Source: Candidatus Peribacteraceae bacterium
GTDB lineage: Bacteria; Patescibacteriota; Gracilibacteria; Peribacterales; Peribacteraceae
Assembly (NCBI GenBank): GCA_030750465.1
Contig: JASMHZ010000007.1
Location: 1 to 48,656, forward strand
Direction of reading: 5' to 3'
Length of the DNA stretch: 48,656 nucleotides
Position numbers and translations under genes: made by a program. How positions within the stretch are numbered: position 1 is the first letter of the stretch; each line of letters starts with the position of its first letter. Under the pieces are notes generated by a model that was given only the letters and a program-made list of their open reading frames with translations, made no database searches and was not told the DNA's origin. Shown here one piece after another: positions 1 to 48,656 of the stretch.

Positions 1-1056
1 TTGCTGACAATTACGCCAGAAATGAAAGAACAAATTCAAAAAATTACTGCTGAAGAGGGGTTAGAAGATGCAGATCGTATTCTGGTAGCTATTGAAGGGT
101 TATTGCAGGACGGTAGAATGATTGGTGGGTCAGTCATTAATCATCTGGAAGATAAAGAAAAGGAAGCCTTTCTGAATGTAGTGGATCGTGTTGCAAAGGA
201 AGTACTGGAATTACCAGATTGGCATCTTCAAGATTTGGAAGAGACGAATCTTTCTGACGTACAAAAGGCAGAAGTTATTGTTCATCCACTCTATGCACTG
301 TTTCGTGGTGAAAGTTGGGACCCCAATCTTTGGAAAAGTGTAGATGGAGATGTTGATAAATACATTAGTGTGCAAATGTCTACAGCAGCAAGCACTACCC
401 TCAAGGCTCTTGAGCAGAACCCTAATGCTGTGCCAGAGTCATATTTGTATTTGATGGATATCGTTCAGGAACTGGAAGCTATGGATTCTCCTCCGGAGAA
501 AGGAGCAGTAAGAATTTTTGTGATGCCTCGTCTTTCCACCATGCCCCCAGAGATGCAAAAAGCTATGCGAGCTTTTCTTGAAAAATACGCTCATGGATCA
601 AAGATGTACGTTGTTGACTCTTTGGATTCTGGAACAGGAGAGCTAAAGCAATCGACTATCAGTTACCTCAAAGACCAATTGCCCAATGGTGCAACGTTGG
701 AACTCCAAGGTGGGTATCTTGGAGGATGTATAGATGGATGCCTTGGCACCCTAAAAGAAACAGGCAGAGATGACGTTGCGTTAAGTGTAGATTTTGACCC
801 TGCAACTGCCATGCATGCAAATCGTCCAGATGATTTGCGCTCTCGGTATAATTTACCAGAAGTCACTATCCCCCAAGGTCCAGTACGAGATGCCGCATCC
901 ATCAGGAAGTGGATTGGTGATAACAAGAACACAAACAACACGTATCGGAGCAATCTCATTGAGCAATATAGAACTATTGTTCCAGAGGGTGTGAAAGTAA
1001 GTTTGATGGAACCAATTAACAGTGCTTCAGATTTCCCTCGTGAAGAGATTGTATAG
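1..1056 (+). CDS. hypothetical protein (start may lie upstream of the window)
   Basis: 351-aa ORF open at the window edge; no family recognised. Confidence 0.55.
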   Translation: MLTITPEMKEQIQKITAEEGLEDADRILVAIEGLLQDGRMIGGSVINHLEDKEKEAFLNVVDRVAKEVLELPDWHLQDLEETNLSDVQKAEVIVHPLYALFRGESWDPNLWKSVDGDVDKYISVQMSTAASTTLKALEQNPNAVPESYLYLMDIVQELEAMDSPPEKGAVRIFVMPRLSTMPPEMQKAMRAFLEKYAHGSKMYVVDSLDSGTGELKQSTISYLKDQLPNGATLELQGGYLGGCIDGCLGTLKETGRDDVALSVDFDPATAMHANRPDDLRSRYNLPEVTIPQGPVRDAASIRKWIGDNKNTNNTYRSNLIEQYRTIVPEGVKVSLMEPINSASDFPREEIV

Positions 1057-1672
1057 TCTGTGCAGGAGATGCTTGTTGGATGGGGATATAGGAAAACTGA
1101 CATCAGAACAGAAGACGCATGTGAAAACCATTGAATCAGTTGCTGCTAATTTAACAGAAACAGTCGGGCTTCTGATGGATGCAACAAAACTTAGAACAGG
1201 TAGCCTTCGGGCAAAAAGAAAACCAATCGATTTAGACGATTTGTTTAGAGATGTATTGAATGTTATTGATCCGAAAGCAAAGGTGAAGGGAGTTGTGTTT
1301 ACAAAGAAAATCCAATCGGATCTGCCTAATACAATATTGGATAAGAGACTGGTTCGTATGACCTTAATGAATCTGCTAAGCAATGCAATTAAATATACGC
1401 CAACAGGATCCAATGTGTCCTTGGAAGTCGAGGTCAGCAATAATAAACTTAAGTATGTTGTGAAGGATGAGGGATGCGGAATACTGGAAGATGAACATGA
1501 TTTAATATTCTCACAGCTATATAGAGCCAGTAACGCTTCCAATATTCATGGAAATGGATTGGGTCTTTATGTCGCAAAAGGAGCTGTTGAAGAACTTGGC
1601 GGTAAAATCAATTTTATAAGCAAAGAAAACGAAGGCACTGAATTCCGAGTTGAAATTCCACTGGAGAGCTAG
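1022..1672 (+). pseudogene. sensor histidine kinase fragment (HATPase_c domain, no intact H-box)
   Basis: N-box NLLSNAIKYTP, G1 DEGCGI and G2 GNGLGLYVAK motifs present; phospho-acceptor helix disrupted at a frame change near 1054-1085. Confidence 0.65.
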
Positions 1673-1887
1673 CCTTGCTTACCGGTCATTTTCTTCATCT
1701 TCCACCAGGCAGTAAGGAGTGAGATTCCCAGTACCAGGAAAGCAACGGAAACTAAAAACTCCAGCAGCTCAGGTACGGATAGTATTGCTACTCCCATGAT
1801 TATGCAGAACAAACCGCTCCATAAAAGATTTTCACTAAAGCGCGTGTACAAAGGGGGCCTATGTTTAAATATATGCAACATGAACAC
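1669..1887 (-). CDS. small membrane protein
   Basis: 72-aa ORF with two hydrophobic segments. Confidence 0.4.
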   Translation of the reverse strand: MFMLHIFKHRPPLYTRFSENLLWSGLFCIIMGVAILSVPELLEFLVSVAFLVLGISLLTAWWKMKKMTGKQG

Positions 1888-1900
1888 ATTGTATAACTTT

Positions 1901-3301
1901 TTATGCTTTACACAAAACTTCTAAATTTGGTCCAAGGCGCTCCGCTTGCCATATTTTGAATAATCCCCAAGGCACCTCTGTCCATAGAAACATATTATTA
2001 TTCCATCTGGAAGAGGTTACTTCGTGACATGTGGTCCAGTCACTCGTATTGTGCGTGCTTGCGGTTGTTGCCACATATTTGATCAAGTGCTCTTGTTCTT
2101 CTGATGCAAATCGTTCGAAAGGCACCGATAAATAATAAAACGGCAAATCTGTACCAAGTATTTCCTGTGTATTTTCGTTCAAGTAGTTGCTTATTACTTG
2201 ATAAGTATTTGGTTTTAACGCGAGTTGAGCAAAGCGCACATTCAAAACAATAATGATAATTAATACAACTATCTTTGTTACTTTAGATGATTCTTTGAAG
2301 CTTAGGGCTCCAATCAATGCAAGAAAAGGTAAAGTGATAATAAAGAATCGTGGAGCGGTACCGCCATGCATTCCAAAAATTAAGAAGATCGCAGATACAA
2401 AGACTATTGCGGGGGCGAATTTATTTATCTCATTTGCATTTTTATCCTTGATAATTTTTGCAATACTCAAAACTGCAAAGAAGCCAAGTATCAACTCGCT
2501 GCCTGCCATTGTTACACCTAGCTCAACAAATCCACTTCCATCCCATGCATTGGAATAATTATGCCCTAGATCGAATCCGACTTTATTTGCAATATTAAAT
2601 ATAAATGGGTATCCAAGTGTTATTGCAAACAATGTGCATACAGCCAAAACAATAGCGGCCTTTATCCAATGCCGTTTACTACTGGTTGCATGAGCCCAAA
2701 ACGGGAACAGAAAAGCGAAAAAACCGTTTTGCAAGGTTCCGAAGGCCATTATTGCACTTGCATAAGATGCAGTCAGTTTCCATTTGGCTGATTTTTCTCT
2801 CTTAAATTCTTCAGCAAACATAAAGCTAAGTAATGTCCAAAAAGCAACTGGAATATGCGGACGTATCGCTGTAGAGAAAACTATAAAAAGGATGCTTGAA
2901 AGCATCAGAATCGCAGCATATGGTTTTCCAGTCATCAGCTTTGACAGTCTAAAGAGCACAAAAATGATTCCAATTGCAAAGAATAAAGTAAAAAGTCTTC
3001 CAACGACGTAAAGCTGTTGGTGTAGAGGCATATTCTTCAAAACGGGAAGCGTGAAAACAGGTTCAGTGACTTTTCTAGCAACAACAAAGCTTGTTGTATA
3101 GAAAAGAGGATACTTACGCATCTCAAGTGCAAAATCTCCAACTGTTCCGTCCTCGAGCGATTTCAAAAAACTATCAGCGTACTTAATCACATGTATATCT
3201 GTCTGAGGCGTGGATTCAATATCGTGAAAAAAGAAAGCCAAAGCAGAGGCCGAGGCCGTTACAAATGCAAGTACTGTCAGAATTTTGAATGATTTATCCA
3301 C
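1901..3301 (-). CDS. multi-pass membrane protein, GT-C/mannosyltransferase-like
   Basis: 466 aa, many hydrophobic helices, GT39/PMT-like layout. Confidence 0.6.
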   Translation of the reverse strand: MDKSFKILTVLAFVTASASALAFFFHDIESTPQTDIHVIKYADSFLKSLEDGTVGDFALEMRKYPLFYTTSFVVARKVTEPVFTLPVLKNMPLHQQLYVVGRLFTLFFAIGIIFVLFRLSKLMTGKPYAAILMLSSILFIVFSTAIRPHIPVAFWTLLSFMFAEEFKREKSAKWKLTASYASAIMAFGTLQNGFFAFLFPFWAHATSSKRHWIKAAIVLAVCTLFAITLGYPFIFNIANKVGFDLGHNYSNAWDGSGFVELGVTMAGSELILGFFAVLSIAKIIKDKNANEINKFAPAIVFVSAIFLIFGMHGGTAPRFFIITLPFLALIGALSFKESSKVTKIVVLIIIIVLNVRFAQLALKPNTYQVISNYLNENTQEILGTDLPFYYLSVPFERFASEEQEHLIKYVATTASTHNTSDWTTCHEVTSSRWNNNMFLWTEVPWGLFKIWQAERLGPNLEVLCKA

Positions 3302-3311
3302 GCAAACAAGT

Positions 3312-5105
3312 TTACATCATTGTTTGTGCGCCTTCTCCATACATTATGTCTTTTTGTGGGTGGCGGTAGAGGGGAGTCTGAAGTCTTTTCTGGTCAAAAA
3401 TGTGACCAAGAATCCCCACTGATCTACCAAGCGCAAACAGTCCATTCAAATAACCTGTTTCAAAGAAACTTTCTCTCAGTTCTTCAGGCAATTGCGGCAA
3501 TAGAATGTCCACAAGACTGGCTCCGATTAAGCCATCCACATTCAAAATCAGATTTGCACGTTTTGCAGTAGTAATCAGTTCAACTTCCCTTGCAAACTTA
3601 GTAACGGGCATGTTCGGAAAATTGTGTTCAGCGAAATTCGAAAGTTCAGCAACCCTTGAGTCAGGATTATGAATACTTTTTACCTTATGCCCGATTCCTG
3701 GAATTCGTTCTCCCTTTTCTTTCATCTCATCAACAAATTCCTGAGGGCTTAGTCCGTTCTTATGTGCAAAGTAGAAAGCCTGAGCAGCTCCGTCCACAGC
3801 ACCTCCAAATCGGGGTCCAATTGTCAAAAGTCCCGAACAAAGTGCACTCATTGTGTCCTTGCCGGCACTTGCGGAAACTATTGCGTTGTGAGCCCCGGAA
3901 ACTGCGGGGCCGTGATCTGCTACGGCTGTCAGAATCATTTCCAAATATTCAAGAGTCGGAGGACTAAGCTCAGTCTTCCACCAGAGCTTGGCAATCGCCT
4001 TTGGCAAAGACCCTTCTCTGATGAAGTCAGAAATCGCCTTATCCCCATATTTAGCCTCTTCACCGCGATCGTCGCTTATTGTGCATTGCAAATGCGTATG
4101 AGAGCGGTCAGCCGGTATTTCTGGCACAATTGGTTCCATTAGATCGCAGACTTTACCTTCATTTTTCAGCTTCTGATAGGCATTTCGTATAGTTTCTGCA
4201 AGCCCTTCGAAACTCTCGGGGATCAAAACTCCGACGGATCTGAGCAGCTCATTTTTTGCCTTTGCAGTTTCTGCTTCGCTTTCTGCCCATGCTCCAGCAT
4301 GGCCAAACTGGACATCTTTTGGGAAGCATTCAGCCGAAGTTCCAGATACCCAAGCGACAATAGGTTTGGTCAGAGATCCGTTTCGTATGGCTTCCACAAT
4401 TAATTCTTCATCAGTACCTCCGATTTCTGAAGTTACTACAATCAACTTAACATCGGGATTTCGCTCAAATCTTGGAAGGTGGTCAAATAGGATTGAACCT
4501 GGGTTTCTATCTCCTCCAATCGCAACTCCTTCAACAATACCGGATGAGTTTTCCGCAATCATCCTGTACATCTCATTACTCATACCTCCGGACTTGCCTA
4601 CGTATCCAACACATCCGGGACGATGAAGTTTGCTTTTAAGTAAGTGCTGATTACTGCTTCCTGTATCACCTACTCGAAATACTCCTGCAGTTACAGCGCC
4701 TACCGTTGCGGGCCCGATTAGCATAACTCCTTTCTCTTTAGCCTTTGCTACCCATTCTCTACTGTCTCTTTCCGGTACTCCTTCTGCAATAGTAGCTATC
4801 ACTCTGTAATTCAAATTAATACCTTCCCTTACTACCGCGCCAGCAGACCTCAGTGATGCAAAGTTTACGATAACGTCAGCTGCAGGGAATTTTGATTTTG
4901 CTTCATTCAAAGTTCGTACAACCGGAAGTAAAAATTCATCTTTTCCGAAGAATACTTTTACAGGCGCTGAGGAATTGGGATCTACAACAACTGATACACT
5001 CGGGTTTCTCCCTGACAGGAAATCAAAATCCAGCATTCTTTGGATAGAAATGGTTTTTCTTCCGTAGACGATTGCCGTTGTAGAACGATCGAAAAGTGTG
5101 GTCAT
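3312..5105 (-). CDS. aclA: ATP-citrate lyase, large subunit (CoA-ligase alpha-like plus citrate-synthase-like domain)
   Basis: PKDVQFGHAGAWAESEAETAKAKN (phospho-His loop), GCVGYVGKSGGMSNEM, VSGAHNAIVSASAGKD, PGIGHKVKS. Confidence 0.9.
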   Translation of the reverse strand: MTTLFDRSTTAIVYGRKTISIQRMLDFDFLSGRNPSVSVVVDPNSSAPVKVFFGKDEFLLPVVRTLNEAKSKFPAADVIVNFASLRSAGAVVREGINLNYRVIATIAEGVPERDSREWVAKAKEKGVMLIGPATVGAVTAGVFRVGDTGSSNQHLLKSKLHRPGCVGYVGKSGGMSNEMYRMIAENSSGIVEGVAIGGDRNPGSILFDHLPRFERNPDVKLIVVTSEIGGTDEELIVEAIRNGSLTKPIVAWVSGTSAECFPKDVQFGHAGAWAESEAETAKAKNELLRSVGVLIPESFEGLAETIRNAYQKLKNEGKVCDLMEPIVPEIPADRSHTHLQCTISDDRGEEAKYGDKAISDFIREGSLPKAIAKLWWKTELSPPTLEYLEMILTAVADHGPAVSGAHNAIVSASAGKDTMSALCSGLLTIGPRFGGAVDGAAQAFYFAHKNGLSPQEFVDEMKEKGERIPGIGHKVKSIHNPDSRVAELSNFAEHNFPNMPVTKFAREVELITTAKRANLILNVDGLIGASLVDILLPQLPEELRESFFETGYLNGLFALGRSVGILGHIFDQKRLQTPLYRHPQKDIMYGEGAQTMM

Positions 5106-5164
5106 TTGATATCGTGAACAGTTAAGTGAATAGTTAATAATGAATAGTGAATAGTGCTTTTATA

Positions 5165-6523
5165 TTAGGCAGAGGAAGGCGGATAAGAAGTTAGAGTGAT
5201 TGGATCATTAGGTTTGAATTCATTACTTGATTTTGGAGGGGCACTATTAACTATTAACTTTTCACTATTCACTTCTCCATTAATTCCCTTATTGATTCCA
5301 ATCCCAAGGGCGCCCACTGCCATCCCAACAACTTCAGTCATAGGAAGCTCAGCTCCATATGTTACGCAAAAGATTCCCAGCTCATCACAAGTGGCCTGAA
5401 GTGCCTTAAGTCCCTCCTCATCATTTGGTCCTGCGCGTCTGACGAATATCTTCAGATTCTTTATATTAGACTGATGCTTCTTCAAAGCTTTTATTACTCC
5501 TGCAAAAGTTTTCTTAATGTCAGTAAAATTGGCAATTCCTCCTCCGATTATCATCACTTGTTCTTTGTCTGCATTTCTCTCCACAAGAGTAAGTATTTCA
5601 CTTGTATAAGTTTCCATCTCGTCGGTCGTTGGATTGCCGGACCATTCGCCGTAGTTAGCTAGCTCCTTATGGTCAGCCTGAGAAGTAATAGCGTCAGAGT
5701 AAATTATAGATGCACCTCCACCTGCAACCATCGTCCAAATTCTTCCATTAGGATTTAACAAAACGAACTTAAGTGAGCTTCCGCTCTTATCATCCATCTC
5801 TTTTATGCGAAGTTCTTCCGGAGTTATCTCTGTTCCAAATCCTAAAGGCACTTCCATATTCCCCCAATTTTTAGTTTGCCGGAAACTTGCTGCAGTATCA
5901 GCTCTAGCTACTGTATCGAGCAGATAAACTTTGCCACCGACTTCAGTGATCGGATTTAACTCAAGATAAGGAAGATCGAGAGCTCGGAATAGTTGGAATA
6001 GACCATGCACTGTTGGTTGAAGAGAGAGAGGAATCGTATTAATTAGCTCAGGCGAACTACCGAGTGGAACTCGAATAGTTTTTATCGCATCTTCTTGGGT
6101 CTCAACATCAACTCCTCCTTTTACTGAGAAGTGAATAACATCGAACTCCCGTTCACAGGTAAATGCCAGATAGTACTCAGATTCATGTTCAATGAAAGGC
6201 TCAATCAGAAAATTATTGAGTTTGCCCACCCTCTCTCCAATCATCACATCTTTACCGCGATAATCAGAGATCCAACTGGCAGCCTCTTCCCAATTCTCAG
6301 CTATTTTCACGTATCCCAGCTTCCCGCGCTTGCCAAACATCTCGTCGGCTTTAACCACGATTTTCCCGTTTCTTAGCCAAGGTTGGGAGTTTGGAAGCTC
6401 ATTCAAATCAGTCCTGGAATCAACTGCTGCGAAGCGTATCTCGGGTCTTCCCGGTTGTTCAGAAGGCCAATTGACGGCAATCAGTGCTTTTGCTTGCGCC
6501 TCTCGAATGGGTTTTTGAGCCAT
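5165..6523 (-). CDS. aclB: ATP-citrate lyase, small subunit (ATP-grasp/CoA-ligase beta-like)
   Basis: KADEMFGKRGKLGYVKI, LELNPITEVGGKVYLLD, VAGGGASIIYSDAI, IGGGIANFTD; 5' neighbour of the large subunit on the same strand. Confidence 0.88.
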   Translation of the reverse strand: MAQKPIREAQAKALIAVNWPSEQPGRPEIRFAAVDSRTDLNELPNSQPWLRNGKIVVKADEMFGKRGKLGYVKIAENWEEAASWISDYRGKDVMIGERVGKLNNFLIEPFIEHESEYYLAFTCEREFDVIHFSVKGGVDVETQEDAIKTIRVPLGSSPELINTIPLSLQPTVHGLFQLFRALDLPYLELNPITEVGGKVYLLDTVARADTAASFRQTKNWGNMEVPLGFGTEITPEELRIKEMDDKSGSSLKFVLLNPNGRIWTMVAGGGASIIYSDAITSQADHKELANYGEWSGNPTTDEMETYTSEILTLVERNADKEQVMIIGGGIANFTDIKKTFAGVIKALKKHQSNIKNLKIFVRRAGPNDEEGLKALQATCDELGIFCVTYGAELPMTEVVGMAVGALGIGINKGINGEVNSEKLIVNSAPPKSSNEFKPNDPITLTSYPPSSA

Positions 6524-6591
6524 GAAATGGAGGCGTATTTTTACACAAAAAGGCCCTTAAGGCTATGAAATAGGAAGAAATTATTAGAAAA

Positions 6592-6735
6592 GAACGAAAG
6601 AATGTAAGAAATAAAGAACGAAAGAAAGATTAAAAGAACAAAAATTTAAAAGCTTATTTCTTGGAATCTTTTTCCATTATTTTTAGCTTCCTTTTTCTCT
6701 TTCTGTCATTTCGTTCTTTCGTTCTTTTTCTCAAG
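6592..6735. repeat. 8-nt-period repeat array arranged as an inverted pair
   Basis: GAACGAAA GAATGTAA GAAATAAA GAACGAAA on the left; TTTCGTTC TTTCGTTC TTTTTCTC on the right. Confidence 0.75.
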
Positions 6736-7068
6736 CTATTTCCTCATAGACTGAAAAATGAACATCATTCCAATTAAAAACAGCGGTCCAATTATCAGCA
6801 ATAACGCTAATTTGATATTAAATTGTCCCCATCCGGCGACAGCATATGCGGCTCCTAGTCCTATGAACAGATGTCCTCCGATGACCGGCAAAAACCAAGA
6901 TATTATCGTAGTCACCATTACAACATAGCTTGGGAACAGGTTCATAAACAAATCGCCTATCGATTTAGCATCAATTGCGAGTAAAGATACAAAAGCGATA
7001 AACATAACGGACAGATAAACTGGAATCCATTTAAGAAGATTACGCTTCCTTTTACGAAGGGGAGTCAT
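6736..7068 (-). CDS. small integral membrane protein
   Basis: 110 aa, hydrophobic; overlaps the next gene by 4 nt. Confidence 0.6.
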   Translation of the reverse strand: MTPLRKRKRNLLKWIPVYLSVMFIAFVSLLAIDAKSIGDLFMNLFPSYVVMVTTIISWFLPVIGGHLFIGLGAAYAVAGWGQFNIKLALLLIIGPLFLIGMMFIFQSMRK

Positions 7069-8912
7069 TTAGATTCTATTATACTCTTCCCGCAGGGTAA
7101 TTTGGAGACAATATCCTCAATATCATATTCCTCAATCAGATCATAAAGTTCTTTATAAATATCTGAAAATGGACTCGTTCTTTGATCATGCTGCTGATCA
7201 TCTGTGTCTGCTAATGAGTTTTGAACTGACGCAAGCAATGCATCGATTCTTTCTTCAAGTTCTATGAAGTGCGGTTCATATTCTGCATCAATAACTCCGT
7301 CGAATAATTGATATCTCTCGATATATGACTTAAGAAGGTTCAATTTGTCCCGAATTGCAAACAGAGTTGTATACTCGGGCTCAATAATATCGCGCTTAAT
7401 CCCGGTAAAGCATTTTCTTACACCTTGGAATTTTCCTATCAAGTGCATTCTTAGGAGAGCTGACCTTGCAGTTTCCTGATCACGCTCCATCAGGGCAGTC
7501 TCTAATACTTCATATTGTCTTAGTATGCATTCGGTATAAGTTTTAAAGGGTTCAAGAATAATATCCCGAAGCGGCTTGGGATCTATTTTCAAACAGAACA
7601 TCATATCCCGCGCAGAGCTTTGGGCACCTCCAATTAGATCATCGGTGAAAAGTGAATGATTGGGATCGTCAATCTTGTAAGCATTCTCTTGCAGATCTTG
7701 GCGAAATTTTAATAGTAACTTTTCATGTTCATCAATTACTTTGGCAATATCGTGAGCGTCACGCGAGTTATAACTTTCTACACCCCGGATACTATCATCT
7801 CGATTACCCAATCGATTTCGTGCTGCTACCAATTGAGACATTGTTGCCGAAGGATTTTCTGAACCACGAGCGTCTGTTACGGTGCTTGCGCTTACAATAA
7901 ATCCGCCTGCATCCGTTTTGTCTTCACTTAAAGCACCAAAAAGGTAGTTGTGATCCTCCGGCAATTCTGCTGCTTCTGCCCTAAGTACTACTTTGTGATC
8001 ATCCGGAGAATCTTTTCTCCATCTGTCGAATCTGGATATGGTTGCAGTCAATGCAACCGAAGTGTCTGTGAGTTGTTCTGTTTCTTGAGCATGTTGAACA
8101 CTTTGATGATGAGTTTTTTCGAGTGCATCATAAGCACTATCATAGAGGCTCACTCTGAGTCTTGTTCTTGGATCATATTCTCTACTACTAACTCTTTCCG
8201 AAAAGTACAAAAGTCTTCCATCAGGAAGGATCAAAAATCTAAAATCATTTGGATAGAGAGGTTCAGATTGTACGATTAGCTCTTTTAAGCCTGCTGTACA
8301 CTCCAAACTTTCCTTTTTATGAAGGCGATCAAGCGGAGAATCTTTTTCATCATATTCAATTAATCCGAGTCGTATTGCCAGATCATCTTTTATCATGCTC
8401 GGATCAATTACCAGGGAATGCAGTGGGCTAACAGAAGGACTTAGGTCATCTTGTGGAACTGTAAAGTCACTGCACCAAGATCTAAGAATCCTTTCGACTT
8501 TTGAAGGATGCATTGTTTCAAGAACATCAGACACGTCATCTTCGGGAACTTCTGATAGAAATCTGAAATGTGAATGCCAATAGTTCGGATCATTATCTTC
8601 TCGAGGCTTGTCCCATGGATCTCTTGTATTATTCGCATTCAATTCATTGTACAAACAAAATTGTTTATCGCGTGCATCCTCAGCAGCTGCGCTTATAGCT
8701 TTCCACTCAGGTCTTAATACTTCATCTATTTGTCGTCTTGCACGTATGTTTTGATTGAATAATGTTCTGTAAGCAGAAGTTTCTGTAGATCCATATTTCA
8801 GGAGCATCATTAAAACAATACGTCCGTTATTATCAATCTTGCTCAAGCGCTTTTGTTCCTCCCTTTGATATCGCCTGCCGAAAGTCGCATATGTTGGTGA
8901 GGAGAGAGGCAT
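7065..8912 (-). CDS. hypothetical helical protein, 615 aa
   Basis: Long ORF on the coding strand of neighbouring genes. Confidence 0.6.
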   Translation of the reverse strand: MPLSSPTYATFGRRYQREEQKRLSKIDNNGRIVLMMLLKYGSTETSAYRTLFNQNIRARRQIDEVLRPEWKAISAAAEDARDKQFCLYNELNANNTRDPWDKPREDNDPNYWHSHFRFLSEVPEDDVSDVLETMHPSKVERILRSWCSDFTVPQDDLSPSVSPLHSLVIDPSMIKDDLAIRLGLIEYDEKDSPLDRLHKKESLECTAGLKELIVQSEPLYPNDFRFLILPDGRLLYFSERVSSREYDPRTRLRVSLYDSAYDALEKTHHQSVQHAQETEQLTDTSVALTATISRFDRWRKDSPDDHKVVLRAEAAELPEDHNYLFGALSEDKTDAGGFIVSASTVTDARGSENPSATMSQLVAARNRLGNRDDSIRGVESYNSRDAHDIAKVIDEHEKLLLKFRQDLQENAYKIDDPNHSLFTDDLIGGAQSSARDMMFCLKIDPKPLRDIILEPFKTYTECILRQYEVLETALMERDQETARSALLRMHLIGKFQGVRKCFTGIKRDIIEPEYTTLFAIRDKLNLLKSYIERYQLFDGVIDAEYEPHFIELEERIDALLASVQNSLADTDDQQHDQRTSPFSDIYKELYDLIEEYDIEDIVSKLPCGKSIIESK

Positions 8913-8946
8913 GGTTGATAAAGTCTCCGACTATCCTGATGATGTG

Positions 8947-9396
8947 TCAATGGGATTGAACGCGAATTATTGGCAATACATCTGCCAGGTCTCTAATAAT
9001 ATGATCCGGTTTTGCCATATCATCATCCGGAGCATCCTCAGCAAATTTGCCTGACTTAAACCAGATAGTTGTCATTCCACATTCGTTCCCAAGTTTAATA
9101 TCTAAATTAACACGATCACCGACTACAAAAAAATAAGTTCCTTCGGAGCATTGATTTTGGCAATGCTCAAATAGTTCAATTGTCTTTTCTGGTTTAATCA
9201 TTATTTCCTTAAAGAATTGTTTTATATCTAAATACTCAATTTGCTTGTAGCGTTTTGCTTTATCTTTTGCGACAAGAAAAAGATCAATACTTGGTATAGC
9301 ATTTAAAGAAGTAAGAAGGTCGAGTGCTCCTTCAGTGAGTTTATTGTCAACTGGGTTAAAAATTGTGCGGTTGAAATCAAAAATAATGGCTATCAT
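8947..9396 (-). CDS. HAD-superfamily hydrolase
   Basis: DFNRTIFNP, VGDRVNLDIKLGNECGMTTIWFKSG. Confidence 0.75.
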   Translation of the reverse strand: MIAIIFDFNRTIFNPVDNKLTEGALDLLTSLNAIPSIDLFLVAKDKAKRYKQIEYLDIKQFFKEIMIKPEKTIELFEHCQNQCSEGTYFFVVGDRVNLDIKLGNECGMTTIWFKSGKFAEDAPDDDMAKPDHIIRDLADVLPIIRVQSH

Positions 9397-9431
9397 TTGT
9401 ATGTTAATTGTATCATTTTTCCCCCATTAGC

Positions 9432-9521
9432 CCACCCCCCAGCCTTCGCATAGTGGGGAGCGCGTAGGATGGCGTTTCTAGCACAGCGACGCTATGGCTA
9501 CGGCTGGCAGGCCTGGGGTGG
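9432..9521. repeat. intergenic imperfect inverted repeat (CCAGCCTTCGC ... GGCTACGGCTGGCAGGCC)
   Basis: Arms CCACCCCCCAGCCTTCGCATAG and CTATGGCTACGGCTGGCAGGCCTGGGGTGG. Confidence 0.6.
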
Positions 9522-9779
9522 ATTATTAGAAGGGGTGGGAGGGATGTCAGCCGTTTGTTAGTAGGATATATCTTGGATTATTGAATTCAATACTATTGTA
9601 AGCAGAATCTGCCATACACCTCTACTTTTCAGCTTAAAATAGGGCTCTTTACGGTTCCGCCTCCAAGCGGAACACAAACTAAACTTGCTGGAAAAAAACA
9701 CTCAAAAAAGGTATAATATGAACGTAAATACCAATATCATTTATGAAATCAAAAAATCGCCTAAGGGCTCTAGCCATGA

Positions 9780-10151
9780 TTGCTGACAGTAGAAGGAGCA
9801 GTGCTCATTCATGCAACAGGTCAGTTGGATGCATACCTAAGCACTTTCAATATGTATGGTGAAGAAATTTCTGATCCGCTTATCTACGTAGAGATCACTC
9901 CAAGAAATAAGCGCGTGGATATTGGTGAATCCTTAAAGCTTAACGTCGAAGGTATTTACACGTCAAAAACAGTTCCTATCAGCGGTGACTGGTTCAAGGT
10001 AGAGGGTAATCAGGAAAACAGAATCGATGATTGCCGAAACACCGAAACTTGCGAGGTCGAATACGAAACTCCAGGCTTGAAGCTTGTAAAAACGAGTGTA
10101 CTGGCTGACGAGGAGTTGACTGACTTTGTTAGAATTAGAGTCGAGAAATAA
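9780..10151 (+). CDS. hypothetical secreted protein, possibly frameshifted from an ATG at 9743
   Basis: Body in frame 3; signal-like start MKSKNRLRALAMIA at 9743 is in another frame. Confidence 0.4.
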   Translation: MLTVEGAVLIHATGQLDAYLSTFNMYGEEISDPLIYVEITPRNKRVDIGESLKLNVEGIYTSKTVPISGDWFKVEGNQENRIDDCRNTETCEVEYETPGLKLVKTSVLADEELTDFVRIRVEK

Positions 10152-11118
10152 TAGGTCCGTTATAAGTTTTAATAGTATTTGAATCCAGATCGAACATGTA
10201 AAGAACCGGACGATGGTCAGTACTATTTTCGACGTCTTCATTTATTCCGGTTACAAAGAAAACATCATCAGAAATCCATCCGCCTCTGTTCCATTCGCAA
10301 GGGGTTCCGCAAAAAAGAACTCTCCTGTAGTTATTATCTCTATCAATCATAAAAACCTCTTTATCTGGCGAATCCGAAGCGGAAATTAATAATGTGTTCC
10401 ATCCGTTTGGCGAAATGTATTTGGTTTCGAGAGTATTTAATAGATTATATACATGAGAGCCGACTTTGATCTCGCCAGATTGATCTTCTGGCATTATTGA
10501 GGTTTCAGATATATTCATATCGCTTAATTCAAGCTCTTCGGATAACTTCTTAATCATGCTAGACCAAGCATCAGGCTTCGAATCAAACATCAGCGGAACT
10601 CTAAGCTCATCATTGTTCTCCGGAAGATCAGATGGATTGTCTTTTTTGAGTATCAAGAAGCCTGAGGTTGCATCGCCGAAATCAACTTCCAATTCTGCTT
10701 TAAACTGAACAAATTTCTCTGTCATCCAGCCTTCGCCATTCGGGCTACGGCCGGCAGGCCATTCTACTTGAGCAGTCGCGAAATGCCTGGCTAGAACATT
10801 GCCTTCGGAATCTTCCAAAACAATGGGGAAGCTTCCTTCAAAGAACCAATATCCGCGAGCGGAGCCTTCTATTTCAAACGAAGGCGTAATTACACTGTTT
10901 GGTCTTGGTTCATCAATCCTTATAAGTTCGGATTTATCAAGCTCATTGCCAATCTCTTCAACGAATGTCTTACCATCAGGAGTTCTGCATTGCTGGGGAT
11001 AACTTTCCATTATGGGATTACCTGCATCGGCGCATTCTTTGAAATTAGTTATCTGAGGTTCTTTGGTGCAGGCAAGCAACAGAATTGGTAGTGCTAAAAG
11101 TGGTATTGAATATTTCAT
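10135..11118 (-). CDS. lipoprotein
   Basis: Lipobox LPILLLACTKEP. Confidence 0.65.
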   Translation of the reverse strand: MKYSIPLLALPILLLACTKEPQITNFKECADAGNPIMESYPQQCRTPDGKTFVEEIGNELDKSELIRIDEPRPNSVITPSFEIEGSARGYWFFEGSFPIVLEDSEGNVLARHFATAQVEWPAGRSPNGEGWMTEKFVQFKAELEVDFGDATSGFLILKKDNPSDLPENNDELRVPLMFDSKPDAWSSMIKKLSEELELSDMNISETSIMPEDQSGEIKVGSHVYNLLNTLETKYISPNGWNTLLISASDSPDKEVFMIDRDNNYRRVLFCGTPCEWNRGGWISDDVFFVTGINEDVENSTDHRPVLYMFDLDSNTIKTYNGPIISRL

Positions 11119-11230
11119 GAGCTCATCATAACAACGATTCTATGAACTTCCATATAGTTCTTCTTGAAACGTACCAGAGGATTAATAAAATCGATAATGA
11201 AGCCAGAATCATCTTAGCTATTTTCATATT

Positions 11231-12049
11231 CTATTTTGATACTTTAGCCAAAACGTGCGGTTTGATCATTTTTTCTTCTTGCGAGACGTTTGCAAATAAG
11301 GTGGTAAGTGCTTGGCAGAGATGCTTGATTGTATCTGCCTTATTCGGAAACCATGCTTCCATCCATTCGCCCCTATCGCAGTAACTCAAATCGCCTGAGG
11401 GAGTTCTAATCGCTCCTTCTGTAATCAGATTCATGATTGATATGGTGCTCGAATCAACTTCTATTTTTCCAGGAAGCGAGACGCCAAAATGCACTTTGCA
11501 TCCCATTTTTTCGAACTCTTTCTTTGTCTCCTCAATTCCTCGCGTGAAGAAAAGATGGCAATTCTTTCCATCAATAGGAAGAAGCTCCATCACGCTGCGC
11601 ATCGTGAAGCCGGTGAACAAGACGTCATCAATCAATGCTATGGAATCAAAACCATCAGCTTTTGCAATTTGATCTTCAATGGACTCGTCCGTCTTGCTTA
11701 CGAGAATATGCTCGGAGCCATTTTCCTTTTCGATTCTTGTAATGTTAAGTCTCAGAATATTTGGAAACGCACTCCATCGTCCATGCAAAAGTTGAGCAAT
11801 CTCTTCGCCTTTGTGCCCGAGTCCAAAAGTAATATCAAATGGTTCCGGGTTTGATTCCGAGATTAGTCCTGCAAGTTCGTCCTCCAAAGTTCCTACCTTA
11901 GTATGCGGTTGGACTGCAATGTGTTTGATGAAAAGCTGTGCAGTTTCATATTCCAATGAGTTTTTGCCAAAACGTGTTTTGACGAAGGGCGTCAGGTTGT
12001 CATGTACGTAGAGTAGCTTTGGGGTGGGAAGACGAGGCATTGGTTGCAT
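11231..12049 (-). CDS. phosphoribosyltransferase-fold protein
   Basis: PRPP-binding-like motif SIALIDDVLFTGFTMRS. Confidence 0.65.
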   Translation of the reverse strand: MQPMPRLPTPKLLYVHDNLTPFVKTRFGKNSLEYETAQLFIKHIAVQPHTKVGTLEDELAGLISESNPEPFDITFGLGHKGEEIAQLLHGRWSAFPNILRLNITRIEKENGSEHILVSKTDESIEDQIAKADGFDSIALIDDVLFTGFTMRSVMELLPIDGKNCHLFFTRGIEETKKEFEKMGCKVHFGVSLPGKIEVDSSTISIMNLITEGAIRTPSGDLSYCDRGEWMEAWFPNKADTIKHLCQALTTLFANVSQEEKMIKPHVLAKVSK

Positions 12050-12105
12050 TATACAGATTATGAAATACTTATCTGTGAACTGATTAACAATCGACAATCA
12101 ACACG

Positions 12106-12141
12106 CCATGAACCGATCGCACTTCGTGCTCTGGTTCATGG
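12106..12141. repeat. 36-nt hairpin element, copy 1
   Basis: CCATGAACCGATCGCACTTCGTGCTCTGGTTCATGG. Confidence 0.7.
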
Positions 12142-12217
12142 CTTTCGACAATCAACTTGTTGAAAGCGAGCGTAGCGAGCGTGTCGATTGTTGAGAGCAT
12201 AGCGTGTCGATTGTTTT

Positions 12218-13168
12218 TCAATTACTTGAAATCACTTTATATTCTCTCAATTTATTAGGAGGAATGCTTTCCTGCGGTTTCTGGTAAGTGAATACCAAAA
12301 CTGATTCTCCTTCCTTAATAGATTTGAGTGTGAAAGCATATTCACCTCCAACCCCTACAAGGTGGGGCTTTTCGTATGCCATGTACTTGTCCTCCACTAA
12401 TTCCAGATAATCCGTGTCGTGTTGTACTGCCCACTGGAAACCGGTAGTTGGATTCCCTTTCAAATTAATTGTAAAAACCTCCCCGACTTTTATAGATATG
12501 TTTGAAGCTTCTGTGTCGGCACAACTAACCTCGATATTTGTTGAGGTATCTTCTTCACGTTTATATTTTTGAATATTGCATATTAAGCTATCTCTTCTGG
12601 CTTGATAAATTTCGCGTTCAACAGAATCGGAGGTGGAGTTGTGAGGATCAGTGACAAAACCATTTTCTTTTAGAAAGTTTTTGGCAGACCAATGAAACTC
12701 GCTTGCGTCTTCCGAATTCATGTTAGATCCGTATCCAAATCCTTTTCCTAGATATCTTTCTTCTGCATCAGCTGTATTCCAAATTACACTTACTTCATTA
12801 AAAGTCGGAGAGCCAATGTCTAGAGACTGGGCATATTCACTCATAAAAGCAAAAAGATTAATATCTCTTGAATCCACAAAATCAAAGTCATCACGTATAA
12901 CCTCCCAGTTTTCCAAAGAAATGCTAGCAATACCCTTGCCTAATGGCGCTTCAAATTCGTAAGTAACAAACCAGCATCCCGGGCAGGCAGATGGAGAACT
13001 CTTAATTAGTTTCAGATTTGAGCCGCTTTGGCTAATGAATTCATCAGCGGATTCTATGTATTCTTTGGCCAAAGATTCAGCCTTAAGGTTATTTTCTACT
13101 CTTTCTTGAGGGGCCTGGGCGCAGGAAATAAGCAATAGAAAGGGGATTATCAGGGCAATATTTTTCAT
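12218..13168 (-). CDS. lipoprotein with C-terminal chagasin-like (inhibitor I42) domain
   Basis: Lipobox LLLISCAQ; NPTTGFQW and VGVGGEYAFTLK loop motifs. Confidence 0.7.
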   Translation of the reverse strand: MKNIALIIPFLLLISCAQAPQERVENNLKAESLAKEYIESADEFISQSGSNLKLIKSSPSACPGCWFVTYEFEAPLGKGIASISLENWEVIRDDFDFVDSRDINLFAFMSEYAQSLDIGSPTFNEVSVIWNTADAEERYLGKGFGYGSNMNSEDASEFHWSAKNFLKENGFVTDPHNSTSDSVEREIYQARRDSLICNIQKYKREEDTSTNIEVSCADTEASNISIKVGEVFTINLKGNPTTGFQWAVQHDTDYLELVEDKYMAYEKPHLVGVGGEYAFTLKSIKEGESVLVFTYQKPQESIPPNKLREYKVISSN

Positions 13169-13265
13169 AGGATTAGGATAACAGAGGCGTACAGTCTAGC
13201 GGATAAAATTTTAACTTAAACCTTAATTGTTATATAATATTCATAAGGTCATTAGATCTTTCACG

Positions 13266-13341
13266 TTCCACGGTAGCTCAATGGTAGAGCAAACGGCTGT
13301 TAACCGTTAGGTTGCTGGTTCGAATCCAGCCCGTGGAGCCA
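13266..13341 (+). tRNA. tRNA-Asn (GTT), CCA encoded
   Basis: Cloverleaf TCCACGG TA GCTC..GAGC A AACGG CTGTTAA CCGTT AGGTT GCTGG TTCGAAT CCAGC CCGTGGA G CCA. Confidence 0.95.
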
Positions 13342-14925
13342 AATTGGAACACACTCGTTGAGAGTGCTACTTTTGACTTTAGCCAAAGGTACTTTCAACG
13401 TTTCTATCGCACCCAGCCGGTCTTTGGTAACCTCATTGCATCGCCTGAATACCTCGAATGGCTTAGCCAAGCGGAAAGATAGCTTTTTATCTTGCAGTTC
13501 TATCGCCTGGCCGATCCTTTGTAGTATCTCGACTCGCGCATCACGGTCACCGTCGGCGAACCTTGAATATAAATCCTTAGAGAAGTCAGCGGCATCAACC
13601 GTATCCTTTGTTCGTTGCTTTGCGGTGGCATGGAAGTCGTTAATCAACTGCTTCTTATGGTCACGCTCACCTTCAAGCTCTTTAAGCATGGATTTGAATA
13701 ACTCCTCAGAAACTGCTGTCGATGCGTCCAGTTGGCGCTTCATCAGCTTATTTACCTTTTCATTTGCCTCCTTATACTCATCTTGCAGGCTCTTTAAGTA
13801 CCTTTCTTCTAATTTCATATTCTCCGCCTGGCTTAACTGAAGCTCATCCAACATCCATTCAACAAATGCCTGAGGTACCTCAATCTCTTCCAGTAAGGAA
13901 TATATCTGCTCCTCTATATCCGATTCGTTTACCGATCCTTTCTCCGTACAGCTTGTAGACTTCTTACCCATCTTTGAACAGCGAAAATAGCGGTACTCAC
14001 GTTCCTGTCCGGTTGATCGAATCAGCTTCCTCTTTACATCCATAATCACAGCCGCTCCGCAACTGCCGCATCTTATAAGACCGGCATATGTGTTTCTGTA
14101 TTTATGAAGACGTGGCTTGCCCCTTGGTCCCAGGATATCCTGAGCTTTGTCGTACTCCTCCAAGCTAACCATCGGAGGATGCTTCCCCGGCCATATCTCA
14201 CTGTCCCATTGGAACTTCCCGCAATAAAAGACATTAGAAAAAATGGTGTACATTGTGGAACGAGCAACCGACCGTTTAGTTTTACCGCGAGCGCCAAGTT
14301 TTGTAAGCCCCCATTCATTAATGGCAATATTATGTATTTGCTTTACCGTTTTGGTTTCAGTAAGCAGGAGGTCCCAACAACGCCTGACTATGTCGAATCG
14401 CTCAGGATCTTTTAAGACATACTTTTCTCCCTTAACACCATAACTATTTAAATATCCTACCGGGACGGACCCGGGGAACCAGCCAAGCTTAGCTTTTTCC
14501 GTCATCCCTCTCTTTGCATCTTTACCTAAGTCGCGACTGAACTGAATAGCCATCCCCATTTCAACCATCATAGTTAGAACATTATCAGAAGGCTCATATG
14601 TTCTTTCGGAAGTAACAATCCTTTTCAAGATACCCTCTTGTAGTAGCCACTGTATTGCACCACCATCAACCGGATTGCGAGCGAGCCGGTTAAGCTTCCA
14701 GCAATAGATCACCTCAATTTTTCCATCATGTATGTCAGATAAAAGGCGAGCAAACTCTGGCCTTGTCCCCGGAGTTTTTGCAGAACGTGCTTCCTGATAA
14801 GTGTCTACCAATTCATCACTATTATCTTTAATGCGACTCAAGTTATATTCTTTTTGACTGTCCAAAGATAGAATCTGTTTATCTTCAGTATCAGTAGACT
14901 TACGATTTACGATAGCTGCTTTCAT
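13300..14925 (-). CDS. large serine recombinase (resolvase, recombinase and zinc-ribbon regions)
   Basis: KAAIVNRKSTDTEDKQILSLDSQ, YCWKLNRLARNPVDGGAI, zinc ribbon CGSCG..C; 3' end reads into the tRNA-Asn gene. Confidence 0.88.
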   Translation of the reverse strand: MKAAIVNRKSTDTEDKQILSLDSQKEYNLSRIKDNSDELVDTYQEARSAKTPGTRPEFARLLSDIHDGKIEVIYCWKLNRLARNPVDGGAIQWLLQEGILKRIVTSERTYEPSDNVLTMMVEMGMAIQFSRDLGKDAKRGMTEKAKLGWFPGSVPVGYLNSYGVKGEKYVLKDPERFDIVRRCWDLLLTETKTVKQIHNIAINEWGLTKLGARGKTKRSVARSTMYTIFSNVFYCGKFQWDSEIWPGKHPPMVSLEEYDKAQDILGPRGKPRLHKYRNTYAGLIRCGSCGAAVIMDVKRKLIRSTGQEREYRYFRCSKMGKKSTSCTEKGSVNESDIEEQIYSLLEEIEVPQAFVEWMLDELQLSQAENMKLEERYLKSLQDEYKEANEKVNKLMKRQLDASTAVSEELFKSMLKELEGERDHKKQLINDFHATAKQRTKDTVDAADFSKDLYSRFADGDRDARVEILQRIGQAIELQDKKLSFRLAKPFEVFRRCNEVTKDRLGAIETLKVPLAKVKSSTLNECVPIWLHGLDSNQQPNG

Positions 14926-14948
14926 TTTAATAAGGGGAAGAAAACTCA

Positions 14949-15046
14949 AAAGGGGCGAGCCGTGGTTACCGACTTCGCAACGCGTTGTCGACGGCATCGC
15001 CCCCTTTGAGGACAACAAACGAGACGTTGCGGATAATCGGTAACCA
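14949..15046. promoter_or_regulatory. interleaved inverted repeats upstream of the recombinase (possible att site or structured leader)
   Basis: AAAGGGGCGA/TCGCCCCCTTT, TGGTTACCGA..CGCAACG/CGTTGCGG..TCGGTAACCA, GTTGTC/GACAAC. Confidence 0.55.
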
Positions 15047-15102
15047 TGAGCATTATACCAAAATGGGATAAAAAGTAATATATTGCCGTCACCAGCTGTC
15101 AC

Positions 15103-15798
15103 ATGGTGATTTTGGCTTATTCATGCGTATCTTCTTGTGACGGCACATCCTCATTGGATGTAGCTTCAGTATCTGTACCCATATTAACAATAATCCCATT
15201 ATCAGTTGCAAACGCCAAGACGTTCAAAGAACGATTATGCGATCGGGTAGTTAATAGGTTCCAAGACGATCAAATAATGTGGCAAAGAGTTAACGATCGT
15301 ATTGAAAAGCGTTTTGGTTATCGATGCGAATCAATTGAAGAAGATGAGGAGGCGATCTCAAACAGAAAGTACGATGTTAAAACTTGGGAAGATAAAAAGG
15401 GAAGTTACAAAATGATAACTCCTCCCGGTGGGGTCGCACCAGAGGTAGTAAAAACTCCAAAAGACAGATTTTATTTCCTTGAAGAACGGATGGAAGAAAA
15501 TATGGAATCATGGAGGGCATTGCATCAAGAAATGGGTGAAAAAATGGAGTTATTTATGGAACATTATAAAGCAGGTGGAAAAGAGGGAGTTCATGAGGTC
15601 AATGAATTGGAGAAAAAATTTATCACTCAATACAATAAATATTATGATATTTACAATGAGCTTGTATATCTAAGTTCCGACCTAAAACGTTACTGGAAAT
15701 TTCAAATTAGACTTGAAATAATTCAAAGCATTGAAAGCAAAATAAGAGGAATAGAAAAAGAGTTCGATAAAATGCCACGTGTAATGTATTACTACTGA
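15103..15798 (+). CDS. putative secreted coiled-coil protein carrying the C-x28-C RVN motif
   Basis: Signal-peptide-like start ending SVANA; motif CDRVVNRFQDDQIMWQRVNDRIEKRFGYRC at 15238-15327. Confidence 0.6.
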   Translation: MVILAYSCVSSCDGTSSLDVASVSVPILTIIPLSVANAKTFKERLCDRVVNRFQDDQIMWQRVNDRIEKRFGYRCESIEEDEEAISNRKYDVKTWEDKKGSYKMITPPGGVAPEVVKTPKDRFYFLEERMEENMESWRALHQEMGEKMELFMEHYKAGGKEGVHEVNELEKKFITQYNKYYDIYNELVYLSSDLKRYWKFQIRLEIIQSIESKIRGIEKEFDKMPRVMYYY

Positions 15799-15853
15799 TT
15801 ATATTTTCAGGCATCGTTCACAACTATATGTGGATTTTTGGTATAATATAGCT

Positions 15854-16213
15854 ATGCAGAAGGAATTAAATATACTTACAGGTAAACAACGATCTTTTGT
15901 CTTTGCTTATGTTAAATGCAATAACGGAACGCAATCTGCGAAGGAGGCTGGTTATAAGGGAAACGAAAAACAACTTTCAGTAATAGCTGCTCAGAACTTA
16001 GGAAAACTTAGGGTTAAGGATGCAATACAAGCCCTTGAGAAGCCAGCACTTGAAAAGGCACAAGTTAGTACCGAAAAGGTTATATTGGAGCTTAAAGCCA
16101 TAGCATTTGCCCCAGAAAACAAGGTTCCTTGGAACTCTAAGATGTCTGCTTTAAGAATGTTGGGGGATCACCTAGGCATGTGGGCAGATAACAAAAAAGA
16201 TTATCGTGTGTAG
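15854..16213 (+). CDS. phage terminase small-subunit-like protein, possibly a remnant
   Basis: LTGKQRSFVFAYVKCNNGTQSAKEAGYKGNEKQLSVIAAQNLGKLRVKDAI resembles the Terminase_2 N-terminus. Confidence 0.65.
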   Translation: MQKELNILTGKQRSFVFAYVKCNNGTQSAKEAGYKGNEKQLSVIAAQNLGKLRVKDAIQALEKPALEKAQVSTEKVILELKAIAFAPENKVPWNSKMSALRMLGDHLGMWADNKKDYRV

Positions 16214-16952
16214 GAAGATCTTCTTCAGAAATCATCTCTGTAAAAGAGGAAGGGGATTTTTTCCCTTCTTTTAGTGTAAAAATCCGATATGTACCAAGAG
16301 AAAGTATGTGCTTATAAATATCAAACACACGCCCTCTCTGCAATTGCCTAATACTGGAATATTCCACGATAAGGATCGGCAATTCTGAGGAATTGAGGAG
16401 GTTACTTGCTCCTTTCATCACCTCAAGTTCCCACCCTTCCACATCAATCTTAAGCATGCGCACTTTTGTAATACCTTCCTCTTGAATAAATTGATCAAGT
16501 GTTTTTACTGTGGCGGTTTGTACTTCTTTGTACTTTTCACTTTGCTTAATCATTGATGCCTGTGACCTATTGGGTTTGTACATCATTGCTTCGCCTTCGT
16601 ATTCCCCTAGAGCAACATTTACTGCGTTAATATTCTCACATTCATTTAGTGTGATATTTTTTTGTAGAATGTCATATGTTTCGCTTACTGGCTCAAAGGA
16701 ATATACAGAACCTGTAGATCCAACATGCATTGAGGCGTGTAGAGACATAACTCCAATGTTTGCGCCGGCATCAATAAATGTATCCCCCTTACGTAGAAAT
16801 TTTTTCAAGACATCAAGGGTACCTGCTTCGTATGTACCATGCTCGTAGAGAGAGGTCTCTACCCAAGGATCTTGCATTGGGTCAACAATCATTTTCAGGC
16901 CACTATGCGTCTCTATAACTGTAGATCCACATGCTATATTCGTAGGAATCAT
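16137..16952 (-). CDS. FkbM-family methyltransferase
   Basis: FIDAGANIGVMSLHASM, MLKIDVEGWELEVMKGA. Confidence 0.85.
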   Translation of the reverse strand: MIPTNIACGSTVIETHSGLKMIVDPMQDPWVETSLYEHGTYEAGTLDVLKKFLRKGDTFIDAGANIGVMSLHASMHVGSTGSVYSFEPVSETYDILQKNITLNECENINAVNVALGEYEGEAMMYKPNRSQASMIKQSEKYKEVQTATVKTLDQFIQEEGITKVRMLKIDVEGWELEVMKGASNLLNSSELPILIVEYSSIRQLQRGRVFDIYKHILSLGTYRIFTLKEGKKSPSSFTEMISEEDLPTHDNLFCYLPTCLGDPPTFLKQTS

Positions 16953-17005
16953 TGTCTTGATTCTACTACTGAATAGGCTTGTTGTAGAGTAGTATAGTTA
17001 GACGT

Positions 17006-17842
17006 GTGACACGGATAATTATCCTATGTGCAGGCCAAGCAAATCGCTGGGCTCCGAAGAGTCTCAAGCAACTTGTACCTATTGATGGTGAGCCTTTATT
17101 GCATCGGACTGTGCGACTATTACGAAGCTTTGAATACGATGACATTTACATAGCATGCATTGATCCAAAGTTACGCATCGAAGGATGCAAACATTTTACA
17201 CCATCAGATTCTCGTTGGACCGCCAGTACTCTGTACTCCTCACGTCATCTTTGGGACAACCGGACTATTATTCTTCTTGGTGATGTGTACTACACGGAAG
17301 AATCTCTTACAAAAATCTTGGAATGTCCTTCTGAGCTAAAGTTCATAGGTCGGCTAGGACCAAGCTCGTTTACGGGATGTCCTTATGGGGAAATTTTTGG
17401 CTTACTCTTCTCTGATTCCATGCATCTTCAACTTGAAAATATTCTGAAAACTATTATTGAAAAAGCAGAACACCTGCATAGAGATACTTTGATGCGCTAC
17501 GTTGCATTTGCTTTCTCCTACGTAAAACGATTTCTATCCTCTCTGCAAAAGCAGAAAAAGGGAAATGTGTTCAAGAGAATGGGCATGGCACACAACTGTG
17601 CAAATCTACACATTCAACATACCATGCTTTTGTGTGGGCGATTGTGGAACTTATACTGCAAATGTACTGGGCTTCCTCTTGATAAACGGACTACTCAAAC
17701 TCCAATGTTCATGAACATTGATGACTTTACAGAAGATTTTGATACTCTTGATGGTTATACAACGTGGATAGCAAAATTTGCCCAATATCATGCGCATAAT
17801 ATCCCTGATCATTCTATGTCTACATCTCCCGTCTCTCCATAA
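17006..17842 (+). CDS. nucleotidyltransferase-like protein
   Basis: RIIILCAGQANRWAPKSLKQLVPIDGEPLLHRTV, ILLGDVYYT. Confidence 0.75.
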   Translation: MTRIIILCAGQANRWAPKSLKQLVPIDGEPLLHRTVRLLRSFEYDDIYIACIDPKLRIEGCKHFTPSDSRWTASTLYSSRHLWDNRTIILLGDVYYTEESLTKILECPSELKFIGRLGPSSFTGCPYGEIFGLLFSDSMHLQLENILKTIIEKAEHLHRDTLMRYVAFAFSYVKRFLSSLQKQKKGNVFKRMGMAHNCANLHIQHTMLLCGRLWNLYCKCTGLPLDKRTTQTPMFMNIDDFTEDFDTLDGYTTWIAKFAQYHAHNIPDHSMSTSPVSP

Positions 17843-18747
17843 TGGAACTTTGGTGTGTCACTCCATTCTTTGCGCCCTTCGAATCGGATGTTCGATATAA
17901 AAATTTTGAAATATTTGCTCAACGTATGCTGGATGCGGGAGTGAATCTTTTGACTGTCGAACTTCTGTATCCGTGGACGAAACGCAGACTTCCTCATATT
18001 GGAAAAATTGTACCAATGGAAACATCTGATGTGCTTTGGCACAAAGAATCAATGATTAACCATGGCTTTTCGTTGTTACCAGAATCTTGTGACATTGCTA
18101 TGTATATGGATTCCGATTTAATTTTTAAAGATGCAGATTGGGTAGAAAAACTAAAGGATCTCGCAAGAGAATACGATGTGATCCAATGTTTTCAAACATG
18201 TCACCATCTACCGCGAGGGAGTACATCTACCAGTACTCCTCCATTGATATCTATTGATAGCTTTTCTTATAAAGCAAGTACTCTTCATAATGAAAGACAA
18301 AAACAGTTACTTCTCAAAAGGGCTCCCGGTGGTAGCTGGGCATATGTTGCACCATATTTTCGTGAAGATCCTCTTTATGACAGAACTCCATTTGGCATGT
18401 GCGATCGCATCACTGCAGATTATATACATGGCATTAACAATAGCTCTCTTCTGGAAAAACTGACTCCAGCACACCAAGAGGATATACGGCAATGGACTCA
18501 AAAGCGTGCACCAGTAGTGCGTTCAACTTTCCTTCATACAGATGTTTTGCACTTGTGGCATGGGGCTTTAGTAAATCGAAAATATTCTAATACATTGGAA
18601 ATACTTCAGGAGCATGGATTTGATCCTAAACAAGATTTGCAGAAACGAAATGGTATCTACCAATGGTCATCGCAAAAGCCCGACCTGCACCGAGCAACAT
18701 TGCAACACTATCAACAGGTAGAGGCTTCAACCAAGATTCTCGTATAG
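17842..18747 (+). CDS. glycosyltransferase-like protein
   Basis: Asp-rich CDIAMYMDSDLIFKDADWV; translationally coupled to the preceding gene. Confidence 0.65.
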   Translation: MELWCVTPFFAPFESDVRYKNFEIFAQRMLDAGVNLLTVELLYPWTKRRLPHIGKIVPMETSDVLWHKESMINHGFSLLPESCDIAMYMDSDLIFKDADWVEKLKDLAREYDVIQCFQTCHHLPRGSTSTSTPPLISIDSFSYKASTLHNERQKQLLLKRAPGGSWAYVAPYFREDPLYDRTPFGMCDRITADYIHGINNSSLLEKLTPAHQEDIRQWTQKRAPVVRSTFLHTDVLHLWHGALVNRKYSNTLEILQEHGFDPKQDLQKRNGIYQWSSQKPDLHRATLQHYQQVEASTKILV

Positions 18748-18762
18748 TCATACTATTCTCTT

Positions 18763-19149
18763 ATGTGCATTATTTCTCTTACTTGGGCCCGTAACGAAGA
18801 AGACATCCTTGAAAGTTTTGTTCGGCACAATTCTGCCATTGTCGATGAAATGATTATTGTGTTGCATCGTTGTACGGATACATCAAAAGATATTTTAGAA
18901 CGATTGCAAGGTGAAGGTCTCTCAATAAATATTCGCGAACATGATGCTCCGTACCATGCACAAGGAGAGGTGCTAACTGAACTCCTGGCTGATATAAATA
19001 AAGCGATTGACTCCAGCGTAGAGCTACGCAATAAGAAAGAACTTATTAATCAGTTCATTGCATCACTTGAAGTACATTCATCGGTCGGCCATATGATCAA
19101 CATTCCCCGAGACAAGAAAGAAATCTGGGAGCCACCCACTTTAATGTAA
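18763..19149 (+). pseudogene. mosaic ORF: GT2-like N-terminus joined to an HsdR-C-terminus-like segment
   Basis: MCIISLTWARNEEDILESFVRHN then ADINKAIDSSVELRNKKELINQFIASL; a further open reading continues in another frame to 19391. Confidence 0.55.
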
Positions 19150-19428
19150 TTGCAGATCGACTCTGTCCTGATCTACAGATATTTAACTCAGATGAAACTA
19201 AGAATGCAGGTGTTGTTCCGGTAATCACAAGAGTAGAAGCAGGATTTGATATGAGTGCCCATTACCAACCTGCAAGATCAGGTCAAAAAGGATATCGCAA
19301 CATGGCATTACTAGATACGAATGATTGCGCAATTTATCCAGGCAAAAATATTAATGAAATACATCAGAGAGTATTAACACTTATAGGATGATTGTGTAAC
19401 TGAAGTTTTCCGATAAATACTCAAGAAT

Positions 19429-19460
19429 CTGATTCCAATATTTTCGTATCTTCTCCACCA
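19429..19460 (+). repeat. 32-nt att-like motif, copy 1
   Basis: CTGATTCCAATATTTTCGTATCTTCTCCACCA, 23-24 of 32 positions shared with the copies at 44874 and 48466. Confidence 0.6.
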
Positions 19461-19514
19461 GCTATATCACACAAGGCACGGTTCATTAGTTCTAAGTTGT
19501 TCCAATACGGGGAG

Positions 19515-19550
19515 CCATATACCACTCGCACTTTGTGCTCGGGTATATGG
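19515..19550. repeat. 36-nt hairpin element, copy 2
   Basis: CCATATACCACTCGCACTTTGTGCTCGGGTATATGG. Confidence 0.7.
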
Positions 19551-19665
19551 CGGCGCCAATCTTAAATTGAACTAAAAACTAATAAGCAAGTGGTATATGC
19601 CCTGAGCCCGAGGGCATGGAATGCCCGAGTGGTTTAGGGCAAACAATATGGTATAGTTATATGCT

Positions 19666-19932
19666 ATGTCTTTTTGGTATGTATATGTACTCAGGAGTGA
19701 ACGAGATAATAAGTTCTACATTGGCAATACCAATAATCTTAAGCGAAGAGTGTCTGAGCATCAGAAAGGCAAAAATACATCTACCTCAAAGCGTCTTCCT
19801 GTAGAACTTGTATATTTTGAAGGACACTTATCGAAAGAAGATGCTATTAGGAGAGAAAAGTATTTTAAGAGTGCAAAGGGTAAAACGACACTAAGGCAGA
19901 TGCTCAGGGAATCTTTAAAAAATGATTATTAA
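19666..19932 (+). CDS. GIY-YIG nuclease-domain protein
   Basis: WYVYVLRSERDNKFYIGNTNNLKRRVSEHQKG. Confidence 0.88.
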   Translation: MSFWYVYVLRSERDNKFYIGNTNNLKRRVSEHQKGKNTSTSKRLPVELVYFEGHLSKEDAIRREKYFKSAKGKTTLRQMLRESLKNDY

Positions 19933-19943
19933 GAATTCAATCC

Positions 19944-21353
19944 TTAAAACTCCACATTCCCCGGTGTACGCGCGAATGGAATCACATCTCGTATATTTTC
20001 CATGCCAGTTGCGTAAACCACTGTGCGTTCAAAACCAAGTCCGAATCCGGCGTGCGGAGTAGTTCCATATTTCCTCAGATCGCGATACCAGTAGTAGTCC
20101 TCTTTATTTAAGCCTGCTTCTTCGATTCTTTTATCCAATACATCCGGCCTCTCCTCGCGTTGAGATCCTCCGATAATTTCTCCAATGCCGGGAGCCAAAA
20201 CATCCATAGCTGCCACAGTCTTGTCATCATCATTTAGTCTCATATAAAAGGCTTTTATTTCCTTTGGATAATTCATCACTATCACGGGACTCTCGAAATG
20301 ATTTTCTGTCAGGTACCTTTCGTGTTCGGTTTGCAAATCTATGCCGTACTTAACAGGAAATTGGAATTTACCCTTTTTGGCAGGTTCTGATTTTTCCAAA
20401 ATCTTAATAGCTTCTTCGTATTCAATTCTTACAAAATCTGAGCTCACAAACTTTTGAAGTCGATCGATGCATCGTTCATCAATATGTTCTGTGAAGAAAT
20501 CCATGTCGTCAGGCCGTTCTTCAAGTAGTACGCGGAAGATGTACTTGAGTAGACCTTCGGCTAAATCAGCATTATCACTCAAGTCTGCAAAAGCAATCTC
20601 TGGTTCCACCATCCAAAATTCAGCCAAGTGTCTGGTTGTATTCGAATTCTCGGAGCGGAATGTTGGTCCGAATGTATAAACTTTGCTCATAGACTGCGCG
20701 AAACACTCCACGTTCAATTGGCCGGAGACTGTAAGGAAAGCTTCACGTCCGAAAAAGTCCGAAGAAAAATCTACAGAGCCGTCTTCCTTTTTAGGCGGCT
20801 TGAGAAGATCTAGCGTAGAAACACGAAACATATCTCCAGCTCCTTCACAGTCGCTTGCAGTAATGATCGGAGTGTTAATCCATAAAAATCCTTCATTCGA
20901 GAAGAAGTCATGAATAGCTTTAGCTAATGTATGTCTTGCGCGTGCTATGGCACCAAAAGTATTTGTTCGAGGTCGCAGGTGTGCAATCTCACGCAGGTAT
21001 TCGAAACTGTGATGCTTTGGCTGCAACGGATATTCCTCAGGATTTTCTATATTACCGATAACTTCAATACTCTCGGCAACCAATTCACATGATTGCCCTT
21101 TGCCTTTCGAAGAGACCAACTTACCGGTAGCAATTATTGAACACCCCGTGGTCAGATGCATTATTTCCTCTTCGTAATTTGGCAAATCATTCTTAGCTAC
21201 TATCTGGAGCGGGTCAAAACAAGACCCATCAGAAAGATGTATAAAAGAAAGACCCGCCTTGGAATCCCTTCTGGTCCGCACCCATCCCTTTACAGTAATG
21301 TTTGTGTCCAAGAGCTTCTTGTCCGAAATTGCTTCATGAATAGTCATAAGCAT
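19944..21353 (-). CDS. asnS: asparaginyl-tRNA synthetase
   Basis: [49 protein letters not shown]. Confidence 0.93.
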
Positions 21354-21465
21354 GCATATCCTGCCATAAGATGCGCCAATGTGGCAAATATTAGGATATA
21401 TTCGGCAAAATGGTGTGATTGAGCATATATCAAAAATATAGTATAATAGTAGTGGTTATACCAAT

Positions 21466-21741
21466 ATGAACCTCAATTACTTAATTCAAACCAGTCCTCT
21501 GCTTAGCGAGGAGCAAAAAGCATCTCTTATCATGATGTTGCCTGCTTTAAATGAAGAGCAAGAGAGCAAGCTTACCAAAATCATGGAATCACAAGATGAG
21601 CTCTTGATTAAAGAAATGGAAGAAATCATAGAGCAGGCTACCGAGTCGCAGGATTTTGAAGCATTGCAGAAAATCAATTTAAGCTTAGCTCCGCATGCGC
21701 AAGGTGTAGCTGATAATCCGAAATTCGATTCACAAAAATAA
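21466..21741 (+). CDS. hypothetical helical protein
   Basis: 91-aa ORF, 2 nt upstream of the next CDS. Confidence 0.5.
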   Translation: MNLNYLIQTSPLLSEEQKASLIMMLPALNEEQESKLTKIMESQDELLIKEMEEIIEQATESQDFEALQKINLSLAPHAQGVADNPKFDSQK

Positions 21742-21742
21742 A

Positions 21743-22606
21743 ATGCCAAGTCCAGAATTTAGTAGCGGTAGACGATACGAAGATTCTCGTGAGTCACAGG
21801 AAAAGGTTAATCCCTTTGAGATGAAAGTATATCTATCTCGCGCTGTAGCTATTAATAATTTGAGCTGCATTAGGTGCCATACGAATGATTCTAGTGAAAT
21901 GCAAACAAGGTTTAGTTTAAGTGAAATGTTCAAGGAACATGATAAGAAATTAGCCGCATTAGGGAAACAAAAGAAGGCTCGTGAGGAAAAAGAAATTAAC
22001 GACTTTATAGCAGATTTCGAGAGCTCCCCCGACACCCCAGCGGCTCTTTTTAAGTTTTGCAAATGCTCGCAAGACGAAATGGAATCTATGTCTTATTTTG
22101 CAAAGTACTGTCCTGGTTTTAATAAGGAAAATCTGATTAAGCATTTGAAAACAATAAAACCTGATAAAGTAGCATTGATAGATAGAATTCAACTCAGCGA
22201 AGCCCACTTCACAAGTACTGAGAATTACTTAAAAAATTACCTGGAAAAAGCAGGCCAGCTCAGTCTGGATGAATTGTGCAAAGAGGATCAAAGTAAATTG
22301 GATTATTCTGAAGTATCATACAAGGCTGTCAGGGATACAGTTCGACTTAATGCAGCACCTTTTAATGCCGCATTAAGCTATTTTGGCAATAGGCGATTGA
22401 AATCAACTATTAGCAATATTTCAAAACAGAGAAATCTTCCTGACGATAGGCTAGCAAAAATCCAAAATAATCAGATTTACAAACCTGAATTAGAAGAAAA
22501 AGAAGAGATTGGGCAACATATTGCCAGGGTCCATTTATCGGATGGCCCGTACCCAAAACGCCGTTTCTTTTTATTGAATCTGAAAAATCAATCGCTTCTG
22601 GTTTAG
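21743..22606 (+). CDS. hypothetical protein, 287 aa
   Basis: ORF in tandem with the preceding gene. Confidence 0.5.
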   Translation: MPSPEFSSGRRYEDSRESQEKVNPFEMKVYLSRAVAINNLSCIRCHTNDSSEMQTRFSLSEMFKEHDKKLAALGKQKKAREEKEINDFIADFESSPDTPAALFKFCKCSQDEMESMSYFAKYCPGFNKENLIKHLKTIKPDKVALIDRIQLSEAHFTSTENYLKNYLEKAGQLSLDELCKEDQSKLDYSEVSYKAVRDTVRLNAAPFNAALSYFGNRRLKSTISNISKQRNLPDDRLAKIQNNQIYKPELEEKEEIGQHIARVHLSDGPYPKRRFFLLNLKNQSLLV

Positions 22607-22703
22607 GTCGATCTGGCATAGGAGACCCACCCTACCCTTCTGTATTTTGGATTGCAAGATTATCAGTACTTAAGATTCTCAGATCTATAGTACAATAAAC
22701 TCC

Positions 22704-24551
22704 GTGAAATCCCTTAACCCCTGGTTTCGCATTGCAGGCGTGTTCATTGCAGGTAGCTTGATCTATCTGTTTTGTCTTGCATATCTGCAACCAAGTTTTT
22801 CCGATGTTCAATATCGAGTATTGGAAAAAACTAAAGTGAACGGTGTTGATTATTTGGCGAAGTACCCGGTCCTTGATTTTGAACCCAAAAAGTTGAGTGA
22901 ACCACCTTTTAGATCAAGTACGGGATCTTCGCTATTCGAGATTTCAATGAAAATGAATGCAAGAACATTATATCCGAGAGTTTTTGCAATTGAAGTCAAT
23001 AATTGCCTTTTGGGGATAGATGTAAACGCAGAGGAGCAAGAATTTGATGGCAAGAGTTGTCTATCTCCTTTTCTGCATCACATAAAATTTTCCCGTAGTT
23101 TCCATGAGGGAGAGAATTTCGTTGTAATAATAGCTAAGAATCATGGTGGAAGAGGAAGTGTATATATAAATGCTTCATACAAGGATCCTATTGTCTTTGG
23201 TCTCCATGCTTGTTATTTGTTATTCCTATGTCTTATCGCATATCTCATTCTTTCAAAAGTGCGAAAAAAAGAAATTCGAACTCTATATTCAATTGTTTTC
23301 GGAGGTACGATTCTTAGATATATATATTCAATAACAACTCCTTTTCTTGTAAGAGAATTTGATGCCCCTGGTCATTTGCAGTATATCCGGTATTTACATC
23401 AGAATTGGTTTTTGATACCACCAGCAAATGCCGGCTGGGAATATTCACAACCCCCTCTTTATTACTGGCTTGCTTCGTTATTTTCTTTGCCAGCAAAATT
23501 TTTTGGAACGGATATGACGGTTATTACTAGCTTGAGGATTTTTTCTTTTATCTTGTCCATTCTGGTCTTGTGCATATCAGTATGGCTTGCACAAATGCTA
23601 TTTAAAGAAAGGAATAGCCTCTGGAAGAAGTGTGTATTTGTTTCTGTATTTGCAGTGCTGCCGGGAATTGTTTTCCTGGCAACCAGAGTTTCGAACGATA
23701 CGATGTTTCTTTTTATCGGAATGCTCTTCTTTGCATTTTTATTAAGGTGGTGGAAAGAAGGAAGGAAAAAAGATCTATATACATGCTTCGTACTACTGGG
23801 CTTATGCTTGTTAACAAAGAATAACAGTATTGCTTTGATCCCTGTTGTTTTAGTAACAATTTTGTTAAAAAAGAAAATTTCACGGAAACTAGTTCTTAAG
23901 TACTTCGTGATGTGTGCGGTGATCATTAGCCTTATGGCAGGTTGGCTTTATGCTATACGAATTGTTACACAAGGTGAGTTTAATATTGTTGGAAATATTC
24001 GCATGGTGAATCCGGCGCATCGAAGGGATATTAAGCCTTCAGATTTCATTAAATTTAGATTATCTGAAGTTTTAAATTATCCTTATCATAATCCATGGAA
24101 TGGCAGCAAAGAGGAAAAATATTATTGGGAAGTCCTATTGAAATCTGTGTTTACCGGGGGATGGAATATGGGTGAGAGAGTTCGCAGCACTGTGGGAGTA
24201 ATTCATATTATCAACTCTGTCTTATTGCTTGTTGTAGTATTGGCTCTTGCAAAAGGTTTTATTGTGTCTCCAAGAAAAAATGTCCCATTATGGGCTTTGC
24301 TTATATTCCTGATACTCGCCCAGATTGGCATTGTAACCAAGGAAAGATTCCTTGGTCTGCAAAAATTCCGTTATGTTACTTTGATTACAATACCTGTTAC
24401 GTATTACTTTATAGCTGGCCTAAATATGCTGGATCCTAGAATCAGACGTCTATTATTGTGGCTATTTTGGATTTTTGTCGTTCTTTGCGTATTCCACACA
24501 TTTGTGGTGATTTCTTCTCATACAGTATGGCTCTCGCATCCAGAAAGTTAA
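22704..24551 (+). CDS. GT-C family membrane glycosyltransferase, paralog 1
   Basis: EFDAPGHLQYIRYLHQ, QPPLYYW, multi-pass; nearly identical to the next gene over long stretches. Confidence 0.75.
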   Translation: MKSLNPWFRIAGVFIAGSLIYLFCLAYLQPSFSDVQYRVLEKTKVNGVDYLAKYPVLDFEPKKLSEPPFRSSTGSSLFEISMKMNARTLYPRVFAIEVNNCLLGIDVNAEEQEFDGKSCLSPFLHHIKFSRSFHEGENFVVIIAKNHGGRGSVYINASYKDPIVFGLHACYLLFLCLIAYLILSKVRKKEIRTLYSIVFGGTILRYIYSITTPFLVREFDAPGHLQYIRYLHQNWFLIPPANAGWEYSQPPLYYWLASLFSLPAKFFGTDMTVITSLRIFSFILSILVLCISVWLAQMLFKERNSLWKKCVFVSVFAVLPGIVFLATRVSNDTMFLFIGMLFFAFLLRWWKEGRKKDLYTCFVLLGLCLLTKNNSIALIPVVLVTILLKKKISRKLVLKYFVMCAVIISLMAGWLYAIRIVTQGEFNIVGNIRMVNPAHRRDIKPSDFIKFRLSEVLNYPYHNPWNGSKEEKYYWEVLLKSVFTGGWNMGERVRSTVGVIHIINSVLLLVVVLALAKGFIVSPRKNVPLWALLIFLILAQIGIVTKERFLGLQKFRYVTLITIPVTYYFIAGLNMLDPRIRRLLLWLFWIFVVLCVFHTFVVISSHTVWLSHPES

Positions 24552-26353
24552 TCTTCTCAGGCGTATTCATTGCAGGTAGCTTGATCTATCTGTTTTGCCT
24601 TGCATATCTGCAACCTAGTTTTTCTGATGTTCAATATCGCACTATAGAAACAACTAAAGTGAACGGTGTTGATTATATAGCGAAGTACTCAGTCTTTACA
24701 TCTGAATCCAAAAAATTGGATGAGCCACCTTTTATAATTAATAGTGGATATTCTCTGTTTGAGGTTTCAATGAAAATGCATGCAAGAGCCATACATCCCA
24801 GAATTTATGAAATAAAAGTTGACGATTGCCTTTTGGGAATAGATATAAATGCAGAAGAGCAAGAAATTGTGAGTAGGAGTTGTCTGTATCCCTTTCCGCA
24901 TCATATAGACTTTTCCCGCAGTTTCCATGAGGGAGAAAATTCTGTTGTTATGATAGCAAGGAATAATGGTGGAAGAGGAAGTGTATATATAAATACTTCA
25001 TACAAAGACCCAATTGTCTTTGGTCTTCATACTTGTTACTTCTTATTCCTATGTCTTATAGCATATTTGATTATTTCAAAAGTGCGAAAAAAAGAAATTC
25101 GAATTCTATATTCAATTGTTTTTGGGGGTATATTTCTTAGGTTCATATATTTAATAACAACGCCTTTTCTTGTAAGAGAATACGATACTTCTGGTCATTT
25201 GCAGTATATACGGTATTTACATCAGCATTGGTTTTGGATACCGTCCGCAAATGCTGGTTGGGAATATTCACAACCTCCTCTTTACTATTGGCTTGCTTCG
25301 TTATTTTCTTTGCCAGCAAAAATTTTTGGAACGGATATGGCAATTATTACCAGCTTGAGAATTTTTTCTTTTATCTTGTCCATTCTGGTCTTGTTCATAT
25401 CAGTATGGCTTGCACAAATGCTATTTAAAGAAAGGAATAGTCTATGGAAGAAATGTATATTTGTTTCTGTATTTGCAGTGCTGCCGGGAATTGTTTTCCT
25501 GGCAACCAGAGTTTCGAACGATACGATGTTTCTTTTTGTTGGGATGCTCTTCTTTGCATTTTTATTAAGGTGGTGGAAAGAGGGAAAACAAAAAGATCTA
25601 TATACCTGCTTCGTACTACTAGGCTTATGCTTGTTAACAAAGAATAACAGTATTGCCTTGATCCCCGTTGTTTTTGTAACAATTCTGTTAAAAAAGAAAA
25701 TTACATGGAAACAAGTTCTCAAATACTTCGTGATATGTGCGGTAATTATTAGCCTTATGGTGGGTTGGCTTTATGCTAAACGAATTGTTACACAAGGTGA
25801 GTTTAAAATTGTCGGAAATGTTGATATGGTGACTCACAAACTTAAGGTGGATATTAAACCTTCAAATTTTATTACATATAAATTAACCGAAGTATTGAAG
25901 AAGCCCTATCATTATTCATTTAATGATGAAACAAGAAGAATGATTTATTGGGAAGTTCTTTTGAAATCCACGTTTACCGGAGAATGGAATATGGGAGAAA
26001 GAGTACATAGCATTATGAGGGTAATTCATACTGTCAATTCTGTCTTATTGCTTGTTGTAGTATTGGCTCTTGCACAAGGTTTTATTGTGTCTCCAAGAAA
26101 AAATGCTCCATTATGGGCTTTGCTTATATTCCTGATACTCGCCCAAATTGGCATTGTAGCCAAGGAAGGATTCAACGGTCTGCAAAAATTCCGTTATGTT
26201 ACTTTGATCACAATACCTGTTACGTATTACTTCGTAGCTGGTCTAAGTATGCTGGATCCTAGAATCAGACGTCTATTATTGTGGCTATTTTGGTTCTTTG
26301 TATTACTTTGCATAATTTTTACGTTTGTGGTTATTGCTTCCAATAGAAGATGA
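24527..26353 (+). CDS. GT-C family membrane glycosyltransferase, paralog 2
   Basis: Tandem duplicate of paralog 1; start overlaps its 3' end. Confidence 0.75.
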   Translation: MALASRKLIFSGVFIAGSLIYLFCLAYLQPSFSDVQYRTIETTKVNGVDYIAKYSVFTSESKKLDEPPFIINSGYSLFEVSMKMHARAIHPRIYEIKVDDCLLGIDINAEEQEIVSRSCLYPFPHHIDFSRSFHEGENSVVMIARNNGGRGSVYINTSYKDPIVFGLHTCYFLFLCLIAYLIISKVRKKEIRILYSIVFGGIFLRFIYLITTPFLVREYDTSGHLQYIRYLHQHWFWIPSANAGWEYSQPPLYYWLASLFSLPAKIFGTDMAIITSLRIFSFILSILVLFISVWLAQMLFKERNSLWKKCIFVSVFAVLPGIVFLATRVSNDTMFLFVGMLFFAFLLRWWKEGKQKDLYTCFVLLGLCLLTKNNSIALIPVVFVTILLKKKITWKQVLKYFVICAVIISLMVGWLYAKRIVTQGEFKIVGNVDMVTHKLKVDIKPSNFITYKLTEVLKKPYHYSFNDETRRMIYWEVLLKSTFTGEWNMGERVHSIMRVIHTVNSVLLLVVVLALAQGFIVSPRKNAPLWALLIFLILAQIGIVAKEGFNGLQKFRYVTLITIPVTYYFVAGLSMLDPRIRRLLLWLFWFFVLLCIIFTFVVIASNRR

Positions 26354-27783
26354 TTACCAAAATGAATAAGCTCAGCATCGCAGGCATATTCATTGCAGGT
26401 AGTTTGATCTATCTGTTTTGTCTTGCATATCTGCAACCAAAAGATCCAATTGTCTTTGGTGTTCATGCTTGTTACTTGTTATTCCTATGCCTTTTCGCGT
26501 GTTTGATTCTTTCAAAAGTCAGGAATAAAGAAATCCGAATTTTATACTCAATTGTTTTCGGGGGTATATTGCTTAGATTTATATACTCAATATCTACCCC
26601 ATTTTTTGTAAGAGCATATGATGTAGCAGGGCATTTGCAATATATACATTATGTTCAAAATAATTGGTTATCAATACCAGAAATCCTCAGAGGATGGGAA
26701 TTCTTCCAGCCCCCAATCTATTACTGGCTAGCTTCATTATTTGTATTACCTGCTAAGTTATTTGGAACAAATGAAACTGTAATTAGCGGATTAAAGCTTT
26801 TTTCTTTTTCAATTTCTGTAGGCACTTTGCTATTGGCAATGTGGATAGCCAAAATGATCTTTGACACAAAAAAAGATTTCTGGAAAGTTTGTGTATTTAT
26901 ATCAATATTTGCAGTCCTGCCTGTAGTTGTATATCACACTACACGAAATTCCAATGACGTGATGTATTTTGCCGTTGCCCTCTTGTTTTTTGGATACTTG
27001 TGGAAATGGTGGACTAATTGCGAAAGCAAAGATCTCTATTTGGCGTTCATATTCCTGGGTCTGGGTCTGATTACAAAAGGTAATTCTATTCCTCTAATTG
27101 GAGTGATAGTTTTGTCTATACTTCTTAGAAAGCAAGTACAAACTCAAGAAAGAATAAAATATATATTGTTAGGCGCTTTGATTCTGTTTTTAATTTCCGG
27201 ATGGTATTACGGGTGTAGATATGCGTTCGAAGGTAATTTGCGAATCATCGGAAATGCAAACCAACTTAATAGAAAACTTATTATTGATATGAAACCATCA
27301 AATTTTCTTAAATTTAATTTTATAAAGGTTATAAAAACACCGTACAACAATGGTTGGTCAAGAGATTCAGACAGGCACTATTGGGAAGTATTTGTTAGAT
27401 CTGTATTCACAGGCCAATGGAATATGGGAGAGAAAGTGCATTCGGTTTCTCGAATACTCATCATTCTAAGTACGGTTTTAACGCTTATCATGCTTGCTTC
27501 CCTAGTGGGCAATTTGCTTTGGAGTCCGAGAGAAAATGTTCCTCTATGGTCCCTTTTAATAATGCTTTTTGCTGCGCATATAGGGATTGTGTATATAGAG
27601 AAAATTAATCCAACGCAATACATGCGTCTTATAACTCCAGTAATAATTCCAATGGCATTCTATTTGATCGATGGTGTTCGAATAATGCCTAAGTGCCTTA
27701 AGAAGCCTGCAATCGGTTTAATATGGTTATTCATAGCAATGTGTATTGTTCTATATGTTGCAGTTCTTACTGCAGAATATTGA
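26350..27783 (+). CDS. GT-C family membrane glycosyltransferase, paralog 3 lacking the N-terminal insert domain
   Basis: AGIFIAGSLIYLFCLAYLQP fused directly to KDPIVFGVHACYLLF; AYDVAGHLQYI, QPPIYYW. Confidence 0.75.
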   Translation: MITKMNKLSIAGIFIAGSLIYLFCLAYLQPKDPIVFGVHACYLLFLCLFACLILSKVRNKEIRILYSIVFGGILLRFIYSISTPFFVRAYDVAGHLQYIHYVQNNWLSIPEILRGWEFFQPPIYYWLASLFVLPAKLFGTNETVISGLKLFSFSISVGTLLLAMWIAKMIFDTKKDFWKVCVFISIFAVLPVVVYHTTRNSNDVMYFAVALLFFGYLWKWWTNCESKDLYLAFIFLGLGLITKGNSIPLIGVIVLSILLRKQVQTQERIKYILLGALILFLISGWYYGCRYAFEGNLRIIGNANQLNRKLIIDMKPSNFLKFNFIKVIKTPYNNGWSRDSDRHYWEVFVRSVFTGQWNMGEKVHSVSRILIILSTVLTLIMLASLVGNLLWSPRENVPLWSLLIMLFAAHIGIVYIEKINPTQYMRLITPVIIPMAFYLIDGVRIMPKCLKKPAIGLIWLFIAMCIVLYVAVLTAEY

Positions 27784-27796
27784 CGAATACTCTCAA

Positions 27797-29026
27797 CTAA
27801 CTCTTCGGAGGCATAAGCAACACGATCTCTCTGCCCACAAATTGATCTTTTCTTCTGTAGAAAAGTGAGAATCTTTTTGGATCCTCCGGTTCAATTTCTG
27901 GCGGCAAAGAAGGTCTGTAGTTTAGTTTTTCGATAGTCTTCCACACTTTTTCCAAGCGAACCCATCCTCCCTTCTGTTTCCAAGCAGGCCATGCGCAGAC
28001 AATTGGAACGCCGGGAAGCGATGAAGCTGTGTTTTCTAAAAAGTTGCACTGCAATTTTTCATTCTGAGTTTTCAATTTACTGGTTTCTTTCTGTGATGGG
28101 CGGGCAGACATAGGGGGACCGAGCGTAGTTTCGGTTACTATTACATCCGGAGGCTCTTTTAGATCAAAAGGCTTGAGCGCGTCATGTTTAAATACTTCTG
28201 ATGATACATCTTTTTTGAATATCTCTTCTTCTTTCCTAATCCAATCGATATTCTTCTTGCATCCGTTAACGGCCTTCATAGAAATATCAGAAGCCAGAAC
28301 AGGAAATTCTCTGATTAATGCTTCCATCGGAATAACTCCCGTACCGCAGAATGGATCTAGGATTGTAATTATATCGTTAGATTTATCGTTATTAGTTTCC
28401 CTTACCAAGAAGTCTCCGAAGTTTATCATTACTTGAGCAAGCTTAGGCGGAAGTAATCCGACTGTAGTATCCCGCACCGGTTTTTCCATATCACGTGTGG
28501 TGTACCAGTCTATATCTTGGGCTGCGATTGTTTTTCCAATCCAAAGTATTCGGCTTTCCTCCTCTCCAATGTGCATCAGCACAAGTTCACATCCGCCTTT
28601 CCCGTCAATAAGTTCAGCTTCATGCAAAACGGCTGTAGCTGCCGGTTTCTTCTCGCTACCTACATATCTGCATCCGCACCCTTCATCTTTGCATCTTTTT
28701 TTGCATCTTCTATATATAGTTCCAATCATTGATCGCGGTATATGCATTGTTCTTAGACTGAATGTAATTTTGCCACGTTTGCTTTTTATTTCATTAAGCA
28801 AAACCTGTGGAATATCATCTAGAGTCAACGATTCTTCCGTTACACGCTGGGCAATAAGCATTGTTCCGCCCAGCTCATCCAAAAAACTTTGATCTATCTT
28901 TTCCGAAGTATTAAAAAGTGCGATCCTATTATCAATAACCTCACCCAAAGAGAAATCCTCCAAGGTTGCCGAAAGCTCAGCTATAGAGATCTGAGGTTGA
29001 TGACCTAGGAAGGCTGCATAACGCAT
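27797..29026 (-). CDS. THUMP/UPF0020-type RNA methyltransferase
   Basis: ILDPFCGTGVIPMEALIR, LASDISMKAVNGCKKNI. Confidence 0.75.
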   Translation of the reverse strand: MRYAAFLGHQPQISIAELSATLEDFSLGEVIDNRIALFNTSEKIDQSFLDELGGTMLIAQRVTEESLTLDDIPQVLLNEIKSKRGKITFSLRTMHIPRSMIGTIYRRCKKRCKDEGCGCRYVGSEKKPAATAVLHEAELIDGKGGCELVLMHIGEEESRILWIGKTIAAQDIDWYTTRDMEKPVRDTTVGLLPPKLAQVMINFGDFLVRETNNDKSNDIITILDPFCGTGVIPMEALIREFPVLASDISMKAVNGCKKNIDWIRKEEEIFKKDVSSEVFKHDALKPFDLKEPPDVIVTETTLGPPMSARPSQKETSKLKTQNEKLQCNFLENTASSLPGVPIVCAWPAWKQKGGWVRLEKVWKTIEKLNYRPSLPPEIEPEDPKRFSLFYRRKDQFVGREIVLLMPPKS

Positions 29027-29066
29027 AGAATCAGTTTACAATGTTTTACAAAAATAATGAAGCTTT

Positions 29067-29135
29067 AAGTGAATAGTGAATAATAAAAAGGAATTCCTTC
29101 ACTATTCACTTTTCACTTTTAACTATTCACTTTCT
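29067..29135. repeat. 7-nt-period repeat array, inverted (GTGAATA family)
   Basis: AAGTGAATAGTGAA and TTCACTATTCACTT around a short spacer. Confidence 0.8.
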
Positions 29136-30607
29136 GGTCGTTCGAAGCATTTACTTAGGAGAAGCGTTACTATTAGAACAACCACCGGCGCCAAATGAAT
29201 CAAACCCCTGGCAAATCCTGTTTGATACATTGCTTCTACAAAAAGATAAGTGAAGTTGTACAAGAATATCTGGACTAGGAACACAAGGAAGAAGAATCCG
29301 GTAAGAATTAACATAGGAAAGCGAAATGCCTCTTTCCTTTTAGCAATCAAGAGAAGAATAAAAAGCGGAAATAGCAGTATCCAGTTTCCTTCGAGGAATG
29401 TATTGATTGCCATGCTCTTATTTACTGCTGGGTGCCAGCTTAATTTAAGATTAGAAAGCAGTGATTGTGCGTTTCCGAAAGTCAGATCATTCATCCATTT
29501 AAATACTGTCCATGGCACAGCAACAACAATTAGAGATGCAATGTACATTGAGAAAATTTGAATTGATTGTTTGAGAGAGATAATCTGATTCTTCTTCATT
29601 AAGAATAGCGACACCAAAAGAATAAATAGAATCCCAGGCACATACATCATCATGGCTTCGTTCTTGGTAAATACAAGAAGTGCAGTTGCCAGTGCTCCGA
29701 TTCTAAAGAAGCCCATGCGTTCTTTTGGATTTTCCGATTTAACAGCGTGGAACAACATGCTTATTGCCGCAAAAATATGTGCGGAAAGGAAAATATCCGA
29801 ATATGGATTGCTTCCGTGCATCAGATAAAGTGGAAGACTTGCGAGAATATAAGTTCCAATTATTGCAAAGAGCAAGTTAACTTCTCTGCGAAGGGCATAA
29901 AATATAAGCATCAGCGCAGACAGGAACCAAAGCAGATGCAGGCTGTTTACAAGGCTTTCGCTCCATTTTCCTGCGAAACTTGCAAGGCTGGCTTTTGCCA
30001 AGGGAACTGCAGGTGGATATGAACCATGTGGATTAATTTCAAGTCCTCCTTCCTCATTAGGCAAATCCAGCCGTATACGTTCTTCTGTGAAATAAACCTT
30101 TCCGCGGAAGTTCCAATTGTCGATCGTATCGTCCAGGTAAGGTGGAGTTAGCATTAGGAAAGTGATGCCGGAGAAGAGGATTTTGGTTAGAGTCCAGATG
30201 GCTAGGATGATAATGATAGTCCTTACGAACAATTGACAATTGACAATTGACAATTGACAATTGCGATTCTCAATCTTTGGTGTTGTCTTTCTGATTGGTA
30301 TCCAAATAATGCTCAATAGGAAAGTCAGTCCAACTTGAACAATCAGATATCCCTTAAAAGTCAGGGCCATTCCTAAAGCAGTATGCACAACAAATGTAAC
30401 AAACACAGTCAGCGTTAGTCCCAAAAGAAAACCAAGAGCCCATCGTTCGAATCTGAACAGAACGGGAGTTTTCCATTCAAGTATTCTTAGAATCAGCCAT
30501 CCCGAGGTGGCTGGAAGCACTAAGCCTAAAATTAGCCAAATGATTATCATTTTGCGAATGTGGAGTTTACAAGTAATGAATAGAAAGCGTCTGATCTTTT
30601 TCCGCAT
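29123..30607 (-). CDS. multi-pass membrane protein, glycosyltransferase-like
   Basis: 494 aa, hydrophobic helices; PPYLDDTIDNWNFRGKVYF loop. Confidence 0.6.
   Translation of the reverse strand: MRKKIRRFLFITCKLHIRKMIIIWLILGLVLPATSGWLILRILEWKTPVLFRFERWALGFLLGLTLTVFVTFVVHTALGMALTFKGYLIVQVGLTFLLSIIWIPIRKTTPKIENRNCQLSIVNCQLFVRTIIIILAIWTLTKILFSGITFLMLTPPYLDDTIDNWNFRGKVYFTEERIRLDLPNEEGGLEINPHGSYPPAVPLAKASLASFAGKWSESLVNSLHLLWFLSALMLIFYALRREVNLLFAIIGTYILASLPLYLMHGSNPYSDIFLSAHIFAAISMLFHAVKSENPKERMGFFRIGALATALLVFTKNEAMMMYVPGILFILLVSLFLMKKNQIISLKQSIQIFSMYIASLIVVAVPWTVFKWMNDLTFGNAQSLLSNLKLSWHPAVNKSMAINTFLEGNWILLFPLFILLLIAKRKEAFRFPMLILTGFFFLVFLVQIFLYNFTYLFVEAMYQTGFARGLIHLAPVVVLIVTLLLSKCFERPESE
30229..30261. 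repeat. ACAATTG heptamer array inside a CDS
   Basis: Tandem ACAATTG units, translated as NCQLSIVNCQL. Confidence 0.85.
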
Positions 30608-30691
30608 CTCCTCTCCACCTTTAGGGGGAGAGGGTAGGGTGAGGGGGTGCCTGAGTTGTGAAATAATGAAATCATATGATTGATTTAACCA

Positions 30692-31909
30692 TCATTGTCT
30701 ACATTTAAGTAGGAAGGAGTAATCGCGATATTCTTTTTCTATGCTGCAGGGGCCGTTGTGCAGAATTCCATTAGAAGTAACTAATTGGCCTGCATCATTA
30801 ATCACTGCATCATTTGTTCCAAATATCAGACCATAAGTTGTATTTTCCAGATTGGGTCCGGACTGCACAGGCTTTACAGGATAAGTAAGGTATCTCATGG
30901 CCGAGAAATAAATTGTCTTACCGGGCCCCATAAAGAAATATGATCCGCTCGAGGTCAAAGTCGGAATTGCATCCTCGACGGTGTCGTGGAAACTTCTGTG
31001 TTTTCTCGTATTTCGTTCTCCCGGGTTTTTCAGTACATGATCTCTCCAGTCGGTTAGAGCGTATGAAAGAATTTCCGATCCCATCCTCAGATCCAGAACC
31101 ACCCACATTGCTCCGACGACGCCGAGAAACATTACAAGCGCTTTTGCTTGTGGTTGATTGTGTTTAACAATATTTTTCCCTGCCCGCAGTCCGAAGATTG
31201 CAAGAATGATGTACACGACCCACATTCCAGAAATTCCCAAGGGCGGATCCATCAAATACATATCTGCTCTTGCAATTGGATTAAAGTTTAACCACGGTCC
31301 CCAGAGGAAGTTGATTGCCTGAGGTGCGTAAACATCAAATTTCCAAAGGCTAAGCGCTCCATGAAATATTTTTTCTAAGGGATTATAAGAAACGAATTCC
31401 ATTTTCTCTATAAGCACCTGGGCTCCTTTGGGAACTCCGATTCCAAATTCTGGAGCTCTGGAATTCCAGATTGATAAAGTACTCAGATCGATGTCGACCA
31501 CTTGCGGTGCATCAGATTTCTCCAGAACGAAAGGAAGTTGGTTGTATCCTTTAACTGCAATGTTAGTTTCTTGCCATAAAAGTACAGCCTCCATGTCTCG
31601 AGCTGTTTGAATTGTAAGGATCACTGCATCAATCTTCTTCTTAAACTCCGGCTTGGTTGTCATGTATCCATCTTTATCTGCAATTATCATTACTCCTTCC
31701 TGATATGGCTTTACATTAGAGAAACCTCTGACTTCCCATTTGCCAGGTGGAGTTTGTCCGTTTCTGAAGTCCCATTCGATCACACTCTTTGCTGATACAG
31801 TTAGCGGGAAGATGAAGAGGAATAAGCCTATGCTTAGACGGCGAGGCATAGGGATATTGAAGCCTGAAAAATGGTTTAACGCAATTAAGGTAGTCAAGTA
31901 AATTTTCAA
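30692..31909 (-). CDS. membrane protein with secreted N-terminal domain
   Basis: Signal peptide MPRRLSIGLFLFIFPLTVSA; hydrophobic segment WVVYIILAIFGL. Confidence 0.55.
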   Translation of the reverse strand: MKIYLTTLIALNHFSGFNIPMPRRLSIGLFLFIFPLTVSAKSVIEWDFRNGQTPPGKWEVRGFSNVKPYQEGVMIIADKDGYMTTKPEFKKKIDAVILTIQTARDMEAVLLWQETNIAVKGYNQLPFVLEKSDAPQVVDIDLSTLSIWNSRAPEFGIGVPKGAQVLIEKMEFVSYNPLEKIFHGALSLWKFDVYAPQAINFLWGPWLNFNPIARADMYLMDPPLGISGMWVVYIILAIFGLRAGKNIVKHNQPQAKALVMFLGVVGAMWVVLDLRMGSEILSYALTDWRDHVLKNPGERNTRKHRSFHDTVEDAIPTLTSSGSYFFMGPGKTIYFSAMRYLTYPVKPVQSGPNLENTTYGLIFGTNDAVINDAGQLVTSNGILHNGPCSIEKEYRDYSFLLKCRQ

Positions 31910-32024
31910 TTTGAAATTTTCATTTAAGGTCCAAAATTCAATTTTACAAGTATTTATATTGAAACATTGAAAATTGTTTCATTTTAAATTGAATGAAAAT
32001 TCTAAATTCTAAATTGAAAATTAG
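31900..32024. repeat. 7-nt-period AT-rich repeat array (TTTTCAA/AAATTCT/AAATTGA)
   Basis: AAATTCTAAATTCTAAATTGAAAATT and opposing TTTTCAATTTGAAATTTTCAT. Confidence 0.7.
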
Positions 32025-33977
32025 CTATTTATCTTCCTCAGCAATTTCAATATTTTCAGTTCCTCCTTCTACAACTGCCTTTATTCTTCTAACTCCTGAC
32101 GATGAACTCTCCTCTTTTTTAATCTTAAACTTTCCGATCATGCTGGTACTTGCAACATGAGGACCTCCGCAGATTTCAATGCTGAATGGGCTTTGTACGG
32201 GCACAGCGCGCTGTGCCCCTACAGCACATTCTGCATTGTCTTTATCGCAATCATTTTTACCTATGACGTAGACCTTAACCTCATTACCATATCTCTCGTC
32301 AAAGACTCCGATTGCTCCTTCCTTTTTGGCGCCCTCAACGTCAGTAACGTGGTATTTGATCGGAAGGTCAGCTTCGATAGCTTCATTAACCAACTTCTCG
32401 ACTTCGGCGATTTGCTCCTTTGTCATTTTTTCCGGATGGGAGAAATCAAACCGCAGACGGTCAGCTGTAATATTAGATCCCTTCTGATAAACATGGTCAC
32501 CGAGAACTTTCCTAAGCGCCGCATTAAGTAAGTGAGTCGCAGTATGAAGCTTTGTTGTTTCAGATGATTGGTCAGCCAATCCTCCACTGAATCTTTGCTC
32601 AGCTCCGGCTCGCGATAATTTCTGATGTTCTTCGAAAGATTGTTTAAATCCCTTCTCGTCGACTTTCAAACCTTCTTCTCCTGCTAACTCCTTGGTCAAT
32701 TCCAACGGGAAGCCGTAAGTATCATATAAATGGAATGCGGTAACTCCATCAATTTCTGTTGATGCTTTCTCGACTGCTTTTTCGAATTGTTTCATTCCTT
32801 CTTTCAGAGTCTTTCCAAATTGTAGCTCTTCACCGCTCAGAGCATCGCGAATTTCTTTCTCCTTTTCCTTCAAGTTCCCATAAACACTTGAGTATTGCTT
32901 GATTACTTCATCTGCGATCGTAGGTGTAAATGTTCCGTCATGTTCGATCTTCAGATATCTGCCTGACCTGATTGCTCTCCTAATTAGTCTCCTGAGAACA
33001 TAACCCTGGTCAACATTCGAAGGAAGTATGCCATCGGCAATAATAAAAGCAGCAGCTTTAATGTGGTCGGTGATAATTCTTTGGTGCTTAAGTCCCTCAG
33101 CGTCAGCCAAGGATTTTACTCTATCCATAATAGACTGAAGGCAGTCAGTCTCGTAAACATTTCCACATTCCTGCATTACAGCTGCAACGCGTTCTAGTCC
33201 CATCCCTGTATCTACATTTTTCTGCTTTAAGGGTACGAACTTCATCTCATCTCCGGCTTCGCCGGAGGCCGCGATTTCGGAATCGCGGTTATGGGACTGC
33301 TGTTGGCTTCGATTATCGTCTCGGTTTCCACTGCTTCGAGGCTGCTTGTTGTATTGCATGAACACGTCGTTCCAAACCTCCATCCAGCCGTATGGATGCG
33401 TCTCGGGATTTCCTTTGGGATCGTCCTCGTTCATCCACACAAACATCTCCGTATCCGGACCACAGGGCCCCGTTTGTCCTGCGGGTCCCCACCAGTTATC
33501 TTCTTTAGGCAGAAAACCAATCCGTTCTTCCGGTATTCCAACGCCCATCCAAAATTCAGCTGCTTCTTCATCCTTTGGCGCATCGTTATCTCCTCGGAAG
33601 CAGGTGATAGCCAATTTTTCTTTTGGAATTTCCAAAACTTCAGTCAAAAACTCGAAGCTCATTTTGATTGCCTCTTCTTTGAAGTAGTCACCAAGGCTCC
33701 AGTTGCCTAGCATCTCGAACATCGTCAGATGTGATTCATCTCCAACTTCGTCAATGTCCTGAGTTCTAATGCATTTCTGACAGTCAGCAATTCTCTTGCC
33801 GCCAGGATGCGGTTCGCCCAGAAGATAGGGGACCAGCGGATGCATTCCAGCTGTTGTGAATAGAACAGTCGGGTCATTCTCCGGAACCAGAGGAGCCCCG
33901 GGAATGATTGTATGCCCCTTCGATTCGAAGAAATCTAAAAATGCCTGGCGAATATCATCGGTGCTGGCGGGCTTCAT
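32025..33977 (-). CDS. alaS: alanyl-tRNA synthetase, short form
   Basis: DIRQAFLDFFESKGHTIIPGAPLVPENDPTVLFTTAGM, TATHLLNAALRKVLGDHV, EICGGPHV. Confidence 0.93.
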   Translation of the reverse strand: MKPASTDDIRQAFLDFFESKGHTIIPGAPLVPENDPTVLFTTAGMHPLVPYLLGEPHPGGKRIADCQKCIRTQDIDEVGDESHLTMFEMLGNWSLGDYFKEEAIKMSFEFLTEVLEIPKEKLAITCFRGDNDAPKDEEAAEFWMGVGIPEERIGFLPKEDNWWGPAGQTGPCGPDTEMFVWMNEDDPKGNPETHPYGWMEVWNDVFMQYNKQPRSSGNRDDNRSQQQSHNRDSEIAASGEAGDEMKFVPLKQKNVDTGMGLERVAAVMQECGNVYETDCLQSIMDRVKSLADAEGLKHQRIITDHIKAAAFIIADGILPSNVDQGYVLRRLIRRAIRSGRYLKIEHDGTFTPTIADEVIKQYSSVYGNLKEKEKEIRDALSGEELQFGKTLKEGMKQFEKAVEKASTEIDGVTAFHLYDTYGFPLELTKELAGEEGLKVDEKGFKQSFEEHQKLSRAGAEQRFSGGLADQSSETTKLHTATHLLNAALRKVLGDHVYQKGSNITADRLRFDFSHPEKMTKEQIAEVEKLVNEAIEADLPIKYHVTDVEGAKKEGAIGVFDERYGNEVKVYVIGKNDCDKDNAECAVGAQRAVPVQSPFSIEICGGPHVASTSMIGKFKIKKEESSSSGVRRIKAVVEGGTENIEIAEEDK

Positions 33978-34047
33978 GTGGGATGAGGATAATGGAACTA
34001 TCAACTATCAACAATCAACAATCAACGAAAATGCTAGTGAAGTAAAG

Positions 34048-34440
34048 ATGGTTATGCTAGACTCGGGGGCTATGGCTCCATTCAGATTCAGGCAATTTAA
34101 GGTTTATCATGATGCGAAGAAATTTCGCAGTTATTGTCTGAAGCTCCTCGAAAAGCTAAAAGCAAAACATGCTTATGATCTTGTAGATCAAATAAGAAGA
34201 GCAAGTCTTTCCATTGTCTTAAATATTGCTGAGGGATCATCAAAAAGATCAGATATAGATTTTGCGCGATTCCTTGAAACATCAACCGGCTCAGTTAACG
34301 AGGTGGTAGCAGGATTTGATATGGCTTGCGATGAAGGCTTAATAACTCAGGATGAGTATTCAATAATAGAGAAAGAAGGAGAAGAGATACTAAATCAGCT
34401 TGGTGGTTTTATTAAGAATTTGCGAAATAAAAAAAGTTGA
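34048..34440 (+). CDS. four-helix-bundle (S23/IVS-type) protein
   Basis: FRQFKVYHDAKKF, LVDQIRRASLSIVLNIAEGSSKRSDIDFARFL. Confidence 0.85.
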   Translation: MVMLDSGAMAPFRFRQFKVYHDAKKFRSYCLKLLEKLKAKHAYDLVDQIRRASLSIVLNIAEGSSKRSDIDFARFLETSTGSVNEVVAGFDMACDEGLITQDEYSIIEKEGEEILNQLGGFIKNLRNKKS

Positions 34441-34638
34441 TAGTTGATAGTCCGCCGCAAGCGGACGAGTTGATAGTCGATTGTTATTCTGTATCGCTAC
34501 AACAGTACATAGGGGTTTCACACTTCAAAAATAATGTTTTATTGATCAGCAAAAAAGTCAATGTGTGAGTTTTAACCTTGTCGAAAGGCCGGGTCAATAT
34601 TTGACAAATATTACATACCAGGGGTAGCATGGGAGCTA

Positions 34639-35430
34639 ATGGTACAGGAATTCCCAAATCTTCCGGGATTTATGGATACTGGTGAGCCGCTTATATACGA
34701 TGAGCAGACTTGGCAGTGTGGAGGTTTGACTAATGGAGAATTGGCAGCTGAGAGAGCAGAAATAATAAAATATGATGAAGAGTGGGAAAGAAATCTTTGG
34801 GAAAATGATGCACCAATGTATTTTGATACTTTTTTGGATCAGGCGGCCAGAGATGCACAGGTGGCAGACAATGAAACAGTTTCGGATGATTTGGTGACTG
34901 CCATTATAAATTTTTATGTAGAAGACTTTATGCGGGAGTATCGTAATTCATTTTGTGGAAAAATTGATAAAGACTTAGAAAGAATACAAAAAGAAATAAT
35001 CGTGTTTATTAATAAGGTGCTTGTAGGTATGTGTTTAAATTTATTGTCTGATGAGGATCAAGGAAATGTTGGTACTGCATTGGCTGAGCTGCATAAAAAT
35101 GCAATTTTGCATGGACATTGCCGCGATCCTGAGCGCGTGATAACCACAAATGTGCAAGTTCTAACCTATCCTGTGCATAATGGAATTTATTCTGTGATCA
35201 GAATTGAGGACGAAGGAGATGGTTTTGATTATGAGAAAATGGTAGATCCCACACAGGAAGCACATTTGGAGGATGCTATGGGCCGAGGTATATTGATGAC
35301 CCGAGAGATATTTACTGATGGTTTGGTTTATCCAACTGATGGAAGTGTCGCTCTTATGTGGAAGAAGGTAGGTGAAACAGGTGTAGGTAAATCTAAAACA
35401 GAGACCCCAAAGAGAACATTGTCTCCATAG
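34639..35430 (+). CDS. HATPase domain protein, RsbW/anti-sigma-kinase-like
   Basis: ALAELHKNAILHGH, RIEDEGDGFDYEKM, AMGRGILMTREIFTDGL. Confidence 0.65.
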   Translation: MVQEFPNLPGFMDTGEPLIYDEQTWQCGGLTNGELAAERAEIIKYDEEWERNLWENDAPMYFDTFLDQAARDAQVADNETVSDDLVTAIINFYVEDFMREYRNSFCGKIDKDLERIQKEIIVFINKVLVGMCLNLLSDEDQGNVGTALAELHKNAILHGHCRDPERVITTNVQVLTYPVHNGIYSVIRIEDEGDGFDYEKMVDPTQEAHLEDAMGRGILMTREIFTDGLVYPTDGSVALMWKKVGETGVGKSKTETPKRTLSP

Positions 35431-35488
35431 GCCCAAAAACCCCACCATATACTAGCTTTATGCCCCATTTATTGTTTAACATGCATCT

Positions 35489-37000
35489 ATGCCAATTGAA
35501 GATGAAGAGAATCCATACGAAGAAGTGCCAGATAAAGAGGCTGAAGATGATCTAGAAACAGATTCTGGTGATCCTCCTGTGGACGAAGACAATCAAGATC
35601 CTGAGCTGATTTTGCAAGGGGATCCAGAAGAACAATCATGGATCGTCGATGCTGTAAGAATATATCTGACCCAAATAGGAGAAATACCTCTTCTTTCAAG
35701 ACAGCAAGAGATCGCGCAGGCGAAAGAGATTGAAGTAACAAGAAGGAGGTTTAGAGGGAGACTTTTGGAATGCGATTATGTAGCACGATATGCCGTTGGA
35801 ACTCTCAAGAAAGCTCACACTGGTGAGCTTCCTTTTGATCGAACTGTACAAGTGAGTGTTTCAGATAGACTGGAAAAAGATCAAGTACTTGGAAGAATGC
35901 CGCACAACTTTAAGACGCTTGATGTGCTTTTAAAAAGAAATAGAGCTGATTACAGAGTTGCTTTAGGGAAAGATCACGGAAAAATGGGAAAGAAAGGTGG
36001 AAAAAGACGCAAAGCCTGGAATAAGCTGCCGCGCAGAAGAAGGAGGGCAGTCCGACTTGTGGAAGAGATGGGACTAAGGACAAATAGAATTGAAAATATG
36101 CTTCCTACATTGGAAGATTTAAGTGCAAGAGTGGATGAAATTCGCAACAAGATGGATACCGGTGAAGCAACCGAAGAAGAAATATCTGAATGTCGGCAAA
36201 TTTTAATTAATACGCAAGAAACACCGACAAGCCTGAGAGAACGAGTTGAGTTTTTAAGAGAAGAATACAGCGAATATCAGCGAGCAAAGAGAGGATTGAG
36301 TGAAGGAAACCTTAGATTGGTTGTATCCATTGCAAAGAAATACAGAAACAGGGGAGTCAGTTTCCTGGATCTGATTCAGGAAGGCAATGCGGGTCTTATG
36401 CGATCGATTGATAAGTTTGAGTACAGAAGAGGATTTAAGTTTTGCACGTACGCAACCTGGTGGATCAGGCAGGCGATTACCCGTGCAGTTGCAGATCAGT
36501 CCAGGACAATAAGGATCCCAGTTCATATGGTCGAGACTATGAGTCGGGTAAGAACTGTCTCCAGGCAATTGTTACAAGATTTGGGTCGTGAACCTAGGCT
36601 GGAGGAAATTGCACGTAAAGCTGGGACAACAGAAGGTGAGGCAAAAAGAGTACTTGCAATGAGCAGATATCCAATAAGTTTGGACGTGCAAGTAGGAAAC
36701 AGTGATGATTCCCATTTTGGGGAACTTATTCCTGATCCTAGTGCAGAAAGTCCAGCGGCCGGGGCGAGCCAGGAAATGCTTCGAAATAGGATTAATGAGG
36801 TCCTAAAAACTCTTAGTTATCGTGAAAGGGAAATAATAAAACTCAGATACGGGCTTGGAGATGGATACAGCTATACGCTTGAGGAAGTAGGACATATTTT
36901 CAAAGTTACACGCGAAAGGGTAAGGCAGATAGAAGCGAAAGCAGTTAGAAAACTTCAGCAGCCAAGCAGAAGCGATGCATTGGTCGGATTTTTAGATTAG
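35489..37000 (+). CDS. rpoD: RNA polymerase sigma factor, RpoD/SigA type
   Basis: [74 protein letters not shown]. Confidence 0.93.
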
Positions 37001-37084
37001 CGGTTAAATAGCTCAAGGCTTGGATTAAGGCTGACGGAGAGAAGAAGTAGAACTAATAAAAATAGACTGCGTATATATATAGAA

Positions 37085-37106
37085 CAACTATTTAACTAAA
37101 TAGTTG
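37085..37106. promoter_or_regulatory. perfect inverted repeat, putative ArsR-type operator
   Basis: CAACTATTTA AC TAAATAGTTG directly upstream of the HTH gene. Confidence 0.6.
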
Positions 37107-37110
37107 ATAT

Positions 37111-37407
37111 ATGATAAATGCCAGTTATAATGTAAATATGAAATCAAGGTTGTTATTGGATAGACAATTGAAAGCATTGGCCAATCGCAGGCGTTTGGAT
37201 GTGCTGGCATTCTTGAAGAAAAATCATTCCGCATACGTAGGAGAAATTACAAAAGAAATCGGCATCTCTATGCAGGCATTGTCCAAGCATTTAAAGCAGC
37301 TCGCTGATGCTAATATTGTTACTTCGAAGAAGCGTGGCCTGTATGTCACATACAGATTATTTGTACCGCAAAGTTCGATTGTAAGAAAAGTACTTCAAGA
37401 GCTCTAG
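37111..37407 (+). CDS. ArsR-family winged-helix regulator
   Basis: LKALANRRRLDVLAFLKK, GISMQALSKHLKQLADANIV. Confidence 0.85.
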   Translation: MINASYNVNMKSRLLLDRQLKALANRRRLDVLAFLKKNHSAYVGEITKEIGISMQALSKHLKQLADANIVTSKKRGLYVTYRLFVPQSSIVRKVLQEL

Positions 37408-37964
37408 TCCTTCTTATAAAACTTCCCAAGTTCAGCAATTGCAATGGTCAAATATTGCGAGAAGGGGACTCGTTCATGGATTGTTATATCAGCCACTTCT
37501 TTGTATAGAGGATTTCTCTTTGCAAGCAAATCAGAAGCGATTACATCCGGATCTTTGTCTGCGAACTCATGGCGCTCCTTCTTGGCTTCTGCAATATGCT
37601 TCTTAACCTTTTCTTTTCCAGCTCGTATCCAAATAACTGCTGATTTGTTTTTGAGTGCCGATCGTACCTCATCGGATTCAATGGCTCCGCCGCCTGTAAT
37701 GATCAGGTTTCCGGGCTTGAGTGATTCAATTATGATTTGTGATTCAAGTTTTCTAAAATTCTCTTCTCCGTTTTTAGAAATATAATCTTTAATAATTCCA
37801 TTGCGCTTGATAAATTCCTGATCAATATCGATTCTGTTCAGCTTCAGTTTGGATGATAGGCGTTTGCCGAAATTAGATTTGCCAACTGCGTTCATGCCGA
37901 CTAATGCGACGCATCGGTCAGATTTCTTTTTGTTGCCTCTAAAAAACTTACGCATTAATTTCAT
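37404..37964 (-). CDS. shikimate-kinase-like protein
   Basis: VALVGMNAVGKSNFGKRLSSKL, RIDIDQEFI, LIITGGGAI. Confidence 0.7.
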   Translation of the reverse strand: MKLMRKFFRGNKKKSDRCVALVGMNAVGKSNFGKRLSSKLKLNRIDIDQEFIKRNGIIKDYISKNGEENFRKLESQIIIESLKPGNLIITGGGAIESDEVRSALKNKSAVIWIRAGKEKVKKHIAEAKKERHEFADKDPDVIASDLLAKRNPLYKEVADITIHERVPFSQYLTIAIAELGKFYKKD

Positions 37965-37983
37965 TACTTGAGCAGTTTACTCT

Positions 37984-38854
37984 TTATTTCACATCGCAGA
38001 CAAAATCAAACTTCTTTTTGAGTCTCCTATTCACTCTATCAATCATCTTCTGGTTTTCGCTAAACCTCCTTTCAACTCGAGGGCAAACGCGATCATGCAT
38101 TTTTTGCATTTCAGCAGAGAGACCATTGCTCCCAGTTACAACCAGCATTGGTGGAAGGTCAGAATCAGGCTCAAGAAGAGCCCCGCATCCGGTTGAGGGA
38201 AGGGTCGAGCCGCTCAGAGTTGAGCCTGAGCCTAATAAAGCATCTTCATCTGATGAAGGCTTTTCTGGTGCAGAGAATCTCTTGTCTTGTTGAACAATGC
38301 CCAGCGCCATCAATATCTTTCGGCGCATTCTTGCAGGTTGATTGGCGCTGTTTCCGGATGCAGCTGCTCCAAATATTCCCATGTCCGAGAACGCGGTAGT
38401 AGTACACGTTATAGTGTTGGCGGATGTATTAACTGAACAGCCGGATAGTTCAAACCAATTAGAACCGTCGTATCTATGTATCTCCAACGTTGTCGTACCA
38501 TACTATTTTATCGCCGCTGTTTGCAGCACCGGCTATGACATCAACATCGCCATCTTCGTCCAGGTCAACTGGCAGAACGGTTTCCGCATCAGTAAAACTT
38601 CCATCAATTGTATTTTTAGTAAAATTCTCGGAACCATCATTTTCATGCCAATAAACGTCATCCCCATTAAAATATGCTGATACTGCATCCATATCGCCAT
38701 CGCTATCCACGTCTGCAAGATAGCAATCGGTACTTCTAGTAGAATCAATCGAACTTTCGGTAAACGTAAGGACCTTCGCAAATATGATTCCTGCAGGAAT
38801 CAGCAGTATGAGCATTAAGGTAAATCCCAATAGTTTTACTACTTTTCGACGCAT
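37984..38854 (-). pseudogene. FG-GAP repeat protein with internal deletion and frameshift; C-terminal C-x28-C motif
   Basis: ORFs 38474..38854 and 37984..38487 join across a frame change; signal peptide plus one complete FG-GAP unit, then C-terminal tail. Confidence 0.65.
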
Positions 38855-38953
38855 ATTATTAGCAATGGGTTAATTGCTAGTTTGAGAACGATTTTATATG
38901 AGTTTAAGCGCTCTATAAAGCTAATATGCTTGATCTCAAGGACTGTTCATTTT

Positions 38954-40909
38954 CTACATCCTCTCCGGCATCTCGAAGTGAAGCAAATCAGATGCATTTC
39001 GAATGACTTGCTGGCAAGCTTTTACAAGTGCAACTCTGAATGATTTAAGCGGTTCAGGTGCTTTGTTTACATCTTGTGATTGATAGAAGGTGTTTACGAG
39101 CTGAGTAAGTTGATCGAGTGAGTTTGCGATCTTATGAGGTGAGTTGCTTCTCATAGCCTCGCTGACGGTATTTGGGAACATAGAGAGAAGAACCAACATC
39201 TTCTTTTCCACCTGAGATATGTCTGCAGGAACTTCAAATTTTTCCGAGTAATCTTCCGCTTTCTTCAAAATACTTCCAAGTCTGCAGTAAGTATATTGGA
39301 TATAAGGGCATCCGCCGGACTCAAGCGACTTCGCCGCATCGGGATTAAATTCAATGTCTTTTTCTCGATCCTGTCTTAAGTCATTGTAAATCACAGTGCC
39401 GATTCCGACTTTGTTGGCAATATCTTGTTCTTCATCGTTCAGATCGGAACTTTCGCCAAGGTCTGTCTTTCGCTTTTGGATCAATTCTTTTGCAGCCGAG
39501 ATAGATTCATCCAGGATATCATTTAGCAAGATTACTTTTCCTTCTCGTGTCTTCATCTTCTTCCCTTCCATATTCAAATGGCCGAATGAAACATGGACAG
39601 CTTTACCCAGCTTGCAGTAATCCAGTTGATCGACAATGTTAAATAACATCATAAAGTGCGGGCGTTGTTCTTTGCCTACCGCATAAATAATCTTCTCTGC
39701 TCCCAATTCCTCAGCTCGGTATCTGATGGTTGCAACATCACGGGTCAGATACAAAGTACCTCCGTTTGGTTTGACGATTATTTCATCCTTCCAAACCATA
39801 TCTTCTGCCTTATCATCCTTGTTAACTCTTGTTTTCATTACATTTGGATTTTCTTTGCCGGTACTCGGGTCAGATAGAGTTTGGCCAGGGAAAACAATCG
39901 CACCTTCTTCACCTTTTTTGAATACTTCTAGATTTAGACCGTCTTCTGTAACGGCAGGCATCTTGTCATCGTAAAAACTTTCTCCCATCATACCATCGAA
40001 AGGAATTTGGATTTTGTCGTAAACTTTGTAAAAACACTCCATGCTCCAATCCCGAATCTTGAACCAAAGGTCAATCAATTCATCATCTCCCTGCTCAAGC
40101 TTTAGCGATAACTCCCGTGCTTCGTCCATTGCTTTGGGGTCCTTGATCGACTCTTCACCGAACTTCCTATAAATGTGCATAAGAGTTCCAGAGGGATCAG
40201 TCTCCAATTCTTTTTTAAACTCATCCCCTCGCTCAGACATCTCTTTATTATATTGGTAAATAACTTTACCGAATGTAGTACCCGTATCGCCTAAGTGATT
40301 TATTCCAAAACTCACGTATCCTCCTGCTTCATAAATCTTGTAAAGCGAGTATCCAATTATTGTTGAACGCAGATGTCCAGCAGTCATATTCTTTGCAATA
40401 TTCGGGGCTGAGTAATCCAGAATAACGACTTTTCCATCACCTTCATTAAACGAACCGAAATCATCAGAAAGTTTCTTGATTTCATCTAGCACTCTCGCAA
40501 AGTATGACGCGTGATTAAGTTTTATATTCACAAATGCTCCGCCCTTAAGAGGGATTACATCAACTTCATTTACTGAATCAAGTTTCTTGATCTCATCAGC
40601 TAAGCCTTTGGCAACTTCTTCCGGATCTTTACCTGCCTCTCGTGCGACGCTTCCTACGTTAAATGCAAGATCAACATCCTCGGTACCTTTCAGTTTTGAC
40701 GGGGGTTGAGTGATCTTGAAAGCCTCGGGGTTAAGTCCAAGTTTCTTGGCAATTGCTTCAACGTCAGTAACAAGTTTATAAAATGAGTAATCTCCAAGAG
40801 AGGGGAGGGCTCTCTTCTTTGAATCAGTAATCTTCTTCTTTAGATCAGACTTAACTTGGGTATCAAGTTTACTGTTGAATTCTGCCAATTTGTCTTTGCC
40901 TGAGGGCAT
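38954..40909 (-). CDS. argS: arginyl-tRNA synthetase
   Basis: DYSAPNIAKNMTAGHLRSTIIGYSLYKIYEAGG, MKTREGKVILLNDIL. Confidence 0.92.
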   Translation of the reverse strand: MPSGKDKLAEFNSKLDTQVKSDLKKKITDSKKRALPSLGDYSFYKLVTDVEAIAKKLGLNPEAFKITQPPSKLKGTEDVDLAFNVGSVAREAGKDPEEVAKGLADEIKKLDSVNEVDVIPLKGGAFVNIKLNHASYFARVLDEIKKLSDDFGSFNEGDGKVVILDYSAPNIAKNMTAGHLRSTIIGYSLYKIYEAGGYVSFGINHLGDTGTTFGKVIYQYNKEMSERGDEFKKELETDPSGTLMHIYRKFGEESIKDPKAMDEARELSLKLEQGDDELIDLWFKIRDWSMECFYKVYDKIQIPFDGMMGESFYDDKMPAVTEDGLNLEVFKKGEEGAIVFPGQTLSDPSTGKENPNVMKTRVNKDDKAEDMVWKDEIIVKPNGGTLYLTRDVATIRYRAEELGAEKIIYAVGKEQRPHFMMLFNIVDQLDYCKLGKAVHVSFGHLNMEGKKMKTREGKVILLNDILDESISAAKELIQKRKTDLGESSDLNDEEQDIANKVGIGTVIYNDLRQDREKDIEFNPDAAKSLESGGCPYIQYTYCRLGSILKKAEDYSEKFEVPADISQVEKKMLVLLSMFPNTVSEAMRSNSPHKIANSLDQLTQLVNTFYQSQDVNKAPEPLKSFRVALVKACQQVIRNASDLLHFEMPERM

Positions 40910-40965
40910 TATGGGATAAAGATAGCAGTCTGGCGGGGATTTTGCATTAAGATTTGGTCAATTAA

Positions 40966-41075
40966 CTAGTCACAGGTCACAGGTCGCTGGTCGCAAGAAT
41001 GGTCACAAGTCGCAAGTCGAAGGTCCTGTGACATGTGACCTGAGACCAAGCTTGTGACTTGTGACTTGAGACATT
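40966..41075. repeat. 7-nt-period repeat array (GTCACAG/GTCGCAA) in inverted halves
   Basis: GTCACAG GTCACAG GTCGCTG GTCGCAA ... GTGACTT GTGACTT. Confidence 0.85.
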
Positions 41076-41113
41076 TTCTCAATTATCAAAACTTATTTTT
41101 TTCCACGTCAAAA

Positions 41114-41135
41114 ACGCGGCGCACAGGCGCCGCGT
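41114..41135 (-). terminator. intrinsic terminator
   Basis: ACGCGGCGC ACAG GCGCCGCGT, followed by TTTT on the minus strand. Confidence 0.75.
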
Positions 41136-41158
41136 CTTGATTGCCAACCTTTGAGGGG

Positions 41159-41536
41159 TCAGCCGTTCTGCTTGAATACCACATCAATTCCAGCTTCCTT
41201 AGCCGATTTCTGTATCACTTCTTCAACATCGTACTCATCTGAACTTTCATTATAACTCTGCACTTCCAATGGAGGATTGTCAGGAGGAATGTAATATTCA
41301 TCCAATAAGTGTTGAAGCTCATAAGGCTCCTTATCAAGCTCATTCCAAATCAGCCTGCATTTATAGGATTTTTTTGGATTCTTAAGATGAAGGGAGCCGG
41401 GCAATCTGAAGACCCTTGTTACATCTTTTGCCCCAGGGTCTCCATCAAAGTGTTGAATCAGATACTTAGTTGTCCAATGATGCATCTCTACACCCTTTGG
41501 TCCTCCAACTGGATTAACACGCCATATGGGTTGCAA
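41159..41536 (-). pseudogene. C-terminal fragment of a RepB/PrimPol-like primase
   Basis: HFDGDPGAKDVTRVFRLPGSLHLKNP; reading extends upstream as LPPHAIIDTKNGLQPIW without an intact N-terminus. Confidence 0.55.
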
Positions 41537-41684
41537 ACCATTTTTTGTATCGATGATTGCGTGTGGTGGAAGCTTTGCGCAAAATGACTGTGGCGGAAAT
41601 AAGAGAGTTAATTGAACAGCACCAAGAAATATTTAAAAGACACGGCCTAGTTTTGGAGCAGAGGAATTTGCAGTATAGAGGACC

Positions 41685-43904
41685 TTAAACTTCGCACACA
41701 AAACCAAATCTCTTATTCAGCCTCTTATTTACCCTATCAACCATTTTTGCGTCTCCCGAAAATCTTCTTTCAACCCGCGGGCACACACGATCCATAATCT
41801 TTTTGGATTCTTCCGACAGTTCACTGCTTTCTGTTACGACTATTGACGGAGGCAGACTTGCTTCGGGATTCTGATCTAAACCGGAACCCTCTTGTCCCGG
41901 ATTCAGCGGCGGTGTGGCTTTGGGTGCAGAAGACTTTTTGAATCTAAATTTTTGAGCTTCTTTTACTCGCTTTGCGTAGGCTTTATAAGTTGGGTTTTGC
42001 ACCTTCTTTATTTTTGGTCCGGCATTGCGATTTGTTTGCGATCTTTTGACGCCTCTTCCTTTTATCAGGCTTGATCTCCTGTTTCTGGCGCTACCCTTTC
42101 CGGATGCTGCGGTTGTAAAGTTCCATGTTGTCGCATCAGTAATGCCTGCGTAGCTCCTGCCGTTTGCATCATAGAAAGCCATTGCATCTATCTTTATGTA
42201 ATAACTTATGGATGAATCGAGGTCGGCGACAGGATCGATAGTAACTGTAGTTGTTCCGCACCCCGTAACAGTGCCGGTAGCAGTACTGACCTGTTCGACT
42301 ACGGAGTCACCGGAAGTTTTGTAAATGGTTACGTATCCCGTACCCGTTAGTCCTGTTGTTTCCGAAAAAGTAATTTCCAAATTCGATGTAGCGGTTACAT
42401 CAGTGGCATTATCCGTGGGGGACAGAGTGGATGCTGTGGGATTGGTCTCGTCTGCAGTTGTAAAGCTCCAGGTGGTAGTATCAGAGATTCCCGCGTAATG
42501 ATTGCCGGATGCATCGGGTGCAAAGTTTGAGTCTACTTGTACATAGTAAGCGGTAAGCTCATCCAGATCCGAACTGGGATTGATGGTAAGGTCAGTTGTT
42601 CCGGAGCCTGTTACACCGCCGGTTGCAGCACTTATTTGCTCCACTATCGAGTCGTCTGATCCTTTGTAAATCGTCAGATATCCTGTCCCTGTCGATTCAA
42701 TGGTCTCGTTGAAAGTCATAGTCAGGTTACTGTTCGTAGCAATTCCCGTTGCATCATCCGCAGGCGTCTTGCTTGAAAGAGTTGGAGCGGTGGTGTCTGT
42801 TGCAGACTTATACCAGGCTATATCGCCCGACCATGATTGCTTGGGTCCGACGACAACATCCTTAATACCGTCTCCATCTATGTCTCCGACATGCAAGAAG
42901 CCGACATTTGTCTGATCGGCATCTATGGTTCGTTTTGTGAAATTGCCCGAGCCGTCATTTTCGTACCAAAGAACATCATCGTCATTACTGGCTACCAAAA
43001 TGATATCGTTATCTCCGTCTCCATCCAGATCATCCACAAAGGCATCATCCGGACCGTCCACTCCGCTGGTGAAAATTTCATTCTCGGTAAATGATTCGCT
43101 GCCGTCATTTTCGAACCATGACAATTGGTCGCTTGTGGATATGGCTACAACATCAAGGTCATTATCGCCGTCCATATCTTTTACCTGGACTGCCTGAACG
43201 CTGGTGAATGTCGCATCAATATCAATTTCGGTGAAGCTCTCGCTTCCGTCGTTATTATACCATTGAACGCCGTCGCTTGAGGAACCGACAACGACGTCTA
43301 TGTCGCCGTCTTCATCCAAATCCACTGCATCCACAACCCAGGCTCCGCTACAGTCACTGTCGATTGTTGTTTTTGTAAATGATTCAGATCCGTTGTTATC
43401 GTACCAAAGCACATCTCCAAGAGTGAAAACCATAACGACCACATCCAGATCATCGTCGCCGTCAACATCTATAACTTCCAGATCAACTGCTCCATTGATT
43501 GATGCATCGATTGATTTCTCGGTAAAACTTTCTGATCCGTTGTTGTCGTACCAAACAACTTTGTCTCCGCCGTTTGCCGCAGCAAGTACCACATCCAGAT
43601 CGCCGTCTTCATCCAAGTCGATGGGATGCACCGTTTGCGGATCGGTAAAACTTCCATCGATGTCGGTCTTGGTAAAACTTTCCGATCCGTCGTTTTTGTA
43701 CCAAACCACTTCATCATACGCGGTGTCCGCAGAAATAATATCTGCATCACCGTCTTCATCCAGATCGATAATGTAAAGAGTATTTGTTCTGTAGTTCGAT
43801 TGAATCACGCTTTCTGTAAATGTAAGTACGGCTGCTATTCCCAAAGAAATTGGTACGAGAAGTATCAGTAATACGGCGCATATTTTCAGTCGGATGTGAC
43901 TCAT
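41685..43904 (-). CDS. secreted FG-GAP/VCBS repeat protein with two Big_5-like domains and C-terminal C-x28-C motif
   Basis: Seven D-x-D-x-D-G-D-x-D units; two TLSPTDNATDV/TPADDATGI..SNLEITFSE domains; tail CPRVERRFSGDAKMVDRVNKRLNKRFGFVC. Confidence 0.8.
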   Translation of the reverse strand: MSHIRLKICAVLLILLVPISLGIAAVLTFTESVIQSNYRTNTLYIIDLDEDGDADIISADTAYDEVVWYKNDGSESFTKTDIDGSFTDPQTVHPIDLDEDGDLDVVLAAANGGDKVVWYDNNGSESFTEKSIDASINGAVDLEVIDVDGDDDLDVVVMVFTLGDVLWYDNNGSESFTKTTIDSDCSGAWVVDAVDLDEDGDIDVVVGSSSDGVQWYNNDGSESFTEIDIDATFTSVQAVQVKDMDGDNDLDVVAISTSDQLSWFENDGSESFTENEIFTSGVDGPDDAFVDDLDGDGDNDIILVASNDDDVLWYENDGSGNFTKRTIDADQTNVGFLHVGDIDGDGIKDVVVGPKQSWSGDIAWYKSATDTTAPTLSSKTPADDATGIATNSNLTMTFNETIESTGTGYLTIYKGSDDSIVEQISAATGGVTGSGTTDLTINPSSDLDELTAYYVQVDSNFAPDASGNHYAGISDTTTWSFTTADETNPTASTLSPTDNATDVTATSNLEITFSETTGLTGTGYVTIYKTSGDSVVEQVSTATGTVTGCGTTTVTIDPVADLDSSISYYIKIDAMAFYDANGRSYAGITDATTWNFTTAASGKGSARNRRSSLIKGRGVKRSQTNRNAGPKIKKVQNPTYKAYAKRVKEAQKFRFKKSSAPKATPPLNPGQEGSGLDQNPEASLPPSIVVTESSELSEESKKIMDRVCPRVERRFSGDAKMVDRVNKRLNKRFGFVCEV

Positions 43905-44108
43905 GAAACAGCAACGGGTTAATCGCTATTAGCGCACATGCTAGACAAAAAATCACTGCCTGTACATATAATTTATTCGGTGTGTTGGGTTTGGTTTACT
44001 TGGGGGAGCATTTTTAAAATATTGAAACCAAATTATCTCCGGTATTTGCATGCATATGAGTTAATTTTAATTATAATAGATGAGTTCATTTTGCTCGTTT
44101 AAATCTTC

Positions 44109-44496
44109 GGGGATGAATTGGTATCGACTTCGTGATTTCCTGAGTTCGATGTTTCTGTTCAGCTTGGCAACGGTAGCTGTTACCCACTTGTTGCACGAAT
44201 AATTGCAAAAACTGCAAAAGTTCCTGAGGTGTTCATAAGAGCGTTTTCGCCTTCTTATGCCCTCGCCTAGTTCCGCTCAGCGGAACGCGCTCTCCCATTG
44301 ATTCTCGCTATTTGGATAGAGCGTCATCAGCGAGACGTAACTTAACTTGATGTGATTGAGTCTACGTACTTAAGCATCAACCCTTCTTAGTACTTCTCGT
44401 TCTCTCTTTATTCTAAGAAGTATCAGAGAGTTCATAACAGTATGAACACTTACTTCAGCACGTAGCACCCGGGTTCAATTCCCGGCATCTCCACCA
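44109..44496 (+). ncRNA. ssrA: tmRNA (ssrA)
   Basis: 5' GGGGATGAATTGGTATCGAC; 3' GGGTTCAATTCCCGGCATCTCCACCA; tag frame ending SYALA-TAG at 44268-44270. Confidence 0.93.
44483..44496 (+). repeat. direct repeat, ssrA copy
   Basis: CGGCATCTCCACCA, identical to 48176-48189. Confidence 0.85.
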
Positions 44497-44587
44497 CAGT
44501 ATTATGGCTTCATAAAGCAATTTAAAGCTATATTGCTATAAATGACATAATATGTTATATTACATATGTCTATTTACCCCATATCAT

Positions 44588-44830
44588 ATGTCAGAGAAAC
44601 CTAATGAAACCTTGGAAGAAAAAAATGCACGACTACTTGAGGAAAATGCCAACTTACAACAAAGGGTTGCAGATCTTGAACATGACTTAACTGTAATGAG
44701 ATCGCAAGAACAACAGATGGCTGCATACCATCGTGGCTCTACTCCTGCACCAGGAGCGACGCATGCTATTGAAAAAATAAGGCATCAGCAATCTGATCAG
44801 ATCCTCGAAGAGGGCGATGTGCAAACTTAG
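44588..44830 (+). CDS. small coiled-coil protein
   Basis: MSEKPNETLEEKNARLLEENANLQQRVADLEHDL heptads. Confidence 0.6.
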   Translation: MSEKPNETLEEKNARLLEENANLQQRVADLEHDLTVMRSQEQQMAAYHRGSTPAPGATHAIEKIRHQQSDQILEEGDVQT

Positions 44831-44873
44831 TTGAAATTCAGACTTATTTCCATTCTAGAATCAACTTGTTAAG

Positions 44874-44905
44874 TTGGTTCCAATTATTTCGTACAAGGTC
44901 CACCA
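44874..44905 (+). repeat. 32-nt att-like motif, copy 2
   Basis: TTGGTTCCAATTATTTCGTACAAGGTCCACCA. Confidence 0.6.
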
Positions 44906-44913
44906 AATCTTCT

Positions 44914-46080
44914 TTATATATCGCTACCATTGAATAAACTCAGATAATTATTGTACATGTACGATTGATCATATTTCTTATCTTGTTGCTTTGGCATCAA
45001 AATACCCAAATCAATAAAACGATCAATAACTGTTTGTGCCCCTGCTCGCGTGAAGCCTGTCCACTTTTGAACAAGTGCTGTATTTACAATCGGCTGACCG
45101 TATAACTGAGGAAGAACTTTTATGGCGCTATCAGATGCTCGTTTGCTGAGTGTCTGTATCTTTGCCATATCTTTCTCTTTAAGCACTGTTATTTTTCCAA
45201 CAATATCTATGGCTTCGTCTGCAATTTCGATTACACCGTCCAAGAAGAATTCCACCCAGTCAGAAACGTGTCCAGTATGATACCCGAACAATTTTTCGTA
45301 GTAGATTTTCTGATGTTTTCTGAAATACGAAGAGAGAAACAAAACTGGTTTATCCAAAAAGCCTTCTTTCCACAGGTAAAAAGTGATGAGCATACGACCC
45401 GTTCTTCCATTTCCATCCAAAAAGGGGTGGATAGTCTCAAATTGAGCATGGAGGATGCCTGACTTTATCACTGTTGGTGTTGGGTCATTTGAATGCAAGT
45501 ACTGCTCCAAATCATCAAGTGCTTTCTGCATTTCGGATACAGGAGGTGGAACAAAATGAGCATTATCCGGACGTGTTCCACCAATCCAGTTTTGACTTTT
45601 ACGGAATTCTCCCGGATTAGCAAAGTGTGTCACTCTGGCGCTGTCCATAAGCTCCTTGTGCAATTCTCGAACGAAACGGAGAGACATAGGAAAGTCTTCC
45701 TCTCTTATTCGCTTCATACCATAATTCAGCGCCTGAATGTAATGGAGAATATCATCAACGTCTTCTGAAATATTTTCATTCATTCGTACCTCCGCTTCTA
45801 TAGCATCTATCATCGTTGCTTTTGTACCTTCAATTTGACTGGATGCAGCCGCGTCTTTACGCAGGTACATAAGCAGAAAAAAATCTACATCGGGTAGCAA
45901 TCTGGTGATTCCATCCAGTTTTCCCAGCAAGCGTGTCGCCTCAATATTTTTTTTGAGAATTTTTGCATTGAACATAAATCCACCCTTTGGCGGGAAAGTT
46001 TTTGGGATAAAGGCATCGAAGCCTTCTGTTTGCCTGCGCATAGTTCCCAGTATGATAGGTTCCATTAGGTTTGTTGGCAT
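44914..46080 (-). CDS. Fic-domain protein with N-terminal inhibitory motif and C-terminal winged helix
   Basis: HPFLDGNGRTGRMLI; SSQIEGTKA inhibitory-type motif. Confidence 0.92.
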   Translation of the reverse strand: MPTNLMEPIILGTMRRQTEGFDAFIPKTFPPKGGFMFNAKILKKNIEATRLLGKLDGITRLLPDVDFFLLMYLRKDAAASSQIEGTKATMIDAIEAEVRMNENISEDVDDILHYIQALNYGMKRIREEDFPMSLRFVRELHKELMDSARVTHFANPGEFRKSQNWIGGTRPDNAHFVPPPVSEMQKALDDLEQYLHSNDPTPTVIKSGILHAQFETIHPFLDGNGRTGRMLITFYLWKEGFLDKPVLFLSSYFRKHQKIYYEKLFGYHTGHVSDWVEFFLDGVIEIADEAIDIVGKITVLKEKDMAKIQTLSKRASDSAIKVLPQLYGQPIVNTALVQKWTGFTRAGAQTVIDRFIDLGILMPKQQDKKYDQSYMYNNYLSLFNGSDI

Positions 46081-46196
46081 TGGAATAAGAATGTATACAA
46101 AGTATACTGGTTTGTATGCATTGGGTCAAGAGGTGAAAACAGCCTTAGAAAGCAAATTCTCAAGCATTTTTACTGATTTATTTATGATATGCTTTC

Positions 46197-47102
46197 ATGA
46201 GTATGAAAATCATACTGGTCATTTCCGACTCCAAAGGAAAGAACATCGTCTTTATAACTGACGATGGCTCATCACATTCCCTGAGTGAAGCCATTAAACT
46301 TACAAGAGCAGAGAAGATACATGGTGTACACATTGTAAAGACAGGAAGAGGATCATATCTTCGTGGCAATCCCAATGAAACAGAAATGGACAATCTCGAC
46401 GAACTTTCGATGTCAGCAAACCATGTGCATCTTTCTATTCGTGACTTCGCTTGCATTGCCTCTCTTTCAAGAAAGAAGCGCAAAGTCTGCTTACATCACC
46501 TTGAGCTTCATGGAAGTATGATTGAAGGGAGAGGAAACGATGTCATTTATGTAGAAGGGCATCCTCTAATCACACGCGAAAAAGTAACAGCAACATTGCA
46601 ACCATATACGAAGATCATTCTCGCAGCTGCCAAAGAATTTTCCATTGATCCAAACATACTTGGGGCAATTCTCATTGACGAAGTAGCACGTGCAGCACCT
46701 TGGGAAAAAATATTGGATAAACTTGTCATTGTCGGGAGAAATTCATCAGCTGGCATAGCTCAAGTCACAATGGATACAGCAAAAGATGTCATCAAATCAG
46801 GTTATTACAATCCCAATCATTCTGACAAGAAACTGACACCAGAAATTATTCATAAAACATCAAGAAGACACATATATGACTATGTAATACAGCCACATCA
46901 CAACATTCGCTTTGCTTCAGCAAGAATTAGGCAAACAATCGATTATTGGGAACATGCAGTAAATATTTCTCAAAAACCTGACATCCTTGGAACGCTCTAT
47001 AGCCAAGGCTTAGGAGATCCGAAAGCACATCCTACTCCGAGCGATAGAGGCTTGCAGATTGCGGAGGAGTTTTATTCATTTTTTCAAGAAATTCTCAAAT
47101 GA
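46197..47102 (+). CDS. DUF3892-like N-terminus plus lysozyme/transglycosylase-like C-terminus
   Basis: SYLRGNPNETEMDNLDELS; FSIDPNILGAILIDEVAR, GRNSSAGIAQVTMDTAKDVI. Confidence 0.55.
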   Translation: MSMKIILVISDSKGKNIVFITDDGSSHSLSEAIKLTRAEKIHGVHIVKTGRGSYLRGNPNETEMDNLDELSMSANHVHLSIRDFACIASLSRKKRKVCLHHLELHGSMIEGRGNDVIYVEGHPLITREKVTATLQPYTKIILAAAKEFSIDPNILGAILIDEVARAAPWEKILDKLVIVGRNSSAGIAQVTMDTAKDVIKSGYYNPNHSDKKLTPEIIHKTSRRHIYDYVIQPHHNIRFASARIRQTIDYWEHAVNISQKPDILGTLYSQGLGDPKAHPTPSDRGLQIAEEFYSFFQEILK

Positions 47103-47424
47103 TTACTTCGCTTTTTTGGTCGGCTTTTTTCCTGATGACAATGCTGCCCATTGTCCTGTACACAAGAAAGTGTAACCAGACAATACGCACCACTCTTGCA
47201 ACAATATGGTGTTTCTCTGTAGTGATAGTCTATACGTATGCAGGAATTATATTTTTTTTGCTGGATTGAGACACCGTATGGCTTGATACCACTTTTTTTG
47301 GAACGTATTCCTACAAATTCTTAATCCTAAGACCCATTAAACTCCAATCTCCATAAATAATAATCGGGTATGGCATTGTGACCACAGACTTTTTGGCTTA
47401 AATAAGCCAAATAATTAATTTCTG

Positions 47425-48090
47425 TTATGCGATTTTTGTCGCCCAAATGACGTAGTGGTCGTACTTGTTTATTGGAATTTTCCCTTCCACTTTCTTCACC
47501 TGAAACTTGGAGAACATTTTCTCTACCTTCTGTTCATTAAAATGAAAATGTGGAATGCCAATCTCTGCACCTTTCGTGGGAATGAATGTATGAGATTCCA
47601 CTTGCTTCCCATCTTTTCTATGATGACTCATAGCTAATCGTGGAGCGGTGCACAAAAAAATGCCATTTGGTTTCATGCTCCCCCATATTGTTGCGATCAC
47701 TCGTTGTACATCTTTTTCATATACATGATGGATGACATTGATCGACAAGACGCCATCGAACTTCTCTTTAGGATACTTGAAGTCACTAAAATCTTCCAAT
47801 GTAACAACAGCATGCAATCCTTCATCTTCCAGCCATTTCTCTGTGGCAATTACCGCCTCATTTGAACCATCGAATGCGGTAACATTGAAACCGTTCTTCG
47901 CAAGGTACACCGTATGCCTTCCCATACCACAACCGATGTCCAGCACCTCTGCGTCCTGTGGAAGCTGCTCAGCAAATTTCACTACATCAGGCATCACTTC
48001 TTTCCACGCAGCTTCCCCTGTGGCAGCGTTCATATTCTTCCAATAGTTGTGCAAATGCCCTAATGCCGATTGAGGTCTTTTTAAGGTCAT
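47425..48090 (-). CDS. class I SAM-dependent methyltransferase
   Basis: AEVLDIGCGMGRHTVYLAKNGFNVTAFDGS. Confidence 0.88.
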   Translation of the reverse strand: MTLKRPQSALGHLHNYWKNMNAATGEAAWKEVMPDVVKFAEQLPQDAEVLDIGCGMGRHTVYLAKNGFNVTAFDGSNEAVIATEKWLEDEGLHAVVTLEDFSDFKYPKEKFDGVLSINVIHHVYEKDVQRVIATIWGSMKPNGIFLCTAPRLAMSHHRKDGKQVESHTFIPTKGAEIGIPHFHFNEQKVEKMFSKFQVKKVEGKIPINKYDHYVIWATKIA

Positions 48091-48175
48091 GTCTCAGAAT
48101 ATCACAAACCCTTGCAACCAACATCTTTTTGTGAAGAACTTTACACCTCCATACAGAATATGTAGTAATCAGTTA

Positions 48176-48189
48176 CGGCATCTCCACCA
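48176..48189 (+). repeat. direct repeat of the ssrA 3' end
   Basis: CGGCATCTCCACCA. Confidence 0.85.
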
Positions 48190-48192
48190 AAT

Positions 48193-48219
48193 TTGACAAA
48201 TAATTACAACTATTATATT
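48193..48219 (+). promoter_or_regulatory. sigma70-like promoter for the tRNA-like gene
   Basis: TTGACA, 15 nt, TATATT (or 17 nt to TATTGA). Confidence 0.45.
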
Positions 48220-48275
48220 GAATCTTTATCAAAGATTGCTACACTTGCTTGCCCTATTCTTCGGAATGGGTAGCT

Positions 48276-48394
48276 AGGGGTGTAGCTCAGTTGGTAGAGC
48301 ATCGGTTCAGTGCTCCGCTAGTCGTTTGGCTCAGGGCCAAAAGAGACGGTTGGAGTGCCCCCGAAGGTCGCTGGTTCGAGTCCAGCCACCCCTA
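48276..48394 (+). tRNA. tRNA-like gene with ~46-nt hairpin insertion in the anticodon loop; identity undetermined
   Basis: AGGGGTG TA GCTC AGTTGGTA GAGC A TCGG[..]CCGA AGGTC GCTGG TTCGAGT CCAGC CACCCCT A; all other arms canonical. Confidence 0.65.
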
Positions 48395-48397
48395 CTT

Positions 48398-48424
48398 CCC
48401 CTCATCTGCATTGTGGATGAGGGG
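48398..48424 (+). terminator. terminator-like hairpin after the tRNA-like gene
   Basis: CCCCTCATC TGCATTGTG GATGAGGGG, followed by CTGTTT. Confidence 0.55.
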
Positions 48425-48465
48425 CTGTTTAGAATGTTGCTCCACTCAAGTATTTCAAGAGCCAA

Positions 48466-48497
48466 CTGGTTCCAACTCTTTCCCACCATCTCCACCA
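48466..48497 (+). repeat. 32-nt att-like motif, copy 3
   Basis: CTGGTTCCAACTCTTTCCCACCATCTCCACCA; last 11 nt identical to the tmRNA 3' end. Confidence 0.65.
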
Positions 48498-48656
48498 TCT
48501 ACTTTTGGCTTAAATAAGCCATTAATTTATATATTTGTCAAAAGATAATAGAGTTGTATAATAAAAATATGTCTACAAACCTGCATTTACCCCTCAAATG
48601 CATCACTTTGGTGAGGTGAAATAGGATGATCGCAGGAGATTGTGTACTAACATTAC

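Follow-up and report, generated by a model that had tools for sequence, protein, structure and literature searches.

SLH domains (PF00395) are terminal surface-anchoring modules of unrelated exported proteins, and a conserved arginine lets them bind a pyruvylated wall polymer of negative charge (PMC6081394). The SLH unit comprises approximately 44 residues, usually occurs in threes, carries NRAE/TRAE and GYxDG motifs, and has no cysteine. CWB2 (PF04122), with its larger trimeric fold, and other arginine-based wall-polymer binders likewise provide non-covalent wall anchoring by basic residues (comparison drawn from PMC6081394). A second group of described systems, the sortase LPxTG, PEP-CTERM/exosortase, GlyGly-CTERM/rhombosortase, and T9SS signals, consists of short conserved C-terminal elements that follow low-complexity linkers in many secreted proteins. 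LPxTG, CTERM, and T9SS signals are C-terminal and need a dedicated enzyme or secretion machine, and the LPxTG and CTERM types contain a hydrophobic segment. Dockerin, in turn, is a short duplicated two-helix module found at protein ends. Within the Peribacteria, passages of a 2016 genome paper describe S-layer genes, a sortase, large Cys-rich exported proteins, and a single protein for disulfide formation, with no mention of a domain such as the one reported here (PMC4736985).

Here we describe, from one family of tiny, uncultured bacteria, a 33-residue, arginine-rich helical hairpin with two cysteines, which shares features with each of these systems. Similar to SLH, the hairpin is a terminal module of unrelated exported proteins and occupies the same position in homologues; in contrast to SLH, it is a single unit with two invariant cysteines and no sequence match to SLH. 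We infer a mode of action like that of an SLH anchor, but profile searches show that the hairpin does not belong to the SLH family. Non-covalent anchoring by basic residues, as in CWB2, is also what we propose for the hairpin, although Pfam reports no sequence similarity between the two. The hairpin resembles the LPxTG, CTERM, and T9SS signals in being a short conserved element that is C-terminal in most carriers and preceded by low-complexity linkers, but it has no hydrophobic segment, it is N-terminal in some carriers, and our search for a linked enzyme found none. Compared to dockerin, it lacks calcium-binding loops and a Pfam dockerin match and contains one Cys pair.

The sequence analysed is a stretch of 48,656 nucleotides (the window) from a Candidatus Peribacteraceae genome of 1.0 Mb in 64 contigs that is 82% complete. 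The original prediction, made from the DNA letters alone, had proposed a new surface-sorting domain on the basis of three ungapped 30-residue stretches, and translation confirmed all three, exactly as first read (Table 1). A six-frame scan of the window with a C-x26-30-C plus repeat pattern found these three copies and no fourth; the third is the sole copy on the plus strand. As predicted, the first copy ends an FG-GAP protein, and it is a true C-terminus, with the stop two residues away in one continuous ORF. The second copy had also been assigned to the end of an FG-GAP protein, but a domain search found no FG-GAP repeat in its ORF. This ORF and the FG-GAP ORF overlap briefly in different frames (38474-38502), and the second carrier is without the Big_5 region that is present in its paralogue (41685-43904). 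The disruption of the second carrier gene is either a real deletion or frameshift or an assembly error. The third copy had been described as the tail of an unrelated secreted coiled-coil protein. Its carrier is indeed unrelated and contains a coiled-coil-like region, but the copy lies close to the N-terminus rather than at the tail, and the signal peptide is imperfect: no basic residue precedes the hydrophobic stretch of the leader (15103-15240), although an ANA cleavage-like site is present. The true start of this carrier may be mis-assembled or frame-shifted.

Table 1. Hairpin domains and their carrier genes in the window.
Feature	Positions	Strand	Basis
C-x28-C basic helical-hairpin domain, C-terminal type (CPRVERRFSGDAKMVDRVNKRLNKRFGFVC)	41694..41783	-	Translation; profile E 4.8e-25; AF2 hairpin pLDDT 93.7
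First carrier, 739 aa: signal peptide, FG-GAP_3 x6, Big_5 x2, basic/Gly-rich connector, linker, C-terminal hairpin	41685..43904	-	ORF, domain search
Second C-x28-C hairpin domain (CPRVERRFSENQKMIDRVNRRLKKKFDFVC)	37996..38085	-	Translation, profile
ORF with second hairpin, 172 codons (37987-38502), part of a disrupted carrier gene and in a different frame from the FG-GAP ORF upstream of it	37984..38502	-	
N-terminal remnant of disrupted second carrier: signal peptide and FG-GAP-like repeats, ends in another frame	38474..38854	-	
Third C-x28-C hairpin domain, N-terminal type (CDRVVNRFQDDQIMWQRVNDRIEKRFGYRC)	15238..15327	+	Translation, profile; in the domain tree clusters with most other N-side copies
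Third carrier: hydrophobic leader ending ANA, hairpin, alpha-helical/coiled-coil-like region without Pfam family	15103..15798	+	

Within its own genome, the profile of the three copies recovers only the three copies of the window. Since the same three-row profile matches 27 of 96 relatives (best foreign E-value, 6e-20), the motif is not a product of chance. We enlarged the alignment to 36 and then 42 rows, at which point saturation was reached. Overall, we found 44 copies in 26 of 74 Peribacteraceae genomes, with one to five copies per carrying genome and a clear gap in E-value (4e-9 to 2e-4) in the family search. No credible member was found elsewhere in the class (353 genomes searched in all) or in a sample of the phylum (380 genomes), and the viral contigs searched contained no relative. 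Two matches outside the family were rejected as spurious, one having two internal stops (G318) and the other lacking the Cys pattern (G370). In a scan of a sequence collection the three-row profile had no match; a tighter scan returned records, and those with the domain are labelled Ca. Peribacteraceae, Peribacteria, Peregrinibacteria, or Patescibacteria.

The consensus of the domain is R-[VT]-C-x-R-V-x-[KR]-x-F-x(4)-[KM]-[ML]-x-R-V-N-x-R-L-x-K-R-F-G-F-x-C. Both cysteines and two arginines are invariant in all 42 alignment rows, conservation is nearly complete at R8 and F17, and 86% of rows have R26; a divergent branch (RICARVDRWIP...RRLAKWLGITC) is found in two genomes of one genus. The internal repeat noticed in the original prediction is significant in the 42-row profile (shift of 18, 15 columns, score of 20.7 against a null mean of 8.5), with none of 1000 column permutations scoring as well. 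The two-helix hairpin that had been proposed is also what AlphaFold2 predicts, with helices at residues 2-18 and 22-36 (mean pLDDT 93.7, pTM 0.67), and the turn of three residues between them implies antiparallel packing. Both predicted helices are strongly amphipathic and carry conserved arginines at matching angles. The arginines at R8, R12, R26, and R30 (alignment numbering) are 86-100% conserved and lie on helix faces that point away from the core, and the mean net charge of the hairpin is +5.6. Cys10 and the hydrophobic residues face inward, while Cys39 comes after a conserved Gly that ends helix 2. Given this placement, a bond tying the chain end to helix 1 is plausible, and a disulfide between the two invariant cysteines would close the hairpin.

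We found no evidence that this domain has been described before. The HMM search reached beyond the FG-GAP family and matched no known domain. Across the 42 hairpin sequences Pfam gave nothing above noise; NCBIfam had no match, PDB sequences had zero matches, Foldseek found none in PDB at E <= 0.001, and on these empty results a known domain was rejected. A literature search likewise found no description of the hairpin domain. These data support the original prediction of a distinct, so far undescribed domain that is common to many unrelated secreted proteins, and we regard it as a new domain family doing a known kind of job.

The expectation that the domain would be enriched at C-termini of proteins with signal peptides was borne out. 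We found that 36 of 44 copies end 0-7 residues from the stop, and that a signal peptide is present in 30 of 44 carriers compared to 41 of the 267 ORFs that neighbour them (p 2e-12). Signal peptides were called by a simple rule-based test, and several carriers that failed it are ORFs that are frame-broken or lie at a contig edge. The carriers include S1 proteases, FG-GAP/Big_5 proteins, LamG proteins, a C-type lectin with a beta-propeller, beta-helix proteins, and proteins without a family. C-terminal copies are preceded by Ser-rich linkers (21% Ser) and, in 30 of 36 cases by a loose pattern, by a Gly-rich/basic connector. A candidate second conserved signal, GGGGG..LLxLRxQNxLDxWGxPLP, is confined to few genomes and was set aside as only a local form of the connector. 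The remaining eight copies are on the N-terminal side, and none is located mid-protein in large proteins: five are close behind a leader sequence, and three lie between a short N-terminal region and an SNase domain. The latter carriers (L014, L061, and L064) are secreted SNase-type nucleases in which the hairpin separates an HSGG...YHFH N-terminal region from the nuclease domain. In the domain tree seven of the eight N-side copies cluster together.

One carrier (L021) is a lipoprotein. In genome G014, the hairpin replaces the C-terminus of VKOR, a disulfide-forming membrane enzyme (L022:958-1599, same gene in L123). The usual topology of VKOR places the C-terminus in the cytoplasm, and for this reason the fusion, which had at first suggested a disulfide-forming partner of the hairpin, was not counted as support. 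A gene neighbourhood shared by two genomes of the window's genus encodes a Big_5 protein whose hairpin is C-terminal in one genome (L117:4174-5043) and, on the opposite strand, a Cys-rich protein whose hairpin is N-terminal in the other (L093:4933-5577), which suggests a swap hotspot. In five genomes from different genera (L108, L037, L113, L041, and L114), a PhnB/VOC-like protein, identified by eye, is encoded close to hairpin genes, possibly by chance.

We asked how homologues of hairpin carriers end. The family was searched with the catalytic region of a hairpin-bearing protease and with the N-terminal region of a second hairpin-bearing family, and the ends of the homologues were inspected. 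Across the two carrier families, the endings found at the same place are the hairpin (7), SLH (15), or a Lys/Arg-rich tail (20). Among 16 protease homologues, 4 have the hairpin, 7 have SLH, and 5 have the Lys/Arg-rich tail; among 30 homologues of the second family, the numbers are 3, 8, and 15, with 1 weaker basic tail and 3 unjudged. Pfam confirms the SLH endings with up to 102 bits, 1 of the 15 (L181) being slightly under the cut-off, whereas no SLH match was found in the 42 hairpin sequences and 33 full carriers scanned. The three types of ending are interspersed in the protease tree. A hairpin protease (G101) is sister, with support of 0.92, to an SLH protease of the same genus (G056), and the two are 54% identical over 346 aa up to the linker and part only at the ending. 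One genome (G055) contains a paralogue with the hairpin and a paralogue with a basic tail. The GGGGGRR(GGG) connector precedes SLH endings and basic endings alike. This C-terminal replacement is a positional, not a chemical, equivalence of the hairpin and SLH.

The Lys/Arg-rich tails are common in the family, often follow a GGGGG-RR connector, and give the last 60 residues a net charge of +10 to +25 (L142-L146, L163, L164, L169-L172, L174-L176, L178-L180, and L183-L185). This ending, too, is apparently undescribed, and it may be a plain electrostatic wall binder.

Anchoring, one of the roles first proposed for the hairpin, is strongly suggested because SLH domains fill the same slot in homologues, and from this we infer retention at the surface. 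Most likely, the hairpin represents a new type of anchor at the cell surface. We think it likely that it is an autonomous, non-catalytic surface-retention module of Ca. Peribacteraceae that is equivalent to SLH in function and probably acts via an anionic wall polymer. Since each of the 74 genomes contains SLH, the wall ligand that SLH binds is presumably available. Under this model, the carrier would be exported by Sec, and two antiparallel amphipathic helices, which would stem from an internal duplication, would fold into a hairpin that a disulfide of the two invariant cysteines may lock. The conserved arginines of both helices, on equivalent faces, would bind the anionic wall polymer non-covalently. 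The carrier would be kept at the surface via its Gly/Arg connector and Ser/Pro-rich linker, and the hairpin would fill the role that belongs to SLH domains or Lys/Arg-rich tails in homologous proteins. Two observations speak against retention: the hairpin occurs in far fewer of the 74 genomes than SLH, and the lipoprotein and VKOR carriers have no obvious need for a wall anchor.

The hairpin could alternatively mediate protein-protein docking or oligomerisation, binding a receptor or other hairpins (dockerin-like or as a four-helix bundle) and so assembling adhesins, proteases, and lectins. Such a role would allow for hairpins at both termini, would suit the internal duplication with its pseudo-twofold symmetry, and would accommodate the lipoprotein carrier as a receptor scaffold. 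We nevertheless consider docking unlikely, since there is no obvious partner family, several genomes contain a single copy, and wall binding accounts better for the alternation with SLH and plain basic tails.

The original prediction named sorting as the other possible role and suggested looking for co-occurrence with a dedicated processing enzyme. In such a role, the hairpin would be a cleaved C-terminal signal that a transpeptidase or protease removes while joining the carrier to the envelope, in the style of sortase, exosortase/PEP-CTERM, or T9SS. The strong C-terminal bias, the Ser/Pro-rich linkers, the conserved connector, and the unrelated carriers are what such a signal would produce. 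The other data do not support it: eight copies lie towards the N-terminus, with seven of these in a single domain lineage, and no hydrophobic segment follows the hairpin, the alignment ending 0-7 residues past the last Cys. Moreover, neighbour genes are not conserved, sortase is present in 73 of 74 genomes, with or without the tail, and VKOR, present in 11 of 74 genomes, shows no significant co-occurrence with the hairpin (Fisher p 0.18), so that neither distribution discriminates. Copies per genome are also few, and known cleaved signals do not resemble a folded hairpin tied by a disulfide. Taken together, these data make a cleaved sorting signal improbable. More doubtful still is a role as an address tag, in which an undescribed attachment machine of Peribacteraceae would read N- and C-terminal tags alike, for example by recognising the arginine face and exchanging disulfides between the invariant Cys pair and an envelope component. 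A passive, ligand-free disulfide cap that shields the C-terminus of exported proteins from proteolysis would fit a small, compact, terminal domain with invariant cysteines, but it is highly improbable given the alternation with SLH and four off-core Arg positions conserved beyond the needs of stability.

To our knowledge, how minimal, probably episymbiotic CPR bacteria retain adhesins and proteases at their surface is largely unknown. If the hairpin stands in for SLH, the surface proteome of Peribacteraceae would be predictable from sequence. As a wall anchor, the hairpin would be very small, testable, and possibly portable. Furthermore, the swap between SLH, hairpin, and basic tail would constitute a natural experiment on the minimal requirements for wall anchoring.

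What the first reader, a model, noticed from the sequence alone, without database searches (positions are those of the whole stretch)
48276..48394. tRNA-like gene with a structured ~46-nt insertion in the anticodon loop
Seen: acceptor (AGGGGTG/CACCCCT), D, variable and T arms are canonical and Trp-like in outline. The anticodon stem TCGG/CCGA encloses 53 nt instead of 7. The insert folds: GTGCTCC/GGAGTGC (two G.U), GTC/GAC and TTTGGC/GCCAAA. No canonical U33-anticodon is visible before processing. It is too short for a group I intron. A promoter-like sequence and a terminator-like hairpin flank it. Options: a small tRNA intron unusual in bacteria, a decoy or regulatory tRNA-like RNA, or an att-targeting mimic.
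Basis: partly seen in the sequence, partly recalled or inferred. Interest (0 to 1): 0.8.

Follow-up and report, generated by a model that had tools for sequence, protein, structure and literature searches.

The report
tRNA-like RNA carrying a hairpin stalk
In an uncultured Peribacter bacterium a tiny mobile gene cassette carries one RNA gene that folds like a transfer RNA but has a conserved hairpin stalk where the anticodon should be, so it probably does not read codons and instead uses the tRNA body to display a structured RNA.

Summary
Window 48276-48394 scores 57.5 bits against Rfam tRNA (cut-off 29) with 55 nt, not 9, between anticodon half-stems TCGG/CCGA. The insert folds into a stalk. 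A homologue exists in Candidatus Peribacter sp. UBA2144 (RNA gene about 91% identical): all 22 anticodon-arm pairs persist, two by changes on both sides. The two copies share only a ~308-bp unit. Identity collapses outside it at direct repeats of the tmRNA (ssrA) 3' end, CATCTCCACCA, so it is an ssrA-repeat-bounded cassette inserted at unrelated places. Inside, the RNA gene is better conserved than its spacers (p = 2e-5). A small tRNA intron is unlikely: no single excision gives a 5-bp stem with U33 in either copy, and no tRNA-splicing endonuclease or RtcB was found in five genomes of the genus. The genome already has a normal tRNA-Trp, and its other 36 tRNA genes encode CCA; this one does not. 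Best reading: an independently expressed, non-decoding tRNA-scaffolded RNA moved by an ssrA-targeting element; its target is unknown. It was found in 2 of 353 genomes of the class. In passing, viral contigs contain many tRNA genes with small, precisely removable inserts, a separate finding worth following.

The parts
48276..48394 (+). tRNA-like RNA gene (acceptor AGGGGTG/CACCCCT, D arm, anticodon half-stems, 5-nt variable loop AGGTC, T arm, residue 73 = A; no encoded CCA)
   Evidence: RF00005 57.5 bits; G003 homologue 49.5 bits
48302..48305 (+). 5' anticodon half-stem TCGG, pairs with 48361-48364
48306..48360 (+). 55-nt stretch replacing the 9 nt of positions 31-39; stalk in which GTGCTCCGC pairs with the GGTTGGAGTGC side
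48325..48341 (+). tip hairpin TTTGGCTCAGGGCCAAA; two pairs changed on both sides in the homologue (TCTGGTTTAGGACCAGA); can also be drawn as 5 bp + 7-nt loop with U33 and CAG/UAG
48361..48364 (+). 3' anticodon half-stem CCGA
48252..48270 (+). 5' leader hairpin CCCTATTC-TTCG-GAATGGG, conserved in homologue
48218..48245 (+). candidate promoter TTGAAT-N16-TACACT (homologue TTGACG-N16-TATAGT)
   Evidence: sequence; (homologue); below the cut-off
48398..48424 (+). terminator-like hairpin CCCCTCATC...GATGAGGGG; 48399-48424 is 26/26 identical in homologue
48190..48497 (+). 308-bp cassette: unit shared by G000 and G003 in different surroundings
   Evidence: blastn ends at 48180/48497; identity falls to 38-43% outside
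48176..48189 (+). left boundary repeat CGGCATCTCCACCA, exact copy of tmRNA 3' end 44483-44496
48467..48497 (+). right boundary repeat TGGTTCCAACTCTTTCCCACCATCTCCACCA
44875..44905 (+). further ssrA-end-like repeat TGGTTCCAATTATTTCGTACAAGGTCCACCA, bounding an upstream cassette
44109..44496 (+). tmRNA gene ssrA, whose 3' end is the repeated sequence
44914..46080 (-). SoFic-type Fic protein in the neighbouring cassette 44906-48189

Best explanation
48276-48394 is an independently transcribed, non-decoding tRNA-like RNA. It was built from host-type tRNA sequence (Trp-like 5' half, Pro-like T arm and 3' half) whose anticodon loop was replaced by a stable two-part hairpin stalk. It is the only recognisable cargo of a 308-bp cassette bounded by copies of the tmRNA 3' end, part of a row of such cassettes downstream of ssrA. 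SHOWN by sequence: the fold, the conserved pairs, the cassette boundaries, two unrelated insertion contexts, no encoded CCA, no canonical anticodon loop by a single excision in a 5-bp frame. INFERRED: it is transcribed, trimmed at its ends by RNase P and RNase Z/exonucleases through the intact acceptor and T-arm elbow, left unspliced, and acts through the stalk as a stable accessory RNA. Of the possible actions I think a decoy or regulator for a tRNA-binding factor (such as an anticodon nuclease or another tRNA-acting toxin of a competing element) is the most likely, but no target has been shown.
For: tRNA fold well above cut-off in two species. RNA gene 154/169 identical against 74/105 in cassette spacers, p 2e-5. 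All 22 pairs of the anticodon-stem-plus-stalk structure kept, two by double change; random placement of the same substitutions gives 0 broken pairs with p 0.007 and at least 2 double changes with p 0.019. Leader hairpin and terminator kept. Not protein-coding: 10 of 12 differing codons are nonsynonymous. No 5-bp-stem/U33 splice solution in either copy. No tRNA-splicing endonuclease or RtcB in five genomes of the genus. A complete tRNA-Trp exists elsewhere. All 36 other tRNA genes end in CCA and this one does not. Boundaries are ssrA-end repeats and flanks are unrelated. A neighbouring cassette carries a SoFic-type Fic protein.
Against: Only two sequences, so the covariation is thin: shuffling 3' letters reaches the observed score in 126 of 500 cases, and the structure was drawn from these same sequences. 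The insert alone is not significantly better conserved than the spacers (84% vs 70%, p 0.08). No expression data. Function and target are inferred. A CCA-adding enzyme is present, so charging is not excluded. The own genome is only 82% complete.
Confidence: 0.55

Rival explanations
1. It is a translation tRNA interrupted by a small intron (46-48 nt) that is removed by an unknown splicing activity.
For: The two half-anticodon stems are intact. In a 4-bp-stem frame, excisions after position 36 or 37 leave UUCAGCC or UUCAGUC in both copies. ARAGORN intron mode finds a 48-nt intron. Small removable inserts do occur in tRNA genes of viral contigs: 31 of 91 against 0.7 expected.
Against: 0 of 18 excisions per copy give a 5-bp stem with U33. 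The 4-bp frame needs a pyrimidine at 37 and a stem one pair short. ARAGORN's best anticodons disagree between the copies (Val CAC, Leu UAG). No tRNA-splicing endonuclease or RtcB. No bulge-helix-bulge. CAG would imply Leu on a class I body, and tRNA-Leu(CAG) already exists.
Confidence: 0.17
2. It is a tRNA pseudogene: a tRNA copy captured in a mobile cassette, broken by a hairpin insertion and drifting.
For: No CCA, no anticodon, one broken D-stem pair in the homologue, residue 73 not conserved, found in only 2 of 353 genomes of the class.
Against: T arm, acceptor stem and terminator are identical between species while spacers are 62-76% identical. No stalk pair is broken by 9 substitutions (p 0.007). 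Leader and terminator are kept.
Confidence: 0.17
3. The RNA or its DNA serves the mobility of the cassette itself (an integration or recombination signal, or a regulator of the recombinase), comparable to the conserved tRNA-like locus in Dehalococcoides ssrA islands.
For: The gene fills most of a minimal cassette. Dehalococcoides ssrA islands carry a conserved 76-bp tRNA-like locus with a 5-nt anticodon loop in 16 integration modules (PMC3146451). An integron-integrase/XerA-like recombinase occurs in both genomes that hold the gene.
Against: Other cassettes with the same boundary repeats lack it. The gene does not resemble the repeat. No recombinase lies in these cassettes, and no link between the recombinase and the repeats is shown.
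Confidence: 0.11

Closest known systems
tRNA (Rfam RF00005), in particular tRNA-Pro(CGG) and tRNA-Trp of the same class
   Same: Acceptor, D and T arms, variable loop and conserved tertiary residues; 60/64 body identity to a tRNA-Pro(CGG) of the family, 30/31 of the 5' half to a tRNA-Trp.
   Different: 46 extra nt in the anticodon loop, no usable anticodon, no encoded CCA; the C1-G72 pair of the tRNA-Pro relative is replaced by A1-U72.
Conserved tRNA-like (tRNA-Gly-like) locus of Dehalococcoides ssrA genomic islands (McMurdie et al. 2011, PMC3146451)
   Same: A tRNA-like gene with an abnormal anticodon loop carried by islands stacked in tandem at ssrA and bounded by copies of the ssrA 3' end.
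   Different: There a 76-bp locus inside a mom-like gene of a serine-recombinase integration module; here a free-standing gene with its own leader and terminator, with a long stalk, in a 308-bp cassette without a recombinase.
Archaeal and eukaryotic tRNA introns
   Same: Small insert in the anticodon loop.
   Different: No bulge-helix-bulge, no splicing endonuclease, no canonical spliced loop.
Bacterial group I introns in tRNA anticodon loops
   Same: Insertion in the anticodon loop.
   Different: Far too short; no Rfam group I match.
Artificial tRNA scaffold for RNA expression (PMC3753655, and general knowledge)
   Same: A structured RNA grafted into a tRNA anticodon stem.
   Different: Natural, mobile and conserved between species.
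tmRNA tRNA-like domain (general knowledge)
   Same: tRNA-like ends with a long helix where the anticodon arm would be.
   Different: Full D stem, no tag reading frame, G3-C70 rather than G3-U70.

Membership tests
Functional elongator tRNA | Cloverleaf with acceptor, D and T arms | tested here: met
Functional elongator tRNA | 5-bp anticodon stem with 7-nt loop and U33, directly or after one excision | tested here: not met
   no solution with a 5-bp stem; only 4-bp-stem solutions with a pyrimidine at 37
Functional elongator tRNA | CCA end (encoded, or added) | tested here: inconclusive
   Not encoded although 36/36 other tRNA genes encode it; a CCA-adding enzyme is present
Archaeal-type (BHB) tRNA intron | Bulge-helix-bulge at the exon-intron borders | tested here: not met
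   Predicted fold has one internal loop between the anticodon stem and the stalk, in both copies
Archaeal-type (BHB) tRNA intron | Splicing endonuclease (PF01974) and RtcB ligase (PF01139) in the genome | tested here: not met
   0 of 5 genomes of the genus for each; positive controls found
Group I intron | Conserved catalytic core, about 200 nt or more | tested here: not met
   Insert is 46 nt; only RF00005 matches at E <= 1
ssrA-repeat-bounded mobile island or cassette | Direct repeats of the ssrA 3' end at both borders, located downstream of ssrA | tested here: met
   homologous unit ends at the repeats
ssrA-repeat-bounded mobile island or cassette | Own or linked site-specific recombinase | tested here: inconclusive
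   Integron-integrase/XerA-like recombinase in both genomes but not linked
Dehalococcoides-type ssrA-island tRNA-like locus | 76-nt tRNA-Gly-like RNA embedded in a mom-like gene | tested here: not met
   119 nt, stand-alone, different sequence type

The most novel reading that the evidence does not exclude
A natural tRNA-scaffolded RNA: a mobile cassette gene whose product keeps the tRNA elbow and ends for processing and stability but displays a dedicated hairpin, possibly ending in an anticodon-arm-like tip (5 bp + 7 nt, U33, CAG/UAG), on a long stalk in place of the anticodon arm, to bind or titrate a tRNA-acting factor. It would define a class of non-decoding tRNA-like accessory RNAs spread by ssrA-targeting elements.
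Probability: 0.35. Interest if true: 0.75.

Novelty: new variant of a known kind. Interest (0 to 1): 0.55.

Why it matters
tRNA-like RNAs without a decoding role are known but few, and a structured domain grafted into the anticodon arm is mostly known as an engineering device. A naturally mobile one in a Peribacter genome, next to a Fic defence-type gene in a row of tmRNA-end-bounded cassettes, suggests that ssrA-targeting elements spread RNA cargo. With the tRNA-like locus of Dehalococcoides ssrA islands it makes a testable pattern: do elements that insert into tmRNA tend to carry abnormal tRNA-like RNAs, and why?

Tried and rejected
(a) Single-excision splicing, all split points, 5-bp and 4-bp frames: no acceptable loop. 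(b) Group I or other Rfam family: only RF00005. (c) Protein-coding reading of the conserved open frame 48249 onward: 10 of 12 changed codons nonsynonymous. (d) Search for more homologues: a covariance model of the insert over 353 genomes of the class and 380 of the phylum found only the two copies; a D-arm/T-arm pattern with inserts found only the same two in the class and one unrelated case elsewhere in the phylum; the exact core pattern found nothing in viral contigs; phage and plasmid BLAST gave only ordinary tRNA halves. (e) Link to the viral insert-bearing tRNAs: rejected, because the window insert is not removable in the same way. (f) A recombinase next to the repeats: none found; the integron-integrase-like gene lies on other contigs.

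Full report
OBSERVATION. The region 48276-48394 (+) matches the Rfam tRNA model from first to last position at 57.5 bits, with the model's anticodon region replaced by a long insert. ARAGORN without introns reports only tRNA-Asn and the tmRNA in the window. Between TCGG (48302-48305) and CCGA (48361-48364) lie 55 nt instead of 9. The whole RNA folds at -50.7 kcal/mol (z -2.9; 1 of 200 shuffles as stable) and the insert alone at -21.7 (z -2.5). Nothing else in Rfam matches 48190-48500 at E <= 1.

HOST. The window is contig C62 of a 1.0-Mb, 64-contig genome, 81.8% complete. A homologue lies in genome G003 of the same genus. The same 6092-bp contig was found in the named collection as Candidatus Peribacter sp. 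UBA2144, DCXE01000028.1, placed in Peregrinibacteriota, class Peribacteria. The window's genome is therefore a Peribacter relative. Apart from this gene 36 tRNA genes were found, among them a normal tRNA-Trp(CCA), and all 36 encode CCA. The gene in question has ...CCCCTACTT instead.

CONSERVATION. The RNA gene (leader hairpin to terminator) is 154/169 identical between the two genomes, against 74/105 in the spacers of the same cassette (Fisher p 2e-5). T arm and variable loop are 22/22, acceptor 5' strand 7/7, terminator hairpin 26/26. The insert alone is 46/55, not significantly above the spacers (p 0.08). Its 9 substitutions break none of the 22 pairs (p 0.007 by random placement), and two pairs of the tip hairpin change on both sides, U-A to C-G and C-G to U-A (p 0.019). 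Two sequences cannot carry a strong covariation claim, and the shuffle control is weak (126 of 500). A conserved open frame through the gene is not a protein: 10 of 12 changed codons are nonsynonymous.

CASSETTE. The two genomes share only about 318 nt. The blastn match ends at 48180 and 48497, and identity drops to 38% and 43% just outside. Those ends coincide with copies of the tmRNA 3' end: CGGCATCTCCACCA at 48176-48189 is identical to 44483-44496 at the end of ssrA, and TTTCCCACCATCTCCACCA ends at 48497. A further degenerate copy is at 44875-44905. In G003 four such sites lie on one strand of the contig (ends at 76, 1948, 2258, 2644), bounding a 482-aa protein cassette, the tRNA-like gene, and a GIY-YIG protein. 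In the window the cassette before the tRNA-like gene holds a SoFic-type Fic protein, a DUF3892 protein and a methyltransferase. Tandem islands bounded by ssrA-end repeats are known in Dehalococcoides, and there each of 16 integration modules holds a 76-bp tRNA-like locus with a 5-nt anticodon loop (PMC3146451). I found no recombinase inside these Peribacter cassettes. An integron-integrase/XerA-like gene occurs in both genomes on other contigs, and its role here is unproven.

IS IT AN INTRON? I tested every split of a single excision. With the normal 5-bp stem and 7-nt loop, no split puts U at position 33 in either copy. With a 4-bp stem, several splits give U33, with CAG as anticodon in both copies when cut after position 36 or 37, but then position 37 is a pyrimidine and the stem is one pair short. 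ARAGORN's own intron calls disagree between the copies (Val CAC, Leu UAG). None of five genomes of the genus has a tRNA-splicing endonuclease or RtcB, while positive controls were found. The fold has no bulge-helix-bulge. The intron reading is therefore unlikely but not excluded.

ORIGIN OF THE BODY. Over acceptor, D, anticodon half-stems and T arm the best single match among the tRNAs compared is tRNA-Pro(CGG) of a family member (60/64). The 5' half alone is nearest tRNA-Trp (30/31) and the 3' half nearest tRNA-Pro (31/35). The comparison set was limited to tRNAs near BLAST hits, so 'chimera' is a possibility, not a result.

TIP. TTTGG-CTCAGGG-CCAAA (homologue TCTGG-TTTAGGA-CCAGA) can be drawn as an anticodon arm with U33 and CAG or UAG. 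It can equally be drawn as a 7-bp hairpin with a 3-nt loop; the pair at loop positions 32 and 38 covaries, which favours the closed form. I treat the anticodon-like reading as suggestive only.

MECHANISM. Shown by sequence: tRNA-like ends and elbow, a stalk instead of an anticodon loop, conserved leader hairpin and terminator, movement as an ssrA-repeat-bounded unit. Inferred: transcription, end processing as for tRNA, persistence unspliced, and action through the stalk. A decoy or regulator of a tRNA-acting factor fits a mobile cassette beside a defence-type Fic gene, but no target has been shown. A drifting pseudogene is the main sober rival; the conservation pattern argues against it.

DISTRIBUTION. 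Insert model: 2 of 353 genomes of the class (both in this genus), and only the window's own copy among 380 sampled from the phylum. tRNA genes with a 24-54-nt insert between D and T arms: only the same two in the class, and one different case elsewhere in the phylum. Thirteen stretches in the GTDB-based collection match a stricter pattern with a CGG/CCG anticodon stem, mostly archaea, as expected for archaeal introns.

SIDE FINDING. The same pattern in IMG/VR hit its limit at 120 contigs. Of 91 with good acceptor and T stems, 31 become a canonical anticodon arm (5 bp, U33, purine 37) by removing one stretch of 31-54 nt, against 0.7 expected from shuffled inserts. Insertion is mostly after nucleotide 28 or 29 of the anticodon stem, and many share a hairpin followed by ACAGCAA. 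A paper search found no description of it. It does not explain the window's gene.

Noticed in passing
IMG/VR loci L106, L107, L117, L122, L144, L146, L154, L162, L178, L197, L201, L205, L218 and others: tRNA genes of viral contigs with 31-54-nt inserts, mostly in the 5' anticodon-stem strand (after nt 28 or 29), whose removal restores a canonical anticodon arm in 31 of 91 cases (0.7 expected); many share a hairpin plus ACAGCAA. They look like an undescribed type of small tRNA intron; splicing mechanism unknown.
   Followed up: partly
L148, L176, L186, L190, L195, L219 (IMG/VR): A second conserved type: tRNA-like genes inside phage tRNA clusters with AGGAACCTCYTCAYGGTGAAGGACCAAAT...GAGGGTAAACCAAGCC in place of the anticodon arm; not made canonical by one excision.
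   Followed up: no
L236 (Microscilla), L242 (Bacteroidetes): Bacterial contigs with tRNA genes (for example tRNA-Lys UUU in L242, 52-nt insert by ARAGORN; tRNA-Gly UCC and tRNA-Pro UGG in L236) carrying ~50-nt inserts with a shared GAAAAT...AGGTCAA...CTTACTTC pattern.
   Followed up: no
L260 (G453:C6:44159-44252): Another genome of the same phylum with a tRNA-Val(UAC)-like gene carrying a ~36-nt insert, next to tRNA-Phe.
   Followed up: partly
window 44497-48656 and L221 1-3000: Row of short cassettes bounded by copies of the tmRNA 3' end, a Peribacter counterpart of Dehalococcoides ssrA islands; recombinase not identified.
   Followed up: partly
window 44109-44496: tmRNA with a long predicted tag (AKTAKVPEVFIRAFSPSYALA).
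   Followed up: no
L004 (G000:C22:32703-32776): tRNA-Ile with a UAU anticodon; no tRNA-Ile(GAU) and no tRNA-Met was found in the 82%-complete genome.
   Followed up: no
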